This document shows, piece after piece, positions 1 to 64,000 of a stretch of DNA of 64,000 nt (position 1 is its first letter; each line of letters opens with the position of its first letter). Made by a program: the position numbers and the translations under genes. The DNA is from Pseudolabrys sp. (GTDB lineage Bacteria; Pseudomonadota; Alphaproteobacteria; Rhizobiales; Xanthobacteraceae): the NCBI GenBank assembly GCA_017849615.1, contig JAFIGS010000011.1, forward strand, positions 1 through 64,000. Direction: 5' to 3'. Under the pieces are notes generated by a model that was given only the letters and a program-made list of their open reading frames with translations, was not told the DNA's origin and did no database searches.

Positions 1-90
1 ATTGAAGGCAGAGCCCCTTAGTAGGCCCGGACGGCTACCCGCGGCCTCCCGGGAGCGGGGTTACGAGCCCCGCCCGCAGGCGCCACATCC
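1..90 (+). ncRNA. ssrS: Possible 3' end of 6S RNA, cut by the window edge
   Basis: The segment at about 58-90 (GGGTTACGAGCC, then CCCGCAGGCGCCACATCC) resembles the 3' closing portion of 6S RNA, whose E. coli version ends with GGGTTACAGCC and a CTGCGGCGGCATC block. A local stem (AGCGGGG at 55-61 with CCCCGCC at 69-75) fits a terminal-stem side arm. 6S RNA binds sigma70 RNA polymerase and represses it in stationary phase. The 5' half that would pair with this part lies outside the window, so the fold cannot be checked. A perfect 7-bp stem follows (CGTCATC at 96-102 with GATGACG at 115-121) but has no T-tract. The assignment is by resemblance only. Confidence 0.4.
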
Positions 91-190
91 TGCCCCGTCA
101 TCAAGACGTCTCTAGATGACGTCCCCGGCCGGGCCGAACGGCAATGGTTATAGTCCTTCTAGGAATAATGGTCAAGGACTATCTTCTACT

Positions 191-293
191 GTCATTCCGG
201 GGCGGCCTGAAAGCGCGAACCCGGAATCCAGACCGGCCCTCATGCATCGCTGGATTCCGGGCTCGCGGCCTTTCGGCCGCGCCCCGGAATGAC
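191..293. repeat. Dispersed palindromic intergenic repeat, GTCATTCCGGGGC type
   Basis: The element starts GTCATTCCGGGGCG, ends GCGCCCCGGAATGAC, and has an inner inverted pair (CCGGAATCCA with TGGATTCCGG). Near-identical elements occur at 29762-29865 and 40597-40700, with a short form at 42361-42402. These are non-coding repeats; their function is unknown, although transcripts across them would fold into long hairpins. Confidence 0.85.
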
Positions 294-351
294 GGCGTAG
301 AAGGTCCGCGCCCCGGAATGACGGCGTAGAAGGTCCGCGCCCCGGAATGAC
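294..351. repeat. Tandem 29-bp duplication of the repeat's right arm
   Basis: Two further copies of a 29-bp unit (GGCGTAGAAGGTCCGCG followed by CCCCGGAATGAC) follow the full palindrome head to tail, ending at 322 and 351. Only the right arm is amplified, so these units cannot fold alone but can compete for the left arm at 191-204. Confidence 0.85.
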
Positions 352-380
352 GAACACCCGGCGCTTTCTGATCCGCCCAA

Positions 381-413
381 AGCGCTGGATCGCCCGCCTT
401 CGCGGGCGATGAC
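381..413. repeat. Short hairpin repeat, CGCCCGCCTTCGCGGGCG type
   Basis: The unit reads AGCGCTGGATCGCCCGCC, then TTCGCGGGCGATGAC. CGCCCGC pairs with GCGGGCG around a short loop. Related units lie at 8088-8154 and 31966-32052, both also starting from an AGCGCT(T/G) block and ending in GATGAC. It is a second dispersed repeat family, distinct from the one just upstream. Confidence 0.75.
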
Positions 414-489
414 GTTGAGAAATACCGGATTTCGCGGAGCCTGTTGGCTCATCCGGGCTACGAGATTGGCGACCGAAGATTGGGAGGCG

Positions 490-855
490 CTAGGCTTTCA
501 CCGCCCGCATCTCGTCCAGCGTGGCGCGGGCGGCGGCGCGGTGATCGGACGTGATGTGGCTGGAGACGACCTTGAGCGCCGTCATCAGCACGGCGGCATC
601 GTCGGTAAAACCGAGCACCGGCAGCATGTCCGGCACGGCGTCGAATGGCAGCACGAAATAGGCGATGGCGCCGAGCAATGTGCCTTTGACCTGCAGCGGC
701 GTCGCCCGGTCGAAGGCGCAGTAATACGCCGCCAGCAAATCCTCGGCGAACGGGATGTGCGCGGCCACGCCGCCGAACTTGCGCCAGAAACGGCGCGGCA
801 GCGACGGATCGTCGCCGGTGGCGGAAGTTCCAAAACTGGTGCCGGATGTGCGCAT
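490..855 (-). CDS. YkvA family (DUF1232) small membrane-associated protein
   Basis: The protein has 121 residues. Its core (about residues 55-90) holds the DUF1232 pattern: a hydrophobic helix followed by LPFDAVPDMLPVLGFTDD, matching the family hallmark of a hydrophobic segment ending in a D-x-x-PD motif and a G-x-x-DD turn. Members are small and mostly uncharacterised, probably peripheral or single-span membrane proteins. The gene stands alone, convergent to nothing and followed by the repeat cluster. The first 20 residues are polar and weakly conserved in character, so the start could be downstream. No specific function is proposed. Confidence 0.85.
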   Translation of the reverse strand: MRTSGTSFGTSATGDDPSLPRRFWRKFGGVAAHIPFAEDLLAAYYCAFDRATPLQVKGTLLGAIAYFVLPFDAVPDMLPVLGFTDDAAVLMTALKVVSSHITSDHRAAARATLDEMRAVKA

Positions 856-955
856 ATCAAACAGGTGGTGCCGATCGGCGGGAGTTCAAGCTAACGGGAT
901 CAAACCATTCCTGCCGCCCAGCCCGAGTAACCGGGCGGAGACCTATCGCGGCGGC

Positions 956-1249
956 TCAGGAATCCGCGATCATCTCCATCGCTTCGGCCAGGGTGATGTC
1001 GAGCTCGGTGACGCCGCCGGCGTCATGCGTCGACAGCGTGACCTCGACGGTGCGGTACACGTTGAACCATTCCGGGTGATGATCCATTTTCTCGGCAACC
1101 AGCGCCGCCCGGGTCATGAAGCCGAAGGCCTCGTTAAAATCGCCGAAGGTGAACTTCTTGACGATGGCGTCGCGGTCCTTGACGTCGGTCCAGCCGGGAA
1201 GCCGCTGAAGGGCCGACTTGCGGGCTTCGGGAGTGAGTTTTTGCGCCAT
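956..1249 (-). CDS. phhB: Pterin-4a-carbinolamine dehydratase
   Basis: The 97-residue protein matches the short PCD/DCoH family, with the signature H-H-P-E-W-x-N-V-Y (residues 58-66), where the paired histidines are catalytic, and the downstream block [17 protein letters not shown]. It dehydrates 4a-hydroxytetrahydrobiopterin during cofactor recycling for aromatic amino acid hydroxylases; no such hydroxylase is in the window. The start at 1249 gives [10 protein letters not shown] and the normal family length. A longer reading to 1309 would add 20 atypical residues and was rejected. The gene is divergent from the intramembrane protease that starts 117 bp away. Confidence 0.95.
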
Positions 1250-1366
1250 GTCAGGACTCTCGCTTGCAACCGTGGCATGATAATGCCCGGCAACGCTCCG
1301 GTCTCGCAATCGGTTCGGAACATCACCATTTGAGGCGACAAAAGAGCGCGTTCAGCGGGAAATTTC

Positions 1367-2482
1367 ATGTCCTGGTCCGTCAGCATCGGCAGCATCGCCG
1401 GCACCGTCGTCCGCATCCATCTGACCTTCCTGCTGTTCCTGGCCTGGATTTTCGCCGCCGGCTACAGCCAGGGCGGCAGCGCGGCGGCGTGGGACAGCGT
1501 CCTTTTCATGCTGCTGCTGTTCGGCTGCGTGCTGCTGCACGAATTCGGCCACATCTTCACGGCCCGCGCCTTCGGCGTTGCGACGCCGTTCGTGACGCTG
1601 CTGCCGATCGGCGGCGTGGCGCAGCTCGAGCGCATTCCGGAGGAGCCGCGCCAGGAATTCCTGATCGCCATCGCCGGCCCGCTGGTCAATGTCGCCATCG
1701 CCATCCTGCTTGTCGTGTTCGCCGGCGCGGCGCTGACGCAGAATGCCGCGACCGCCATCGACAACGGCCAGATCGCGATGGTGGACCGGCTCGCCGCCGT
1801 GAACCTGTTTCTGGCGCTGTTCAACCTGATCCCGGCCTTCCCGATGGACGGCGGGCGCATCCTGCGCGCCGCGCTGGCGTCGCGGCTCGGCTATGTCCGC
1901 GCCACCGAAATTGCCGCGACCATCGGGCAGTTCGTCGCTTTCGCGCTCGGCTTCATCGGGCTTCTGTACAATCCAATCCTGATCTTCATCGCCATCTTCG
2001 TTTATCTCGCGGCCTCGTCTGAGGCGCATATGGTGGCGCTGCGCGCCATATCGCGCGGCCTGCCGGTAGGCCACGCCATGGTGACGCGCTTCGCCACGCT
2101 CAAGCCGCAGGCGCATGTCGATGAAGCGGTGCAGACCTTGCTCGCCACCAGCCAGGGCGAATTCCCGGTGGTCGATGATGCCGGCAAGCCCGCGGGCCTG
2201 CTGTCGCGCGGCGACATCATCAAGGCGATCAAGACGCTCGGCCCCGATGCGCGCGTCGCCGACGCGATGACGCCGGATTTCCCGACCATCGGCCACCGCC
2301 GCTCGCTCGATGACGCGTTCAAGCTGCTGCAGGAGAAGAACTCCGCCGCCGTCGGCGTGACCGATGCCGACGGCCGGCTGACCGGCCTGATCACATCGGA
2401 GACCATCGCCGAGATGGTGATGCTCGGCGATTCCCTGCCGAAGGACATGCGCGGGCCGTGGGGGCGGCCGGCCGCGACCTGA
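1367..2482 (+). CDS. Site-2-protease-type (M50) membrane metalloprotease with two CBS domains
   Basis: The protein has 371 residues. Membrane helices lie near 15-33, 44-65, 95-118 and 175-205. The zinc-binding HEFGH motif is at residues 58-62 inside a helix, and the second ligand motif NLIPAFPMDGGR is at 153-164 with Asp161. Together these define the S2P/SpoIVFB class of intramembrane proteases. The C-terminal half (about 245-360) carries a pair of CBS domains, which usually sense adenosine nucleotides. The substrate is unknown. The gene is followed by 240 bp that contain the typA promoter region. Confidence 0.93.
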   Translation: MSWSVSIGSIAGTVVRIHLTFLLFLAWIFAAGYSQGGSAAAWDSVLFMLLLFGCVLLHEFGHIFTARAFGVATPFVTLLPIGGVAQLERIPEEPRQEFLIAIAGPLVNVAIAILLVVFAGAALTQNAATAIDNGQIAMVDRLAAVNLFLALFNLIPAFPMDGGRILRAALASRLGYVRATEIAATIGQFVAFALGFIGLLYNPILIFIAIFVYLAASSEAHMVALRAISRGLPVGHAMVTRFATLKPQAHVDEAVQTLLATSQGEFPVVDDAGKPAGLLSRGDIIKAIKTLGPDARVADAMTPDFPTIGHRRSLDDAFKLLQEKNSAAVGVTDADGRLTGLITSETIAEMVMLGDSLPKDMRGPWGRPAAT

Positions 2483-2568
2483 GGGCTCCGGCCCACAGAC
2501 CGCCCCACCGCGTTCATCATCTCGCCGTTTTTCCGCCGATTCAGGCCGAAAATACGCCTCCGCGGCGG

Positions 2569-2596
2569 TTGCCAGTTGTTATTTCATCGCTATATT
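2569..2596 (+). promoter_or_regulatory. Candidate sigma70-type promoter upstream of typA
   Basis: TTGCCA (2569-2574) and TATATT (2591-2596) are separated by 16 bp in a locally AT-rich patch. This fits a housekeeping promoter for typA, about 130 bp before its start codon. It is a pattern match only. Confidence 0.45.
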
Positions 2597-2616
2597 GCGC
2601 CGCAAAAGTGCTGCGT

Positions 2617-2642
2617 CGCGGGCCCTTGAAAAGCGGCCCGCG
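2617..2642 (+). promoter_or_regulatory. Hairpin plus T-rich stretch in the typA leader
   Basis: CGCGGGCC (2617-2624) and GGCCCGCG (2635-2642) form a perfect 8-bp stem with a 10-nt loop, followed by CTTTGGTTTTTGG. It lies about 20 bp downstream of the candidate -10 box, so it would be at the 5' end of the typA transcript. It could attenuate transcription or protect the transcript's 5' end; it could also terminate leftover read-through from the upstream protease gene. Confidence 0.5.
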
Positions 2643-2724
2643 CTTTGGTTTTTGGAACACCCCGCGCCCCGCCCTTAAGACAGGAACCGGTTCCGGCTCA
2701 GGGCCCCGCGCAAAAGGCAAACGT

Positions 2725-4551
2725 ATGGATCTCCGCAATATCGCGATCATCGCGCACGTCGACCATGGCAAGACCACCCTCGTGGACCGACTGCTGCAAC
2801 AGTCCGGCGTCTACCGGGAGAACGAGCGCCAGGTCGAGCGCGTGATGGACTCAAACGACCTCGAGCGCGAGCGCGGCATCACCATTCTGGCCAAGGCCGC
2901 CTCGGTTGACTGGAAGGGCACCCGCATCAACATCGTCGATACGCCGGGCCACGCCGACTTCGGCGGCGAGGTCGAGCGCATCCTCAACATGGTGGACGGC
3001 GCGCTGGTGCTGGTGGACGCCGCCGAGGGTCCGCTGCCGCAGACCAAGTTCGTCGTCTCCAAGGCGCTGAAGATGGGCCTCAAGCCCATCGTCGTGATCA
3101 ACAAGGTCGACCGCCCCGACGCCCGCGCCAACGAAGTGCTCAACGAGGTGTTCGACCTGTTCGCCGCGCTCGACGCCACCGACGAACAGCTCGATTTCCC
3201 GATCCTGTTCGGTTCGGCCAAGCAGGGCTGGATGTCCACCTCGCTCGACGGTCCGCAGGACCAGGGCATGAAGCCCTTGTTCGACCTCGTGCTCAATCAC
3301 GTCAAGCCACCGGTGGTCGAGGACGGTCCGTTCCGCCTGCTCGGCACCATCATCGAATCCAACCCCTATCTCGGCCGCATCGTCACCGGCCGCATCTTCT
3401 CCGGCAGCGTCAAGCCGAACCAGGCGGTGAAGGTGCTCAATCGCGAAGGCAAGCTCGTGGAGAGCGGCCGCGTCACCAAGATCCTGGCGTTCCGCGGCAC
3501 CGAACGCGTCAACCTCGACGACGCCGGAGCCGGCGACATCGTCGCGCTGGCCGGCCTGCCCAACGCCACCGTCGCCATGACCATCTGCGATCCGGCCGTG
3601 GAAACCGCGCTGCCGGCGCAGCCGATCGATCCGCCGACTTTGGCCATGACCTTCCGCGTCAATGACTCGCCGCTCGCCGGCACCGAAGGCTCCAAGGTGA
3701 CGAGCCGCATGATCCGCGACCGCCTGATGGCCGAGGCCGAAGGCAACGTGGCGCTGCGCGTGCGTGAATCGGACGAAAAAGACGCGATGGAAGTCGCCGG
3801 CCGCGGCGAATTGCAGCTCGGCATTCTGATCGAGACCATGCGCCGCGAAGGTTTCGAACTGTCGGTCTCGCGACCCAAGGTGCTGTTGCGCAAGACCGAA
3901 GACGGTCAGGTTGAAGAGCCGATCGAGGAAGTCGTCATCGACGTCGATGAAGAACATTCCGGCGTCGTCGTGCAGAAGATGTCGGAGCGCAAGGCCGATC
4001 TCGTCGAGATGCGCCCGTCGGGCGGCGGCCGCACCCGTATCGTCTTCCACGCACCGACCCGCGGCCTGATCGGCTACCAGGGCGAACTGCTGACCGACAC
4101 GCGCGGCACCGCGATCATGAACCGCGTGTTCCACGGCCACGCGCCCTACAAGGGCGCGATCCAGGGCCGCCGCAATGGCGTGCTCATCTCGAACGACAAG
4201 GGCGAGGCGGTCGCCTACGCGCTGTGGAATCTGGAAGACCGCGGCCCGATGATGATCGAGCCGGGCTGGAAGGTTTACACCGGCATGATCGTCGGCGAGC
4301 ACACGCGCGAGAACGACCTCGTCGTCAATGTCCTCAAGGGCAAGCAGCTCACCAACATCCGCACCACGTCGAAAGACGAAGCGGTGCGCCTGACGCCGCC
4401 GATCCGCATGACGCTGGAAAAGGCCATGGCCTACATCCAGGACGACGAACTGGTGGAAGTGACGCCGTCCTCGATTCGCCTGCGCAAGAAGATGCTCGAC
4501 GAGAACGACCGCAAGCGCGAAGAGCGCAAGAAGGAAGCCGAGGTCGCCTGA
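2725..4551 (+). CDS. typA: Ribosome-associated GTPase TypA/BipA
   Basis: The 608-residue translational GTPase has P-loop AHVDHGKT (10-17), effector region with RERGIT, G3 [12 protein letters not shown]4 NKVDRPDAR, then the EF-G-like domains II, III and V and the BipA-specific C-terminal domain ([17 protein letters not shown], later [20 protein letters not shown]). It acts on the ribosome, assisting 50S assembly and translation under stress and cold. The open frame extends 267 bases upstream, but [13 protein letters not shown] at 2725 is the conserved start; the upstream part overlaps the leader hairpin and the candidate promoter. The length agrees with the family. Confidence 0.98.
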
Positions 4552-4741
4552 CGCGGCCGGCGGGAGGGCGCGCGCTGCGTCCGCCGCCCGCCTGTGTCAG
4601 TTTGTAACGCCTTGCTTCGGCGTGCCGTTTTGGCCCACTGGGGCGCGCCGGAACGCCTCCTGTGGCCGGTAATCCACACCCGTTAACCCATCGTTAATCA
4701 TAGGGCTTGAAGCGCACAGGGTTCGTTGCTTGAATTCCGCA

Positions 4742-5254
4742 ATGAGCACGACCCTCATCGAGATTCGACGCGCCAGGACCGCCGACGCCACGGAAGTCGC
4801 GGCCACGCACGACGAAGCGTGGCGGATGGCATACCAGGGCATCATCCCCGGCGCCGAACTCGACAAGCTGATCAACCGGCGCGGCCCCGATTGGTGGCAG
4901 TCGGCGATCCGCAAGGGCAGCCGCATTACCGTGCTGCAGTTCGGCGACCGCATTGCCGGTTACGCCAATTACGGGCGCAACCGCGCTCGCAGCCTGTTCT
5001 ACGAGGGCGAAGTCTACGAGCTTTACCTCCGCCCGGAATTTCAGGGGCTGGGCTTCGGCAGCCGCCTGTTCAACGCCGCGCGCAAGGATCTCGGCCAGAG
5101 CGGCCTCAAGAGCCTCGTCGTCTGGGCGCTGTCGGACAACGAGCCGGCGATGGAATTCTACCGCATGCTCGGCGGCCGCGCCGTGGCCCGCTCGTCCGAG
5201 AAGTTCGGGCCCAAGACCCTCGACAAGGTCGCCTACGCCTGGCCGCAGGGCTGA
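4742..5254 (+). CDS. GNAT family N-acetyltransferase
   Basis: The 170-residue protein has the GNAT core: YELYLRPEFQGLGFGSRL contains the acetyl-CoA-binding motif (Q-G-L-G-F-G, about residues 98-106), and ALSDNEPAMEFYRMLGG is the C-terminal motif B. The substrate cannot be told from the sequence. The ATG at 4742 was chosen over a TTG four codons upstream because it gives a normal N-terminus (MSTTLIEIRRA). It converges with folD across a repeat element. Confidence 0.9.
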   Translation: MSTTLIEIRRARTADATEVAATHDEAWRMAYQGIIPGAELDKLINRRGPDWWQSAIRKGSRITVLQFGDRIAGYANYGRNRARSLFYEGEVYELYLRPEFQGLGFGSRLFNAARKDLGQSGLKSLVVWALSDNEPAMEFYRMLGGRAVARSSEKFGPKTLDKVAYAWPQG

Positions 5255-5274
5255 GGCTTTTTAATATCGTTAGA

Positions 5275-5385
5275 CCTCATGATGAGGAGCGCACCGCAGG
5301 TGCGCGTCTCGAACCATGCAGCCCGTGACACCCGGGCCCTTCATCCTTCGAGACGCCCGCTTGCGCGGGCTCCTCAGGATGAGGG
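5275..5385. repeat. Palindromic repeat between convergent genes, CCTCATGATGAGG type
   Basis: CCTCATGATGAGGAGCGCAC opens the element, and CTCCTCAGGATGAGG closes it, with an inner TTCGAGACGCCCGCTTGCGC hairpin. This composition is typical of a third dispersed repeat family of Bradyrhizobium-type genomes. It ends next to the folD stop codon (5386) and may help terminate both convergent transcripts. Confidence 0.75.
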
Positions 5386-6270
5386 TCAAAGGCTCGCCGC
5401 CTTCACCCCGTTCAGCGCACACGCCGCGCGCAGCGTGTTCAGCATCAGGCACGCAATCGTCATCGGCCCGACGCCGCCCGGTACCGGCGTAATCGCGCCG
5501 GCGACCCTGGCCGCTTCGCCGAAGGCCACATCGCCGACGATGCGCGATTTGCCACCCTCGCCGTCGATCCGGTTGATGCCGACATCGATGACGATGGCGC
5601 CCGGCTTGATCCAGTCGCCGCGCACGAACTCGGCCTTGCCGATGGCGGCGATCAACAGATCGGCGCGGCGCGCCAGCGCGGCCAGATCCCTGGTCTTCGA
5701 ATGCGCGACGGTCACGGTCGCGTTCTCCGCCAGCAGAAGCTGCGCCACCGGCTTGCCGACGATGTTGGAACGGCCGATCACCAGCGCGTCGAGGCCGGCG
5801 AGCGACGGCTTCACCGTCTTCGCCAGCATCACGCAGCCATAAGGCGTGCACGGCACCAGCGACGGCAGGCCGAGCGACAGCCGCCCGACATTCACGGGGT
5901 GAAAGCCATCGACGTCCTTCATCGGATCGATGGCGGCGATCACCTTCTGCGCGTCGATCTGCGGCGGCAGCGGCAACTGCACCAGGATGCCGCTGACGGC
6001 CTTGTCGGCGTTGAGCCTGTCGATCAGGGCGAGCAGCTCGGCTTCGCCGGTCGATTCCGGCAGCTTGTGATCGAACGGCGCCATGCCGGCCTCGACCAGC
6101 GCCTTCGCCTTGGAGCGCACATAGACCTCGCTCGCCGGGTTCTGCCCGACCAGCACGACGGCAAGCCCCGGCGTCAGGCCATGATCGCGCTTGAGGCGCG
6201 CCACGTCCGCCGCGACCTTGCCGCGCAGCTCCGCCGCGATTGATTTGCCGTCGATGATGGTTGCGGTCAT
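5386..6270 (-). CDS. folD: Bifunctional methylenetetrahydrofolate dehydrogenase/cyclohydrolase
   Basis: The 294-residue protein interconverts 5,10-methylene-, methenyl- and 10-formyl-tetrahydrofolate, feeding purine and formyl-Met synthesis. Family blocks are present in order: [13 protein letters not shown] with the following catalytic Lys in [40 protein letters not shown] in the NADP-binding fold, and [10 protein letters not shown] near the C-terminus. MTATIIDGK at 6270 is the conserved start; the frame extends ten codons further without family support. It is followed upstream on the same strand by the YggU and YggT genes, probably one transcript. Confidence 0.97.
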
Positions 6271-6299
6271 GCCTCGCCCGTTCTTGCGCCCAACGACCA

Positions 6300-6620
6300 T
6301 TAGCCGCTTTGGATCGCCGCTTTCAACCGCGCCGCCAGCGTCGGCCCATCGCCGGAAACTATCAGCCGCTTGATCCGCGATGTCGCGCCGGCGGCCAATG
6401 TCACGTCACGCCCCGGCACAGCCAACGTCTTGGCAATGAGTTTGCACAAAGCCGCGTTGGCCTCGCCCTCGCTCGGCGCGGCGCGCACCCGCGCCTTGAG
6501 CACGCCGCGGCCGTCGCTCATCGTCTCGACGCCGTCGATGGAATCGCGGCCGCCTTTCGGCGTCAGGCGCACATGAATGACGAGGCCGCCGGACGTCGCC
6601 GACCACGGCTCTCCGGTCAT
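6300..6620 (-). CDS. DUF167 (YggU) family protein
   Basis: The 106-residue protein has the DUF167 hallmark: a basic-strand start ([15 protein letters not shown]), [17 protein letters not shown] and a C-terminal [10 protein letters not shown] block. The family has a small alpha/beta fold of unknown function and is typically found beside a YggT gene, as here. It lies 29 bp upstream of the folD start on the same strand. Confidence 0.93.
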
Positions 6621-6628
6621 TTCAGTTT

Positions 6629-6677
6629 GCGCATGATCTGATCCGAAAACCGGCTTCCACTTTTCGGGATCATGCGC
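6629..6677. repeat. Inverted repeat GCGCATGATC ... GATCATGCGC
   Basis: Perfect 10-bp arms at 6629-6638 and 6668-6677 enclose ATCCGAAAACCGG and a CACTTTTCGG block that also pair imperfectly. It is a known style of dispersed intergenic repeat in this bacterial group and sits exactly between the YggU and YggT genes. Confidence 0.8.
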
Positions 6678-6680
6678 GCG

Positions 6681-6971
6681 CTAGAACACATTCGGATAGA
6701 TGTAGCGGACGATGACGTTCTCGAGCAGCAGGATGAGCAGGATCAGGATCACCGGCGAGACGTCGATGCCGCCGAGATTCGGCATGGCGTTGCGGATCGG
6801 GCGCAGCACCGGCTCGGTGATGCGGTAGAGGAAGTCGCCGATCGTCGCCACCACCTGGTTGCGGGTGTTGACCACGTTGAACGCCACCAGCCACGACAGG
6901 ACAGCCGACGCGATCAGCAGCCAGATGTAGATCTGGAGCACCAGGAGAACGATATCGAGAATGGCGCGCAT
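6681..6971 (-). CDS. YggT family membrane protein
   Basis: The 96-residue protein has two hydrophobic segments (about residues 3-25 and 65-90) joined by a loop with RNQVVATIGDFLYRITEPVL and the YggT motif PxRxxxPxxGGIDVSP. The family is linked to osmotic tolerance and cell division or envelope functions (YlmG/CCB3 relatives). It is the promoter-proximal member of the yggT-yggU-folD set. Confidence 0.95.
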   Translation of the reverse strand: MRAILDIVLLVLQIYIWLLIASAVLSWLVAFNVVNTRNQVVATIGDFLYRITEPVLRPIRNAMPNLGGIDVSPVILILLILLLENVIVRYIYPNVF

Positions 6972-7161
6972 GAGACGGTTCCGATCCGAAAGATGGGCGG
7001 AAACTAGCTTGTCGCCTCCGCCCGAACAAGCTGCCGCCCCGCCGCAGGAATCGGGGCCGGTCCGGGCCGCGATCCTTGACAGGAAGGATGCCCGGTCCTA
7101 AATGGCGCCCACTCAGCAAAAAGCGCGGGGTTTCGGGTTCTCCCGGCACCGCCTTTGGGAA

Positions 7162-7237
<76 letters not shown>

Positions 7238-7267
7238 CCCACCCTTCCAAGGTTCCGGAGAAGCGGC

Positions 7268-8065
7268 TCAGGCCCGCTCGGCCGTCGAGGCGCGGCGGCC
7301 CTGCCGCCGGCTGACCAGCCCGAGCACGATCCGGCGCGGCAGGATGCGCGCCAGCACCATCACCAGCCGGTTGCCGAAGCCCGGCACCACGACGCGGTGC
7401 CCTTCCATGAAGCCGCGATAGCCGGCCTCGGCGACGCTCGCCGCGGTCTGCGTCAATGCGCCGGGCCCGATCTTGTCCTTGACGCCGGCGCGCGCGGCGA
7501 ATTCGGTCGGCACCGGCCCCGGACACAGCACCGTGACGCGCACGCCGCGCTCCTTCAGCTCGGCATAGAGGGCCTCGGAGAACGACAGCACATAGGCCTT
7601 GCTGGCGTAATACACCGCGCTGCCCGGACCCGGCAGGAAGCCCGCGACCGAGCCGACATTGAGAATGCCGCCTTCATGGCGCGCGAGGCTGTCGACGAAG
7701 GCGAGCGACAATTCGGTCAGCGCCCGCACATTGACGTCGATGATCTGCAACTGTTCGGCGCGATCCAGTTTGGCCGCCTGACCGACCAGACCGAAGCCCG
7801 CGTTGTTGACGACATATTGCGGCTCGACGCCGGCGGCATTGAGCGCATCGGCGATGTTCTGCGTCGCGCCCGACAAGGTCAGATCCGCCGAGATGACCAG
7901 CGGCCGCGGCTGACCCATGGCCTCGATCTCGTCGGCCAGCGCATTGAGCCGCTCGACGCGGCGCGCGGTCAGCGCCAGCGCAAAGCCGTTGCGCGCGAAA
8001 ATGCGCGCCAGCTCGGCGCCGATGCCGGACGATGCGCCGGTGATGAGGGTGACGGGTCTTGGCAT
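7268..8065 (-). CDS. SDR family NAD(P)-dependent oxidoreductase
   Basis: The 265-residue classical short-chain dehydrogenase has the cofactor motif TGASSGIG (residues 9-16), NNAG, catalytic YYASK (Tyr and Lys) and PGPVPTEF. It resembles the DltE/YqjQ-type SDRs, which have no clear substrate. The start at 8065 gives MPRPVTLITG; the frame runs 61 codons further upstream through the repeat at 8088-8154, so the longer form is not real. The gene follows tRNA-Ala convergently. Confidence 0.93.
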   Translation of the reverse strand: MPRPVTLITGASSGIGAELARIFARNGFALALTARRVERLNALADEIEAMGQPRPLVISADLTLSGATQNIADALNAAGVEPQYVVNNAGFGLVGQAAKLDRAEQLQIIDVNVRALTELSLAFVDSLARHEGGILNVGSVAGFLPGPGSAVYYASKAYVLSFSEALYAELKERGVRVTVLCPGPVPTEFAARAGVKDKIGPGALTQTAASVAEAGYRGFMEGHRVVVPGFGNRLVMVLARILPRRIVLGLVSRRQGRRASTAERA

Positions 8066-8087
8066 TTGGCAATGAACCTCTCGGCTG

Positions 8088-8154
8088 TCGTCCTCCGCGC
8101 ATGCGGAGGACCCAGCGCTTTGAAGGGCTGGATCCCCGCCTTCGCGGGGATGAC
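8088..8154. repeat. Intergenic hairpin repeat pair
   Basis: GTCCTCCGCGCATGCGGAGGAC is one stem; CAGCGCTTTGAAGGGCTGGATCC links to a second, CCCCGCCTTCGCGGGGATGAC. It belongs to the same family as 381-413 and 31966-32052. It lies 22 bp upstream of the SDR start, so it is within or near its 5' leader. Confidence 0.8.
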
Positions 8155-8183
8155 CGGAGAATGAAGGCGCGTCCGGAACGGTC

Positions 8184-8648
8184 TTACTCCGTCCCCTGCT
8201 CCCCCGCCACACGCCGCTTGAGCGCGATGCGCTCCTCGCGCGACACATGCAGCAGATCGGCGGCGCGCCAGATCAGGTTATCCTCGAACTCGGTCACCTT
8301 GCCGTCGGCATAGACCACCTGCCACATCATCTCGACGATGCGGGCGCGCTGCTTGTCGTCGAGCGCGCGGTTCAGCCGCGTGGTGAAATGATACAGATCG
8401 ACCGCCTTCTCGTCGGCTTCCTCGGCGCGCTCGATCAGCTTGTCGGCGGCCTTGTCGTCGAGCTTGAAGCGCTCCTTGATCAGATCATGCAGCCGCGCAT
8501 GTTCCGACTCGCTGATGCGGCCGTCGATCGACGCGGTGTGCACCAGCAGCGCCGCGGCCGCGAGGCGGTAATCGGTTTCGGCGAACTCCTCCGCGCGAGA
8601 CTGATCCTCGCTCAGGTCGCCGATGAATTTCATGATCGCGTCGAACAT
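8184..8648 (-). CDS. TerB family protein
   Basis: The 154-residue protein is all-helical in character and contains two TerB-like repeats with acidic loops: ASIDGRISESEHARLHDLI and YADGKVTEFEDNLIWRAADLL. Each has the D-G-x-(I/V)-x-x-x-E pattern of TerB metal-binding helices. TerB proteins are linked to tellurite resistance and membrane stress, but lone chromosomal copies are mostly uncharacterised. The C-terminus is charged. Confidence 0.9.
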   Translation of the reverse strand: MFDAIMKFIGDLSEDQSRAEEFAETDYRLAAAALLVHTASIDGRISESEHARLHDLIKERFKLDDKAADKLIERAEEADEKAVDLYHFTTRLNRALDDKQRARIVEMMWQVVYADGKVTEFEDNLIWRAADLLHVSREERIALKRRVAGEQGTE

Positions 8649-8784
8649 GTCCTGTCCCGGTCGCCGGCGCTTTCGCGATGCGCGCCGTATGCGGCCTCAA
8701 TCTAGGCCGGAATTGACCGAATGCTCGTGACAAATTCGCAAGGATTAGGCAACGCGGTTCTGCGGCCGACGCGCCGGCGCGGGC

Positions 8785-9414
8785 CTAGCGCGCGGCCTTG
8801 CCCTCATTCGCCGCCAGCAGCGCCAGATTGTTGGCGACATACTTGTTGCCGGGGTCGAGCGTCTGGGCGGCGGTCAGCGTGTCGCGGGCCCGCTTCGTGT
8901 CGCCGCGAAGCATGTAGGAATAGCCCTGATTGTTGAGGACCTCGGCGGTCGGCCCGACGATCTCGCGGGCCTTGCCATAGGCCTTGTCGGCCAGGGCGAA
9001 GTCGCGCAGCCGGTCGGCGGAGGCGGCGATGCCGAGCCAGGCCTCGGAACTGCGCGGATCGATCTGGGTGGCCTTGCGGAAGGCGCGCTCGGCCTCGCGG
9101 AAATGGTTGGCGCGATAGGCCTCGCGGCCCTCGGCGATGGCATCGGCGGCGCTTCCGCGCCCGCTCTTGACCGGCTCGTCGCCGGGCAGGACCAGGGCCG
9201 GCTTGTCGTCCTCGGGGGCCGCTTTCGGCTTCTCGGCGGCCTGGATGGCCTTCGTGCCTTCGATCGAGCCTGTGACGTCAGCCGGCGGCGCCATCGCCAG
9301 CGCCCGGTCGGGAGGCGGCGGCATGGCCGCCTGGCGGTCGCTGGTGGTGTTGCAGGCGGCGAGCATCATCGCCGCGCCGGTCAGGAAAACTGCCTTGCTG
9401 GGAGCAAGTGTCAT
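8785..9414 (-). CDS. TPR-containing lipoprotein, TadD-like
   Basis: The 209-residue protein starts with a lipoprotein signal peptide ending in LAAC (Cys21), then a Pro/Asp-rich linker to about residue 80, then three or more tetratricopeptide repeats (AYRANHFREAERAFRKATQI; NNQGYSYMLRGDTKRARDTL). This is the layout of TadD, the pilotin-like protein of Tad/Flp pili, but no tad gene lies nearby. A general outer-membrane scaffolding role is as likely. Confidence 0.88.
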   Translation of the reverse strand: MTLAPSKAVFLTGAAMMLAACNTTSDRQAAMPPPPDRALAMAPPADVTGSIEGTKAIQAAEKPKAAPEDDKPALVLPGDEPVKSGRGSAADAIAEGREAYRANHFREAERAFRKATQIDPRSSEAWLGIAASADRLRDFALADKAYGKAREIVGPTAEVLNNQGYSYMLRGDTKRARDTLTAAQTLDPGNKYVANNLALLAANEGKAAR

Positions 9415-9525
9415 CGGCCGCCCCTTGAATCGCAGTGTTCTGCGTGAGCCCGCAGGCTAGGCCGGCATGGTTAATGGAACCTTTCCGATGGTCATTTGCC
9501 CGGCGGGATACCGCAGGCCTTGGGG

Positions 9526-9969
9526 CTAGCTCTTCTTCGGCAAGGCCACGATCATATCGAGCTCGATCCGGGCGCCGGGCGACGACAGCTGATTGATACA
9601 AATCGTGGTCGAGGCCGGCTTCCAATCGCCGAAATAGGCCGACAGCGCCCTGCTCATACCGTCCATATCGCGGATGTCGGTGAGGTATTTGGTTATCTTG
9701 ACGACATCGCCCCAGGACGCGCCGACGCTGTCGAGCACCTCCTTGGCCGCCTTCATGGCGCGATCGGTCTGCTCGCCGATGCCGTTGGGGTGCACATGCT
9801 CATCGTCGACATGCGGATGGAAGTGGTAGAGCGGCGACGGCGTCACGCCCGACACGAACATCAGGTCGCAGGCGCCGACAATTCGCACCGCGGGCGCGTA
9901 GGGCATGTCCTTGGCGCGCGCCGGATTGGGCTGGATGGTTTCGAGAAGGGGGGCATTGGAACGGGTCAT
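9526..9969 (-). CDS. RidA family (YjgF/YER057c/UK114) protein
   Basis: The 147-residue protein has the family region with KITKYLTDIRDMDGMSRAL and the C-terminal strand with ARIELDMIVALPK. RidA proteins hydrolyse reactive enamine/imine intermediates or act as related deaminases. The gene is the last of an apparent operon (substrate-binding protein, ATPase, permease, RidA), 32 bp after the permease. That context suggests it acts on a metabolite of the imported, probably nitrogen-containing compound. Confidence 0.92.
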   Translation of the reverse strand: MTRSNAPLLETIQPNPARAKDMPYAPAVRIVGACDLMFVSGVTPSPLYHFHPHVDDEHVHPNGIGEQTDRAMKAAKEVLDSVGASWGDVVKITKYLTDIRDMDGMSRALSAYFGDWKPASTTICINQLSSPGARIELDMIVALPKKS

Positions 9970-10001
9970 GGCGCTCTGCCTTGGTTATGTAACGTGACGA
10001 A

Positions 10002-10823
10002 TCAGCTCAGCCGCCAGCGGCCGAGCAGGCGGTCGATGGCGTCCTGGGCCTTGGTAACGATGATGCCGAGCGTCGCCAGCACGATGAGAACGGCGAAGAC
10101 CTGCTCGGTCTCGAGAATCTGTCCGGACAAATAAAGACGCGCACCGAGGCCGAATTTGCCGACCACCATCTCCGCGGCGACGACGAGAATGATCGAGACG
10201 CCGAGGCCGAGGCGGAAGCCGGCGAAGATCGACGGAATCGCGCTCGGCAGCAACACGCGCCGGACGATCTGCTGCTGGCTGGCGCCGAGATCGCGCGCCG
10301 CCAGAACGAGGCCCTGATCGCACTGCCGCACGCCGAGCACGGTGTTGATCACGATCGGAAAGATGGCGCCGAGAAAGCTGATCGTCAGCATGAACGGGCC
10401 GCCGGTGCCGAGCCAGATGATCAGCAACGGAATCAGCGTCACCTTCGGCAGCGGATACAGCATCGCGATGTACATGTCGGCGATGGCGCGCACGCGTTTC
10501 GACGTCGCGATCCAGATGCCCAGGCTGACGCCGACGACGGTAGCGAGGAAGAAGCCGGCGAAGATGCGATACAAGGTCCAGAGCAGATCGACGTGAAGAT
10601 CGCCGCTCTGGAACATATGGAGCAGCGAGACGACGATACCGCTCGGCTTCGGCAGATAGAGCGGCGAGACGCCCCACAGCCGCGTGCCGATCTCCCACAG
10701 CACGAGAACAAGAGCGACCGAGCCCCAGCCGAGCACGCGCTCGTCGTCATACCAGACCCAGCGACGCTTCACTTTTGGCTTTGACGCAAGGGCGACCTTG
10801 TCGGTCCCGGCGGCCATCGTCAT
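10002..10823 (-). CDS. ABC importer permease (SsuC/TauC type)
   Basis: The 273-residue protein has six predicted helices and the cytoplasmic EAA loop (DLGASQQQIVRRVLLPSAIP). It belongs to the nitrate/sulfonate/taurine permease family. It overlaps the ATPase gene by four bases (ATGA), which implies translational coupling. Confidence 0.94.
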   Translation of the reverse strand: MTMAAGTDKVALASKPKVKRRWVWYDDERVLGWGSVALVLVLWEIGTRLWGVSPLYLPKPSGIVVSLLHMFQSGDLHVDLLWTLYRIFAGFFLATVVGVSLGIWIATSKRVRAIADMYIAMLYPLPKVTLIPLLIIWLGTGGPFMLTISFLGAIFPIVINTVLGVRQCDQGLVLAARDLGASQQQIVRRVLLPSAIPSIFAGFRLGLGVSIILVVAAEMVVGKFGLGARLYLSGQILETEQVFAVLIVLATLGIIVTKAQDAIDRLLGRWRLS

Positions 10824-11632
10824 GCTCCCTCGCTCTCGATCACCATGGCGCGCAGCACCTGGTCGCGCAGCACGCCGTAAATGCGATCGAACAGCCTGGC
10901 GTATTGGGGATCATGCGTGGTCGCCAAGGTGCGCGGACGCGGCAATGCCACATCGATCTGGTCGCAGATATGACCGGGCCGCGCCGTCATCACGATGATC
11001 CTGTCGGCGAGCAGGATCGCCTCCTCGATCGAATGCGTAACCAATATCGCGGTGGTGCCCGCCGTCTCCACCAGAGTTGCAAGCTGCTCCTGCAAAACGA
11101 GACGCGTTTGCGCGTCGAGTGCGCCGAAAGGCTCGTCGAGCAGCAAGACATCCGGCTCCATCACCAGCGCGCGGGCAATGCCGACACGCTGGCGCATGCC
11201 GCCCGATAGCTGACGCGGAAACCGATTCTCGAAGCCATTGAGATCGACGGCGGCGATGGCTTTTCTCGCGCGCGCGTTACGCTCGGCCTTGGGCACGCCG
11301 GCCAGATCGAGGCCGAAGGCAACGTTCTCCAGAACGGTGAGCCACGGAAACAGGTTGAAGGCCTGCCACACCGTGGCCATGCCCGGCCGGGCGGTCTCCT
11401 GCCCGGACGAGACTTCGACGAAACGCAGGCGCCCCCGGGTCGGCTCGAGAAAGCCGCGCGCGATCTGCAGCAAGGTGCTCTTGCCGCAGCCGCTGGGACC
11501 GATGATCGCAGTGACCTTTCCCGGTTCGAAACGCGTCGTCACCTCGCCCAGCGCCACGGTCGGCGTATCGGTGTCGAGCCCGAAGGTGAGCCCGACACCC
11601 TGAATATCGACGGCGACCGCGGGGCCTGCCAT
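10820..11632 (-). CDS. ABC importer ATPase (SsuB/TauB type)
   Basis: The 270-residue nucleotide-binding subunit has Walker A GPSGCGKST (45-53), the signature LSGGMRQRVGIARAL and Walker B VLLLDEPFGALD with the His-switch VTHSIEEAI. MAGPAVAVDIQGVG at 11632 is the chosen start; the frame continues upstream across the end of the substrate-binding gene and was rejected there. It starts 11 bp after that gene. Confidence 0.95.
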   Translation of the reverse strand: MAGPAVAVDIQGVGLTFGLDTDTPTVALGEVTTRFEPGKVTAIIGPSGCGKSTLLQIARGFLEPTRGRLRFVEVSSGQETARPGMATVWQAFNLFPWLTVLENVAFGLDLAGVPKAERNARARKAIAAVDLNGFENRFPRQLSGGMRQRVGIARALVMEPDVLLLDEPFGALDAQTRLVLQEQLATLVETAGTTAILVTHSIEEAILLADRIIVMTARPGHICDQIDVALPRPRTLATTHDPQYARLFDRIYGVLRDQVLRAMVIESEGA

Positions 11633-11643
11633 GACGTCTGCCC

Positions 11644-12702
11644 TTAACCGAAGGGGTTGGACTTCGCGAGACGCGCGTTGGCCTCCTGCGCGACAGACAG
11701 ATCGAACAACTGCTCCTTGGTCACGGAACCGGTCACCAGCTTCATGGTGTCGGTCCAGAATTTGCCCTGCGCCATGCAGGAGTCGACATTCGGCATGCCG
11801 TCTTCGTTGAACCAGGTCCACTTCGGCGCGGCCGATTCGATCAGCGGCGGCGGCACCTTGGTCGCTTCCGACACGATCTTGATGATCGCCGGATCCTTGT
11901 CCGCGGCACCCTTGTTGAACAGGCGGCCGGCATAAGTGTGCGCCATGGCGAAACGGATCGCCGCCGACTTGTTCTCGGTGAGATATTTCGACGACATGGC
12001 CCAGCAGGCGAGTTGCGTATTCGGCTCGATGTCATAGCCGCCGCAGATCAGCTTGCCGGCGTTGTTCTTCTCGACCAGGAAGCCGAGCGGCAGCGGAATG
12101 TTCGCAATGTCGGTCTGGCCCGCGCCCATCGACTTCACGATATCCGGATAGCTGAGGCCGGTGTTCCACGTCACATCGGTGCGCGGATCGAGACCCGCCT
12201 TTTGCGCGGCGCGGCCGAGCAGATACTGGTCGATGCCGCCGGGCGCCTGCAACGACACGCGCTTGCCTTTCATCAGCGCGAATTTGTCGGCGCCGGTCAG
12301 GCCGGCCTTCACCATCTCGTTGCTGGCGGCAATCGCCATCGAGCCGGAGCCCGGTTTTTCCGAACCGCGGTCGAGAACGAGCTTGTACGGCGCGTTCTTG
12401 GCGACAGCGTTGAACAGGCCGGCGCTCAATGTCGAAACCGCGGTGTCGAGTTCGCCGGCAACCAGCGCCGGAATGGCCAGCACGCCGTCGGTGAAATAAA
12501 CCAGCTCGACGTCGAGATTGACCTTTTCAAACAGGCCCATCGCCTTGGCGACGAAAATCGGCCCCGATGAAATCAGCGGCACGACGCCGATGCGGATCTT
12601 GACCTTCGGCTCCTGCGCAAACGATTTCCGCGCGCCGAACGCACCAGCGACGCCAAGGGCGGCTGCGCCCTGCAACAGGTTTCTGCGATTGAGGCTCGAC
12701 AT
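11644..12702 (-). CDS. ABC importer periplasmic binding protein (NMT1/SsuA-like)
   Basis: About 352 residues. It starts with a twin-arginine-type export signal (SLNRRNLLQGAAALGVAGAF), so the protein may be folded before export. The body begins VKIRIGVVPLISSGPIFVAKAMGLFEK, typical of NMT1/THI5-like and SsuA-like binding proteins. Substrate unknown; no thiamine riboswitch or sulfonate enzymes lie nearby. The ATG at 12702 has GGAG eight bases upstream; an in-frame ATG at 12729 lacks such a site. The gene is divergent from a MarR regulator across a 125-bp region with a perfect palindrome, so it is probably controlled by that regulator. Confidence 0.92.
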   Translation of the reverse strand: MSSLNRRNLLQGAAALGVAGAFGARKSFAQEPKVKIRIGVVPLISSGPIFVAKAMGLFEKVNLDVELVYFTDGVLAIPALVAGELDTAVSTLSAGLFNAVAKNAPYKLVLDRGSEKPGSGSMAIAASNEMVKAGLTGADKFALMKGKRVSLQAPGGIDQYLLGRAAQKAGLDPRTDVTWNTGLSYPDIVKSMGAGQTDIANIPLPLGFLVEKNNAGKLICGGYDIEPNTQLACWAMSSKYLTENKSAAIRFAMAHTYAGRLFNKGAADKDPAIIKIVSEATKVPPPLIESAAPKWTWFNEDGMPNVDSCMAQGKFWTDTMKLVTGSVTKEQLFDLSVAQEANARLAKSNPFG

Positions 12703-12792
12703 GCTGTGCTCCATTTGCAAAGTGCTCATTGAGACTGCTGTTTACTGGGCCGGCGCATTGCGAACTTGACTACCGCAAAGCGTGATGGCGAA

Positions 12793-12812
12793 TTATCTTC
12801 AGGTCAAGATAA
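12793..12812. promoter_or_regulatory. Perfect palindrome, probable MarR-family operator
   Basis: TTATCTT (12793-12799) and AAGATAA (12806-12812) are perfect inverted 7-bp arms around CAGGTC. This is the usual size and symmetry for a MarR dimer site, and it lies 16 bp before the regulator start (12828) and 90 bp before the divergent transporter gene. It probably serves autoregulation and control of the ABC operon. Confidence 0.65.
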
Positions 12813-12827
12813 ATCGGGATGCATGCA

Positions 12828-13412
12828 ATGCACACAAAACAGGCCCCTGCCCTGTTTGCGGCGCGAGATATGATCGACACCTTCAAGGAAGAGTGGTCGT
12901 CCGAGCGGCCCGATCTCGACTTCACCTATCTCGAGACAATCGGCCGTATTCTCCGCGCCTCCGCGCATCTGCGCGAGCACATGGACCAGTGGCTGGCGCC
13001 GTTCGGGCTGACCTGGGAAATGTTCGATCTGGTCGCCTCGCTGCGCCGCTCCGGCGGCCGCGGCGGTATGCGACCGACTGAACTTTATGCAGCCTGCATG
13101 CTGTCGTCGGGGGCCACGACCAACCGGATCGACCGTGCCGAGAAGCTGGACTACGCCGTCCGCAAGCCCGATCCGGACGACGGCCGGGCCACCCGGATCG
13201 CGCTGACGCGTCGCGGCCGGGCTTTGGCCGAGAAGGCGATGACCGAGCATACGGCCCGCGCCGGGGTGATTGCACGCCGCCTCACGCCCTCCGAGCAGGA
13301 GCAACTCGCCGGCCTCCTGCGCAAGCTGCTGCTGTCGTTCGAGACCGAGGATGAAGACGCGGCGCCTGTCCGCAAGGCGGCGACCAACGGGCGCCGCGCC
13401 GCTGCGGGATAG
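12828..13412 (+). CDS. MarR family transcriptional regulator
   Basis: The 194-residue protein has a winged helix-turn-helix (about residues 45-140): WEMFDLVASLRRSGG, then MRPTELYAACMLSSGATTNRIDR as the recognition region, and the DDGRATRIALTRRGRAL wing. A charged Arg/Ala-rich tail follows. It is divergent from the ABC operon and 51 bp upstream of the lyase gene on the same strand, so it may control both. ATG 12828 was preferred over ATG 12819 because of spacing from an upstream GGGA. Confidence 0.92.
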   Translation: MHTKQAPALFAARDMIDTFKEEWSSERPDLDFTYLETIGRILRASAHLREHMDQWLAPFGLTWEMFDLVASLRRSGGRGGMRPTELYAACMLSSGATTNRIDRAEKLDYAVRKPDPDDGRATRIALTRRGRALAEKAMTEHTARAGVIARRLTPSEQEQLAGLLRKLLLSFETEDEDAAPVRKAATNGRRAAAG

Positions 13413-13463
13413 GCCGTTCTGTGCTATGCGCGGACGGGAAGAATGCGCCGGAGCAGTTCAGGC

Positions 13464-14813
13464 ATGCCGTCCAGCTATCTCGATTCCGCGGTTTTCCGCG
13501 ACGTCTTCACCACACCGGCGATGCGGCAGGTCTGGTCGGACGAGAACCGCACCCAGAAATACCTGGATTTCGAGCGGGCGCTGGCGGTGGCGCAGGGCCG
13601 GCTGAAAATCATTCCGCAGGACGCCGCCGACGAGATCGCCCGGCATTGCGTGCTGGCCGAACTCGACATGGCCGGGCTGAAGGAGGCGACCGAGCGCGTC
13701 GGCACGCCGATCATGCCGGTGGTCCAGCAACTGGTGAAGCTGTGCAAGGACAAGCACGGCGAATGGGTGCACTGGGGCGCGACCACGCAGGATGTCATGG
13801 ACACCGCGACCGTGCTGCAGATCGCCGAGTCGCTCGACCTGATCGGCGCCGAGCTCGACGGCATTTGCGACGGGCTCGCCACGCTGGCGAAAAAGTATCG
13901 CGACACGCCGATGGCGGGCCGCTCCTATCTGCAGCAGGCGGTGCCGATCACCTTCGGCTACAAGATTGCGACCGTGCTCGCCGGTTTCGAGCGCCACCGC
14001 GAGCGATTGAAGCAACTCAAGGCGCGCGTGCTGGTCGGCGAATTCGGCGGCGCCGCCGGCACATTGTCGTCGCTCGGCAAAGACGGGCTGAAGTGCCAGG
14101 CCGAGCTGATGAAAGAGCTCAAGCTGACGCCGCCGGCGATCACCTGGCACACGGTGCGCGACAATATCGCCGAGGCCGGCACCTTCCTCGCGCTGGTCAC
14201 TGGCTCATGCGCCAAGCTCGCGCTCGACGTGAAGCTCTTGATGCAGACCGAGATCGAGGAGGCCTATGAGCCGTCGGCGCCCGGCCGCGGCTCGTCATCG
14301 ACCATGCCGCAGAAGCGCAATCCGATTTCGTCGGTCTACATCACCGCGCAGAACGCACTGGTGAAGCAGCATGCCGGCGCGCTGCTCGAATCCATGGTGC
14401 AGGACCATGAGCGCAGCGCCGGCGGCTGGCAGATCGAATGGCTGGTGCTGCCGGAGATCTTCATGCTGGCGGCCGGCGCGCTGGCGCAGACGCGCTTCCT
14501 CGCCGAATGCCTGCAGATCAACGAAAAGAACATGGCGGCGAACCTGACGATCACCAACGGCCTGATCATGTCGGAAGCGGTGATGATGAAGCTGGGCGAC
14601 CGCATGGGCCGCGACCACGCCCATCATCACGTCGCGGCGATCGGCCGCGAGGCCGCCAAATCCGGCCGGCCGCTGATCGATCTGCTCGCCGAGGACAAGG
14701 AGATCGCGCAATACGCCACGCGCCGGGATCTCGAGGCGATGATGGACCCGGCGAACTATCTCGGCGCGGCAGGCGAGATGGTCGATCGCGTGCTCAAGGG
14801 GCGGGAAAAGTGA
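13464..14813 (+). CDS. Fumarate-lyase superfamily enzyme (PurB/PcaB-like)
   Basis: The 449-residue protein has the superfamily signature SSTMPQKRNP (about residues 277-286), the upstream HWGATTQDVMDT block and the GRSYLQQAVPITFG block of adenylosuccinate lyase/3-carboxymuconate cycloisomerase proteins. It lacks pathway partners for either reaction here, so the substrate is open. Linkage to a RidA-containing ABC operon suggests catabolism of an imported N-compound. Its final 152 bp (14653-14804) are repeated at 15895-16046; the present 3' end appears to have been brought in with the inserted DNA downstream. The reading frame is intact. Confidence 0.9.
   Translation: MPSSYLDSAVFRDVFTTPAMRQVWSDENRTQKYLDFERALAVAQGRLKIIPQDAADEIARHCVLAELDMAGLKEATERVGTPIMPVVQQLVKLCKDKHGEWVHWGATTQDVMDTATVLQIAESLDLIGAELDGICDGLATLAKKYRDTPMAGRSYLQQAVPITFGYKIATVLAGFERHRERLKQLKARVLVGEFGGAAGTLSSLGKDGLKCQAELMKELKLTPPAITWHTVRDNIAEAGTFLALVTGSCAKLALDVKLLMQTEIEEAYEPSAPGRGSSSTMPQKRNPISSVYITAQNALVKQHAGALLESMVQDHERSAGGWQIEWLVLPEIFMLAAGALAQTRFLAECLQINEKNMAANLTITNGLIMSEAVMMKLGDRMGRDHAHHHVAAIGREAAKSGRPLIDLLAEDKEIAQYATRRDLEAMMDPANYLGAAGEMVDRVLKGREK
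14653..14804 (+). repeat. 152-bp direct repeat, copy 1 (3' end of the lyase gene)
   Basis: Aligns without gaps to 15895-16046, with 8 mismatches in 152 bp (about 95% identity). The leftmost 28 bp and the next 38 bp after one mismatch are identical. Confidence 0.95.
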
Positions 14814-15894
14814 AGCTTGACGTACTAGATTTTGAAAGTCGCTAGGCCCGCACTAGGTGCCGGCACGGTTGGAAATACTCGCGCCTCATCAACGCTTTGA
14901 TGCTATCACACGCGGGAAAACCCGGAATTGCCCCCTTGCCACGGCGCAAAAACAAGGCTCATTTATTAGTGTTTCAGTGGGTGTTTCACGATTGTTTCAC
15001 GCACTGGATAACGAAGGCCGCCTCCCCCGGCAAAGGGGTCAGCGGCCTACGGTCCCGTTAAGGGACGACGCCCGCCAAACCGTTTGCCCGGTTTGAGGGG
15101 TGGAAATGGGCCAAGACGGCAATGGCCCCAGTGCGCCGGTGCCCCTTAGGGCATCTGCCGGACGCGCCAACTAGGTACTGATACGGGGCTGGTTTACTTG
15201 ATGGTGGGCCAGCCCCACCGTCTATTCCTAGTACTTCGAAAAGAACTGAGTTTGATTCACTCGACAAGCCTTGAGTTAGCGAATCACCGATCTGCGCGGT
15301 GGAAAAGCGGCTAAAAAATTTGTTGTTAGTCTGTGGACAGCGGCGATTAGGTAAATGACCGATAAGCCGAATCGGCTTCGGGTAGATTTTGAGAGTTTAT
15401 GTAGGAAGGGAACCGTCCTAGTTGCGACGGCAAAGCGAATAAACATATGAGCCATATGCTCGGTGGCGAAGACCTTGAGACATTGATCAAGGCTATGCGA
15501 AATCCAGAAAAATAAAGCGCCAAAGATATCGAGGCTCAGTTTCCCGAGCCTCGACACCCACTCAATCCTAGGAGGGCATACCCCTAGAACCGTAGCTAGC
15601 TAACCAAGGTGGTAGCTTGGTTAGAAGTCGAAGCTTAGTTGCCCCGGCCACGAGCGAAAGTGTTCACAAACGCTTTCGAGACGACCAAAGCGCGTTCGCA
15701 CATAAGCGCAAACATGCACAAGCTTCGTTCTCGTTTTGGACCTGCCCATAACGAATACCTTTCTCTCATAACGGGGAAGAGCCCCGCCACCCCAGCCTTA
15801 TTGCTCAGGCTGTGTCGACCGTGGGCCGAGCAAAAAATTGCTCGAGAGAGTCAGGTGCCAACTGCAGTTTTAAAATAACCGATTCGAAGTAAGC
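14805..15894. other. Non-coding, hairpin-rich insert of about 1.09 kb
   Basis: This stretch lies between the two 152-bp repeats. It is visibly lower in GC than its surroundings, roughly 43-55% in individual lines against about 65%. It holds no convincing gene: the longest frames (14857-15096, 15276-15557, 15639-15878) lack a ribosome binding site and any recognisable domain. It carries many perfect inverted repeats with short loops, for example 15076-15095, 15185-15216, 15529-15554, 15600-15624 and 15827-15844. It has no tRNA, no integrase, and no terminal inverted repeats. It could be a non-autonomous integrative element, the remnant of a larger island, or a large structured RNA. Confidence 0.7.
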
Positions 15895-16052
15895 CCGCCA
15901 AATCCGGCCGGCCGCTGATCGACCTGCTCGCCGAGGACAAGGAGATCGCGCAATACGCCACCCGCCAGGATCTCGAGGCCATGATGAACCCGGCGAACTA
16001 TCTCGGCGCCGCCGGCGAGATGGTCGATCGGGTGCTCAAGGGGCGGACGTAA
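15895..16052 (+). pseudogene. Orphan 3' end of the lyase gene (repeat copy 2)
   Basis: Encodes the last 50 or so residues of the lyase in an intact frame to the stop at 16050-16052, without a start. Its end overlaps the 3' end of the convergent MFS gene (stop at 16036) by 17 bp, which suggests that this copy, not copy 1, occupies the ancestral position. Codon differences from copy 1 are mostly synonymous, as expected if both ends evolved in working genes before the insertion. Confidence 0.85.
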
Positions 16053-17310
16053 CCGGCATCGTCCGCGCGATCAGCGAGGCGACGATCAGGGTCGCGACGC
16101 CGATGCCGGCGAACAGCATCGGCAATGTCGCGCCGACGTGCTGCAGCAGCGCCACCAACACCGTGCCGCCGGTCATGAAGGCGGCGTTGAGCACATTCAC
16201 CGCGGCGACCGTGCGCGCGCGATAATCCCTGCTCGACCACGCCTGCACCGCGGCGAAAGACGGCACGATGAACAGGCCGCCGGCGATGGCGAGACCGGCC
16301 AGATCGACGGCGACGCGAATGCCGAGCGCGGTCGAGAACACCTCTCCCGGCGTCTGCCCCGCCGCATGAGCGACTTCGCCGAAGGTGGCGAGGCCGAGAT
16401 CGCCGGCGAAGACGCCGAGCAGCAGCGCGCCATAGAGCGTGATCTTCAGCACGATGCGGCCGCGCGCCAGCACGGCGGCGAGCCCCGAGCCGATACCCAC
16501 CGCGATGGAGAACAGCGCGAGATAAGCCGTCACCGTATCCTCGTTGCCGCCGATCAGGGTCTTGATCAGAGGCGGCAGCAGCGACAGCACGACGATGCCG
16601 ACCAGCCAGAACCAGCTCGTCACCAGCGCGCCCCACCACAGCCGCGCATCGGAGCGCAGGTGGCGCAGCATCGCCACCGTCGAGCGCGCGATGTTGCGCG
16701 TGACGGTCAGATGCGGCGCGCCCTCGCCGCTCGGCGGAATACGCAAGGCCGCCAGCCAGCACGACAGCGCAAAGCCGATGACCAGCACGCCGAAGGTGGC
16801 GGCGCCGCCGCGATGCGCGGCAATGCCGCCGACGATGGTGCCGGTGAGAATGGCGATGAAGGTCGCGCCCTCGATCAGCGCATTGGCCGCCGGCAATTTC
16901 TCCGGCGGCTGATGATCCGGCAGGATGCCGTATTTGATCGGCCCGAACAGCGCGGCGATGACGCCGAACAGGCCGAGCGCCACGAACATGATGACGACCG
17001 ACTTCTGCATGTGGCCGTAGAGCGCGAGGCAGGCGATGAAGATCTCGACGAATTTCAGCCATTGCGCGACCCGCGCCTTGTCGTGGCGGTCGGCGATTTC
17101 GCCGCCGAGGCCGGACAGAAAGAAATAGGGCGCGATGAACACGGCGCCGGCCAAGGTGATCAGCACCTCCGCCTGGCCCGACGTCACATCGGCGCCGAAC
17201 AGGATGAGGAAGACCAGCGAGGTCTTGAGAAAGTTGTCGTTGAACGCGGCGAAGAACTGGCACCAGAACAAGGGTGCGAAGCGGCGCGACAACAGGAGCG
17301 GCGGGGCCAT
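16036..17310 (-). CDS. MFS transporter, LplT-like
   Basis: The 424-residue protein has about 12 hydrophobic segments. FNDNFLKTSLVFLILFG near the N-terminus and PIKYGILPDHQP followed by ANALIEGATFIAILTGT resemble the lysophospholipid flippase LplT and the transporter half of Aas-type fusions. It may therefore move lysophospholipids, but no acyltransferase partner is adjacent. The ATG at 17310 was chosen; a GTG five codons upstream is possible. Its last 17 bp lie inside the orphan lyase 3' end. Confidence 0.9.
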   Translation of the reverse strand: MAPPLLLSRRFAPLFWCQFFAAFNDNFLKTSLVFLILFGADVTSGQAEVLITLAGAVFIAPYFFLSGLGGEIADRHDKARVAQWLKFVEIFIACLALYGHMQKSVVIMFVALGLFGVIAALFGPIKYGILPDHQPPEKLPAANALIEGATFIAILTGTIVGGIAAHRGGAATFGVLVIGFALSCWLAALRIPPSGEGAPHLTVTRNIARSTVAMLRHLRSDARLWWGALVTSWFWLVGIVVLSLLPPLIKTLIGGNEDTVTAYLALFSIAVGIGSGLAAVLARGRIVLKITLYGALLLGVFAGDLGLATFGEVAHAAGQTPGEVFSTALGIRVAVDLAGLAIAGGLFIVPSFAAVQAWSSRDYRARTVAAVNVLNAAFMTGGTVLVALLQHVGATLPMLFAGIGVATLIVASLIARTMPVTSAP

Positions 17311-17392
17311 GCCGCTGCATAGCACGGCGCAGCACAGCGAGCGCCCGCTTTACGTCAGGCGCTCACAGGAATGCGAATTTTGAAGACGGGAT

Positions 17393-17527
17393 TTATCCGC
17401 GGGCGCGGCCGACCCTGCGGCGGCGCCGCGTCTCGGCGGGCTCGAAGTCGCGGTGCTGCAGAATGAGCGCGGCCGTGCCGCAGGCAATGGCGATGGCAAG
17501 CGCAATCGTGAACAGATTGATCCACAT
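17393..17527 (-). CDS. Small single-span membrane protein of 44 residues
   Basis: MWINLFTIALAIAIACGTAA begins a protein with one membrane segment (about residues 3-25) and a strongly basic tail (RRRRRVGRARG). A clear ribosome binding site, GGAGG, sits 7 bases before the ATG at 17527, which decides the start; the longer frame upstream to 17608 has none. The layout resembles small regulatory membrane proteins, but no function is known. It stands alone between the MFS gene and the ATPase pair. Confidence 0.6.
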   Translation of the reverse strand: MWINLFTIALAIAIACGTAALILQHRDFEPAETRRRRRVGRARG

Positions 17528-17670
17528 GGTCTGGCCTCCTTCGCTGGCGGACTTTTGACGCCCCGCCGGGGTTCCGAAAAGCGGCTCTTGAGAACGCACA
17601 GCCGCCAATTCCGTTCCATGCGCTATCAGTCTGGAATCACTGATGAAAATCTAGCCGTTTCGACGCGCCG

Positions 17671-18387
17671 TCACAACCGCAGCGAGGATTGCAGGTCGCC
17701 GAGCAGCACGCGCAGGTCGATCTCGCGCAATTCGGTATAAGTTTTACGCAACCAGCGCTGCAATTCGATATGCGCATCGAGCGGAATATTGCGCGCATTC
17801 GCCAGTTGATCGTCGGCGAAAGAGAACGGCGGTGTCTCGATGAATTTGCGCGACGCGGGCGCCAGCGCCGGCAATCGCAGGATCGCGCCGCTGCGCTCCG
17901 CGGTGGGGAAACGGTCGCGATGCTGCGTCGGCCCGAGCATTTCATTGTGCACCGGCGTCAGCGCCGCGCCCGGAAAGCGCGCGCGCAGGCTTCGATAGGC
18001 CTCGCCCGCGGCCTTGTCCGACGAGATGATGAACAGGATGACCGGCGCGATGGCGCGCTTGTGCGCTTCCTCGACGAAGCCGATGCGATGCGCGATGTCG
18101 AAGAAGGCCGTGAACGTCTCGGCGCCGACATCGACGATCTTGCCGCCGCCTTCCTCGCTCACGAGCCGATCGAACAAGGCCATCTGGCCCTGCACGCCGC
18201 CGATCTGGGCGGCCTGCGTTTCCTCCGGCGCGAATTGCCGCAGGCTTTGCGCGCCCTGGCCGAGATCGAAGGCGCGCGCGCCGCGGCCCTCGTGCTGATG
18301 ATAGCCGATCAGCACCCGCGACAGCAGCGTCTTGCCGACCCGCGGCCGCGGCGACGCGACGATGTAAACGGAATGGCGGAACGACAT
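17671..18387 (-). CDS. ParA/MinD-like P-loop protein with degenerate Walker A
   Basis: The 238-residue protein is a paralogue of the gene just upstream: both share VGKT..SR.L, a following RAFD block, QM..FD.L, a V-D-(V/I)-x-A segment and IGF(V/L)E.A at matching positions. The P-loop reads SPRPRVGKT: the glycines of the deviant ParA motif KGGxGKT are replaced by Pro and Arg, though GKT is kept. ATP binding may be weakened or lost. Its role could be as partner or regulator of the intact ATPase. It starts 111 bp after that gene. Confidence 0.8.
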   Translation of the reverse strand: MSFRHSVYIVASPRPRVGKTLLSRVLIGYHQHEGRGARAFDLGQGAQSLRQFAPEETQAAQIGGVQGQMALFDRLVSEEGGGKIVDVGAETFTAFFDIAHRIGFVEEAHKRAIAPVILFIISSDKAAGEAYRSLRARFPGAALTPVHNEMLGPTQHRDRFPTAERSGAILRLPALAPASRKFIETPPFSFADDQLANARNIPLDAHIELQRWLRKTYTELREIDLRVLLGDLQSSLRL

Positions 18388-18498
18388 CGTCTCTCAGGCC
18401 AAAGGGCTTATCGAATTCAAGTCCAATAAAGACAAACGGCGCTGTCGTCGAGACAAGCGCCGCCCGTGAAGCTTATCGCGTGGAAAGCCGAAACCGAT

Positions 18499-19257
18499 CT
18501 AGCCGGCCACCTGACGGACGTTGCTCTCCGCCTTCGGCGACAACAGATCGACGAGCTTGACCTTGTCGTACTCGGCCCAGACCTGGCCGAGCCAGTGACG
18601 CACATAGCCGCGCAGCACGAACGAATAATTGGCGGACTCGCCCTTGCCGGACTTGTTGGCGACGAACTGCACGAAGGGCACGCTCGCCACTTCGACCTGC
18701 TCGGTCGCCATCTCGTTGAGCTTGGGGATGGTGATTTCCTGCGCGTTCTTGATCTTGTTGAAATAGGAATTGTAGGTCGCCGGATCCCAGTCGAAGAACG
18801 AGGTGTCGTTGATGTGGTTCTTGACCAGGAAGTAGCTGGCGTCGCCGACATAGCGCGCGGTCTCGGCGATCTCCTGCAGCGAGGCGATCGACGGCCCGAG
18901 GATGTGGAAGACCGCGAAGGTGATCTGGCCCTTCTTGGCGGATTCGAGGAAGCCGATGTCGCTCAGCGCCTGCAGCGTCGTGGACAGGAGGCCGGCGCGG
19001 ATGTCGATCACCGTGACCTGCGCCGGCGTCGAGCCGAGCGTATCGAAGATCTTCATCTGGTCGGCGACCGAGTTCACATCGACGATTTCGGTGTGATCGG
19101 GGTGAAAGCGCGTGAGCGTGCCGCGCGGCGTCTCGGTGTCGAAAGCCCGCGTCGGAATGTGGTGCGCGCCGAAATAGTCGAGCAGCGTGCGGGAGACGGT
19201 GGTCTTGCCGACTCCGCCCTTGTCGGCGCCAACGAGTACGACGGCTGGTTTTGCCAT
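18499..19257 (-). CDS. ParA/MinD-like ATPase
   Basis: The 252-residue protein has the deviant Walker A motif KGGVGKTT (about residues 13-20) and an Asp-containing Walker A'-B region (VIDIRAG). ParA-type ATPases position plasmids, chromosomes or other cargo. No ParB gene, parS-like repeat array or partition cargo is visible nearby, so this may be an orphan ParA. The ATG at 19257 was preferred over a GTG at 19266. It forms a tandem pair with the degenerate copy downstream. Confidence 0.88.
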   Translation of the reverse strand: MAKPAVVLVGADKGGVGKTTVSRTLLDYFGAHHIPTRAFDTETPRGTLTRFHPDHTEIVDVNSVADQMKIFDTLGSTPAQVTVIDIRAGLLSTTLQALSDIGFLESAKKGQITFAVFHILGPSIASLQEIAETARYVGDASYFLVKNHINDTSFFDWDPATYNSYFNKIKNAQEITIPKLNEMATEQVEVASVPFVQFVANKSGKGESANYSFVLRGYVRHWLGQVWAEYDKVKLVDLLSPKAESNVRQVAG

Positions 19258-19466
19258 GAGGCTCACTCTATGCGTGAATTGCGACAGTATCGGCGCTGCG
19301 CCCCTGCTTTGTCACACAGGGCCGCCGCCCCCCACGACTTTCCCACAGGAACGCGGTTCCTGAAAGGCTCGGCGGGCCGGGTGCGCCTGAGCGGAAATGC
19401 CCGGAAATTAGTCGAAAGCCGAAAAGTGGCGGTGATTTGGCGGTAATTCGCCGCCGTGGCAATACC

Positions 19467-20645
19467 TTAGATGCGCGGCTCGATCTCGCCGGGCGGCAAG
19501 TCGCCGATCGGACCCAACGCCTGCTGATCGCGCCGAAAGAGCGGCTCGCTCTGGATGTAGAGCGTGAGCAGTTCGGCGAGCGCCACCAGCGATTCCTTGT
19601 GGGTGCGCTCCCAACCGTGGCTGGCGTCGAGGCCGAAGCAGACCAGCGCCGCGCGGATATCGTTGCCGGCCTCCACGGCCGCGGCGCCGTCGGAGCGATA
19701 ATAGCGAAACACGTCGCGCGCATGCTCGATGTCGTTGTCCTGCGCCAGCTTGATCAGGTTGCGCGTCAGGTGCCAGTCGAACGGGCCGGACGAATCCTGC
19801 ATGGCAATCGTCACGCCGTAAGTCGAGGTGTTCTGCCCCGGCGCGATGGTGCCGTTATCGACGGCCACCAGCTCCGACACGTCGCCATGCAGCACGGCGC
19901 TGGCGCCGACGCCGATTTCCTCCGCCAGCGTGAACAACAGATGGCAGTCGATCGGCAGCTTCGCCTTGGCTTTGCGGACAGCGCGCGCGGCCGCCATCAT
20001 GGCGGCGACGCCGGCCTTGTCGTCGAGATGCCGGCACACGATGAAGCCGGTCTTGACGAATTCCGGCGGCGCATCGACCGACACCACATCGCCGACATGG
20101 ACGCCGAGGGCGCGCGTCTCCTCGGCGGTATCGGTTCTGGCATCGAGGCGGACCTCGAGATTGGTCCAGGCGCTGGGCTGGGTATCGACTTCCTCGTTGT
20201 AGGTGTGGCCCGAAGCCTTCAGCGGCAGGATGGTGCCGCGGATCTGCCCGTCATCGGTGAAGACATTGACGCGCGCGCCTTCGGCGAAACGCGCCGACCA
20301 ATGGCCGATCGGCACGATCTCCAGTCGGCCATTGGCGCGGATGTTCTTGACCGTGGCGCCAAGCGTATCGAGATGGCCGACCAGCGCGCGCGCCGGCACC
20401 GCCACCTCGCCCTTGAGCGTGGCGCGGATGGCGCCGCGCCGGGTCAATTCGAACGGAATGCCGAGATCATCCAGTTCCTTGCAGACCAGTGCCACGATGA
20501 CGTCGGTCATGCCGGACGGGCTCGGCGTGCGCAGCAGGCGATTGAGCAGGCCGAGCATGTAGCCTTCGTCGATCGTCAGCTTGTTCTGACGCGGCGGGGG
20601 CGGCGGCACTTCTTTCGGCTGCTTCTGTTGTTTCTGCTTGGCCAT
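19467..20645 (-). CDS. M42-family peptidase of the NAGGN osmoprotectant system
   Basis: The 392-residue protein has M42/M18-like zinc-peptidase features: VPARALVGHLDTLGATV, CRHLDDKAGVAAMMAAARAV and LLFTLAEEIGVGAS with a Glu pair as catalytic base and ligand. A long Lys/Gln/Pro-rich N-terminus precedes the domain. It is the third gene of asnO-ngg-peptidase, an arrangement found with the osmolyte N-acetylglutaminylglutamine amide. Its start overlaps the ngg stop by one base (TGATG). It probably processes the dipeptide or its precursor, which is inferred from context. Confidence 0.93.
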   Translation of the reverse strand: MAKQKQQKQPKEVPPPPPRQNKLTIDEGYMLGLLNRLLRTPSPSGMTDVIVALVCKELDDLGIPFELTRRGAIRATLKGEVAVPARALVGHLDTLGATVKNIRANGRLEIVPIGHWSARFAEGARVNVFTDDGQIRGTILPLKASGHTYNEEVDTQPSAWTNLEVRLDARTDTAEETRALGVHVGDVVSVDAPPEFVKTGFIVCRHLDDKAGVAAMMAAARAVRKAKAKLPIDCHLLFTLAEEIGVGASAVLHGDVSELVAVDNGTIAPGQNTSTYGVTIAMQDSSGPFDWHLTRNLIKLAQDNDIEHARDVFRYYRSDGAAAVEAGNDIRAALVCFGLDASHGWERTHKESLVALAELLTLYIQSEPLFRRDQQALGPIGDLPPGEIEPRI

Positions 20646-22381
20646 CAGTGTTCCGGCGCGATACGGCTGTGGGGGAAAAGGAAATCGACGAACTTCTCGG
20701 CCGTCGGCTGCGGCTGATGATTGGCGAGGCCGGGCCGCTCATTGGCTTCGATGATGACGTAATCGGGCCCGGTTACATCCGGCACCAGGAAGTCGAAGCC
20801 GACCAGCGGGATATCCAGCGCCCGCGCGCCGGCGATAGCGGCGGCGGCCAGATCGGGATGAAGCTCGGCGGTGACATCGTGAATGGTGCCGCCGGTATGC
20901 AGGTTCGCGGTCTTGCGCACGGCCAGATGCTCGCCCGAGGGCAGCACGTCATCGAGCTTGTGGCCATGGGCGGCGACGGCGCGGGTGGTTTCCTCATCGA
21001 GCGGAATGCGGCTTTCGCCGCCGGTCGCCGCGGCGCGGCGACGGCTCTGCCGCTCGATCAGATCGCGGATGCTGTGCTCGCCGTCGCCGACGATGGTCGC
21101 CGGCTTGCGGATGGCCGCCGCGACCACTTCACCGGCGATGACGATGATACGCAGATCGTCGCCGGTGACGAATTCCTCCATCAGCACTTCGTCGCTGATT
21201 TTCCTCGCCTCGGCGATGGCGCGCGTCACTTCGTCTTCCGTCGTCAGATCGACGAACACGCCGCGACCCTGCTCGCCGCGCGCCGGCTTGACCACGACGC
21301 GGCCATGACGCTCGAGAAACGACGAGGCCTCGCCCGGCGTCGTCAGCCGCAACTGCTCCGGCACGCGCAGGCCGGCCTTGACCATGACGCGGCGCGTCAG
21401 CGCCTTGTCGTCGCAGCGCGACAGCGCCACCGCGCTGGTCATCTCGGACAGCGACTCGCGGCAGGCGACCGCGCGGCCGCCATAGGACAGGCGGAAGATG
21501 CCGGACTCCGCGTCCTCGATCTCGACGGCAATGCCACGCCGCCGCGCCTCATCGACGATGATGCGGGCATAGATGTTCAGCTCGCCGAGCACCGGCGGCC
21601 CGGCGAACAGGTTCTCGTTCACGGCGTTCTTGCGCTTGACGCAGAACACCGGCACGCGGACGAAGCCGAGTTTCTCGTACAGCGCGATGGCCTGCACATT
21701 GTCGTGCTTGACCGACAGATCCATGAAGGCGCGGCCGCGCTTCATGAACATGTCGGCCAGCGCCAGCACCAAAGCCGTGCCGACGCCCGGCGCGCGCGCC
21801 TGCGGATCGACGGCCAGCGCCCACAGGCTTGAGCCATTGTCGGGATCGTTGAACGCCTTGGTGTGATCGATGCCCATGACAACGCCGGCGAGGCCGCCTT
21901 CGCCATTCTCGGCGACGAGCAACTGGACGCTCTCAGGACGCGCTTCGCCGGCGACATAGCCATCGCGCAGCGGCACCATGCCGCGCGACAGGTACAGCCG
22001 GTTGATTTCGTCGGCGTCCTCGGCGCGCGCGGCGCGGATCGCGATCGCCGGGGTGCTCTGCCTGACGGCGGGCGGCGCGAAGAAGTCGAGCCGGTAGGTG
22101 TGCGACGGATCGAGAAACAAGAGTTGCGGCGCCTCGGCCAGCAGAACATGCGGCTCGCGCGCATAGAGGATGATATCGCGCTCGCCTTCGGTCTCGGCGC
22201 TCAGCATGGCGGCGAGCGAGGCCGGCGCGGCGAAGGTCTGCCCGAAGATCAAGCGGCCCCAGCCGCAATCGACAAAGGCCTCGTGGAGAACATCCTTGGC
22301 GGCATCGCCCCACATGCGCAGCGACAGCATGCGCTCCGGATCGGTGCTCGCCTCGGCCGCTTCTTTCTTCTGCGTCTGCAT
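20645..22381 (-). CDS. ngg: N-acetylglutaminylglutamine synthetase
   Basis: The 578-residue protein has an N-terminal GNAT acetyltransferase region (about 120-270; VDPQARAPGVGTALVLALAD) and a C-terminal ATP-grasp ligase region (about 340-575; VVVKPARGEQGRGVFVDLT, GFDFLVPD, IIEANERPGLANH). It makes N-acetylglutaminylglutamine from acetyl-CoA and glutamine. MQTQKKEAAE at 22381 was chosen; the upstream frame overlaps the asnO end. The gene lies 11 bp downstream of asnO and is coupled to the peptidase gene. Confidence 0.96.
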   Translation of the reverse strand: MQTQKKEAAEASTDPERMLSLRMWGDAAKDVLHEAFVDCGWGRLIFGQTFAAPASLAAMLSAETEGERDIILYAREPHVLLAEAPQLLFLDPSHTYRLDFFAPPAVRQSTPAIAIRAARAEDADEINRLYLSRGMVPLRDGYVAGEARPESVQLLVAENGEGGLAGVVMGIDHTKAFNDPDNGSSLWALAVDPQARAPGVGTALVLALADMFMKRGRAFMDLSVKHDNVQAIALYEKLGFVRVPVFCVKRKNAVNENLFAGPPVLGELNIYARIIVDEARRRGIAVEIEDAESGIFRLSYGGRAVACRESLSEMTSAVALSRCDDKALTRRVMVKAGLRVPEQLRLTTPGEASSFLERHGRVVVKPARGEQGRGVFVDLTTEDEVTRAIAEARKISDEVLMEEFVTGDDLRIIVIAGEVVAAAIRKPATIVGDGEHSIRDLIERQSRRRAAATGGESRIPLDEETTRAVAAHGHKLDDVLPSGEHLAVRKTANLHTGGTIHDVTAELHPDLAAAAIAGARALDIPLVGFDFLVPDVTGPDYVIIEANERPGLANHQPQPTAEKFVDFLFPHSRIAPEH

Positions 22382-22392
22382 GGGGACCGCCT

Positions 22393-24168
22393 TCAGAGTT
22401 TGTGGGCTTGCAGCCACAGTTCGAGCAGCGCGACCTGCCAAAGCTTCGAACCGCGCAGGCGCGTGATGTGGTCCTTGGGCGCATCAAGGAGCTTGTCGAT
22501 ATAGGCGCGCTTGATGAGGCCGCGGTTGCGCGCCGCCGGCGCATCAAGCGCCTGACGCACGAAATCGAGCACCGGGCCTTCGATGTATTTGAGCGCCGGC
22601 ACCGGGAAGTAGCCCTTCGGCCGGTCGATGACCTCGGCCGGAATCACCGTGCGGCCGATGTCCTTGAGGATGCCCTTGCCGCCGTCGCGGATCTTCTCGT
22701 CCGCCGGCACCCGCGCGGCGAGTTCGACGAGTTCGTGATCGAGGAACGGCACGCGCGCCTCGAGGCCCCAGGCCATGGTCATGTTGTCGACGCGCTTCAC
22801 CGGGTCGTCGACCAGCATCACGGTCGAGTCGATGCGCAGCGCCTTGTCCACGGCCTCATCCGCGCCCGGACTGGCGAAGTGGCGCGTGACGTAATCGCGC
22901 GCGTCGTCGCCGCCGACGGCGGCGGGCTCCATGATCTCCTTGTATTCGGCGAAGTCGCGATCGAAGAAGGCGCCGGCATAGGCCTCGACCGGATCGTTGG
23001 CATTCACCATCGGCGGATACCAGTGATAGCCGGCGAAGACTTCGTCCGCGCCCTGGCCGGACTGCACGACCTTGACGTGCTTCGCCACTTCCTTGGACAG
23101 CAGATAGAAGCCGACATTGTCGTACGAGACCATCGGCTCGGACATGGCCTCGATGGTCTCGGGCAGGCGCGCGATCAGCTCTTTGGACTTGATGAAAAGC
23201 TGACGGTGTTCGGTGCCGAAATGCTCGGCGACGATGTCGGAATATTTGAACTCGTCGCCGATCTCGCCATTGACCGATTCAAAGCCGATGGAGAAGGTCT
23301 TGAGATCCTTCTGCCCGGCTTCGGCAAGCAGAGCAACAATCAAACTGGAGTCGAGCCCGCCCGACAGCAGCACGCCGACCGGAACGTCGGCGACCATGCG
23401 GCGATCGACGGCCTTGCGCAGCGCCGTATGAACGAGCTCGCGCCATTCCTCGCGCGAACGCCGCGCGTCGTCGCCGCTGCGGCCGAAGTTGAGCGTCCAG
23501 TAGCGGTGGTCGCTGCGTTTGCCCTTGTCGTCGAAGGACACGATGGTGCCCGGCTCGACCTTGCGCACGCCCTTGAGAATGGTGCGCGGCGGCGGCACCA
23601 CGGCGTGAAACGACATGTAGTGGTTGAGCGCGACGGGATCGATTGAGGTATCGACGTCGCCGGCGGCGAGCAGCGCCGACAGGCTCGAGGCGAAGCGCAC
23701 GCGCCGGCCGGGGATTTCGCTGTAATAGAGCGGCTTGATGCCGAGGCGATCGCGTACCAAGGTCACCTTGCCGGTGTCGCGCTCGACGATGGCGAAGGCG
23801 AACATGCCGTTGAAGCGCTTCGGCGCGTCATGGCCCCAGGCGTGCCAGGCCTTGAGCACGACCTCGGTGTCGCCGTCGGAGAAGAATTTGTAGCCCTTGG
23901 CTTCGAGCTCGCCGCGCAGCGCCTTGTAGTTATAGATGCAGCCGTTGAACGCCACGGACACGCCGAGCGACGGGTCCACCATCGGCTGCTGCGCCCGCTC
24001 CGACAGATCGATGATCTTCAACCGGCGATGGCCGAGCGCCGCATGGCCGTTCGACCAGAGGCCGGCGCCATCGGGACCGCGGCGCGCCATGGAAGCCGTC
24101 ATCGCCGCGACTGCTGCGGCCGAAGCGGGGACGTCGTTCAAGCTTAACTCACCGCACAATCCACACAT
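22393..24168 (-). CDS. asnO: N-acetylglutaminylglutamine amidotransferase (AsnB-like)
   Basis: The 591-residue protein has an N-terminal class II glutaminase domain starting MCGLCGE with nucleophile Cys2, and a C-terminal synthetase domain with the PP-loop SGGLDSS and later GQGADEVFAGY. It amidates N-acetylglutaminylglutamine to NAGGN, an osmolyte of rhizobia and Pseudomonas. It is the first gene of the asnO-ngg-peptidase set. A MarR regulator is divergent from it across 210 bp. Confidence 0.96.
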   Translation of the reverse strand: MCGLCGELSLNDVPASAAAVAAMTASMARRGPDGAGLWSNGHAALGHRRLKIIDLSERAQQPMVDPSLGVSVAFNGCIYNYKALRGELEAKGYKFFSDGDTEVVLKAWHAWGHDAPKRFNGMFAFAIVERDTGKVTLVRDRLGIKPLYYSEIPGRRVRFASSLSALLAAGDVDTSIDPVALNHYMSFHAVVPPPRTILKGVRKVEPGTIVSFDDKGKRSDHRYWTLNFGRSGDDARRSREEWRELVHTALRKAVDRRMVADVPVGVLLSGGLDSSLIVALLAEAGQKDLKTFSIGFESVNGEIGDEFKYSDIVAEHFGTEHRQLFIKSKELIARLPETIEAMSEPMVSYDNVGFYLLSKEVAKHVKVVQSGQGADEVFAGYHWYPPMVNANDPVEAYAGAFFDRDFAEYKEIMEPAAVGGDDARDYVTRHFASPGADEAVDKALRIDSTVMLVDDPVKRVDNMTMAWGLEARVPFLDHELVELAARVPADEKIRDGGKGILKDIGRTVIPAEVIDRPKGYFPVPALKYIEGPVLDFVRQALDAPAARNRGLIKRAYIDKLLDAPKDHITRLRGSKLWQVALLELWLQAHKL

Positions 24169-24324
24169 CGGTGCCTCTCCGCCTTCTCATCGAAAGCTGC
24201 GATTGGCCCGGCCGGTCTCCGTAAAGGCGTCCTTGGGGCAATCATTTGAGGCGGACCGGGTGCCCGCCTCGCGCGAAAAAAATGCCGTGGAGGGAACATT
24301 GCTCCTCTCGACAATCTTTATAGT

Positions 24325-24337
24325 TCGAATATTTCGA
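24325..24337. promoter_or_regulatory. Possible operator TCGAA-TAT-TTCGA
   Basis: Perfect 5-bp arms (24325-24329 and 24333-24337) lie in an AT-rich patch between asnO and its divergent MarR regulator, about 41 bp before the regulator start. It is short, so chance cannot be excluded. Confidence 0.3.
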
Positions 24338-24377
24338 TATCAAAGCTTCAGGGCCGAAAAGGTTCCAAGATTTGCCC

Positions 24378-24863
24378 ATGCCGTCAACGCCAGCCGCCCC
24401 GATTCGATCCGAAAAACCGCAGGTGCAGCAGGTTCTTGGCGCCATGCGCCGGATCCTGCACGCGGCCGATTTGCGCTCGCGCCGGCTGGCGAGGGAGACC
24501 GGGCTCACGGCGGCGCAGCTCGCGGTGTTGCAGGCCATCGCCGACCTCGGCGAGGTCACCACCGGGCGGATTTCCGAGGACGCCAGCCTGACCCAGGCGA
24601 CGGTTACGGTCATTCTCGACAGGCTTGTGGAGCGCGGCCTGGTGGAGCGCTATCGCAGCGTCGGCGACCGGCGCATCGTGCATTCGCGGCTGACCGAAGC
24701 GGGTGCGACAGCGCTGGCGGCGGCGGGCCCGGCGACCAGCGCCCGGCTTATTCGCGAATTCGAGCGCCTGCCCGCGGACCGGCAGGCCGAGTTGGTGACG
24801 TCGCTGGAGTGGATGGCGCAGGCGCTGGGCGTGAGCGGCGAGGACTGGCCGGCAGCCGTTTAA
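24378..24863 (+). CDS. MarR family regulator next to the NAGGN operon
   Basis: The 161-residue winged-helix protein has LTAAQLAVLQAIADLGEVT, ASLTQATVTVILDRLVERGLV (recognition helix) and YRSVGDRRIVHSRLTEAG (wing). It is divergent from asnO, and the position suggests control of osmolyte synthesis. ATG 24378 was preferred to a TTG two codons upstream. Confidence 0.93.
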   Translation: MPSTPAAPIRSEKPQVQQVLGAMRRILHAADLRSRRLARETGLTAAQLAVLQAIADLGEVTTGRISEDASLTQATVTVILDRLVERGLVERYRSVGDRRIVHSRLTEAGATALAAAGPATSARLIREFERLPADRQAELVTSLEWMAQALGVSGEDWPAAV

Positions 24864-24875
24864 ACGGCGCGGGAG

Positions 24876-24950
24876 TGGTGCCGATGGAGGGATTTGAACC
24901 CCCGACCACCCGCTTACGAAGCGGATGCTCTACCACTGAGCTACATCGGC
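24876..24950 (-). tRNA. tRNA-Thr (anticodon CGT)
   Basis: A complete 75-nt tRNA with encoded CCA. Acceptor GCCGATG/CATCGGC, D stem GCTC/GAGC, anticodon stem TCCGC/GCGGG with loop TTCGTAA (anticodon CGT, reads ACG), and T arm around GGTTCAAATCC are present. It lies 12 bp after the MarR stop, on the opposite strand. Confidence 0.96.
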
Positions 24951-25008
24951 GCCATGAGGCGCCTTAGTATCGGCGCGGCCCCGGATTGGCAAGCACGCGC
25001 CAAATCCG

Positions 25009-26616
25009 TCACCGGAACAGCTTACCCCCGCGCGGCCAGCCGTCGCCCGGCAAGGGCTTTTCGGTCAGCGGATCGGGATCGAGCCCGGCATCGGGGCCCG
25101 GATCATCCGGAACCTGGATCAGCGGCATGACCGGCTCGGCCGCCACCGGCTTCAGGGCGGGCCTGGACGGTTTGGCTACCGGCACCGGCTTGGCCAGGTC
25201 GGCTTTCGGCGCTTCGCTCGGCACCACCGCCTTGATCTCGATGGGCTCCGGCGCCTCGACGACCGGCTTAGGCTCGGGCTGCAAGGCCGGCATCGGCGGC
25301 GGCGGCGCATCGACCACCGGATGGGTCATGCCGATCTCGGCCAGCGGCACGCGCCATTCATAGCCATCGAGACGGCCGCGCGGCGACACCGGCAGCCAGC
25401 GGTCCGACACCACGCCATCGGCGGTCCACACCGGATCGGGCGCGGCGCGCATGGCGCGGCCGAGCCACTCGCGCACGCGGCCTTCGTCGCCGTGCTCGGT
25501 TTCCTCGATCTCGGCCATCAGCGTCGCGACGCGCTTCGACGGCGCGTTGAGATAGGGCGCCAGCGTCTCACGCGCGATCTTGAACTCGCGCGCATCGATG
25601 GCGGCCCGCGCCACCGCGATGGCGCCTTCGCGAACGGCGTTCGGCTCTTCGGACGACTTGCCGGCGAGCGTCTGCATGCGCGTGAGCCGCGCGCGGGCGG
25701 TGTCGCCGGGACGCAGATCGGCGTAAGCCTCGGCGATGTCGGGATGCGGATTGAGCCGCCACGCCGCGATCAGCACCTTGCCGGCGCGGCGCTGATCGCC
25801 CGCTTCGGCGAGACGACGCCCGGCGAAGGCCGCCGCGGGCACCAGCCCCGGCGCCAGCTTCACCGCGTCGAGCGCGGCGAGACGCGCGGCATCGCGGTCA
25901 CTGTCGGCGAGCGCCTGAGCCTGCGCCGTCAGCAGCACCGCGCGCTTGCGGCGATGGTCCTGTTTGTCGAGCGAGGCGCGCATGGCGTCGAGCGACTTGA
26001 GCGCGCCGCTCCAGTCGCCCTGCGCGCAGCGATCGTCGAGCACCGCCTGTCCGGCCCAGGCAAGTGCGGGATCGGCTTCCGCGGCCTGCTCGGCGACGCG
26101 GCGCGCGGTGACCATGTCGTTGCGGCGCTGCGCCTCGATATAAAGACCACGCAGGCCAAGCAGCTTCGTTTGCTCGTGCCGCGTCATCTCGTGGAAGGCG
26201 CGTTCGGCGCCGACGCGGTCGCCGGCGAGTTGCGCCGACTGCGCGGTGAGCAGCAGCGTCAGCGGATCGCCGGGCGACAGCCGCGCGGCTTCATCGGCGG
26301 AGCGCCGCGCCAGCCGCGTATCGCCGGAGCCGATGGCGACAAGGCCGCGCGAAATGGCGAGATAACCCTTCATCGCGCGGCGATGGCGGAAGAACAGCGA
26401 CACCTGTTCGGGCGAGCGCCAGATGGCGCGCGCCACCGACCAGAACATCACGCCGATGACGATCAGCGCCGCGACCGCGAGCAGCATGACCATCACCGAG
26501 GTTTCGACGTGATAGCCGAGCCAGGTGACGACGACGTCGCCGGGGCGGTCGGCGAGCCAGACAAAGCCCGCGGCGATCAGCGCGACAGTGATGAGAAAGA
26601 GAACGACCTGGATCAT
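25009..26616 (-). CDS. hemY: HemY-type TPR membrane protein
   Basis: The 535-residue protein starts with two membrane helices (about 1-20 and 40-65), then a long helical TPR region (about 90-400) and a Pro-rich C-terminal tail (from about 430). This is the layout of the HemY protein of the proteobacterial hemCDXY-type clusters, whose exact role is debated; it is not protoporphyrinogen oxidase. It starts 7 bp after the Mic60-like gene. The start at 26616 (MIQVVLFLITVAL) is the one that places the first helix at the N-terminus. Confidence 0.92.
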   Translation of the reverse strand: MIQVVLFLITVALIAAGFVWLADRPGDVVVTWLGYHVETSVMVMLLAVAALIVIGVMFWSVARAIWRSPEQVSLFFRHRRAMKGYLAISRGLVAIGSGDTRLARRSADEAARLSPGDPLTLLLTAQSAQLAGDRVGAERAFHEMTRHEQTKLLGLRGLYIEAQRRNDMVTARRVAEQAAEADPALAWAGQAVLDDRCAQGDWSGALKSLDAMRASLDKQDHRRKRAVLLTAQAQALADSDRDAARLAALDAVKLAPGLVPAAAFAGRRLAEAGDQRRAGKVLIAAWRLNPHPDIAEAYADLRPGDTARARLTRMQTLAGKSSEEPNAVREGAIAVARAAIDAREFKIARETLAPYLNAPSKRVATLMAEIEETEHGDEGRVREWLGRAMRAAPDPVWTADGVVSDRWLPVSPRGRLDGYEWRVPLAEIGMTHPVVDAPPPPMPALQPEPKPVVEAPEPIEIKAVVPSEAPKADLAKPVPVAKPSRPALKPVAAEPVMPLIQVPDDPGPDAGLDPDPLTEKPLPGDGWPRGGKLFR

Positions 26617-26623
26617 GCCGCCC

Positions 26624-27919
26624 TCACCTCGAACCGAGATTGCGCGCCGTGCCGGTGGCGAAGTCGCGCGCGGCATCGAGCGCCTTCTGCCGCGCCGTGG
26701 CGCGCGTCACCCAATTGGCGGCGACCTGACGCGCCGCTTCCGGCAGCGCCCCGATATCGGTGAGCGCCGCCGCGATATTGTCCTGCGCCGCGCTCTGCTC
26801 GATACGCGCCAGCACGGCGGAGACATCGTCGCCGGCCGGCGCATCGGCCGGGCGCACGCGCACCAGGCCCTCGGCGTTGGTCTTCAAGCGATCGAGGAAG
26901 CCGCCGCTCGACGTCGGCGTGCCGACCGCTTTCTTCATCTGCGGCAACAGATCGGTCAGCTCTTTGGCCAGCGTCTTCGCAGTCGGCACGCCCGAGGCCG
27001 CGAAAGGCCACAGCGGCGCCAGCGCCTTTTCGTCGGCACCGAGGGCTTTGGCTTGCGCCAGCTCTTCGGCAAACGGCACGCCGCGCAGCACGGCATCGCG
27101 CACCGCCGCCGCGCTCAGCGCCAGCCGCGCCGCGCGATCGGATTCGGAGGCCTTGGCAAGTTCGGCCCGCGCCGTCTTCGATTGCTCTTCGAGAGTCGAC
27201 AACCGTTGCTGCAATGAGGCGACGTCCGCCGACGACGCGCCCGCGGCCGCCGCGGTCTTCGACACGTCCTGAACATTGCTGCGCAACTCGGCCGCCGTCT
27301 TTTCGGCGGCTTCGGCACGCGATTGCGTCTCGCGCAAATTGGCGGCGAGTTCGTCATAGCGGCGGTTGAGCGCGGCGAGCGCGACGCCGAGCGACTTCAA
27401 CGCGTTGTCGTCGGCCGGCGCCGCAGACATTTTTCCGACGCTGTCCTCGACCTTGGCGACGCGGGCGGCCAGCGCATCGGCCGCACCGGTATTGGCCGGC
27501 GGCGCCTCGGGACGGCTCTGCAACTGCTTGAGCTGCGTCTCCAGCGCGGCGATGCGCGGATCTGGCGTCGCGGTCTGCTCGCTGGCGAACAAGCCGGCGG
27601 ACCAGCCGATGGCGACCACGAGTGTCGCGGCCGCGGCGCCGGCAATACCGCCGATCACCAGCGGCTTGAGCGCACCGGTGCGCTCCGGTGGCGGCGGCGC
27701 ATCGCCGGACGATTCGGAGCCGGATGAATCGGGAACAGCCGCCGGCTCGATCGGCGCCTCGGCAACCGACGCCTCCGCGGCTTCGGGAACAGCAGCTTCC
27801 TGCGCTCCGGACGGCGGTATTTCCTTCGCCTCGAGATCGATGGTCGGCGCGGCGCGCTTGCGGCGGCCGGCGGATTTGTCGGGCGTTACGCCGTCAGGAT
27901 TGGGATTCGTGTCGTTCAT
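26624..27919 (-). CDS. Mitofilin/Mic60-like inner-membrane protein
   Basis: The 431-residue protein has an acidic, Pro-rich N-terminal part (1-80), one membrane helix (about 86-110), a long coiled-coil region (about 120-275) and a C-terminal domain rich in short helices (AVLARIEQSAAQDNIAAALT, then AARQVAANWVTRATARQ), as in the alphaproteobacterial ancestors of mitochondrial Mic60. These proteins are reported to shape intracytoplasmic membranes. Location between hemD and hemY is the conserved context in this class. Confidence 0.88.
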   Translation of the reverse strand: MNDTNPNPDGVTPDKSAGRRKRAAPTIDLEAKEIPPSGAQEAAVPEAAEASVAEAPIEPAAVPDSSGSESSGDAPPPPERTGALKPLVIGGIAGAAAATLVVAIGWSAGLFASEQTATPDPRIAALETQLKQLQSRPEAPPANTGAADALAARVAKVEDSVGKMSAAPADDNALKSLGVALAALNRRYDELAANLRETQSRAEAAEKTAAELRSNVQDVSKTAAAAGASSADVASLQQRLSTLEEQSKTARAELAKASESDRAARLALSAAAVRDAVLRGVPFAEELAQAKALGADEKALAPLWPFAASGVPTAKTLAKELTDLLPQMKKAVGTPTSSGGFLDRLKTNAEGLVRVRPADAPAGDDVSAVLARIEQSAAQDNIAAALTDIGALPEAARQVAANWVTRATARQKALDAARDFATGTARNLGSR

Positions 27920-27993
27920 GCTGTGCGAACCCTAACGATTTGAAGCCCTGGCCGCAGCAATTAAAACCGCGAAGGTGACGAAAGCATAAAGCG

Positions 27994-28698
27994 TCAGGGC
28001 TCAAGAAGCGCCATCATCGAGGGCTCATCGGGCCTTTTCGCGACCGCCACATTGCGCGCGCCGGCCTGGATCAGCACCGCCGCGATCGCGCCCGACAGGC
28101 ATAGTTGCCGCAAGCGCGTGGCCTGCGTGGCGACACCGGCGACCTTGGCGCCGGTGATGAACTGTTCGGCGCTGCGTTTGGAATAATGCATCGCCGCCTC
28201 GACCGCGCCGCTTTGCAGCGCACCGATCAATTCCGGCGAAAACGGCAGCGGCACGGCGCGATAGACCACCGCGAGATCGGCGGCGACGCCGTGTCCGGCA
28301 AGATCGCCGATCAGGTCGGCGCTGCGATCCTCGCCGGCGATATAGAGAAGCGGCGCGCGCGAATCGGGCCGCCGCTCGGCGATCAGCCGCACCAGGTCCA
28401 CGGCATCGCCGCCAGCCGCGTGCACGTCGGTGAAGCCGATGGCGCGCGCCGCCTCGGCGCTGCGCTCGCCGACGGCATAGAGCGGCAGGGCCGTCAGCGC
28501 CGCGCACTCTGGATGACCGGCAATCGCCGCCGCCGCATTGGCGCTGGTGATGACGACGGCGCCATAGGTGTGCGCAAGCGTCAGCGGCAGATGCTCGACG
28601 CGCAGCAGCGGCGCGACCACGACGATATGGCCGCGCTGGCGCAACGCCGCGGCGGTGCGTTCGCTGTCATCCTGCGGCCGTGTCACCACGATGCGCAT
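27994..28698 (-). CDS. hemD: Uroporphyrinogen-III synthase
   Basis: The 234-residue protein has the diverse HemD fold; recognisable parts are MRIVVTRPQDDSERTAAALR, VITSANAAAAI, PLYAVGERSAEAARAIGF and AMHYSKRSAEQF. It cyclises hydroxymethylbilane with inversion of ring D. Position directly after hemC supports the call, since HemD sequences are weakly conserved. Confidence 0.92.
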   Translation of the reverse strand: MRIVVTRPQDDSERTAAALRQRGHIVVVAPLLRVEHLPLTLAHTYGAVVITSANAAAAIAGHPECAALTALPLYAVGERSAEAARAIGFTDVHAAGGDAVDLVRLIAERRPDSRAPLLYIAGEDRSADLIGDLAGHGVAADLAVVYRAVPLPFSPELIGALQSGAVEAAMHYSKRSAEQFITGAKVAGVATQATRLRQLCLSGAIAAVLIQAGARNVAVAKRPDEPSMMALLEP

Positions 28699-28713
28699 TG
28701 TTGCTCCCCGAAA

Positions 28714-28757
28714 GCGTTTCCAGGCGAAGTGGATACCGGTTCGCCGTCCGGAAACGC
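28714..28757. repeat. Inverted repeat GCGTTTCC ... GGAAACGC
   Basis: Perfect 8-bp arms (28714-28721 and 28750-28757) flank AGGCGAAGTGGATACCGG and CCG. It is a widespread rhizobial intergenic repeat and lies between hemC and hemD, so it is inside the presumed hemCD transcript. Confidence 0.8.
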
Positions 28758-28768
28758 GTCAAAAAAAA

Positions 28769-29695
28769 TCAGTCGAAGAAATCCGGCCCACCGATCTTCT
28801 TGAGCGCGCGGCCGGCTTCGTCACCGATACGCACCGCATCGCGGATGTGGCCATTGCCGGCAATATCATGCGCGGCGCTGCCGTCGGGCCGCGCGATCAG
28901 GCCGTGGAAATGCAGCGCGTTGCCCGACAGGGTCGCATGACCGGCGAGCGGCGTCTTGCACGAGCCGTCGAGGGCGGTGAGAAAGGCGCGCTCGCAGGCG
29001 ACCGCGATGAATGTCGGCGCGTGATTGATCTGCGCCACGAATTGCCGCGTGCGGTTGTCGTCGCCGCGCGTCTCGATGCCGATCGCGCCCTGCGCCACCG
29101 CGGGCACGAACTCTTCGGCCGACATGATGTGCGTGGCGTGGTCCGCCATGCCGAGCCGGTTGAGGCCGGCGATGGCGAGCAGCGTCGCATCGACCTCGCC
29201 GGCTTCAAGCTTGCGCAGGCGCGTCTGCACATTGCCGCGCAGGGACGACACCACGAGATCGGGCCGCGCTTTCTTGACCAGAGCCTGACGGCGCAATGAC
29301 GCGGTGCCGAGCCTCGCCCCCTGCGGCAGATCGGCCAGCGACTTCGCTTTCAGGCTGATGAAGGCGTCGCGCGGGTCTTCGCGCTCAAGGCAGGCCGCGA
29401 GCAGAAGCCCCGGCTGCGACAGGGTCGGCATGTCCTTGGCCGAATGCACGGCGAGGTCGATGCGCTCGGTGAGCAGCGCTTCCTCGATCTCCTTGGTGAA
29501 CAGCCCCTTGCCGCCCATCTCCGACAAAGGCCGGTCCTGAATGGCGTCGCCAGTGGTCTTGATGACGACGACTTCGAACGCCGTTTCCGGCGCGCCGGTT
29601 ACCCGCGCCAGCAGCGTGCGCACAAGATGGGCCTGGGCCAGCGCCAGCGGTGAGCCGCGCGTGCCGAGGCGAAGAAGGGGAGCCGATTGCGCCAT
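28769..29695 (-). CDS. hemC: Hydroxymethylbilane synthase
   Basis: The 308-residue protein has LRLGTRGSPLALAQAHLV at the start, SLRGNVQTRLRKLEAG in the middle and the dipyrromethane-cofactor cysteine in GSCKTPLAGHA (Cys about residue 244). It polymerises four porphobilinogens. It is first in hemC-hemD-mic60-hemY, divergent from tsaD across a repeat. Confidence 0.97.
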   Translation of the reverse strand: MAQSAPLLRLGTRGSPLALAQAHLVRTLLARVTGAPETAFEVVVIKTTGDAIQDRPLSEMGGKGLFTKEIEEALLTERIDLAVHSAKDMPTLSQPGLLLAACLEREDPRDAFISLKAKSLADLPQGARLGTASLRRQALVKKARPDLVVSSLRGNVQTRLRKLEAGEVDATLLAIAGLNRLGMADHATHIMSAEEFVPAVAQGAIGIETRGDDNRTRQFVAQINHAPTFIAVACERAFLTALDGSCKTPLAGHATLSGNALHFHGLIARPDGSAAHDIAGNGHIRDAVRIGDEAGRALKKIGGPDFFD

Positions 29696-29761
29696 ATGTC
29701 CTCGCGGTGCTAGGCGGTCCTTGTAGTGCAGGCTTAGGGGAATTGGGAGAGTGCGCTCTCC

Positions 29762-29865
29762 GTCATTCCGGGGCGCGGCTGAAGGCCGCGAGCCCGGAAT
29801 CCATAACCCCGGCGCTGCGGCGTATGGATTCCGGGTTCGCGCGTTTCACGCGCCCCCGGAATGAC
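29762..29865. repeat. Dispersed palindromic repeat, GTCATTCCGGGGC type
   Basis: Same family as 191-293 and 40597-40700, with the inner CCGGAATCCATA and TATGGATTCCGG arms. It fills most of the hemC-tsaD divergent region and ends 16 bp before the tsaD start. Confidence 0.9.
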
Positions 29866-29881
29866 AAAAAGTGGGATCCCC

Positions 29882-30955
29882 ATGCTCGTCCTCGGCATCG
29901 AGACGACCTGCGACGAAACCGCGGCCGCCGTCGTCGAACGCAAGGCCGACGGCAGCGGGCATATCCTGTCCAATGTCGTGCTCAGCCAGGTCGACGAGCA
30001 CGCGGTATTCGGCGGCGTGGTGCCGGAAATCGCCGCGCGCGCCCATGTCGAGGCCATCGACGCCATCATTGACGAAGCCATGCGCGAGGCCGGCACGAGC
30101 TATGATGACCTTGACGGCGTTGCCGCCGCCGCCGGCCCCGGCCTGATCGGCGGCGTCATCGTCGGCCTGACCAGCGCCAAGGCCATTGCGCTGGTGAAGA
30201 ACAAGCCGCTGCTCGCCATCAACCATCTCGAGGCGCATGCGCTCACCGCGCGGCTCACCGACAACACGGCGTTTCCCTATCTGTTGTTCCTTGCGTCCGG
30301 CGGCCACACCCAGATCGTCGCCGTGCTCGGCGTCGGCGACTATGTGCGGCTCGGCACGACGCAGGACGACGCCATCGGCGAGGCCTTCGACAAGACCGCC
30401 AAGCTGCTCGGCCTCGGCTTTCCCGGCGGCCCGCAGGTCGAGCGCCAGGCTTTCGCCGGCGACAAGACCCGCTTTGCCCTGCCGCGGCCGATGCAGCATC
30501 GCAAGGAAGCCGACTTCTCGTTTTCCGGTCTCAAGACCGCATTGCGGCTCGAAGCCGAACGCATCGCGCCGCTGTCGCCGCAGGACGTCGCCGATCTGTG
30601 CGCCTCGTTCCAGGAGGCTGTGGTCGATGTGGTGCGCGACCGCCTGCGCGCGGGCTTGAAGCTGTTTCGCGACCGCTTCGGCGAGCCGAACGCGCTGGTG
30701 GCGGCCGGCGGCGTTGCCGCCAACCAAGCCGTCCGCGGCGCGCTGACCCGTGTCGCCATGGAGACCGGCACGCCGCTCGCGGTGCCGCCGCTCAAGCTCT
30801 GCACCGACAACGGCGCCATGATCGCCTGGGCCGGGATCGAGCGCCTCGCCCTCGGCCTCACCGACACCATGGAATTCGCCCCCCGCGCGCGTTGGCCGCT
30901 CGACGCCGGTGCCGCGGCGCAAGGTGCGCTCACCCGCACGGCCGCGTATAAGTAG
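29882..30955 (+). CDS. tsaD: tRNA N6-adenosine threonylcarbamoyltransferase
   Basis: The 357-residue protein begins [13 protein letters not shown] and has the metal-ligand motif HLEAH (His115 and His119), the [11 protein letters not shown] block and the C-terminal [14 protein letters not shown]. It transfers threonylcarbamoyl to A37 of ANN-reading tRNAs with TsaB and TsaE, neither of which is in the window. The frame can be read from 29861 but those codons fall in the repeat; the conserved start is 29882. Its ribosome binding site is weak. Confidence 0.97.
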
Positions 30956-30981
30956 CCTCCGATCCTGCCGGAAGACCTTGC

Positions 30982-31956
30982 ATGACCATTCAACGCATCG
31001 CTGTTCTTGGAGGCGGCGCCTGGGGCACCGCGCTGGCGCAGACCGCCGCGCGCGCCGGCCGCGACGTGACCTTGTGGGAATTCGACGCCGGCCACGCCGA
31101 GCATCTCAGCCAGCAGCGCGAGAGCCGCTTCCTGCCCGGCGTGAAACTCGAGCCCGCGATCAAGGTCACGCGCGCGCTCGGCGAGGCGGCGCGGAACGAC
31201 GCCATCCTGCTGGTGGTGCCGGCGCAGGCCTTGCGCTCGGTGGTGGCGCAACTGACGCGGACCATGAAGCCCGGCACGCCGCTGATTGCCTGCGCCAAGG
31301 GCATCGAGCACGGCACGCACAAATTCATGACCGAGATCATCGCCGAATGCACCGACGCCGCGGTGCCGGCGATCTTGTCCGGCCCGAGCTTCGCCGCAGA
31401 CGTGGCGCGCGGCCTGCCGACCGCGGTGACCATCGCCGCGGCGGATGCGCTGGTCGCCGAGAAGCTGGCGCATGCGCTCAACTCCGGCAGCTTCCGGCCC
31501 TATCACTCGACCGATATTCGCGGCGTCGAGATCGGCGGCGCCGTCAAGAACGTGCTGGCAATCGCTTCGGGCATCGTCAGCGGCCGCGGCCTCGGGGCTT
31601 CGGCGTCGGCGGCGCTGACGACACGCGGCTTCGCGGAGATGATGCGCTTTGGCCGCGCGCTCGGCGCGAGGCCGGAGACGCTGACCGGCCTGTCCGGACT
31701 CGGCGATCTGATCCTGACCTGCTCGTCGCCGCAGTCGCGCAACTTTTCCTATGGCGCCGCGCTCGGCCGCGGCGAAGCGCCGAGCGGCAAGCTGGCCGAA
31801 GGCGCCTTCACCGCGCCGGTGCTGCTGGAAATGGCGCGCGAGAAAAACATCGACATGCCGATTTCGCTCGCGGTCGCCGCGGTGCTCGCCAACGAACTGA
31901 GCGTCGATGAGGCGATCGCGGCGCTTCTGTCGCGCCCGATCAAGTCGGAGGAGTGA
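30982..31956 (+). CDS. gpsA: Glycerol-3-phosphate dehydrogenase [NAD(P)+]
   Basis: The 324-residue enzyme has the nucleotide-binding motif [10 protein letters not shown] (residues 9-18), the substrate region [17 protein letters not shown], and [14 protein letters not shown] with the catalytic Lys. It makes sn-glycerol-3-phosphate for phospholipids. It lies 26 bp after tsaD on the same strand, the usual alphaproteobacterial neighbourhood. Confidence 0.97.
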
Positions 31957-31965
31957 TCCACATCC

Positions 31966-32052
31966 GTCATGCCCCGCGAAGGCGGGGCACCCAGCAATGA
32001 ATAGTTTTGCTATGTTGGAAGCGCTGGATCGTCCGCCTTCGCGGACGATGAC
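31966..32052. repeat. Intergenic hairpin repeat pair
   Basis: GTCATGCCCCGCGAAGGCGG forms one stem with GCCCCGC/GCGGGGC, and CGTCCGCCTTCGCGGACGATG the other, joined by an AT-rich spacer. It is in the family of 381-413 and 8088-8154, and ends 15 bp before the EVE protein gene. Confidence 0.82.
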
Positions 32053-32067
32053 GAGGGAAAGTTGCAC

Positions 32068-32490
32068 ATGGCCTACTGGTTGCTGAAATCCGAACCCGAT
32101 GCCTGGTCGTGGGACCAGATGGTGAAAGCCGGGCCTAAGGGCACCGCCTGGACCGGCATCCGCAACCACACCGCCAAGCTCAACATCATGAAGATGAAGA
32201 AGGGCGACCGCGGCTTCTTCTATCACTCCAATATCGGCAAGGAGATCGTCGGTATCGTCGAGGTCATCAAGCCGGCCTATCCCGATCCGACCGCGGAAGC
32301 CGGCTCGCCCTGGGTCTGCGTCGACGTCAAGGCGGTGGAAGCACTGCCCAAGGCGGTAACGCTCGCCGCCATCAAGGCCGAACCGAAGCTGGCCGAAATT
32401 CAGGTGCTCAAGCAGTCGCGGCTGTCGCTGCCGGCCATCACCGATGCCGAATGGAAGCTGGTCTGCAAGATGGGCGGCGTGAAGCTTTAG
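32068..32490 (+). CDS. EVE domain-containing protein
   Basis: The 140-residue protein is a single EVE domain: MAYWLLKSEPDAWSWD, WTGIRNHTAKLNI, GDRGFFYHSN and the GIVEVIKPAYPDPTA block. EVE domains are related to PUA and YTH folds and bind modified bases in DNA or RNA. The usual downstream neighbourhood in alphaproteobacteria places it near gpsA and tsaD, as here. Confidence 0.95.
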   Translation: MAYWLLKSEPDAWSWDQMVKAGPKGTAWTGIRNHTAKLNIMKMKKGDRGFFYHSNIGKEIVGIVEVIKPAYPDPTAEAGSPWVCVDVKAVEALPKAVTLAAIKAEPKLAEIQVLKQSRLSLPAITDAEWKLVCKMGGVKL

Positions 32491-32495
32491 GACGC

Positions 32496-32972
32496 TTACC
32501 GCCGCCGCACCGCGATCGGCGGCAGGCGCGGCTCGACCGGCATCGACTGGATGATCGAGGTGTTGGTCAGCGCGAATGGATTGATCGCGTCGATCAAGCG
32601 CTCGAGGTCGGCGACCGATCGCAGATGCGCCCGCACCATGTAGCAGTCCTCGCCGGTGATGCGGTCGCAGGAGACGATCTCCGGCAGGCTTTTCAGAATC
32701 TCCGCCACTTTCTTGAGCTGGCCCGGCGTCGGCCGCACGCGGATCCACGCCGCGATCGGCAGCCCCAGCGCCGCCGGATCGATGATGGCGCGGTAGCCCG
32801 TGATCACACCCGCTTCTTCCAGACGCTTGATGCGCTCGGCGACGCTAGGCGCCGACAGCTTCACCAGCCGCGCCAGTTCCGCCGTGCTGACGCGGGCATT
32901 GGCGGCCAGGGCGCCGATCAATCTGGCATCGATCGCGTCGAAAACGGTATTTTCGGATCGAAGGCTTTTCAT
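32496..32972 (-). CDS. Lrp/AsnC family transcriptional regulator
   Basis: The 158-residue protein has an N-terminal helix-turn-helix (RVSTAELARLVKLSAPSVAE) and a C-terminal RAM domain that binds amino acids. It is divergent from an EamA transporter gene 87 bp away, a common pairing in which the regulator senses the exported or imported amino acid. It converges with the EVE gene with a 5-bp gap. Confidence 0.94.
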   Translation of the reverse strand: MKSLRSENTVFDAIDARLIGALAANARVSTAELARLVKLSAPSVAERIKRLEEAGVITGYRAIIDPAALGLPIAAWIRVRPTPGQLKKVAEILKSLPEIVSCDRITGEDCYMVRAHLRSVADLERLIDAINPFALTNTSIIQSMPVEPRLPPIAVRRR

Positions 32973-33059
32973 GGAAATGTCCTTTGATCATTAGCAAACG
33001 GAGGCTGTTAGACTGCCGAATCTGATAGATAGTTACAGCTTTGGCTCCAGAATGCATTC

Positions 33060-33950
33060 ATGCTATCTTGGGCCCCCGACGGCTTCAATCGCGCCGCCGA
33101 AAGAACGCCGCCCCATGTCTGGTTCGGCGTCAGCGCAACGTTCCATTATCTCGGCCCGTCATTCGCGGTGCTGCTGTTTCCGGCCGTCGGCGTGCTCGGC
33201 GTCGCCTGGTTCCGCATCGCATCGGCGGCGGTCGCATTCACGCTTGTCACCAAACCATGGCGCACCATCGCCCGCGCCGACGGCCGAACACGCTTCATGC
33301 TCGTCGGCCTCGGCCTTTGCCTCGCGGCGATGAATGCGTCGTTCTATCTCGCGCTCGATCGTCTGCCGATGAGCCTCGTGGCGGCCATGGAATTCGTCGG
33401 CACCATCGCCATCGCGCTCGCCGGCATGCGCTCGTGGCGAAATCTTCTCGCGCTGGCGCTGGTGATCACCGGCGTTTTCATCCTGATCGACGTGAAGTGG
33501 GCCACCGATCCGATCGGCATCGCCTGGTCGCTCCTCAATGCCATGCTGTTTGCCGGCTACATCGTCATCGGCCACAAGGTCGCGCAGGACGGGGCAAGCG
33601 ACGGCGTCGAACGGCTGGGCGCCGCGATGCTGATTGCCTTCGTGGTCATCATGCCGGTCGGCCTCCTCGAGGCGGTCAGGGCCTTCGACTCTCCCCGGCT
33701 GGTGCTGGCCGGGATCGGCGTCGGCATCTGCTCGTCGGTGATCCCCTATGTCTGCGACCAGCTCGCGATGGCCCGGCTGCCGCGAGCGAGCTTCGCATTG
33801 CTGCTGGCCCTGCTTCCGGTCACGGCGACCGTCATCGCGGCAGTGGTCCTCGCCCAGATCCCATCGCTCACCGACCTCGCCGGAATAGCCCTGGTGGTCG
33901 CCGGCATCGCCGTTCACCGCCCCCCGACAGAGGCGCCGCAGGCGCCCTGA
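33060..33950 (+). CDS. EamA/RhtA-type inner-membrane exporter
   Basis: The 296-residue protein has about ten hydrophobic segments in two EamA repeats (AAMEFVGTIAIALAGMRSW in the first; QLAMARLPRASFALLLALLP in the second) and resembles RhtA, which exports threonine and homoserine. Divergence from an Lrp-type regulator supports amino acid efflux. The real start may be downstream of the first Met; MLSW at 33060 is used here. Confidence 0.92.
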   Translation: MLSWAPDGFNRAAERTPPHVWFGVSATFHYLGPSFAVLLFPAVGVLGVAWFRIASAAVAFTLVTKPWRTIARADGRTRFMLVGLGLCLAAMNASFYLALDRLPMSLVAAMEFVGTIAIALAGMRSWRNLLALALVITGVFILIDVKWATDPIGIAWSLLNAMLFAGYIVIGHKVAQDGASDGVERLGAAMLIAFVVIMPVGLLEAVRAFDSPRLVLAGIGVGICSSVIPYVCDQLAMARLPRASFALLLALLPVTATVIAAVVLAQIPSLTDLAGIALVVAGIAVHRPPTEAPQAP

Positions 33951-34012
33951 AACACCCCCTGGCATTGATATTTCCCAAATGTCGCACACGACGAAAGTCG
34001 CAAGCTGAGCGC

Positions 34013-34042
34013 TTGTGACAGGTTGCACCCGCGGCGCATAAT
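34013..34042 (+). promoter_or_regulatory. Candidate promoter upstream of acs
   Basis: TTGTGA (34013-34018) and CATAAT (34037-34042) with an 18-bp spacer lie 73 bp before the acs start. Pattern match only. Confidence 0.35.
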
Positions 34043-34061
34043 GGGCGGGAACCATAAGCGC

Positions 34062-34079
34062 CCCCGGGCTTAACCGGGG
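34062..34079 (+). promoter_or_regulatory. Hairpin in the acs leader
   Basis: CCCCGG (34062-34067) and CCGGGG (34074-34079) form a perfect stem with loop GCTTAA, about 18 bp upstream of the acs ribosome binding site (GGGAGGGAG at 34102-34110). It may stabilise the 5' leader or tune translation. Confidence 0.45.
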
Positions 34080-34114
34080 TGCCGCGTCATGCCGCGATAC
34101 CGGGAGGGAGTGCG

Positions 34115-36073
<1,959 letters not shown>

Positions 36074-36095
36074 TTACTTAGCGCGCTTATTTCTT

Positions 36096-36120
36096 CCCCT
36101 CTCCCCTTGTGGGAGAGGGG
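36096..36120 (+). terminator. Strong hairpin downstream of acs
   Basis: CCCCTCTCCC and GGGAGAGGGG form a perfect 10-bp stem with a 5-nt loop (CTTGT) 23 bp after the acs stop. It lacks a following T-tract, so it may be a Rho-linked or 3'-end-protecting structure rather than a classic terminator, or a dispersed repeat. Confidence 0.55.
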
Positions 36121-36225
36121 AAAGAGCAAAGTTCCATCCGCCGCATTTACGTTACCGGCAGCTTTCCGCCGCCAGGTATCCGCCCCGCCCTATGATCGCT
36201 CCGATCATTCCGGGCGGCCCAAGGC

Positions 36226-36777
36226 ATGACTCACGTACTCATCAAGCGAACCGTTTTGTTCGTCACCTTCATCCTTTGCTGGGTGGTGGTCGCGGCGGTG
36301 GTTGCGCATAGCGCGCCCTATGCCGGCTCGCTGGCTCCCGGCGAGCGCGGCGTCGTGCAGTTCTCGGGCTTTGCCCCGGGCACCATCGTCGTGCGCACCA
36401 ACGAGCGCTATCTCTATCTCGTGCTCGACGAATATCGCGCGCTGCGCTTCCCGGTCGGCGTCGGCCGCGAAGGCAAGACCTGGACCGGCAAGGCGCGCAT
36501 CGAAGGCAAATACGTCAAGCCCGCCTGGGCGCCGCCGGACGACATCCGCCGCGACAATCCCGGTTTGCCCGAGGTCATCGCCGGCGGCGACAAGCGCAAT
36601 CCGATGGGCGATGCCGCGCTGACCATGCGCGGCGGCGACTACGCCATTCACGGCACCAACAATCCGCGCTCGATCGGCGGCTTCGTCTCCTATGGCTGCA
36701 TCCGCATGTTCAACCGCGATATCCGCGAATTGTATCGCATGGTCGATGTCGGCACGCCGGTCATCGTCGAGCAGTGA
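36226..36777 (+). CDS. L,D-transpeptidase (ErfK/YbiS type), copy 1
   Basis: The 183-residue protein has an N-terminal membrane segment or signal (about 6-28) and the YkuD domain with AIHGTN and SYGCIRM. The catalytic Cys is in the latter motif; Tyr replaces the more usual His (SHGC). It cross-links peptidoglycan between meso-DAP residues or anchors lipoproteins. It is followed 22 bp later by a paralogue, so the two are probably one transcript. Confidence 0.93.
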   Translation: MTHVLIKRTVLFVTFILCWVVVAAVVAHSAPYAGSLAPGERGVVQFSGFAPGTIVVRTNERYLYLVLDEYRALRFPVGVGREGKTWTGKARIEGKYVKPAWAPPDDIRRDNPGLPEVIAGGDKRNPMGDAALTMRGGDYAIHGTNNPRSIGGFVSYGCIRMFNRDIRELYRMVDVGTPVIVEQ

Positions 36778-36799
36778 CCGCCAAGGTCTGAAGTTCGCC

Positions 36800-37291
36800 A
36801 TGAAGTTCCTGCCGCGCGTCGTCGCCCTTCTCCTCGTCCTCGGTTCCATGATCGTTGCGCAACCGGCGCTGGCGCGCGGCGACGTCGTGCAATTCCGCAG
36901 CGCGTACAGCCCCGGCACCATCGTCGTCTCGACCGGAGCGCGGCAGCTTTTCTATGTGTTGCCCGGCGGACAGGCGATCCGCTATCCGGTCGGCGTCGGC
37001 AAGGCCGGCATGGCCTGGCACGGCCGCGCCTACGTCACCGCCAAACATATCCGCCCGGCCTGGGCGCGCGTACCGGGCCGCACCACCACCTATCCGGGCG
37101 GCTCGCCGCAGAACCCGATGGGCGCCGCGGCGATGGGGCTCGATCGCGGCAACTATGCCATCCACGGCACCAACGATCCGTCCTCGATCGGCGGCTACGT
37201 TTCCCACGGCTGCATCCGCATGCACAACGCCGACATCATGGATCTGTATCGCCGCACGCCGCTCGGCACCGAGGTCCACGTCGTGCAGTAG
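36800..37291 (+). CDS. L,D-transpeptidase (ErfK/YbiS type), copy 2
   Basis: The 163-residue protein has a signal peptide ending near LARG (about residue 24), then a YkuD domain with AIHGTNDPSSIGGYVSHGC, the canonical catalytic motif. It parallels copy 1 closely (SPGTIVVSTGARQLFYVLPG matching APGTIVVRTNERYLYLVLDE). ATG 36800 places the signal peptide correctly; upstream codons are the tail of copy 1 in another frame. Confidence 0.94.
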   Translation: MKFLPRVVALLLVLGSMIVAQPALARGDVVQFRSAYSPGTIVVSTGARQLFYVLPGGQAIRYPVGVGKAGMAWHGRAYVTAKHIRPAWARVPGRTTTYPGGSPQNPMGAAAMGLDRGNYAIHGTNDPSSIGGYVSHGCIRMHNADIMDLYRRTPLGTEVHVVQ

Positions 37292-37368
37292 GCCGGTCGC
37301 CGAATACTGCACGCACTTTTTTGTCATCCGCTCGCGCCAGCGACACAATTCGTGGCAATAAGGACGCC

Positions 37369-38712
37369 ATGGCGCGCGCGCGAATCGCCCCTCAAGCTGA
37401 AGTCCCCGGTCTGGCCGCCCGGCGCATTGCCACGGATATCGTCGATGGCGTGCTCCGCCGCCGCATCGCGCTCGACGATCAGCTCTCCGGCAAGTCGGCC
37501 CATCTCGGCCTCGCCACGCTTCCCGACCGCGACCGCGCGCTGATGCGCCGCCTCGCCGCCACCGTGCTGCGACGCCTGGGCACCTTGCGCCATCTGGTCG
37601 GCGGCTTTCTCGACAAGGGCTTTCCCGCCGACGCCCCGCGCACCGAAACCATCCTGCTGGTCGGCGCCGCGCAAATTCTCTGGCTCGACGTGCCCGACCA
37701 CGCCGCCGTCGATCTGTCGGTGCGCCTCGCGCAGGCCGACCGCCGCGCCTCGCGCTATGCCGGACTCGTCAATGCCGTGCTGCGACGCGTGGCGCAGGCG
37801 CGCAACGAGTTCAACGCGAGCGACGTCACGCGCGATACGCCGGAGTGGCTGCTGGCGCGCTGGCGCAAGACCTATGGCGAGGACACCGCGCGCGCCATCG
37901 CCTCGGCCAACGGCCATGAGCCGGCGCTCGACCTCACCGTCAGGCAGGACGCGGCGCACTGGGCCGAGCGCGTCCATGGCAAGGTGCTACCGACCGGCAC
38001 CGTGCGCACGCTGGCGCATGGCGCAATCTCGCTGCTGCCCGGCTTCGTCGAAGGCGCATGGTGGGTGCAGGACGCCGCCGCCTCGATCCCGGCGCAACTG
38101 TTCGGCGATATCGCCGGCAAGGATGTGTGCGACCTGTGCGCCGCGCCCGGCGGCAAGTCGGCGCAACTGGCCAATGCCGGGGCCAATGTCACCGCCGTCG
38201 ATCGTTCCCCGGCGCGCATCGCGCGGCTCAAGGAGAACTTCGCCCGGCTCAAGCTCAACGTCGAGACCGTGGCCGCCGATGCCCTCGAATGGCAGCCGGA
38301 CAGGCCATTCGACGCCGTGCTGCTCGATGCGCCCTGCACCGCGACCGGCACCATCCGCCGCCATCCCGATGTGCCGTGGCTGAAGTCCGAGAACGACCTC
38401 GGCGTGCTGACGTCGTTGCAGAGCCGCCTGCTCGACCGCGCGGCCGGTCTCCTCAAGCCCGGCGGCACGCTGGTCTATTGCACCTGCTCGCTCGAACCCG
38501 AAGAAGGCGAAGCCCAGATCGCCGCCTTGCTGGCGCGCAATCCGCACCTCGAACGCGCGCCGATCGCCGCTTCGGAAGTATTCGGTCACGCCGAATTCGT
38601 CACCGCTTTGGGTGAGCTGCGGACCCTGCCGCAATACCTCCCTGACGCCGACCCGCGCTGGGGCGGCCTCGACGGCTTCTTCGCCGCCCGCCTGATCCGC
38701 AAGCCGGCCTAG
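37369..38712 (+). CDS. rsmB: 16S rRNA (cytosine-967-C5)-methyltransferase
   Basis: The 447-residue protein has an N-terminal NusB-like domain (about 15-150) and a Rossmann methyltransferase domain with DLCAAPGGKSAQLA (SAM), LLDAPCTATGTIRRHPD and YCTCSLEPEEGE carrying the catalytic Cys. Alphaproteobacterial rsmB commonly neighbours the heparinase-like gene and purH, as found here. AAGGA stands just before ATG 37369. Confidence 0.96.
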   Translation: MARARIAPQAEVPGLAARRIATDIVDGVLRRRIALDDQLSGKSAHLGLATLPDRDRALMRRLAATVLRRLGTLRHLVGGFLDKGFPADAPRTETILLVGAAQILWLDVPDHAAVDLSVRLAQADRRASRYAGLVNAVLRRVAQARNEFNASDVTRDTPEWLLARWRKTYGEDTARAIASANGHEPALDLTVRQDAAHWAERVHGKVLPTGTVRTLAHGAISLLPGFVEGAWWVQDAAASIPAQLFGDIAGKDVCDLCAAPGGKSAQLANAGANVTAVDRSPARIARLKENFARLKLNVETVAADALEWQPDRPFDAVLLDAPCTATGTIRRHPDVPWLKSENDLGVLTSLQSRLLDRAAGLLKPGGTLVYCTCSLEPEEGEAQIAALLARNPHLERAPIAASEVFGHAEFVTALGELRTLPQYLPDADPRWGGLDGFFAARLIRKPA

Positions 38713-38842
38713 AGCCGGCCTGAGGCCGACTTATACACCGCTGCCCAATAAGGCAGCGGCATCATTGGCCGGATCAAGACCCTTCCGCTATCCTACGGAT
38801 TGCACGCGGGAATCGCCGCGTTGCTGGGGACGAATAGAGGCA

Positions 38843-40597
38843 ATGCGGGTTACGCTCGGCGAACGAGCCAGGCTGTCTTTGCTGGTCGGGCGCCGCGCCA
38901 TGCGGAGTCTTGCCGGCAGCGTCGGCACGCATCCGCTGCTGCGCTGGCGTTACGGCTCGACCAAAACCGATCGTCTCGTCATCGCGCCGCAGGACCTGCG
39001 CACCGCGGACGCGACGCGCGCCGCCGAAATCTATGCCGGACGTTTCGCCTTCGCCGGCAAGGTCGTGATCTGCGACCGCCGCTCGCCCTTCGAGATGCTG
39101 CCGCCGTCGGAAGAATGGGCGACGGTGCTGCTCAACTTCTCATGGCTACGCCATTTGCGCGCCGCCGACTCGGCCATCACGCGGGCCAATGCGCGCTCGC
39201 TGATCGACGAATGGATCACCCATCAGGGCAGCGGCCATCCGATCGGCTGGCAGCCGGAAATCCTGTCACGCCGCATCATCTGCTGGCTATGTCATTCGCC
39301 GTTCATCCTCCAGGACGCCGATGCGCGCTTCTACCGGCGCTTCATCCGCAGCCTGCAGCGTCAGGTGCGTTATCTGCGCGGCACGGCGAAAGACGCGCGC
39401 GCCGGCCTGCCGCGACTTCAGGCGCTGATCGCGCTGACTTATGCGACGTTGTGCCTGAACGGCCTGTCCGGCCAGTTGCGGCCGGCGGCGCGGCGCCTGA
39501 TCGACGAACTGCGCGCGCAAATTCTGCCGGACGGCGGCCATGTCAGCCGCAATCCCGGCACGCTGATCGAGATCATCATCGACCTGTTGCCGCTGCGGCA
39601 ATTGTTCACCGCGCGCAATCTGCAGCCGCCGCAGGCGATCAACAACGCCATCGACCGCATGATGCCGATGCTGCGTTTCTTCCGGCATCCGGACGGCAAT
39701 TTCGCGCAGTTCAACGGCATGGGCCCGACCGCGGTGGATCTGCTGGCCACCGCGCTCGCCTATGACGATGCGCGCGGCGCGCCGCTATCGAACGCGCCGC
39801 ATTCGGGCTATCAGCGCATCGACGCCGACGCCACGGTGATCCTGATGGATACCGGCCGGCCGCCGCCGATCGCGCTGTCGACCGAGGCGCATGCCGGCTG
39901 CCTGTCGTTCGAAATGTCGTTCCGTCAGCATCGCGTCATCGTCAATTGCGGCCTGCCGTCGATGAATCGCGAGAACTGGCGGCAGGTCGCGCGCGCCACT
40001 GCGGCGCATTCCACCGTCACCTTCAACGACACCTCCTCGTGCCGCTTTGTCGAATCGAAATCGCTGCGCCGGCTGCTCGGCGGCACGCCCATCGTATCCG
40101 GCCCGCGCAAGGTCACGATCGAGCGGCAAGACGCCGAGGAGGGCATCACCCTCGTCGCCTCGCAGGACGGCTATGCCGGCGAATTCGGCGTCGTGCAGAC
40201 GCGCACCCTCAAGGTCAGCGCCGATGGCCGCACCATCGACGGCGAGGATGTGTTCACACCGGCGCACAAGGCGTTCGATCTGCGCAAGGGCGACGAATAC
40301 GCCGTGCGCTTTCACCTGCACCCGTCGATCAAGGCCAGCCGCCTGTCGGAGGGCCGCGGCGTGATCCTGCTGCTGCCGGACAAGGAGGTCTGGACCTTCG
40401 CCACCATGGGCGAGACGGTCGAGGTCGAAGAAAGCGTGTATCTCGCCGGCCCGGACGGCCCGCGCCGGGCGGTGCAGATCGTGGTCTATGGCCATGCCCG
40501 CCAGGAAGCCAAGGTGCGCTGGACCTTCCGCCATACGCCGCCGGTACAGCCGGGCGCCCGCCTCGACCGCGCCGAAGAGCCGGAATTGCCGTTGTAG
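38843..40597 (+). CDS. Heparinase II/III-like protein
   Basis: About 584 residues. The N-terminal half is alpha-toroid in character (ILSRRIICWLCHSPFIL; GGHVSRNPGTLIEIIIDLLP) and the C-terminal half is a beta-rich region with the family block AHAGCLSFEMSF, and RATAAHSTVTFNDTSSC. Heparinase II/III-like proteins are proposed polysaccharide lyases, but this alphaproteobacterial group between rsmB and purH has no proven substrate. No signal peptide is obvious. The start at 38843 (MRVTLGERARL) is uncertain; the frame opens at 38765. Confidence 0.85.
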   Translation: MRVTLGERARLSLLVGRRAMRSLAGSVGTHPLLRWRYGSTKTDRLVIAPQDLRTADATRAAEIYAGRFAFAGKVVICDRRSPFEMLPPSEEWATVLLNFSWLRHLRAADSAITRANARSLIDEWITHQGSGHPIGWQPEILSRRIICWLCHSPFILQDADARFYRRFIRSLQRQVRYLRGTAKDARAGLPRLQALIALTYATLCLNGLSGQLRPAARRLIDELRAQILPDGGHVSRNPGTLIEIIIDLLPLRQLFTARNLQPPQAINNAIDRMMPMLRFFRHPDGNFAQFNGMGPTAVDLLATALAYDDARGAPLSNAPHSGYQRIDADATVILMDTGRPPPIALSTEAHAGCLSFEMSFRQHRVIVNCGLPSMNRENWRQVARATAAHSTVTFNDTSSCRFVESKSLRRLLGGTPIVSGPRKVTIERQDAEEGITLVASQDGYAGEFGVVQTRTLKVSADGRTIDGEDVFTPAHKAFDLRKGDEYAVRFHLHPSIKASRLSEGRGVILLLPDKEVWTFATMGETVEVEESVYLAGPDGPRRAVQIVVYGHARQEAKVRWTFRHTPPVQPGARLDRAEEPELPL

Positions 40598-40700
40598 TCA
40601 TTCCGGGGCGAGGCTCGGAGGCCGAGAGCCCGGAATCCATAACCCCTGCTGCGGCGTATGGATTCCGGGCTCGCGGATTTCATCCGCGCCCCGGAATGAC
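40597..40700. repeat. Dispersed palindromic repeat, GTCATTCCGGGGC type
   Basis: Starts at the last base of the heparinase-like gene's stop codon and contains inner CCGGAATCCATA and TATGGATTCCGG arms, as in 29762-29865. It fills the heparinase-purH spacer and may terminate or stabilise the upstream transcript. Confidence 0.9.
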
Positions 40701-40762
40701 AGCAAAAACAAGCTGTGCTAGCCCACCGCCAACAATCCCAAACGCCACAACTGAAGAGCCCC

Positions 40763-42355
40763 ATGCCCAGCCATCCGCGCCGCGTTACCCGCGCCCTGCT
40801 GTCGGTTTCCGACAAATCCGGCCTCATCGAATTCGCCAAGGCGCTGGCCGGCTTCGGCATCGAACTGGTGTCCACCGGCGGCACCGCCAAAGCGCTGAAG
40901 GACGCCGGCCTGCGCGTCGATGACGTCTCCGATCTCACCGGCTTTCCCGAGATGATGGACGGACGCGTCAAGACGCTGCATCCGAACGTCCATGGCGGGC
41001 TGCTCGCCATCCGCAACAATGCCGAGCACGCCGAAGCGATGAAGGCGCACAACATCAAGGCGATCGACCTCCTGGTCGTGAACCTCTATCCGTTCGAGGA
41101 AACCGTCGCCAAGGGCGCCGACTACGACGACTGCATCGAGAACATCGACATCGGCGGACCGGCGATGATCCGCGCCGCGGCCAAGAACCACGGCGACGTC
41201 GCGGTGGTCGTCGACACCACCGATTACGCCTTGGTGCTCGAGGAGCTTAACCGCCATAGCGGCATGACCACCTTCGAGACGCGGCAAAAGCTGGCGGCGA
41301 AAGCCTATGCCCGCACCGCCGCCTATGACGCCGCGATTTCCAACTGGTTCGCCGCAACATTGAACAATGACGCGCCGGATTACCGCGCCTTTGGCGGCCG
41401 GCTGGCGCAGCCGCTGCGCTACGGCGAGAACCCGCACCAGACGGCAGCGTTCTACCGCACACCGAATGTGCGCGCCGGCGTCGCCACGGCGCGGCAGGTG
41501 CAGGGCAAGGAGCTGTCCTACAACAACATTAACGACACCGACGCGGCTTACGAAGCGATCGCCGAGTTCGATCCCAAGCGCGCCGCGGCCTGCGTCATCG
41601 TCAAGCACGCCAATCCGTGCGGCGTCGCCGAAGGCGCGTCGCTGCTCGACGCTTACAAGAAGGCCTTGGCCTGCGACTCGACGTCGGCCTTCGGCGGCAT
41701 TGTCGCGCTCAACCGGACGCTCGATGCGGAAGCGGCCAAGGCCATCACCGAGATCTTCACCGAGGTCATCATCGCGCCCGACGCCAGCGATGAAGCCATC
41801 GCCATCGTCGCCGCCAAGAAGAACCTGCGCCTGCTGCTCGCCGGCGGCGTGCCCGATCCGCGCGAGAAAGGCCTGCTGGTGAAGTCCGTGGCCGGCGGCC
41901 TGCTGGTGCAATCGCGCGACGCCGCCGTGGTCGATGACATGGAATTGAAGGTCGTCACCAAGCGCGCGCCGAGCGCCGCCGAACTTGGCGACCTGCGTTT
42001 CGCTTTCCGCGTCGCCAAGCACGTCAAGTCGAACACCATCGTCTACGCCAAGGATCTCGCCACCGTCGGTATCGGCGCCGGCCAGATGAGCCGCATCGAC
42101 TCGGCGCGCATCGCCGCGCGCAAGGCCGAAGACGCCGCGAAGGAACTGGGCTTGTCAGCGCCGCTGACCAAGGGCTCGGTGGTCGCGTCCGATGCGTTCT
42201 TCCCGTTTGCCGATGGCCTGCTCGTCGCCATCGAAGCCGGCGCCACGGCGGTGATCCAGCCCGGCGGCTCGATGCGCGACAATGAAGTGATCAAGGCTGC
42301 CGACGATCACGGCATCGCCATGGTCTTCACCGGTACGCGACATTTCAAGCATTAG
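40763..42355 (+). CDS. purH: Bifunctional AICAR transformylase/IMP cyclohydrolase
   Basis: The 530-residue protein has an N-terminal MGS-like IMP cyclohydrolase domain ([32 protein letters not shown]) and the transformylase domain ([39 protein letters not shown]). It performs the last two steps of IMP synthesis. [13 protein letters not shown] at 40763 is the conserved start. Confidence 0.98.
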
Positions 42356-42360
42356 CTCCC

Positions 42361-42402
42361 GTCATTCCGGGGCGCGAGCAAAGCTCGCGAGCCCGGAATG
42401 AC
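42361..42402. repeat. Short palindromic repeat between convergent purH and gdh
   Basis: GTCATTCCGGGGCGCGAGC and GCTCGCGAGCCCGGAATGAC form one long, nearly perfect hairpin, the minimal form of the 191-293 family. It lies between two convergent stops (42355 and 42405) and probably acts as a bidirectional terminator-like structure. Confidence 0.9.
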
Positions 42403-42404
42403 AA

Positions 42405-45400
42405 CTATTCCCTCGCCAGATCTCCCAGCAGACTCGCCGCGACGCTGAGCTTCGACAAGGTCAACCCCGAGCCGGCGATTTCGTGGATCGCGGCGCGGAT
42501 GCGTTCGACTTCGGCCTTGCGCGGCTTGAGCCATTCTTCCACGGCTTCGGCGCCGGCGTGACCGTTGCCGATCATCGCTGACGTCAAGCGCCGCTCGGCA
42601 TCACCGATCTGATCGACGGCGCGGTCGAGCGCGAGGCGGTCGAAGTAATCCGACACGACGATGCCCGGCACGGCATTCGCGACCTTGTCGAGTTGGAAGA
42701 AGGCCTCGGTGGCGAAATAGGTCGCGGTCACTTCGGCGATCGGCTTCTGTGCCCGGTCGGCCACCATAACGATATCGGGCGCCGCCTTGGTCAGCGCCAG
42801 ATTGGCGATGCGGCGGGCAATGGCCTCGGGCACGCCGTCGCGCGTGAGCTGCGCAACATGCGCGTCGCGCGCCGCCGACGCCGCCTTTGGCAATGCCGTA
42901 TCCAGCGCGGCTTCGACCTGGGTAATGCCGTCGCGGTAATGCGCGACAATCGCTTCAAGGCCAGCTTTGAGGTCGACATTGCGCAGAAACCACACGAGCC
43001 GGTCGAGCAGCAGATCCTGCACGGCGGCATAGAGCGACAATTGCATGTCGCCCGGCACCTTGTTGTCTAGCGTGTCGATCTCACCATTGAGGCCGATCAA
43101 GTCATAGCTGTTGCGCACAGCGGCAAAGGCCGCCGCGATCTGCGCCGGCGCCGCGCCGGTCTGGTCGGCGATGCGCACGATCAAGGTGGCGCCGCCGCGA
43201 TTGATCATCGAGTTGGTGAGTTGCGTGGCAATGATCTCGCGGCGCAGCCGATGCGACTGCAGCGCGCCGGCGTAACGCTCTGTCATTTCCCTGGGGAAAT
43301 AGCGGTTGATCTCGCGGCCGAGGAACGGATCGTCCGGCACGTCGGAATCGAGCAGCACCGAGTAGAGCGTGAGTTTCGCATAGGCGAGCAGCACGGCGAG
43401 TTCCGGCCGGGCCAGCGGCAGGTTGCGCTTGCGCCGGTCGGCGAGCGCCATTTCGTCGGGAAGATACTCGACCGCGCGGTCGAGCAGGCCCTGCTGTTCC
43501 AGCGTCTGCATCAGGCGTTGCTGGAAACCGAAGTCTTCGAGGCCGCGGCGCTGGGCAAGCGAGATCGCCAACGTCTGCTGATAATTGTTGCGCAGCACCA
43601 GCCGCGCCACCTCGTCGGTCATCTCGGCGAGTTCGGCGTTGCGCTGATCGAGCGTCAACCGGCCGGCGCGCACCGGTTCGGCATAGGCGATCTTGATATT
43701 GACTTCGACGTCCGAGGTGTTGACGCCGGCCGAGTTGTCGATGGCGTCAGTGTTGAGCCGTACGCCGTTCAACGCCGCCTCGATGCGCCCGCGCTGGGTC
43801 ATGCCCAGATTGGCGCCCTCGCCCACCACCTTGACGCGCAGGTCCGCGCCGGTGATGCGGATGGCGTCATTGGCGCGGTCGCCGGCGGCCTCGTCGCCTT
43901 CGCTCGCGGCGCGCACATAGGTGCCGATGCCGCCGAAGAACAAAAGATCGGCCTTCGCCTTGAGGATCGCCTGCATCAGTTGTTGCGGCGTTACCTTGTC
44001 GCCGACGCCGAGCAGCTTCTGCGCCTCTGCCGACAGCCGGATTTCCTTGGACGCGCGCGGATAGATGCCGCCGCCCTTCGACAGCAGCGCCTTGTCGTAA
44101 TCCTGCCAGCTCGAGCGCGGTAGATCGAACAGCCGCTTGCGTTCGGCGAAGCTCTTCTTCGGGTCCGGATCGGGATCGATGAAGATGTCGCGATGATCGA
44201 AGGCAGCGACCAGTTTGATGGTGTCCTCGCGCAACATGCCGTTGCCGAACACATCGCCCGACATGTCACCGACGCCGACCACCGTGAACGGCGTGTCGTG
44301 GATATTGATGTCCATCTCGCGGAAGTGGCGCTTCACCGACTCCCAGGCGCCGCGCGCGGTAATGCCCATGACCTTGTGGTCGTAACCGGCCGAGCCGCCG
44401 GAGGCGAAGGCATCGCCGAGCCAGAAGCCGTGCTCGACGGCGAGGCCGTTGGCGATATCCGAGAACGTCGCCGTGCCCTTGTCGGCTGCGACGACGAGAT
44501 AGGGATCGTCGCCTTCATGCCGCACGACACTATCCGGCGGCACGATACTGCCGTCCGGCGCGTAGTTGTCAGTGATGTCGAGCAGCGTCGAGATGAACAG
44601 CTTGTACGAGGCGATGCCCTCGGCCATGAACTGATCGCGCGTCGGGTTCTTCGGCATCTGCTTTGGCACGAAGCCGCCCTTGGCGCCGACCGGCACGATC
44701 ACGGCGTTCTTGACCTGCTGCGCCTTCACGAGGCCGAGGATTTCGGTGCGGAAATCCTGCGGCCGGTCGGACCAGCGGATGCCGCCGCGGGCTACCTTGC
44801 CGAAGCGCAGATGCACGCCCTCGACGCGCGGCGAATAGACGAAAATCTCATAGAGCGGCCGCGGCAGCGGCATCTCGGTCAGCTTGCCGCTTTCGAACTT
44901 GATGGCGATCAGCGGCCTGAGCCTGCCGTCCGCATCGGTCTGGAAGTAGTTGGTGCGGATCGCCGACTGCACGGCGTTGACGAAGAGGCGCAGGATGCGG
45001 TCCTCGTCGAGACTATCGACCTTGGTCAGCGCCTCCTCGATGCGCGCGGCGATGGCCTGCTGCTTGCCGTCGCGGCCCTCGGCCGCAGGCGGCCGCGGAT
45101 CGAAGCGGGCGTGGAACAGTTCGACGATGTCGCTGGCGATCGCGGCGTGCTTCACCAGGGCCGCCCACATGTAGTCCTGCGAATGCGGCACGCGGATCTG
45201 GCGCAGGTAGCGCGCCAGAGTGCGGATCAGCGCCACGTCGCGCCAGCCGAGCCCGCCCTGCAGCGTCAGCGCATTGAAGCCGTCATTCTCGGCGCCGCCG
45301 CGCATGACGTTGAGGAAAGCGGCCTCCAGCCGCGCCTTGCCGGATTGCAGATCGGTCGCGGCCCCGTCGCCGCGCGTCAGCAGCATGTCGTGAAACCACA

Positions 45401-47237
45401 GCTTCCCGCCATGGGCCGGCGCGACGCGGTAGGTGCGCTCGTCGACCACCTTGAAGCCCATGTTCTCCAGCACGGGCACGCGTTCCGACAGCGGCAAGGG
45501 CCGTCCGAGGCTCCAGACCTTGAGGCTGATGCTGTCCTGATCGGTCTCCTCGCGGTGCCGGAAATCGACCGCCAGCGGCCGGTCCTCCGTCAACGTTTCG
45601 ATGGCGCGGATGTCGCCGGCCGCGCTCGACGGCGAATAGTAATCGTGAAAGCCCTGGCTGAAGGCATCGCGGTAGCGCTCGAACAGCGCCCGCGCCTGCT
45701 CGGGCCCATGTAGGGCCTCGAGCGCCTCGGCGAGACTGTCGGTCCAGGTGCGCACGATATGCGACACCTCACGCTCCAGCACGTCGCGCGTCACATCGGG
45801 CGCCGCGCCGCCGCTGCGGGCGATCATGTAGTGCACGCGCACCAGCGGCCCCTCGGGGAAGAACGGCACGAAGGCGGCAACCTCGCCACCGAACGCCTTG
45901 GCGAGGTAATTACCGATGCGCTCGCGGATCGCGCTGCCGTAGCGGTCGCGCGGCACGTATGCGAGCACCGACACGAAACGGTCGAAGCGATCGCGGCGCG
46001 CCAGCACGCGCACGCGCGGCCGCTCGTCGAGCCGCATGATCGCCGTGGCGAAATCGTAAAGCGTGTCGGAATCCACCTGCAGCAGTTCGTCGCGCGGATA
46101 TTGCTCCAGCACATTGGCCAGCGCTTTCGCCGAGTGACTGCCGGTCACGAAACCGGCGCGCTGCTCGATCGCCGCGATCTTGCGCCGGATATAGGGGATC
46201 GTGCGCGCCGAGCGCGTATAGGCCGTCGACGTAAACAGCCCGACGATGCGGTGCTCGCCGACGAGATTACCGTCGACGTCGTATTTCTTCACACCGACAT
46301 AATCGAGAAACGTGCGGCGGTGAACGTGCGACACCGTCGTGGTCTTGGCGATGATGAGCGGATGCGGCTCATTGAGGAACGATTTGAGTTCCGGCGTCAG
46401 TTCGAGGCGCTCATCGGCGCGGCGAAGAACATGAAGATCAGCGCCATGCAGGATGCCGAGACCGGTGGCGAAGTCCGGATCGAGGGCGTCGCCCTTCCGG
46501 TCGTAATCGCGCATGCCGAGGAAGGTGAAATGATCGTCGGCCAGCCACTGCAGGAATTGAACGGCCTCGCCGATCTCGTCCACCGGCAAGGGCGGCGGAT
46601 TCGACTTGAGTTCGGCGATGACGGCGTGAATGCGCTCGAGCATGGGCCGCCAATCGGTGACCGCGAGGCGAACCTCGAGCAAAATGCGCTCCAGCGCCGC
46701 GACGATATCCCCGCGCGCGGCTGCCTCGCCGATCGGCTCGACATGGATGTGAATGAGGCTCTCGCGGCCGCCGGCGCTTGGCGCGGTCAGCCCCGCGAGC
46801 TTGCCGCCCTCGCGTTGGACGCCGAACACCGGATGGGCGACGAGGCGAACCTCGAGGCGGCGCTCGGCAATTTCACCCATGACCGAGTCGAACAGAAACG
46901 GCATGTCGTCGTTGACGATTTCGATCACGGTGATGCTGCGCGGCGAGTTCTCCGTGTCGATCTGCACCGTTTCGCAGCGCACCTTCGGCACGCCAGGATC
47001 GCGCTGACCGAGAAACGCCCAGGCGCGTTCGGCGAGCTGAGCCAGTTGCGCCGCATCGTAACGCACCACGTCTTCGGGGACGGCCCGGCCAAACAACCCC
47101 GCCACGAATTCGGCCGGTATACCGGGCTGCCGCGCGGCGAGCTCTCCTCCGGCCTGCTCGATCGCCGCCCTTGCGGCGACATGCTCGGCGCTGTCGTGAC
47201 TGTCGGGAGCCGGTTTATCGAGCACGGGTGGCCTCAT
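42405..47237 (-). CDS. gdhZ: NAD-specific glutamate dehydrogenase, large (GDH2) type
   Basis: About 1,610 residues, the size of the 180-kDa GDH class. After N-terminal ACT-like regions, the catalytic core contains GGIRWSDRPQDFRTEIL, QVKNAVIVPVGAKGGFV with the catalytic Lys, and VVAADKGTATFSDIAN; a long C-terminal segment follows. It deaminates glutamate to 2-oxoglutarate and links amino acid catabolism to the TCA cycle. A TTG four codons upstream (47249) could extend it; ATG 47237 is preferred. The symbol gdhZ follows Caulobacter use. Confidence 0.97.
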   Translation of the reverse strand: MRPPVLDKPAPDSHDSAEHVAARAAIEQAGGELAARQPGIPAEFVAGLFGRAVPEDVVRYDAAQLAQLAERAWAFLGQRDPGVPKVRCETVQIDTENSPRSITVIEIVNDDMPFLFDSVMGEIAERRLEVRLVAHPVFGVQREGGKLAGLTAPSAGGRESLIHIHVEPIGEAAARGDIVAALERILLEVRLAVTDWRPMLERIHAVIAELKSNPPPLPVDEIGEAVQFLQWLADDHFTFLGMRDYDRKGDALDPDFATGLGILHGADLHVLRRADERLELTPELKSFLNEPHPLIIAKTTTVSHVHRRTFLDYVGVKKYDVDGNLVGEHRIVGLFTSTAYTRSARTIPYIRRKIAAIEQRAGFVTGSHSAKALANVLEQYPRDELLQVDSDTLYDFATAIMRLDERPRVRVLARRDRFDRFVSVLAYVPRDRYGSAIRERIGNYLAKAFGGEVAAFVPFFPEGPLVRVHYMIARSGGAAPDVTRDVLEREVSHIVRTWTDSLAEALEALHGPEQARALFERYRDAFSQGFHDYYSPSSAAGDIRAIETLTEDRPLAVDFRHREETDQDSISLKVWSLGRPLPLSERVPVLENMGFKVVDERTYRVAPAHGGKLWFHDMLLTRGDGAATDLQSGKARLEAAFLNVMRGGAENDGFNALTLQGGLGWRDVALIRTLARYLRQIRVPHSQDYMWAALVKHAAIASDIVELFHARFDPRPPAAEGRDGKQQAIAARIEEALTKVDSLDEDRILRLFVNAVQSAIRTNYFQTDADGRLRPLIAIKFESGKLTEMPLPRPLYEIFVYSPRVEGVHLRFGKVARGGIRWSDRPQDFRTEILGLVKAQQVKNAVIVPVGAKGGFVPKQMPKNPTRDQFMAEGIASYKLFISTLLDITDNYAPDGSIVPPDSVVRHEGDDPYLVVAADKGTATFSDIANGLAVEHGFWLGDAFASGGSAGYDHKVMGITARGAWESVKRHFREMDINIHDTPFTVVGVGDMSGDVFGNGMLREDTIKLVAAFDHRDIFIDPDPDPKKSFAERKRLFDLPRSSWQDYDKALLSKGGGIYPRASKEIRLSAEAQKLLGVGDKVTPQQLMQAILKAKADLLFFGGIGTYVRAASEGDEAAGDRANDAIRITGADLRVKVVGEGANLGMTQRGRIEAALNGVRLNTDAIDNSAGVNTSDVEVNIKIAYAEPVRAGRLTLDQRNAELAEMTDEVARLVLRNNYQQTLAISLAQRRGLEDFGFQQRLMQTLEQQGLLDRAVEYLPDEMALADRRKRNLPLARPELAVLLAYAKLTLYSVLLDSDVPDDPFLGREINRYFPREMTERYAGALQSHRLRREIIATQLTNSMINRGGATLIVRIADQTGAAPAQIAAAFAAVRNSYDLIGLNGEIDTLDNKVPGDMQLSLYAAVQDLLLDRLVWFLRNVDLKAGLEAIVAHYRDGITQVEAALDTALPKAASAARDAHVAQLTRDGVPEAIARRIANLALTKAAPDIVMVADRAQKPIAEVTATYFATEAFFQLDKVANAVPGIVVSDYFDRLALDRAVDQIGDAERRLTSAMIGNGHAGAEAVEEWLKPRKAEVERIRAAIHEIAGSGLTLSKLSVAASLLGDLARE

Positions 47238-47543
47238 GAAAATTGGCAATGGCGGCGGGTCTGGTCCGGGGCGAAGACCGCTTCACGTCAGTGATGTGTC
47301 AGTCGGAGGAATCGATCTGGCTGGGCGCAGTGTTCACCTTCCCGACGCGGGGGTCGAGAGCGGGACATCGCTTAGCGGGCGAGCGTGACCGCTTTATGTT
47401 ATGACGGCGAGTATCGCGGGCCGGCCAATGCCAAGCCTTTGATCGGGAAAGCGAAAAGCTTGACCTTGGGCTATACCCGGCGCTACCAAAGCGTTGTAGG
47501 CTCGCCAGGGAAGAAGCCGGAAAAATTTTGACAGGCGGGACAC
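47238..47543. other. Divergent spacer between gdhZ and the AhpD-like gene
   Basis: These 306 bases hold no supported gene. On the plus strand TTGACC (47460-47465) and CTACCA (47483-47488), 17 bp apart, could be a weak promoter for the AhpD-like gene. Nothing else stands out. Confidence 0.5.
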
Positions 47544-48179
47544 ATGGCCGGGACTGTTGCCAAAGCCAGGGGCAGGAAAGCGCCCGAAAGGGCCGCAGCC
47601 AAAGCGGCTGTGCCCGACGATATGCCCATCATCGCGCTCAAATTGCCGAAAGGCGAGCTGTCTCCGGCGATGACCGCCTATTTCCAGAAGTGCCAGGACA
47701 AGCTCGGCTTCATCCCGAACGTGCTGGTGGCCTACGCCTTCGACAACGCGAAGCTCGAAGCCTTCGCCGCCATGTACAACGACCTCATGCTGGCGCCGAG
47801 CGGCCTGTCCAAGCTGGAGCGCGAGATGATCGCGGTCGCGGTGTCGGCGCAGAACCGCTGCTATTACTGCCTCACCGCGCATGGCGCCGCGGTGCGGCAG
47901 TATTCCGGCAGTCCGCTGCTCGGCGAACAGATCGTGATGAACCATCGCGCCGCCCGGCTCGACAAGCGCCAGCGCGCCATGCTCGATTTCGCCGTGAAGC
48001 TCACCAATACGCCGGCCGAGATCGAGGAGCACGATCGCGACAGCTTGCGTCGCGCCGGTTTCAAGGACCGCGACATCTGGGACATTGCGGCCATCACCGG
48101 ATTCTTCAACATGTCGAACCGCGTCGCCTCGGCCACCGACATGCGGCCGAACCCGGTCTATCATTCGCAGGCGCGATGA
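47544..48179 (+). CDS. AhpD-like/peroxidase-related carboxymuconolactone decarboxylase-fold protein
   Basis: The 211-residue protein has a basic N-terminal stretch and the CMD fold with the redox motif CYYCLTAHG (CxxC with the following His, about residues 107-115). Such proteins resemble AhpD-type alkylhydroperoxidases. It precedes ggt by 31 bp on the same strand, which fits an operon linking peroxide defence and glutathione use. Confidence 0.93.
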   Translation: MAGTVAKARGRKAPERAAAKAAVPDDMPIIALKLPKGELSPAMTAYFQKCQDKLGFIPNVLVAYAFDNAKLEAFAAMYNDLMLAPSGLSKLEREMIAVAVSAQNRCYYCLTAHGAAVRQYSGSPLLGEQIVMNHRAARLDKRQRAMLDFAVKLTNTPAEIEEHDRDSLRRAGFKDRDIWDIAAITGFFNMSNRVASATDMRPNPVYHSQAR

Positions 48180-48210
48180 TTTTGGCCGACGGTGCCAAGA
48201 ACTGAGTCAG

Positions 48211-49974
48211 ATGCTTCGTCACCTCACAACGACCTTCCTCGCCTTCCTCCTCAGCGCGTCGCTGGCGCTGGCGCAATCGACGCCGCAGTTGCAGAACACG
48301 CAGGCGTCGTTCCCCGCCGCGCATGGCATCGTCGGTCAGACCGGCATGGTGGTCGCGCAGGAGCGCATGGCCGCGCGCATCGGCATCGAGATTCTCGATC
48401 GCGGCGGCAACGCCGTCGACGCCGCCGTCGCGGTCGGCTTCGCCATGGCCGTGACCTATCCGCGCGCCGGCAATCTCGGCGGCGGCGGCTTCATGGTCAT
48501 CCATCTCGCCCCCACCGCGGACGGCAAGGAAGCGCGCAACATCGCTATCGACTATCGCGAGACTGCGCCCGCCGCCGCGACGCCGGACATGTTCCTCGAT
48601 GCGCAGGGCAATCCCGATCCGGTGAAATCGCGCGACACCGGCCTGTCGGTCGGCGTGCCGGGCACCGTCGCGGGCCTTGCCCTGGCGCATGACAAATACG
48701 GCTCGGGCCGCCTGTCGCTGGCCGACATTCTGCGGCCGACGATCCGGCTCGCCGAATACGGTTTCGCGGTTCAGGACGACACCGCGGATTCGCTGCCCAA
48801 TGTGGCCAAGCGGCTCGCGCGCTGGCCCTCGACCGCGGCGATCCTGCTCAAGAACGGCGATCAGCCCCTCGCCGCCGGCGACCGGCTGATCCAGTACGAC
48901 CTCGCCGACACCTTGAAGGAGATCGGCGCGAAGGGCCCCGAGGGCTTCTATCACGGCGAAGTCGCACGGAAGATCGCCGCCGCCGTGCGCGACGCCGGCG
49001 GCGTCATGACCGTCGAGGATCTTGCCAATTATCGTGCCGTCGAACGCGAGGTCGTCAGCGGCTCGTATCGCGGTGCCGACATCATCTCCATGCCGCCGCC
49101 TTCGTCCGGCGGCGTGCACCTCATCGAAATGCTCAATATCCTCGAAGGCTACGACCTCAAGAAACTCGGCCGCAACGATGAGGCACTGCACTACTTCGTC
49201 GAGGCGATGAGGCGCGCCTATGCCGACCGCGCCGTCTATATGGGCGATCCGGATTCGGTGAAGATGCCGATCGCCGGATTGATTTCGAAGGAATACGCCG
49301 CGGAATTGCGCAAGGGCATCGCCGGCAAGGCGACACCGTCATCCGACATCAAGGCCGGCAAGCCGGCCGGCGTCGAAGGCCAGAACACCACGCATTTCTC
49401 GGTCATCGATCGCGACGGCAATGCGGTGTCGAACACCTACACGCTCAACTTCTCCTACGGCCTCGGCCTGATTGCCGACGGCACCGGCGTGCTGCTCAAC
49501 AACGAACTCGACGACTTCACCGCCAAGGCCGGTGCCTCGAACGCCTACGGCCTCGTCGGCTTCGCCGCCAATCTGCCCGGGCCGAACAAGCGACCGTTAT
49601 CGTCCATGACGCCGACCATCGTGCTCAAGGACGGCAAGCCGTTCATCATCACCGGTTCGCCCGGCGGCAGCCGCATCATCACCGCGGTGCTGCAGATCGT
49701 CACCAATGTCATCGACTTCGACATGTCGATTGCCGAAGCCGTGACCGCGCCGCGCCTGCATCACCAGTGGATGCCCGACACGGTCTATGTCGAAAGCGGC
49801 TTTCCGCAAGCCGTGCTCGATGACCTTTCCGCGCGCGGCCACAAACTCGAAGCGACGCGGCCCGCGACATCCGTAAACTCAATCCAGGTCTTGCCGAAGA
49901 GCGAATTCCAACCGCAACGTTATGTCGGCGCCGCCGATCCCCGCACCCGCGGCTCGCTCGCCGCCGGTTACTGA
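48211..49974 (+). CDS. ggt: Gamma-glutamyltransferase
   Basis: The 587-residue protein has a signal peptide (about 1-24, ending ALAQ), so it is periplasmic. The autoprocessing and catalytic Thr is in NTTHFSVID (Thr393 by count from 48211), and the small subunit has GSPGGSRIITAVLQ. It hydrolyses glutathione or transfers its gamma-glutamyl group. The start follows GTCAG directly, and the long frame to 48085 overlaps the previous gene and was rejected. Confidence 0.97.
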   Translation: MLRHLTTTFLAFLLSASLALAQSTPQLQNTQASFPAAHGIVGQTGMVVAQERMAARIGIEILDRGGNAVDAAVAVGFAMAVTYPRAGNLGGGGFMVIHLAPTADGKEARNIAIDYRETAPAAATPDMFLDAQGNPDPVKSRDTGLSVGVPGTVAGLALAHDKYGSGRLSLADILRPTIRLAEYGFAVQDDTADSLPNVAKRLARWPSTAAILLKNGDQPLAAGDRLIQYDLADTLKEIGAKGPEGFYHGEVARKIAAAVRDAGGVMTVEDLANYRAVEREVVSGSYRGADIISMPPPSSGGVHLIEMLNILEGYDLKKLGRNDEALHYFVEAMRRAYADRAVYMGDPDSVKMPIAGLISKEYAAELRKGIAGKATPSSDIKAGKPAGVEGQNTTHFSVIDRDGNAVSNTYTLNFSYGLGLIADGTGVLLNNELDDFTAKAGASNAYGLVGFAANLPGPNKRPLSSMTPTIVLKDGKPFIITGSPGGSRIITAVLQIVTNVIDFDMSIAEAVTAPRLHHQWMPDTVYVESGFPQAVLDDLSARGHKLEATRPATSVNSIQVLPKSEFQPQRYVGAADPRTRGSLAAGY

Positions 49975-49994
49975 GAAACCCAGAGAAGAACTCC

Positions 49995-50471
49995 ATGAAC
50001 GAAACCACGCCCTCGGTCGAACGCGTGCGCGCCGCCCTCATTGCCGCCGGCCAGCCTGACACCATCGACGTCTTCCCGGACGGCACGCGCACCGCGCAGG
50101 ACGCCGCCAATGCCGTCGGCTGCACCGTGGCGCAGATCGCCAAGTCGATCGTGCTGCGCGCCGGCGATCAGGTCGTGCTGGTCATCGCCTCGGGCGCCAA
50201 CCGTGTCGATACCGCCAAGGTCGCCGCTCTGCTCGGGCAGCCGGTCAAGCCGGCGGACGGGCGCTGGGTGCGCGACATCACCGGCTTTGCCATTGGCGGG
50301 GTCGCTCCGGTCGGCCACCAGAGCCCGCCGCGCATTTTCATCGACCGGGACCTGATGGCGCTGGACCCGGTCTGGGCGGCGGCCGGCTCGCCACGCCATG
50401 TGTTTCGCACCTCGCCGCAGGCGCTGGCCACCATGACCGGCGGCACCGTGGCGGATATCCGCGAGGGCTAA
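49995..50471 (+). CDS. YbaK/ProX-type aminoacyl-tRNA editing protein
   Basis: The 158-residue protein is a single YbaK domain: KSIVLRAGDQVVLVIASGAN with the conserved catalytic Lys and the GIAIGGV-like block TGFAIGGVAPVGH. Such proteins deacylate Cys-tRNA-Pro or Ala-tRNA-Pro. It lies 20 bp after ggt, on the same strand. Confidence 0.93.
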   Translation: MNETTPSVERVRAALIAAGQPDTIDVFPDGTRTAQDAANAVGCTVAQIAKSIVLRAGDQVVLVIASGANRVDTAKVAALLGQPVKPADGRWVRDITGFAIGGVAPVGHQSPPRIFIDRDLMALDPVWAAAGSPRHVFRTSPQALATMTGGTVADIREG

Positions 50472-50556
50472 AGGGCTTACGGCCGCCGGCGTGGCCCCTT
50501 TGCGACGCCCCGCGATTGGGCTACCTAGGAGCATCGAATTCAGGGAAGGATCGCTC

Positions 50557-51147
50557 ATGAAGCGCCTGTTCAAGTCCGCCGCCGCCGTCGCCACCAAGGA
50601 TGACATCGGCTCCCGCCTGCTGTTCGGCTTTGCCGCGGTGGTGATCGGCTCGCTGCTGATGACCGCCTCGGCGCGCACCCAGATCCCGTTCTGGCCGGTG
50701 CCGATGACCATGCAGACCATGGCGGCGATCCTGATCGGCATGACGCTGGGCTCGCGGCTCGGCTTCATCGTCGTCACCGCCTACGTGCTCGAAGGCCTGA
50801 TGGGCCTGCCGGTCTTCGCCAACTCGCCGGCGCGCGGCACCGGTCTCGCCTACATGATGGGCCCGACCGGCGGTTACCTCGTCGGCTTCTGCGTCGCCGC
50901 CTACGTATCCGGCTGGCTCGCCGAGCGCGGCTATGGCCGCGAGCTGTTCACGGCCGTGCTGGTCAACATCATCGGCACCCTGATCATGCTCGCCATGGGC
51001 TATGCCTGGTTGGCGTACCTCGTCGGCCCGGTGAAGGCCTACGCCGCTGGCGTGCACCCGTTCCTGCTCTCGTCGCTGGTCAAGATCGGCCTCGGCGCCG
51101 GTCTTGCGGTGCTGATCGCGCGCTCGCCGTTGAAGCTGCGGCGCTGA
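50557..51147 (+). CDS. bioY: BioY, biotin-specific ECF transporter component
   Basis: The 196-residue protein has six hydrophobic segments and the family region with QIPFWPVPMTMQT and LMGLPVF, followed by MGPTGGYLVGF. It imports biotin, alone or with an energising module that is not in this window. GGGAAGGA sits upstream of ATG 50557. A terminator follows at 51172. Confidence 0.96.
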   Translation: MKRLFKSAAAVATKDDIGSRLLFGFAAVVIGSLLMTASARTQIPFWPVPMTMQTMAAILIGMTLGSRLGFIVVTAYVLEGLMGLPVFANSPARGTGLAYMMGPTGGYLVGFCVAAYVSGWLAERGYGRELFTAVLVNIIGTLIMLAMGYAWLAYLVGPVKAYAAGVHPFLLSSLVKIGLGAGLAVLIARSPLKLRR

Positions 51148-51171
51148 GCGAAAGATACCTCGCTGCATATG

Positions 51172-51201
51172 AAAAGGCCGGGGCAATGCTCCGGCCTTTT
51201 T
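51172..51201. terminator. Rho-independent terminator, usable on both strands
   Basis: AAAAGGCCGG (51172-51181) and CCGGCCTTTT (51191-51200) form a perfect 10-bp stem, ending in TTTTT on the plus strand and on the reverse strand in TTTT. It separates the convergent bioY and iorB genes. Confidence 0.9.
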
Positions 51202-51210
51202 CGTTGTTCA

Positions 51211-52731
51211 TCAGGCCGCTTCGGCCAAGGCACCGCTGTCGATGAGGCACCTGGTGAGGCTCTCGCCTTCGGGATCGACGAGCGCCGCCGTGCGCGCCGA
51301 AGCGATGGCATCGACGGCGCGGTCCAGCGGCATCCGGCCGGCGAGCGTCGGACGGATCAGAGCCTGTTCGATGCGGCCATAGTTGGAAAGGCCGCGGGCG
51401 TGCGTATCGCCATAGCCCTTGATCAGCCGGGCGCATTCGGTGATTTCCAGCGCCAGCGCCGCTGAATGCTTTGCCGCATCGGCGATCAGGCCGAGCCAGG
51501 AGTCGATCTGCGCCTGCTCCTGCGCGTAACGATGGCCATAGGGCCGCACAGCACGCAGCTTGGCCAGTAAGAGGAAGCGCAAATAGCCGCTCACCGAGGT
51601 CGAATTGATTTCCATGCCGAAATGAACGCGGCCGAGCCAGCCTTTGCGTTCGGCTAGACCGAGAAGCGGCCGGGCGATCGCCGGCGGCAGTAGCTGGCAC
51701 AATTCCTCGATGCCGGGCTTGAGGAAATCGTGCACCGAATAGGGCTCGCCCTTGGCACCCAGTTCCTCGCGCGCGATGCGCGCCATGCGCTCCGGCGAGA
51801 TCTTCTCCTGTGCGACACGCACCACGTCCTCATAGGACATGCGGACGGCGAGGTGCCGCGCCGTCTCCTTGAGCAGAATGCCCGCTGCGCCACTGAGCCG
51901 GTCGGCTTCGGCTATGGCCTTCAGGCGATCGAGATAAAGCTGGGCATAGGCGGCGCTTTGATACGCCACCAGCCGGCGAACGCCCTCGACGACGATCGGC
52001 TGCGCGGCGCCGGGATAGGCTGCGGACGCCTGCTGTTCGAGCGACGCCAGCGTGGGCGGGGCGTTCTTTTTGCCGGGGACGGCTGTTCCCGCGCCGGCCT
52101 GTGCCTGAACGGCCGCGAGGCCGGTCTGGAAACCGCGCCGGTTGGCCTCGCCGGCCCTGCCGCCGCCACCGAGCGCGGCGAGGAACTGGTCGGCGCCGAT
52201 CGGCAGCCGGCCGGAGCCGGCAATGGCGCCGAGCATGACGGCGTTGACCATCGCGCCATTGTCGTTGGCGAGCCGGGTCATGTCGAACAGGACGGCCTGT
52301 TTCGCGCTGTCCTGGACCAGTTTGATCAGTTTTTCGTCGTCAAAACGGCCGTCGCCCATGGCAGTCTTCTCGTCCATGGTGAAAAAACGGCTAAGCGAAG
52401 CAATCACATAGGTCCGGTCCGGCGTGACGAAGCCGTTGAGCACTGTGCGCCCGGCCTCCAACAGCTCACTGGCGACGACGACATCGATATCGCCAATGCC
52501 CGGCGTCAACGCCAGGATCGGGCGCTTGCCGTTAAGAGACGAAGCCTGCTCCGGGAAAATCTCGATGTAATAGGTCGTGGCGCCGGTGCGCTGCGCGACG
52601 CCGGGAATCGAAGTCGATTGCACCGGAAAGCCGGCAGCCTCCGCCGCATTGACGATCCACCCGGTGAGCACGCCGCCGCCCTCGCCGCCGAGCGCCGCGA
52701 TCAGGATGGTGATGGGACGTGTCGCAGTCAT
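51211..52731 (-). CDS. iorB: Indolepyruvate ferredoxin oxidoreductase, beta subunit with C-terminal extension
   Basis: The 506-residue protein has the gamma-type pyruvate oxidoreductase domain at the N-terminus (GGEGGGVLTGWIVNAAEAAG, STSIPGVAQRTGATTYY) and a long helical extension (about 210-506, DUF6537-like) absent from archaeal IorB. It forms the enzyme with IorA and oxidises aryl-pyruvates to aryl-acetyl-CoA. Its start overlaps the iorA stop by four bases (ATGA). Confidence 0.93.
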   Translation of the reverse strand: MTATRPITILIAALGGEGGGVLTGWIVNAAEAAGFPVQSTSIPGVAQRTGATTYYIEIFPEQASSLNGKRPILALTPGIGDIDVVVASELLEAGRTVLNGFVTPDRTYVIASLSRFFTMDEKTAMGDGRFDDEKLIKLVQDSAKQAVLFDMTRLANDNGAMVNAVMLGAIAGSGRLPIGADQFLAALGGGGRAGEANRRGFQTGLAAVQAQAGAGTAVPGKKNAPPTLASLEQQASAAYPGAAQPIVVEGVRRLVAYQSAAYAQLYLDRLKAIAEADRLSGAAGILLKETARHLAVRMSYEDVVRVAQEKISPERMARIAREELGAKGEPYSVHDFLKPGIEELCQLLPPAIARPLLGLAERKGWLGRVHFGMEINSTSVSGYLRFLLLAKLRAVRPYGHRYAQEQAQIDSWLGLIADAAKHSAALALEITECARLIKGYGDTHARGLSNYGRIEQALIRPTLAGRMPLDRAVDAIASARTAALVDPEGESLTRCLIDSGALAEAA

Positions 52732-54872
52732 GCCGTCGCCGCGCCGTTATAGCCGCCGAGCCAGCCGATGACGGTCTGGCGGACCTTGAATAAAGCGCGG
52801 TCCCACCACGTCGCGTTGCGCACGATCTCGGCGCGGTAGAACGACGGACACAGCACGGCAGCGTGCGCGACCTCCCCGCACAGGCCGCATCCGACGCAGC
52901 TATCGACCACGCTGGCGACCGGATCGGTGCGCAGCGGATCGGGCGACGGCTTCACTGTCAGCGACGGGCAGCCCGACAATCGGATGCAGGAATGATCGCC
53001 GGTGCAGATGGCGTCGTCGATGCCGTAACGGGTACGGGTGACGCGTTCGCCGCGCTCAAGTTTCACGGCATCCTCGGCACGCACGCGCCGCTGGCGCGCC
53101 AGCTGGCACTCGCCGTCGGCAATGATGACCTTGAGCCCGCGCTCGGCGCTCTTCATCGCTTCCTTCAGCGTCGCCGCCATCTTCGCGACGCCGTAAGTGC
53201 GCACCTTGCGCATCCATTTCACGCCCATGGAGCGCAAGGTCTGCTCGATATCCATGCCCGGCGGCGCGCCGCTGCGGCTGGACTTGCTCGACGGCATGTA
53301 TTGCAGGCCGGTCGCAGAGGTGTAGCCGTTCTGCATGACGACGAGCACGCCGTCGCCCTTGTTGAACAGGTTCGAAGCGACGCCGGTGATCAGACCGTTA
53401 TGCCAGAAGCCGCCGTCACCCATGATGGCGATCGGCCGGCGCTCCATGTTCGGCCCCACCGCGGCGGCGCTGGCAAGCGACATGCCGTAGCCGAGGATCG
53501 AATTGCCGAATGAGAACGGCGCGAAGGTCGCGAAGGCGTGGCAGCCGATGTCGGCTGATATATGCGTCGGCCCGATCTCGCGCTGAACGAGCTTGATCGC
53601 CGAGAACACCGGCCGCTCCGGACAGCCGGTGCAGAAGGTCGGTGGGCGAACGGGCAATGCGGTACCGATCGCCTGCACGGTCGCCGATTTGCGCGCGATG
53701 ATGCTGCGGGCATTCTCCGCGAGCGCATCAGCATCGATGCCATGTGGCCGCGCCGTCTGCAGAAAGCCGGCGAGACCGCCGAGCAGCACTTCGGACGTGT
53801 ATTCGCCGCCCTGCGGCAGCAAGCCCTTGCCATAGACCTTGGTCTGAACGTCGGCGCGGCGCAATTCGACATTCACCGCCTGCTCGATGTAATCGGGATG
53901 TCCTTCCTCGACCACCAGGACGGCGCGCTTGGTGGCGCAGAACTCGCGGATCTCCTCCGGCACCAGCGGATAGGCGACGTTGAGCACATGGATCGGCACG
54001 CGCGAAGCGCCGAACACGTCGGCCAGCCCGAGCCGCTCGAGCCCGCGCAACACGCTGTTGGTCAGGCCGCCCATGGCGATGATGCCGATGTCGCCGAGAT
54101 CGCCCGGAATCGTCTCATTGAGCTTGTGCTCGCGGATGAACGCGCGAGCAGCCGGCAGCCGCTGTTCGACTTTCAGCTTTTCCTGCGCATAGATCACCGG
54201 CGGATGCGCCAGCCGCGCGTAATTGAAGCGCGGGGGGCCGGCGAGGCGATTGAGGCCGGAAACCTCGCCCTTGCGGTTGTCCTTGGTCGCGAACTGTCCG
54301 GTGACATGGCAGGCGCGGATGCGCAGGTCGAGCATGACCGGCGCGTGGCTCGCCTCGGACAGTTCGAGGCCTTTCTCCACCATGCGCACGATGGTCGGCA
54401 GATCGGGGCGCGGGTCGAGCAGCCACATCGAGGACTTCAGGGCATAAGCGTAGGAGCGCTCCTGGATGACGCTGGCGCCCTCGCCGTAGTCCTCGCCGAG
54501 AATGATCATGGCGCCGCCGATCACGCCCGGCGAGGATAAATTCGACAGCGCGTCGGCGGCGACGTTGGTGCCGACGATCGACTTCCATGTCACCGCGCCG
54601 CGCAGCGGGTAATTGATCGACGCCCCCAGCATGGCGGCGGCGCTGGCCTCGTTGGAGCAGGTCTCGAGATGCACGCCGAGATCGGCCATGATGCCTTCGG
54701 CATCGACCAGCACATCGAGCAGATGGGACACCGGCGCGCCCTGATAGCCGCCGACATAGGACACGCCGGACTGCAACAGGGCCTTGGTGACGGCAAGAAT
54801 GCCTTCGCCGTGGAAGATGTCGCCGTCGCCGAGCCTGAGCGCTTCGACTTCTTTTTTGAATGAACGTTCCAT
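52728..54872 (-). CDS. iorA: Indolepyruvate ferredoxin oxidoreductase, alpha subunit
   Basis: The 714-residue protein has a pyrimidine-binding domain (SYVGGYQGAPVSHLLDVL), the TPP domain (GDGGFWHNGLITGVASNL with a following VVMQNGYTSATG), and a C-terminal CVGCGLC iron-sulfur motif with later Cys. It decarboxylates indole-, phenyl- or hydroxyphenyl-pyruvate using ferredoxin. GGAGG lies nine bases before ATG 54872. The gene ends the TRAP-ior set. Confidence 0.95.
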   Translation of the reverse strand: MERSFKKEVEALRLGDGDIFHGEGILAVTKALLQSGVSYVGGYQGAPVSHLLDVLVDAEGIMADLGVHLETCSNEASAAAMLGASINYPLRGAVTWKSIVGTNVAADALSNLSSPGVIGGAMIILGEDYGEGASVIQERSYAYALKSSMWLLDPRPDLPTIVRMVEKGLELSEASHAPVMLDLRIRACHVTGQFATKDNRKGEVSGLNRLAGPPRFNYARLAHPPVIYAQEKLKVEQRLPAARAFIREHKLNETIPGDLGDIGIIAMGGLTNSVLRGLERLGLADVFGASRVPIHVLNVAYPLVPEEIREFCATKRAVLVVEEGHPDYIEQAVNVELRRADVQTKVYGKGLLPQGGEYTSEVLLGGLAGFLQTARPHGIDADALAENARSIIARKSATVQAIGTALPVRPPTFCTGCPERPVFSAIKLVQREIGPTHISADIGCHAFATFAPFSFGNSILGYGMSLASAAAVGPNMERRPIAIMGDGGFWHNGLITGVASNLFNKGDGVLVVMQNGYTSATGLQYMPSSKSSRSGAPPGMDIEQTLRSMGVKWMRKVRTYGVAKMAATLKEAMKSAERGLKVIIADGECQLARQRRVRAEDAVKLERGERVTRTRYGIDDAICTGDHSCIRLSGCPSLTVKPSPDPLRTDPVASVVDSCVGCGLCGEVAHAAVLCPSFYRAEIVRNATWWDRALFKVRQTVIGWLGGYNGAATA

Positions 54873-54920
54873 GTCGTGGCCTCCCGGCCGCAGTCTCACG
54901 AGCGATCGTCGCGATGCCCT

Positions 54921-56222
54921 CTACATGTGCGAGGGCAGCCAGGTCGCAAGGATCGGGAACAGGATCAGGATCGTCAGCCGGATGAGATCCGTCACAACGA
55001 AGGGCATAACGCCATAGAAAACGGTCGAGAGTTTGACGTCCTTGACAACGCTTTTGATGACAAAGACGTTCATGCCGACCGGCGGGTGGATCAGGCCGAG
55101 CTCCACGGTCATGACGATGATCACACCGAACCAGATTGGATCGAAGCCAAGCGCCTTGATCACCGGGAATACGATCGGCACGGTGAGGATGATCATGGCC
55201 ATCGCGTCCATGATGCAGCCGAGCACCAGATACATTAGCAGGATCAGGGCCAGCACGCCGTAGGGGCCGAGGCCCATGCCGGTGAGAAACTCCGTCAGCC
55301 GCTGCGGCACCTGGGTCACGGTGAGGAAGTAGCCGAAGATCAGCGCACCGATCAGAATTGTGAACACCGAGGCGCTGGTGCGCAACGAATCGATAAGGCT
55401 GCGCACGAACTCCTCGCGCGAGAGCTTGCGGCGCAGCACGGCGATGATGAACGCGCCGGCCGCGCCCATGCCGGCCGCCTCGGTCGCCGTGAACATGCCG
55501 GCATACAGCCCGCCAATGATAAAGAAGAACAGCAGCAGCACGGCCCAGATGTCGCGCAGGGCATCGCGACGCTCGGCCCAGCTATGGCGCGGGGTCTTCG
55601 GCAGATAGCCCGGCCGCACCAGGGCGATGATGTTGATGGTGAGGATGTACATCGCGATGGCGAGGATGCCCGGCACCACGCCGGCGATGAACAATTTGCC
55701 GATGTCCTGCTCGGTGATCAGCCCGTACACCGCGAACACAGTCGACGGCGGAATCATGATGCCGAGCGAGCCGCCGGCGGCGATAACCCCCGTGGCAAAA
55801 CTTTGCGGATAGCCGTGCTGGCGCATTTCCGGATAGGCGACTTTGGAAAACGTCGCGGCCGTGGCGACGGAGGAGCCGCAGATCGCGGCGAAGCCGCCGC
55901 AGGCCGCGATCGTCGCGATGCCGAGCCCGCCGCGGAAGTGGCCGAGGAACGTGTTGGAGGCGCGAAACAGTTCGCGGCTCATGCCGGATGACGAGGCGAA
56001 CGCCCCCATCAGCAGGAACAGCGGAATGACGGCGAACTCGGCGTCGGTGGCTGTCCGGATCGGTGACTGCGCCAGGATCTTGAGCGCCGGCCCGAGGTCG
56101 CCGACGACGTAGCCGAAACCCAGAATGCCCACGGCACCCATTGCGATGCCGACCGGCACGCGGAGCATCATGAGCGCGAACAGCCCGACAAATCCGATGG
56201 CGGCTACGGCGTCGGTGCTCAT
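54921..56222 (-). CDS. dctM: TRAP transporter large permease subunit
   Basis: The 433-residue protein has about 12 hydrophobic helices with the DctM features RVPVGIAMG, FVIPLFLLMGAFASSSGMS and IMIPPSTVFAVYGLITEQDIG. It is the ion-coupled permease of the TRAP system. The start is at 56222, 7 bp after the dctQ stop. A longer frame to 56399 overlaps dctQ and was rejected. Confidence 0.96.
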   Translation of the reverse strand: MSTDAVAAIGFVGLFALMMLRVPVGIAMGAVGILGFGYVVGDLGPALKILAQSPIRTATDAEFAVIPLFLLMGAFASSSGMSRELFRASNTFLGHFRGGLGIATIAACGGFAAICGSSVATAATFSKVAYPEMRQHGYPQSFATGVIAAGGSLGIMIPPSTVFAVYGLITEQDIGKLFIAGVVPGILAIAMYILTINIIALVRPGYLPKTPRHSWAERRDALRDIWAVLLLFFFIIGGLYAGMFTATEAAGMGAAGAFIIAVLRRKLSREEFVRSLIDSLRTSASVFTILIGALIFGYFLTVTQVPQRLTEFLTGMGLGPYGVLALILLMYLVLGCIMDAMAMIILTVPIVFPVIKALGFDPIWFGVIIVMTVELGLIHPPVGMNVFVIKSVVKDVKLSTVFYGVMPFVVTDLIRLTILILFPILATWLPSHM

Positions 56223-56229
56223 GTCCGGC

Positions 56230-56754
56230 TCACTCGACTGAATGGATTTCGCTGGGCTGCACGACCGTCTCGGGCCAGAGCACCAGCCGCACCGTGCGCG
56301 CAACGAGCAGAATGACCGACGAAGCAAGGCCGATCCACGCGACGAAATAGTAGATCCAGACCGGCTGGCGCAGGTCGAAAGTGCCGACATTGTCGGCACG
56401 CGTGCCGATAACCTTGACCGCGAACATCCAGGTCAGCGCCACCATGGCGACCAGCGTGACGATCGCGGCGAAAATATCCATGGCACGCCTGGCCCAAGGC
56501 GGCGCCGCGCTCCACAACAGATCGACCGAGATGTGATCGCCGCGATAGCCGGCCACGGCAATCCCCCAGAAGATGAGGATGCCGAGCAGCAGCCGCGTAA
56601 AATCATAGGAATCGGGAATGGCCCAGGCGAAGAAATAGCGCAGCAGAACGGAGACGAAAGTCAGCAGAGTGACGACGGCGAGAAAGCCCGCCGCCGTCAC
56701 CTCAATGGTGTCGATGAAGCGGTCGACAAGACCGCGTGTCACCCTGCCGTTCAT
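56230..56754 (-). CDS. dctQ: TRAP transporter small permease subunit
   Basis: The 174-residue protein has four hydrophobic segments and the DctQ pattern: VSVLLRYFF, LLLGILIFWGIAVAGYRGDHI. Start at 56754 overlaps the dctP stop by one base (TGATG), so translation is likely coupled. Confidence 0.93.
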   Translation of the reverse strand: MNGRVTRGLVDRFIDTIEVTAAGFLAVVTLLTFVSVLLRYFFAWAIPDSYDFTRLLLGILIFWGIAVAGYRGDHISVDLLWSAAPPWARRAMDIFAAIVTLVAMVALTWMFAVKVIGTRADNVGTFDLRQPVWIYYFVAWIGLASSVILLVARTVRLVLWPETVVQPSEIHSVE

Positions 56755-57785
56755 CAGTAGGCCGACTGGAACTTGCCGAGCTCGGCCTTGAGCTCCTTCA
56801 TGATGCTGTCGGGATCGCCGCCGGTCTTCTTGACGCCGTCCGCCCAGGACTTCTGCAGCGGCTCCGACGCCTTCTTCCACTGCGCAAGCTGGTCCGCGGA
56901 GATGGTGTAGACGTCATGCCCGTCGGCCTTGAGCTTGGCGATGCCGCTGTGCTCGAAGTCGGCCCATGGGCTCGCCACCTTCAGCGCCCATTCGTTGGTG
57001 CAGTGATCGTCGATCGCCTTCTTCTGCTTCGCGGACATCTGGTTGTACTTGTCCTTATTGAAGACGAGCGCGAAGGTGGTGACGTAAAGCGGCACCTCCA
57101 TGTGATACTTGGTCACCTTGTCGATGCCGAACAGAGGGATCGAGCCCCAGGGGAAGGTCACAGCGTCGGCGACGCCCTTCTCAAGGATGTCGCGCACTTC
57201 CGGCGCGCTCGATTGCACATTGGTGCCGCCGAGCTGCGTGACGAAGGTCGCCATTGTGGCGTGCGCCGGGCGGATCTTCATGCCCTTGACGTCGTCGGGC
57301 ACCATGACCTTCTTGGACTTGGAATGGAACGTGCCCGGGTCATGCACGAAGGCGAGACAGAACTTGACGTCCTTCATCTCCTTCTCTGCATATTTGCGAT
57401 ACCAGGCGTCGAGCGCCTGCGAGCCACCCTTGCCGTTGGCGATCAGAAACGGCAGTTCCCCCGCGCCGATGATCGGGAAGCGGCCGGGCTGATAGCCGGG
57501 ATTGATATAGGTGAGGTCGGCGATGCCGTCGCGCGCCATATCGTAATGGTCGAACGCCTTGCCGAGCTGCTGCGCCGGATAAACCTTGTAGCGAATGGTG
57601 CCGCCGGATTCCTTCTCGACCGATGCGCCCCAATCCTCGAGCGATTTCTGCAGCGGATGCGACGGCGGCACCCAGTGTGAGATTTTCAGATCGAACGTCT
57701 TCTCTTGAGCGGACGCGGCGGATGCGCCACCGACTGCTACCGCCAGGGCGGCGGCATAAACATACCTAGCGAGACGCTTTTCCAT
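56754..57785 (-). CDS. dctP: TRAP transporter substrate-binding protein
   Basis: The 343-residue protein has a signal peptide ending near ASAQ (about residue 27), then FDLKISHWVPPSHP and GTIRYKVYPAQQLGK, DVKGMKIR and a DCTP-type P1 domain. The ligand is probably an aromatic or organic acid, judged from the hpa/ior neighbours. It is first of dctP-Q-M-iorA-iorB and divergent from the MarR regulator. Confidence 0.95.
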   Translation of the reverse strand: MEKRLARYVYAAALAVAVGGASAASAQEKTFDLKISHWVPPSHPLQKSLEDWGASVEKESGGTIRYKVYPAQQLGKAFDHYDMARDGIADLTYINPGYQPGRFPIIGAGELPFLIANGKGGSQALDAWYRKYAEKEMKDVKFCLAFVHDPGTFHSKSKKVMVPDDVKGMKIRPAHATMATFVTQLGGTNVQSSAPEVRDILEKGVADAVTFPWGSIPLFGIDKVTKYHMEVPLYVTTFALVFNKDKYNQMSAKQKKAIDDHCTNEWALKVASPWADFEHSGIAKLKADGHDVYTISADQLAQWKKASEPLQKSWADGVKKTGGDPDSIMKELKAELGKFQSAY

Positions 57786-57865
57786 GATTTCCTCCCTCGG
57801 TTCTAATTGTTTTCAGCGCCGATTTTTCCAACATTGAACCGAATGTCAGAAGCGCTGTAAAGTGA

Positions 57866-57883
57866 TAGTTTGATCTCAAACTA
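57866..57883. promoter_or_regulatory. Perfect 8+8 bp palindrome, probable HpaR/MarR operator
   Basis: TAGTTTGA (57866-57873) and TCAAACTA (57876-57883) are perfect inverted arms around TC. It lies between dctP (start 57785) and the MarR gene (start 57925), in an AT-rich patch. Size and symmetry fit a MarR-family dimer site. Confidence 0.7.
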
Positions 57884-57924
57884 AATGCGGCGGTGACCGA
57901 CACCGTTGTCCGGAGACGATTGCA

Positions 57925-58419
57925 GTGCGAAAAGAAGATGACCAAATGGCTGCCCACGGCGGCCGAAACGGCGAAGCCGCCACTGGCGCGATCGATTTCG
58001 GCCTTCTGGCGACCTGGGTCGGCTTCAATCTGCGCATGGCGCAGGAGGCGTCGTTCGAGGCCTTCTCGCACCATTCGGCCGCGATCGGCGAGAACCCGGG
58101 CCGGTTCGCGACGCTGACGCTGATCGCGCGCAATCCCGGCATCACGCAAACGGAACTGAGCGCGGCCAGCGGCCGCGATAAATCGAGCCTGACGCCGGTG
58201 GTGGAGGATTTGGTGCGGCGCGGAATGGTCGAGCGCAAGCGCGTCGCCAGCGACCGTCGGGCCTATCGCCTCAATCTGACTGCGGCCGGCAAGAAAACCC
58301 TGGCTTTGATGACGCGCGCCGCCCGCAAACACGAGCGCAATCTCAATCGCATCATCGGGCCGCGCGACAGAAAACGATTTGTCGAGATTCTGAAGCGAAT
58401 TGCCAACGAGATCGCGTAG
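57925..58419 (+). CDS. hpaR: MarR family regulator of the aromatic cluster
   Basis: The 164-residue protein has a winged helix region (RFATLTLIARNPGITQTELS, DKSSLTPVVEDLVRRG, ERKRVASDRRAYRLNLTAAG). HpaR-type MarR proteins repress homoprotocatechuate genes until the aromatic inducer binds. It is divergent from the TRAP genes and convergent with hpaB. The start used is GTG 57925; ATG 57946 is an alternative. The hpaR name is inferred from context. Confidence 0.85.
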   Translation: MRKEDDQMAAHGGRNGEAATGAIDFGLLATWVGFNLRMAQEASFEAFSHHSAAIGENPGRFATLTLIARNPGITQTELSAASGRDKSSLTPVVEDLVRRGMVERKRVASDRRAYRLNLTAAGKKTLALMTRAARKHERNLNRIIGPRDRKRFVEILKRIANEIA

Positions 58420-58480
58420 CCGCTGATCGCCTCGGCGGGAGGCTCGATTGACCGCAGCGGATGATGGGGCAGCGCGCATC

Positions 58481-60037
58481 TCAACCGGCCGGGCGACGGC
58501 CGGCGCCGTCGAGCGGCGGCAGCCAGATGTCGGCGGTCCAGCCGTTCTCGTCGTAGTCCGCCATGCAGCGATCGACCAGCGCCTCCATCTCCTTGAGCCG
58601 GCCGCCGCGCTCGGCGCCCTTGAGCACCTGCAGCCGTACTTCTTCCGGCGCGCCGGCGTAATTGAGTTCGTACAGCGCGTGACGCCCGGCGAATTCGGTG
58701 CCGGTGGCGTCCCACAACAGCTTCATGATCTTGATGCGCTCGATATGGCCCATATCGTTTGAGCCGCGGACATACTGCGCCAGATAACGGTCGATGTCGG
58801 GGTTGCCGAAATCCTTGGCCGACGACGGCAGATAGATGAGCCCCGAGGCGATGACGCGTCGTACGATGTCGATAACCTTGGGATAGGCCTCCGACATGAA
58901 GGTGCGATAGCACAACGCGGCTTCGAGGTTGGGCAGCACGGCGCCGCTCGTCCACGGCACCGGATTGTAGGCCATGGCGTTCGAGAAGGCCCAGAACTGG
59001 TGGCGAATGGCGATCACCTCGCCGAGCATCGCCTGGTTGCCGCGGAATTCATCGCCGCCGGTGGCGCGCAGCGCCTTGGCCAGCAGCCCGGCGATGAAAT
59101 CCATTTTCACCGCGAGCCGCGTGCAACCCTGGAAACAGTAGCCGTGCATGAAGCCGGACGCCGGATGGAACGACATGATCTTGGCCGCGTCGCGCAGCAC
59201 CAGCACGTCCTCCCAAGGCACGAACACATTGTCGAGCACCAGAATCGCGTCGTTCTCGTCGAAGCGCGACGACAGCGGATAGTCGAACGGCAGGCCGACG
59301 GTATTGGCCATCTGCTCATAGGAGACGCGGCAGAACATCTTCAGGTTCGGCGCGTTCATCGGCACGATGAACATCACCGACATCGACGGGTCCTGCGTCA
59401 CCGTCGCCGAACCTTGGGCGAGGAAATTGTAGTGCGTCAGCGCCGACGACGTCGCCACCACCTTGGCGCCGGAGACGTAGATGCCGGCGTCGGTCTCCTT
59501 GGTGATGTGCACGAACACATCCTTCACCGCCTCGGCCGGTTTATGGCGATCAATCGGCGGATTGACGATGGCGTGGTTCATGAACAGTACGGCTTCCTGC
59601 GCGCGTTTGTGCCATGCGCGGGCGTTGTCCTTGAACGGCCCGTACCACTCGGCATTGGCGCCGAGCGTGTTCATCAGCGCCGCCTTGTAGTCGGCGGTGC
59701 GTCCCATCCAGCCGTAGGTCATGCGCGCCCAGTCGACGATGGCGCCCTGCTGGGCGACCAGCTCCGCTGACGAGCGGGCGACACGAAAGTATTTGTGGGT
59801 GAAGCCGCCGGAGCCAGTGTCGGTCGGCGAGGTCAGCCGCTCCTTGGTCTTTTCATCATGCAGCGCGTCGTAGAGCCTCGCCAGCGAGCGCACCGAATTG
59901 CGCATGGCCGGATGCGCGGTGACGTCCTTGATGCGCTCGCCGTTGATGTAGACCTCGCGGCCGTCGCGCAGCGACTCGAGGTATTCAGCGCCGGTAAAAG
60001 GCCGGGTCTTGTTGCTGCGATAATCCTCGGCGCGCAT
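58481..60037 (-). CDS. hpaB: 4-Hydroxyphenylacetate 3-monooxygenase, oxygenase component
   Basis: The 518-residue FADH2-using hydroxylase has the HpaB pattern (RPFTGAEYLESLRDGREVYI, YDALHDEKTKE, HITKETDAGIYVSGAKVVAT). It converts 4-hydroxyphenylacetate to homoprotocatechuate with a separate flavin reductase (HpaC), which is not in the window. 4-Hydroxybutyryl-CoA dehydratases share the fold, but the neighbouring hpaD, hpaE, hpaG-like and hpaH genes favour HpaB. It is the most downstream of the hpa genes here. Confidence 0.92.
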   Translation of the reverse strand: MRAEDYRSNKTRPFTGAEYLESLRDGREVYINGERIKDVTAHPAMRNSVRSLARLYDALHDEKTKERLTSPTDTGSGGFTHKYFRVARSSAELVAQQGAIVDWARMTYGWMGRTADYKAALMNTLGANAEWYGPFKDNARAWHKRAQEAVLFMNHAIVNPPIDRHKPAEAVKDVFVHITKETDAGIYVSGAKVVATSSALTHYNFLAQGSATVTQDPSMSVMFIVPMNAPNLKMFCRVSYEQMANTVGLPFDYPLSSRFDENDAILVLDNVFVPWEDVLVLRDAAKIMSFHPASGFMHGYCFQGCTRLAVKMDFIAGLLAKALRATGGDEFRGNQAMLGEVIAIRHQFWAFSNAMAYNPVPWTSGAVLPNLEAALCYRTFMSEAYPKVIDIVRRVIASGLIYLPSSAKDFGNPDIDRYLAQYVRGSNDMGHIERIKIMKLLWDATGTEFAGRHALYELNYAGAPEEVRLQVLKGAERGGRLKEMEALVDRCMADYDENGWTADIWLPPLDGAGRRPAG

Positions 60038-60076
60038 TTCCTGCCTCCCGGTTTCAAGCCCGCGCTTCGTTGCGCG

Positions 60077-60880
60077 TCAGGCGAAGTGACAGCTCACGGT
60101 TCCATAAGGTCCATAGTCGGCAACGATGGTGTCGCCGTGCCGCGCTTCGATCGGCCGGATGAAAGAACCGGCGAGCACGATCTGGCCGGCTTCGATGCCG
60201 CCGCCATAGATGGCGAGGCGATTGGCGAGCCAGACGATGCCGCGCGCCGGATGATTGAGCACGCCGGCGCCGAGCCCGGTTTCCTCGACGATGTCGTTGC
60301 GCGACACGATGGCACCCATCCAGCGCAGATCGACGTCGTCGGGCCGCAGCGCGCTGGCGCCGGTAACAATGCCCGCATTGGCGGCGTTGTCGGCAATCGT
60401 ATCGATGATGGTGCGCGCCTTGCCGCTGGCTTTGTCGACACGATGAATGCGCGTATCGAGAATTTCCAGCGCCGGCGTCACGTAATCGGTTGCCTTGAGC
60501 ACGTCGGCGATGGTCACGTCCGGCCCGCGCAGGGCCGTCTTCATGACGAAGGCGATTTCCGCCTCGATGCGCGGCTGGATGAAGCGGTCCGGCGCAATAG
60601 TGGCGCCATCATCGAAGGCCATGTCGTCGAACAGCGCGCCGGAATCCGGCGTGTCGATGCTAAGCGCCGATTGCATCGCCCGCGAGGTGAGCCCGATCTT
60701 CCAGCCGATGATGCGGCGGCCACCGGCGAGCTTGCGCTTCACCCAGGCGGTCTGGATGGCGTAGGCGTCTTCGATCGTCGCCTCGGGATGCGCCAGTGAA
60801 ATCAGCCCGGTCTGCACGCGCGTGCGCTCGGCGGCATCAAGCCGCTTCACCGCCATCGCGATTTTGTCCGGCGCCAGCAT
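60077..60880 (-). CDS. hpaH: 2-Oxo-hepta-4-ene-1,7-dioate hydratase
   Basis: The 267-residue protein belongs to the MhpD/HpaH hydratase family: YAIQTAWVKRKLAGGRRIIGWKIGLTSRAMQ, and IEAEIAFVMK. It hydrates 2-oxohepta-4-ene-1,7-dioate in the homoprotocatechuate route. It lies 3 bp after the hpaG-like gene. Confidence 0.93.
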   Translation of the reverse strand: MLAPDKIAMAVKRLDAAERTRVQTGLISLAHPEATIEDAYAIQTAWVKRKLAGGRRIIGWKIGLTSRAMQSALSIDTPDSGALFDDMAFDDGATIAPDRFIQPRIEAEIAFVMKTALRGPDVTIADVLKATDYVTPALEILDTRIHRVDKASGKARTIIDTIADNAANAGIVTGASALRPDDVDLRWMGAIVSRNDIVEETGLGAGVLNHPARGIVWLANRLAIYGGGIEAGQIVLAGSFIRPIEARHGDTIVADYGPYGTVSCHFA

Positions 60881-60883
60881 GGC

Positions 60884-61750
60884 CTATCCCTCGTCTGCAA
60901 TACCGTTGCGCAGCAGGCCGATGCCTTCTGCCTCGACCTCAACGATATCGCCCGGCTTGAGCCAGACCGGCGGGTCGAACCGCGCGCCGGCGCCGGTCGG
61001 CGTGCCGGTGACGAGGATGTCGCCCGGCACCAAAGTCGTGAAGGTCGAGACGTAGTTGATGATCTTGCGGAACGAAAAGATCATGCGGCTGGTGCGGTCG
61101 TGCTGGCGCACCTCGCCATTGACCCTGGTCTCCAGCGCGATATCGGCGATCTGGCTTTCGTCGGTGTAGGGAATGAGCCAGGGCCCGATCGAACCGGTGC
61201 GGTCGAAGTTCTTACCTTGCGTAACATTGAACTTGGCGTGCCGGACCCAGTCGCGGATCGTGCCTTCATTACATAGAGTGAGCGCGGCGATGTGACCGAG
61301 CGCGTCGGCCTCCGCAATGCGACGACCGGCTTTGCCGATGACGATGGCGATCTCGCCCTCGTAGTCGAGCTGTAGCGACTCGGGTGGCCGGATCAGCGGC
61401 GCGTCGTGGCCGACAAAGGAGCGGGGGAAGCGCACAAATAGCGACGGATTGCTCTGCGCCGCCTGGCCGTCCTTGTACTCGGCATTCCGGTCGGGAAAAT
61501 TGACACCGACGCAGATGATCTTCTCCGGAGCCGGGACCGGAATCGCGTAGCGGATCGCGGCGAGCGGCAGATCGGCGGCGAGCTTCTCGCCCTCTTCGGC
61601 GAGACGCGCCAGCGCGCCGTCCTCGATGACCTCGCGCAAACTCGGCCAGCGCGCGCCATGCCGCGCCGACAGATGGACGACGCCGCCGTCGCGGATTGCG
61701 CCGTAGCCCGCCTTGCCGTCGATCGTGAAGCTCGCGATCCGCGTCATCAT
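60884..61750 (-). CDS. hpaG: Fumarylacetoacetate hydrolase-fold protein, HpaG-like
   Basis: The 288-residue protein has the FAH fold metal site (LDYEGEIAIVIGKAG, and an N-terminal IICVGVNFPDR) and GTPTGAGARFDPP. In the hpa pathway, HpaG decarboxylates and isomerises 5-carboxymethyl-2-oxo-hex-3-ene-1,7-dioate. It is single-domain, so the isomerase and decarboxylase might sit on two proteins or be combined here. The symbol follows position. Confidence 0.85.
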   Translation of the reverse strand: MMTRIASFTIDGKAGYGAIRDGGVVHLSARHGARWPSLREVIEDGALARLAEEGEKLAADLPLAAIRYAIPVPAPEKIICVGVNFPDRNAEYKDGQAAQSNPSLFVRFPRSFVGHDAPLIRPPESLQLDYEGEIAIVIGKAGRRIAEADALGHIAALTLCNEGTIRDWVRHAKFNVTQGKNFDRTGSIGPWLIPYTDESQIADIALETRVNGEVRQHDRTSRMIFSFRKIINYVSTFTTLVPGDILVTGTPTGAGARFDPPVWLKPGDIVEVEAEGIGLLRNGIADEG

Positions 61751-61769
61751 TCCATCCCGGGCAACGGTG

Positions 61770-62750
61770 TCACGGCGCCACGATCGGCTGCGCCTTCAAC
61801 TCGGCGTCGCGGACATCGACACCGGCAAAGAAGGTGCCTTCCTCGAACCAGGAGCGCGGCGCCGGCGCGCCCCACAAGGTCTGGCGTTGCGGGTCCTTGA
61901 GGTCCCAGCGGATCGGCTCGTGCTCCGGATCGACCGTCTGGTAGTCCGAGCAATACAGCTCGATGCGGTGGCCGTCGGGGTCGCGGATGTAGAGAAAGAA
62001 CGCATTGGAAATGCCGTGGCGGCCGGGACCGCGCTCGATATTGGCGAGGTAGCCGGTCGTCGCCATCAGATCGAGCAGCTCGATGATGTTGAGCGGCGAC
62101 GGTACCCAGAACGCCGTGTGATGCAGACGCGGGCCGCGGCCATTGGTGAAGGCCAGATCATGGACGCCGCCCTTGCGGTGCATCCAGGCCGCCCACAGCC
62201 GGCCGGTTTCGGCGTCGTCGGTATACTCGGTGACGCGGAAGCCGATGGAACTGTAGAACGCGACGCTGTCATCGACATTGGTCGAGAAGCAGTTGAAGTG
62301 GTCGATGCGCAGCGGGCTGACGCCGCGGTACAGCTTGTACTTCTGGTGGATCGGCGGCAGCCGGTCCATGCGGCAATAGAATTCGAGCGGAATGCCGATC
62401 GGATCGCGCGTGCGCAAGGTGCGCCCCTGCCACGACCGCTCGACCCACTCGACCGGCAAGCGCTGCGCCTTGAACCAGTCATGCGCCTTGTCGAGATCGT
62501 TCTCGTCATAGACCTTGAACGACAGGCCGTTGGCGACCGGCTTCTCCCCGCGGCGCAGCACGATGCAGTGATGGCCGCGTTCTTCCAGACCGCGCAGCGT
62601 GATCGTCTCGCTGTCTTCGAAAGTCACCTGCAGGCCGAGCGTATCGACATAGAAAGTACGCGACACCGCCAGATCGGTGACGACGAATTCGACATGCGAC
62701 AGGCGCACGATGTTGAAGGGTGGGTACAGGTTCGGTTTCGGCAGCGGCAT
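61770..62750 (-). CDS. hpaD: 3,4-Dihydroxyphenylacetate 2,3-dioxygenase
   Basis: The 326-residue protein is a two-module vicinal-oxygen-chelate extradiol dioxygenase. Likely metal ligands are His151 in RIDHFN, a His in LHHTAFW (210/211) and Glu264 in HRIELYCSDY, like MndD and the Brevibacterium enzyme. It cleaves homoprotocatechuate. This class is unrelated to the LigB-type HpaD of E. coli. Confidence 0.93.
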   Translation of the reverse strand: MPLPKPNLYPPFNIVRLSHVEFVVTDLAVSRTFYVDTLGLQVTFEDSETITLRGLEERGHHCIVLRRGEKPVANGLSFKVYDENDLDKAHDWFKAQRLPVEWVERSWQGRTLRTRDPIGIPLEFYCRMDRLPPIHQKYKLYRGVSPLRIDHFNCFSTNVDDSVAFYSSIGFRVTEYTDDAETGRLWAAWMHRKGGVHDLAFTNGRGPRLHHTAFWVPSPLNIIELLDLMATTGYLANIERGPGRHGISNAFFLYIRDPDGHRIELYCSDYQTVDPEHEPIRWDLKDPQRQTLWGAPAPRSWFEEGTFFAGVDVRDAELKAQPIVAP

Positions 62751-62780
62751 CAGTCCCCTCCTCCTGCGAACGCGTTGCTG

Positions 62781-64000
62781 TTAACCGCCGAGTTTTGCGA
62801 TCGCGTGGTTCGTGGTGGCGAAGGCGACGTTCTTGGTTTCCATGTAGAAGTCGAAAGACCAGTCGCCGCCGTCGCGGCCGATGCCCGAGCTCTTCACACC
62901 GCCGAAGGGCGTCGGCAGATGCCGGACGTTCTCCGAATTCACCCAGATCATGCCAGCCTCGAGCGCGTCGGTGAACCGCAGCGCGCGCGTCACGTCGGCG
63001 GTCCAGAGATAGGCGGTAAGGCCGTAGGCGACGTCGTTGGCGAGCGCGAGCGCGCTGGCTTCGTCCTTGAACGGTATGGCCGTCAGCACCGGGCCGAAGA
63101 TTTCCTCCTGCGCAATGCGCATGCTGTTATTGGCGCCGGTGAACAACGTCGGCGCAACGTAACAGCCGCCGCCCGGCCCTTCGATCTTGCCGCCGCCGGC
63201 AGCCACCGTCGCGCCTTCGCGGCGCCCGATGTCGAGATAATCGAGCACTTTGCGTTCATGGTCGGGATGGATCAGCGGCCCGATCACGGTATCCGGATCG
63301 AGCGGGTGGCCGACCTTGATGCGTTTCGCCTTCTCGGCGACGAGGCGCGTGAACGTGTCGTAGACACTTTCTTCGACGAGCAGCCGCGACGACGACGTGC
63401 AGCGCTCGCCGTTGAGCGAGTAGATCATGAACACGGCCGCGTCCGCCGCGCGCTCGAGATCGGCGTCGGCGAACACGATTACGGGATTCTTGCCGCCGAG
63501 TTCGAAATGCACGCGCTTCAGCGTCGCGGCGCCCTGGGCCATGATCAGCGAGCCGGTGCGGCTTTCGCCGACGAAACCGATGGCCTTGATGTCGCGGTGC
63601 TCGGTCAGCGCCTTGCCGGCGTCCTCGCCATAACCGTTCACGGTGTTCCAGACGCCCTTCGGCAAACCGGCGTCTTCCGCGATTTCGACCAGCAGCCGCG
63701 CCGTGAGCGGCGACAATTCGGCCGGCTTGTGCACCACCGTACAGCCCGCCGCCAGCGCCGGCGCGATCTTCCATGTCGACAGCATGAACGGCGTATTCCA
63801 TGGCGTGATGATGCCGACCGGCCCGATCGGCGCGCGGCTCGTCACATTGAGCTGGCCGTCCATGCGCAACGCCTTGCCGTCGCGCGCTTCCGGCGCGCGG
63901 TCGGCGTAGAAGCGGAAATTCTCGGCGCCGCGCAATGCCGCCTTGGCGATGAACTTCAGCGCCTGGCCGGTATCCATGCACTCGACGAAGGCGATCTCCT
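62781..64000 (-). CDS. hpaE: 5-Carboxymethyl-2-hydroxymuconate semialdehyde dehydrogenase, cut by window edge
   Basis: An aldehyde dehydrogenase of which about 406 residues are visible; the N-terminal part lies beyond the right edge, because the frame remains open to 64000 and the family is about 490-500 residues. Seen are GPVGIITPWNTPF, the FELGGKNPVIVFADAD region, and the catalytic Cys in GERCTSSSRLL. The Met at 63977 lies inside a conserved block, so it is not the start. It oxidises the ring-cleavage product. Confidence 0.93.
   Translation of the reverse strand, partial: EIAFVECMDTGQALKFIAKAALRGAENFRFYADRAPEARDGKALRMDGQLNVTSRAPIGPVGIITPWNTPFMLSTWKIAPALAAGCTVVHKPAELSPLTARLLVEIAEDAGLPKGVWNTVNGYGEDAGKALTEHRDIKAIGFVGESRTGSLIMAQGAATLKRVHFELGGKNPVIVFADADLERAADAAVFMIYSLNGERCTSSSRLLVEESVYDTFTRLVAEKAKRIKVGHPLDPDTVIGPLIHPDHERKVLDYLDIGRREGATVAAGGGKIEGPGGGCYVAPTLFTGANNSMRIAQEEIFGPVLTAIPFKDEASALALANDVAYGLTAYLWTADVTRALRFTDALEAGMIWVNSENVRHLPTPFGGVKSSGIGRDGGDWSFDFYMETKNVAFATTNHAIAKLGG

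Follow-up and report, generated by a model that had tools for sequence, protein, structure and literature searches.

Several described systems show how an element can enter the 3' end of a gene and leave the gene working. In Escherichia coli, the prophage e14 enters icd and supplies the 3' end of the gene, with a region of 163 bp being displaced (PMC6379469), and a further precedent is provided by islands that reconstitute their target gene on entry (PMC12884075). A related kind, the cis-mobilizable element (CIME), is described as having kept attL and attR while the genes for integration and transfer were lost (PMC5704250). In the attP of ICEMlSymR7A, repeated arm-type sites, with the consensus TGKTGGTATC, lie near the core, and the integrase gene is present just inside attL (PMC11963761).

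The window, by which we mean the whole 64,000-nucleotide stretch of Pseudolabrys sp. that was analyzed, contains a locus that recalls features of each of these systems. The 3' end of a lyase gene occurs on both sides of a 1,090-bp insert. As with e14, the insert would have given the gene a new end and displaced the native one, over 152 bp here; unlike e14, which is a prophage with genes of its own and has icd as its target, the insert has a lyase target, a single microgene and no recognized integrase. It resembles a CIME in that putative att repeats are present and no genes for integration or transfer were recognized; CIMEs derive from ICEs or IMEs, whereas the one gene recognized in the insert belongs to a phage and plasmid family. 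As in ICEMlSymR7A, repeated candidate arm-type sites lie near the putative core, although their sequence here is TGTTTCA and the insert lacks the recognized integrase gene seen there. An att-flanked remnant is thus a known kind of element, and this locus is a clean example of an element without its own integrase giving a gene a new end, in a lyase target for which no second occupied site was found. The TGTTTCA array and a 42-residue cargo gene go beyond the first-pass annotation, which had been made from the sequence alone. The features of the locus are as follows.

13443..14813, plus strand: lyase gene of the adenylosuccinate lyase-like family, 456 aa (Lyase_1, ADSL_C); its last part is copy 1 of the repeat
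14653..14804, plus strand: copy 1 of the repeat, candidate attL; the gene end to the right of the core is probably imported
14653..14680, plus strand: candidate crossover core, the 28 identical bp at the left end of the repeat; crossover position putative
14805..15894, no strand: insert proper, 1,090 bp; the unit with one repeat is 1,242 bp
14970..14999, plus strand: three direct TGTTTCA repeats, candidate integrase arm-type sites, a function suggested by two other genomes
15011..15243, plus strand: run of hairpins, strongest on the plus strand (z -5.6 in the 15000-15299 window), of no known family
15621..15749, minus strand: microgene for a 42-aa protein of PHROG 21154, stop codon included (six-frame PHROG scan)
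15758..15767, minus strand: GAGAGAAAGG, a Shine-Dalgarno-like sequence 8 nt before the microgene start; function putative, from sequence
15895..16046, plus strand: copy 2 of the repeat, candidate attR; orphan lyase 3' end that looks native
16036..17325, minus strand: convergent MFS transporter gene, adjoining the native lyase end (ORF list, Pfam)

The repeated lyase 3' end

The lyase gene matches Lyase_1 (E 2.4e-44) and ADSL_C (E 1.4e-21), and its frame is open through copy 1 for the full 456 aa. Positions 14650-14804 align with 15892-16046 without gaps over 155 nt at 94% identity, and within this alignment the 152-bp repeat proper (14653-14804 versus 15895-16046) has eight mismatches, the first at 14681. 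The leftmost 28 bp, 14653-14680, are without mismatch and are bounded by differences at 14652 and 14681. The second copy matches at E 3.4e-63, which rules out chance. An exact 26-mer of the core has no match in the genome contigs collection, from which the present genome is possibly absent. The reading frame of copy 2 is an open orphan of 57 residues whose stop ends at 16052. The alignment thus bears out what the first-pass annotation had claimed of this region, namely an intact lyase frame, a gapless recurrence of the last 152 bp with eight mismatches, and 28 identical bp at the left end. One further claim, a 17-bp overlap between the orphan end and the MFS gene, is correct when the stop codon of the orphan frame is counted (16036-16052), but the repeat itself overlaps by only 11 bp.

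The repeats include the end of the gene and the lyase is left intact, as expected of a site-specific integrative element that uses a gene 3' end. We consider it probable that the locus is a decayed phage- or ICE-like element, which had the lyase 3' end as its attB, lost its integrase and kept both attL and attR. A temperate-phage- or ICE-like element would have integrated into the lyase 3' end, most likely by means of a tyrosine integrase, with the crossover falling within the 28 identical bp. Its attP would have carried about 130 bp of a lyase 3' end, stop codon included, by which the gene would have been kept intact and the native end displaced 1.24 kb downstream. The element would then have lost, presumably by deletion, its integrase and nearly everything else. 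What would remain is attL and attR and, between them, the candidate arm-site array, a stretch rich in hairpins and a single microgene from a family of phages and plasmids.

Two other explanations bear directly on the repeat. A small, integrase-less insert with hairpins might be a transposon or insertion sequence, or a non-autonomous form of one. This is scarcely credible, since none of the 13 inverted repeat pairs of at least 20 nt reported for 12500-18500 joins the ends of the insert, and no transposase was recognized in four ORFs searched against Pfam or in six frames searched against PHROGs. A 152-bp gene end would, moreover, be an unusual target duplication, which counts against such elements. 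The arrangement is known from one assembly, as might be said of an assembly artefact, but the locus lies inside a 503,182-bp contig of a genome that is 99.99% complete with 0.2% contamination, the insert contains a recognizable gene, and the two copies differ at eight sites; we give an artefact almost no weight.

Empty sites in other species and the origin of the two copies

A lyase search of 60 relatives matched 47, and the best 30 of these 47 loci, including the locus itself, were compared. The distance between the lyase and MFS stops is -300 to +190 bp (negative values meaning overlapping frames) in 24 of the 29 relatives' loci and 628 bp in one (G008), while in the remaining four the MFS gene was not found by tblastn. 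One of these four (L013) ends 60 bp past the lyase, and a separate comparison saw 53 bp of the MFS gene there; in another (G019), a longer stretch places the MFS gene 2,871 bp away. At the DNA level, the lyase 3' end has a single match in 28 of the 29 loci, none in one (L028), and a double match in no locus. This spacing, in conjunction with the single 3' ends, implies that empty sites exist. They occur in other species of the genus, the comparison being one of other species rather than of sister strains.

A short orphan frame carrying the 53-residue lyase end is found only in the present genome, both among 43 genomes of the genus (38 with a match) and among 397 genomes of the order (23 with a match). 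Second lyase-end matches in seven other genomes of the genus lie within full-length paralogues. A point against a decayed element is that the arrangement is seen in one genome only, with no second occupied lyase end in either set.

Four genomes in which the MFS gene is distant or missing (G019, G020, G028 and G008) were considered as carriers of islands and set aside, no integrase being seen by eye among their listed ORFs. The gaps of 628 bp (L035, in G008) and 2,871 bp (L032, in G019) belong to other species and occur without a second lyase end, and the gap in G019 contains ORFs resembling glycosyltransferases.

The closest relatives, G004 and G033, agree with each other at four of the eight sites at which the copies differ, and copy 2 carries their base at all four; at the remaining four sites, the two relatives disagree. 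From this, copy 2 looks native, and the view that copy 1 came with the insert is supported. Six of the eight codon differences between the copies are silent, where 76% would be expected to be replacements (P = 0.004 for two or fewer replacements). As the differences are mostly silent, both copies were apparently functional gene ends, each in a separate genome, while they diverged; such a history is predicted if attP carried a gene end and is not predicted by duplication in place.

The bases immediately to the right of copy 2 are unlike those of both closest relatives, so the right junction is an imperfect representation of the ancestral state, a point against the decayed element. This junction also speaks for recombination without a site-specific enzyme, in which a related piece of lyase would have arrived together with unrelated DNA; illegitimate or homologous recombination can duplicate gene ends. 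We nevertheless find such an origin distinctly improbable. The repeat begins abruptly inside the gene and stops at its end with the gene intact, the insert has phage-type features, and the silent-site pattern argues against duplication in place.

Several proposals of the first-pass annotation can be judged from these comparisons. It had suggested looking in relatives for an empty site with one 3' end, and such sites are present in the 24 loci with adjoining or overlapping lyase and MFS genes. It had taken copy 2 to be ancestral and copy 1 to be imported, for which the agreement of copy 2 with the relatives at four of four sites is evidence. Its central idea, that an element integrated at the 3' end of the gene and restored it, is likewise supported by the empty sites and by these four bases, and gains new support from the silent copy differences and the arm-site-like array. 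Other inserts, or an integrase, at this lyase end were also to be sought, and none was found in the 43 genomes of the genus or the 397 of the order.

Content of the insert and the TGTTTCA array

The insert is foreign by composition, with a G+C content in 200-bp windows of 0.465-0.645 within it versus 0.60-0.73 outside. No further copy occurs in the same genome or in 59 other relatives, and none in plasmids or phages. Among 396 other genomes of the order, eight gave matches, all of 21-49 bp and locally re-aligned, and their number is about that expected by chance; one of the eight, G266, led to the TGTTTCA array. A search for other copies of 14805-15894 in the genome and in databases, as had been proposed, thus returns nothing beyond these short matches.

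Neither an integrase nor an excisionase was recognized in the insert when four ORFs were searched against Pfam and six frames against PHROGs, and the same searches gave no integrase remnant, which weighs against the decayed element, and no trace of a transfer gene. The first-pass annotation was accordingly right about the integrase and excisionase, but not in holding that the insert has no cargo gene, since a match to PHROG 21154 (E 1.5e-8) identifies a 42-aa microgene, the only gene recognized there. A 22-aa ORF at 15447-15515 has no phage match and was assigned to no family. The genome as a whole has nine Phage_integrase matches.

The array consists of three direct copies of TGTTTCA. In the form TGTTTCA-N3-6-TGTTTCA-N3-6-TGTTTCA, it is found in three of the 397 genomes of the order, while the reversed control is found in none. 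In one of the other two genomes, G372, it coincides with the 3' end of a fragment matching integrases (PHROG 1, E 1.3e-6 over 90 residues) and adjoins a sequence that, by reading, resembles a tRNA 3' end; the fragment has no Pfam match (77-residue part) and no plasmid or phage match. In the other, G266, the array lies between a phage-tail-like ORF and another tRNA-3'-like sequence, again by reading. ARAGORN reports no tRNA beside the G372 or G266 array. Both arrays appear to lie at the edges of elements. The G372 stretch (L065, 4839-5105), an integrase 3' fragment ending in the array with a tRNA-3'-like neighbour, appears to be a further element remnant in its own right.

Against an arm-site function, viral contigs contain the motif frequently, in many cases within long ORFs (at least 120 stretches, with 80 loci among the matches listed), and because many arrays lie inside long ORFs, proximity of arrays to integrases in viral loci was not used as evidence. 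The exact array forms occur in no viral contig and five times in genome contigs. Three of the five lie, by reading, inside Bacteroidota coding frames, one, which also counts against an arm-site function, lies in a member of the Comamonadaceae before a probable folD (by reading), and another is G266 itself. We infer from its neighbours in the other two genomes that the array represents candidate integrase arm-type sites, the motif also occurring elsewhere.

These features could also belong to a natural miniature element, a non-autonomous unit of about 1.24 kb comprising attP, arm sites and the microgene, which would depend for its movement on an integrase provided in trans by a helper phage or ICE. 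Such a unit would account for the intact state of both repeats and of the 28-bp core, for a microgene that is open with a Shine-Dalgarno-like sequence ahead of it, and for six frames in which no broken phage gene was recognized against PHROGs. It is nevertheless unlikely, if less so than recombination without a site-specific enzyme, as no second copy was found in the genome or in the 59 relatives, and the 396 order genomes gave only the 21-49 bp matches. In addition, a double TGTTTCA ending in C occurs nowhere else in the genome, and hence the genome gave no sign of a resident helper with arms of this type. From the one genome that has the insert, we think a remnant likelier than a unit mobilized in trans. 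If the outside chance of a miniature unit were true, phage or ICE integrases would spread it in trans, and it would be the equivalent of a MITE among site-specific elements.

The PHROG 21154 microgene and RNA folding

Residues 5-35 of the 42-aa protein match positions 15-45 of the 47-position profile of PHROG 21154, a family of which AMBK_50 of Salmonella phage vB_SosS_Oslo is an example. Elsewhere, members occur in phages, plasmids or larger regions, whereas here the microgene is the sole recognized gene of the insert. At E <=1, tblastn finds matches in 6 of 50,697 phage records and 97 of 72,556 plasmid records, many of them weak. A profile of eight sequences finds 26 of the 397 order genomes at E <=0.001, the present one included, although some of the weakest of these matches lie within long frames and are doubtful. 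Among the plasmid matches listed, 35 of 40 have no annotated gene beneath them, in a gene table that is itself incomplete.

Twelve residues are common to all eight aligned sequences. In 20 loci, the invariant residues are encoded by many synonymous codons, including both AGR and CGN for Arg; these loci were chosen by a pattern containing the invariant residues, so that the evidence lies in the variety of codons and not in the invariance. On this ground, PHROG 21154 is taken as a protein-coding family. In 8 of the 15 loci examined, the microgene has a repressor-like gene no more than about 1.3 kb away, five by annotation (cI, HTH proteins or a regulator) and three by Pfam (S24, HTH or IrrE-like proteins), and none was seen in the other seven. 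This suggests that the microgene may be tied to lysogeny or to element maintenance. A literature search for PHROG 21154 by name found nothing, nor did broader searches find anything on the family. A profile search of PDB with the microprotein gave nothing better than E 0.11, and an AlphaFold model of the microprotein alone, one helix over 41 of 42 residues with a mean pLDDT of 67, was not usable.

The insert folds more stably than its dinucleotide shuffles (24 for each strand), with z -6.4 on the plus strand and -5.8 on the minus strand, versus -2.4 to +1.4 for 300-nt windows fully outside it. No Rfam match to the insert is better than E 4.4. A covariance model of the hairpin stretch, built on two identical rows, matched one of 242 other genomes at E 0.001, which was taken as chance, and gave nothing better than E 0.079 in 42 loci; the stretch was accordingly not adopted as an RNA family. 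The roughly six hairpins at 15011-15243 on the plus strand, with no detectable relatives, could be an undescribed element RNA.

In 12 of 19 loci with the microgene, a 250-nt window starting 100 nt before it falls below z -3 on one strand or both. For a set of 24 distinct 78-nt microgene cores from 37 sources, the mean energy is -27.8 kcal/mol. Shuffles in which every residue and the codons of each column are preserved average -23.1 kcal/mol (z -7.1), and shuffling inside each gene gives -24.0 kcal/mol (z -6.5). Nine lyase segments used as a control, which was not perfectly quiet, gave z of -3.6 to +1.6 and -3.8 to +4.1, and the microgene falls below all of them. The microgene mRNA therefore has more structure than its protein and its choice of codons call for (24 distinct cores). 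RNAalifold finds no common structure among the cores, and Rfam finds no family here; in the other loci, it reports known tRNAs, one group II intron over the cut-off and otherwise weak matches.

PHROG 21154, represented by the microgene of the insert and by loci L193-L200 and L202-L217, is a widespread microprotein family, often unannotated, and the folding of its mRNA makes it a testable candidate for an RNA-regulated phage or plasmid gene. Were the miniature unit real, the microgene would be a widespread regulator acting as both structured RNA and peptide. Two other loci add minor observations. In G154 (L236, 5019-5094 and 5463-5564), an intact tRNA-Thr gene is followed, about 370 bp beyond its 3' end, by a relative of the microgene and, further in, by a resolvase gene, possibly the edge of an island. 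In G172 (L207), one strand carries two differing copies of the microgene, separated by about 420 bp.
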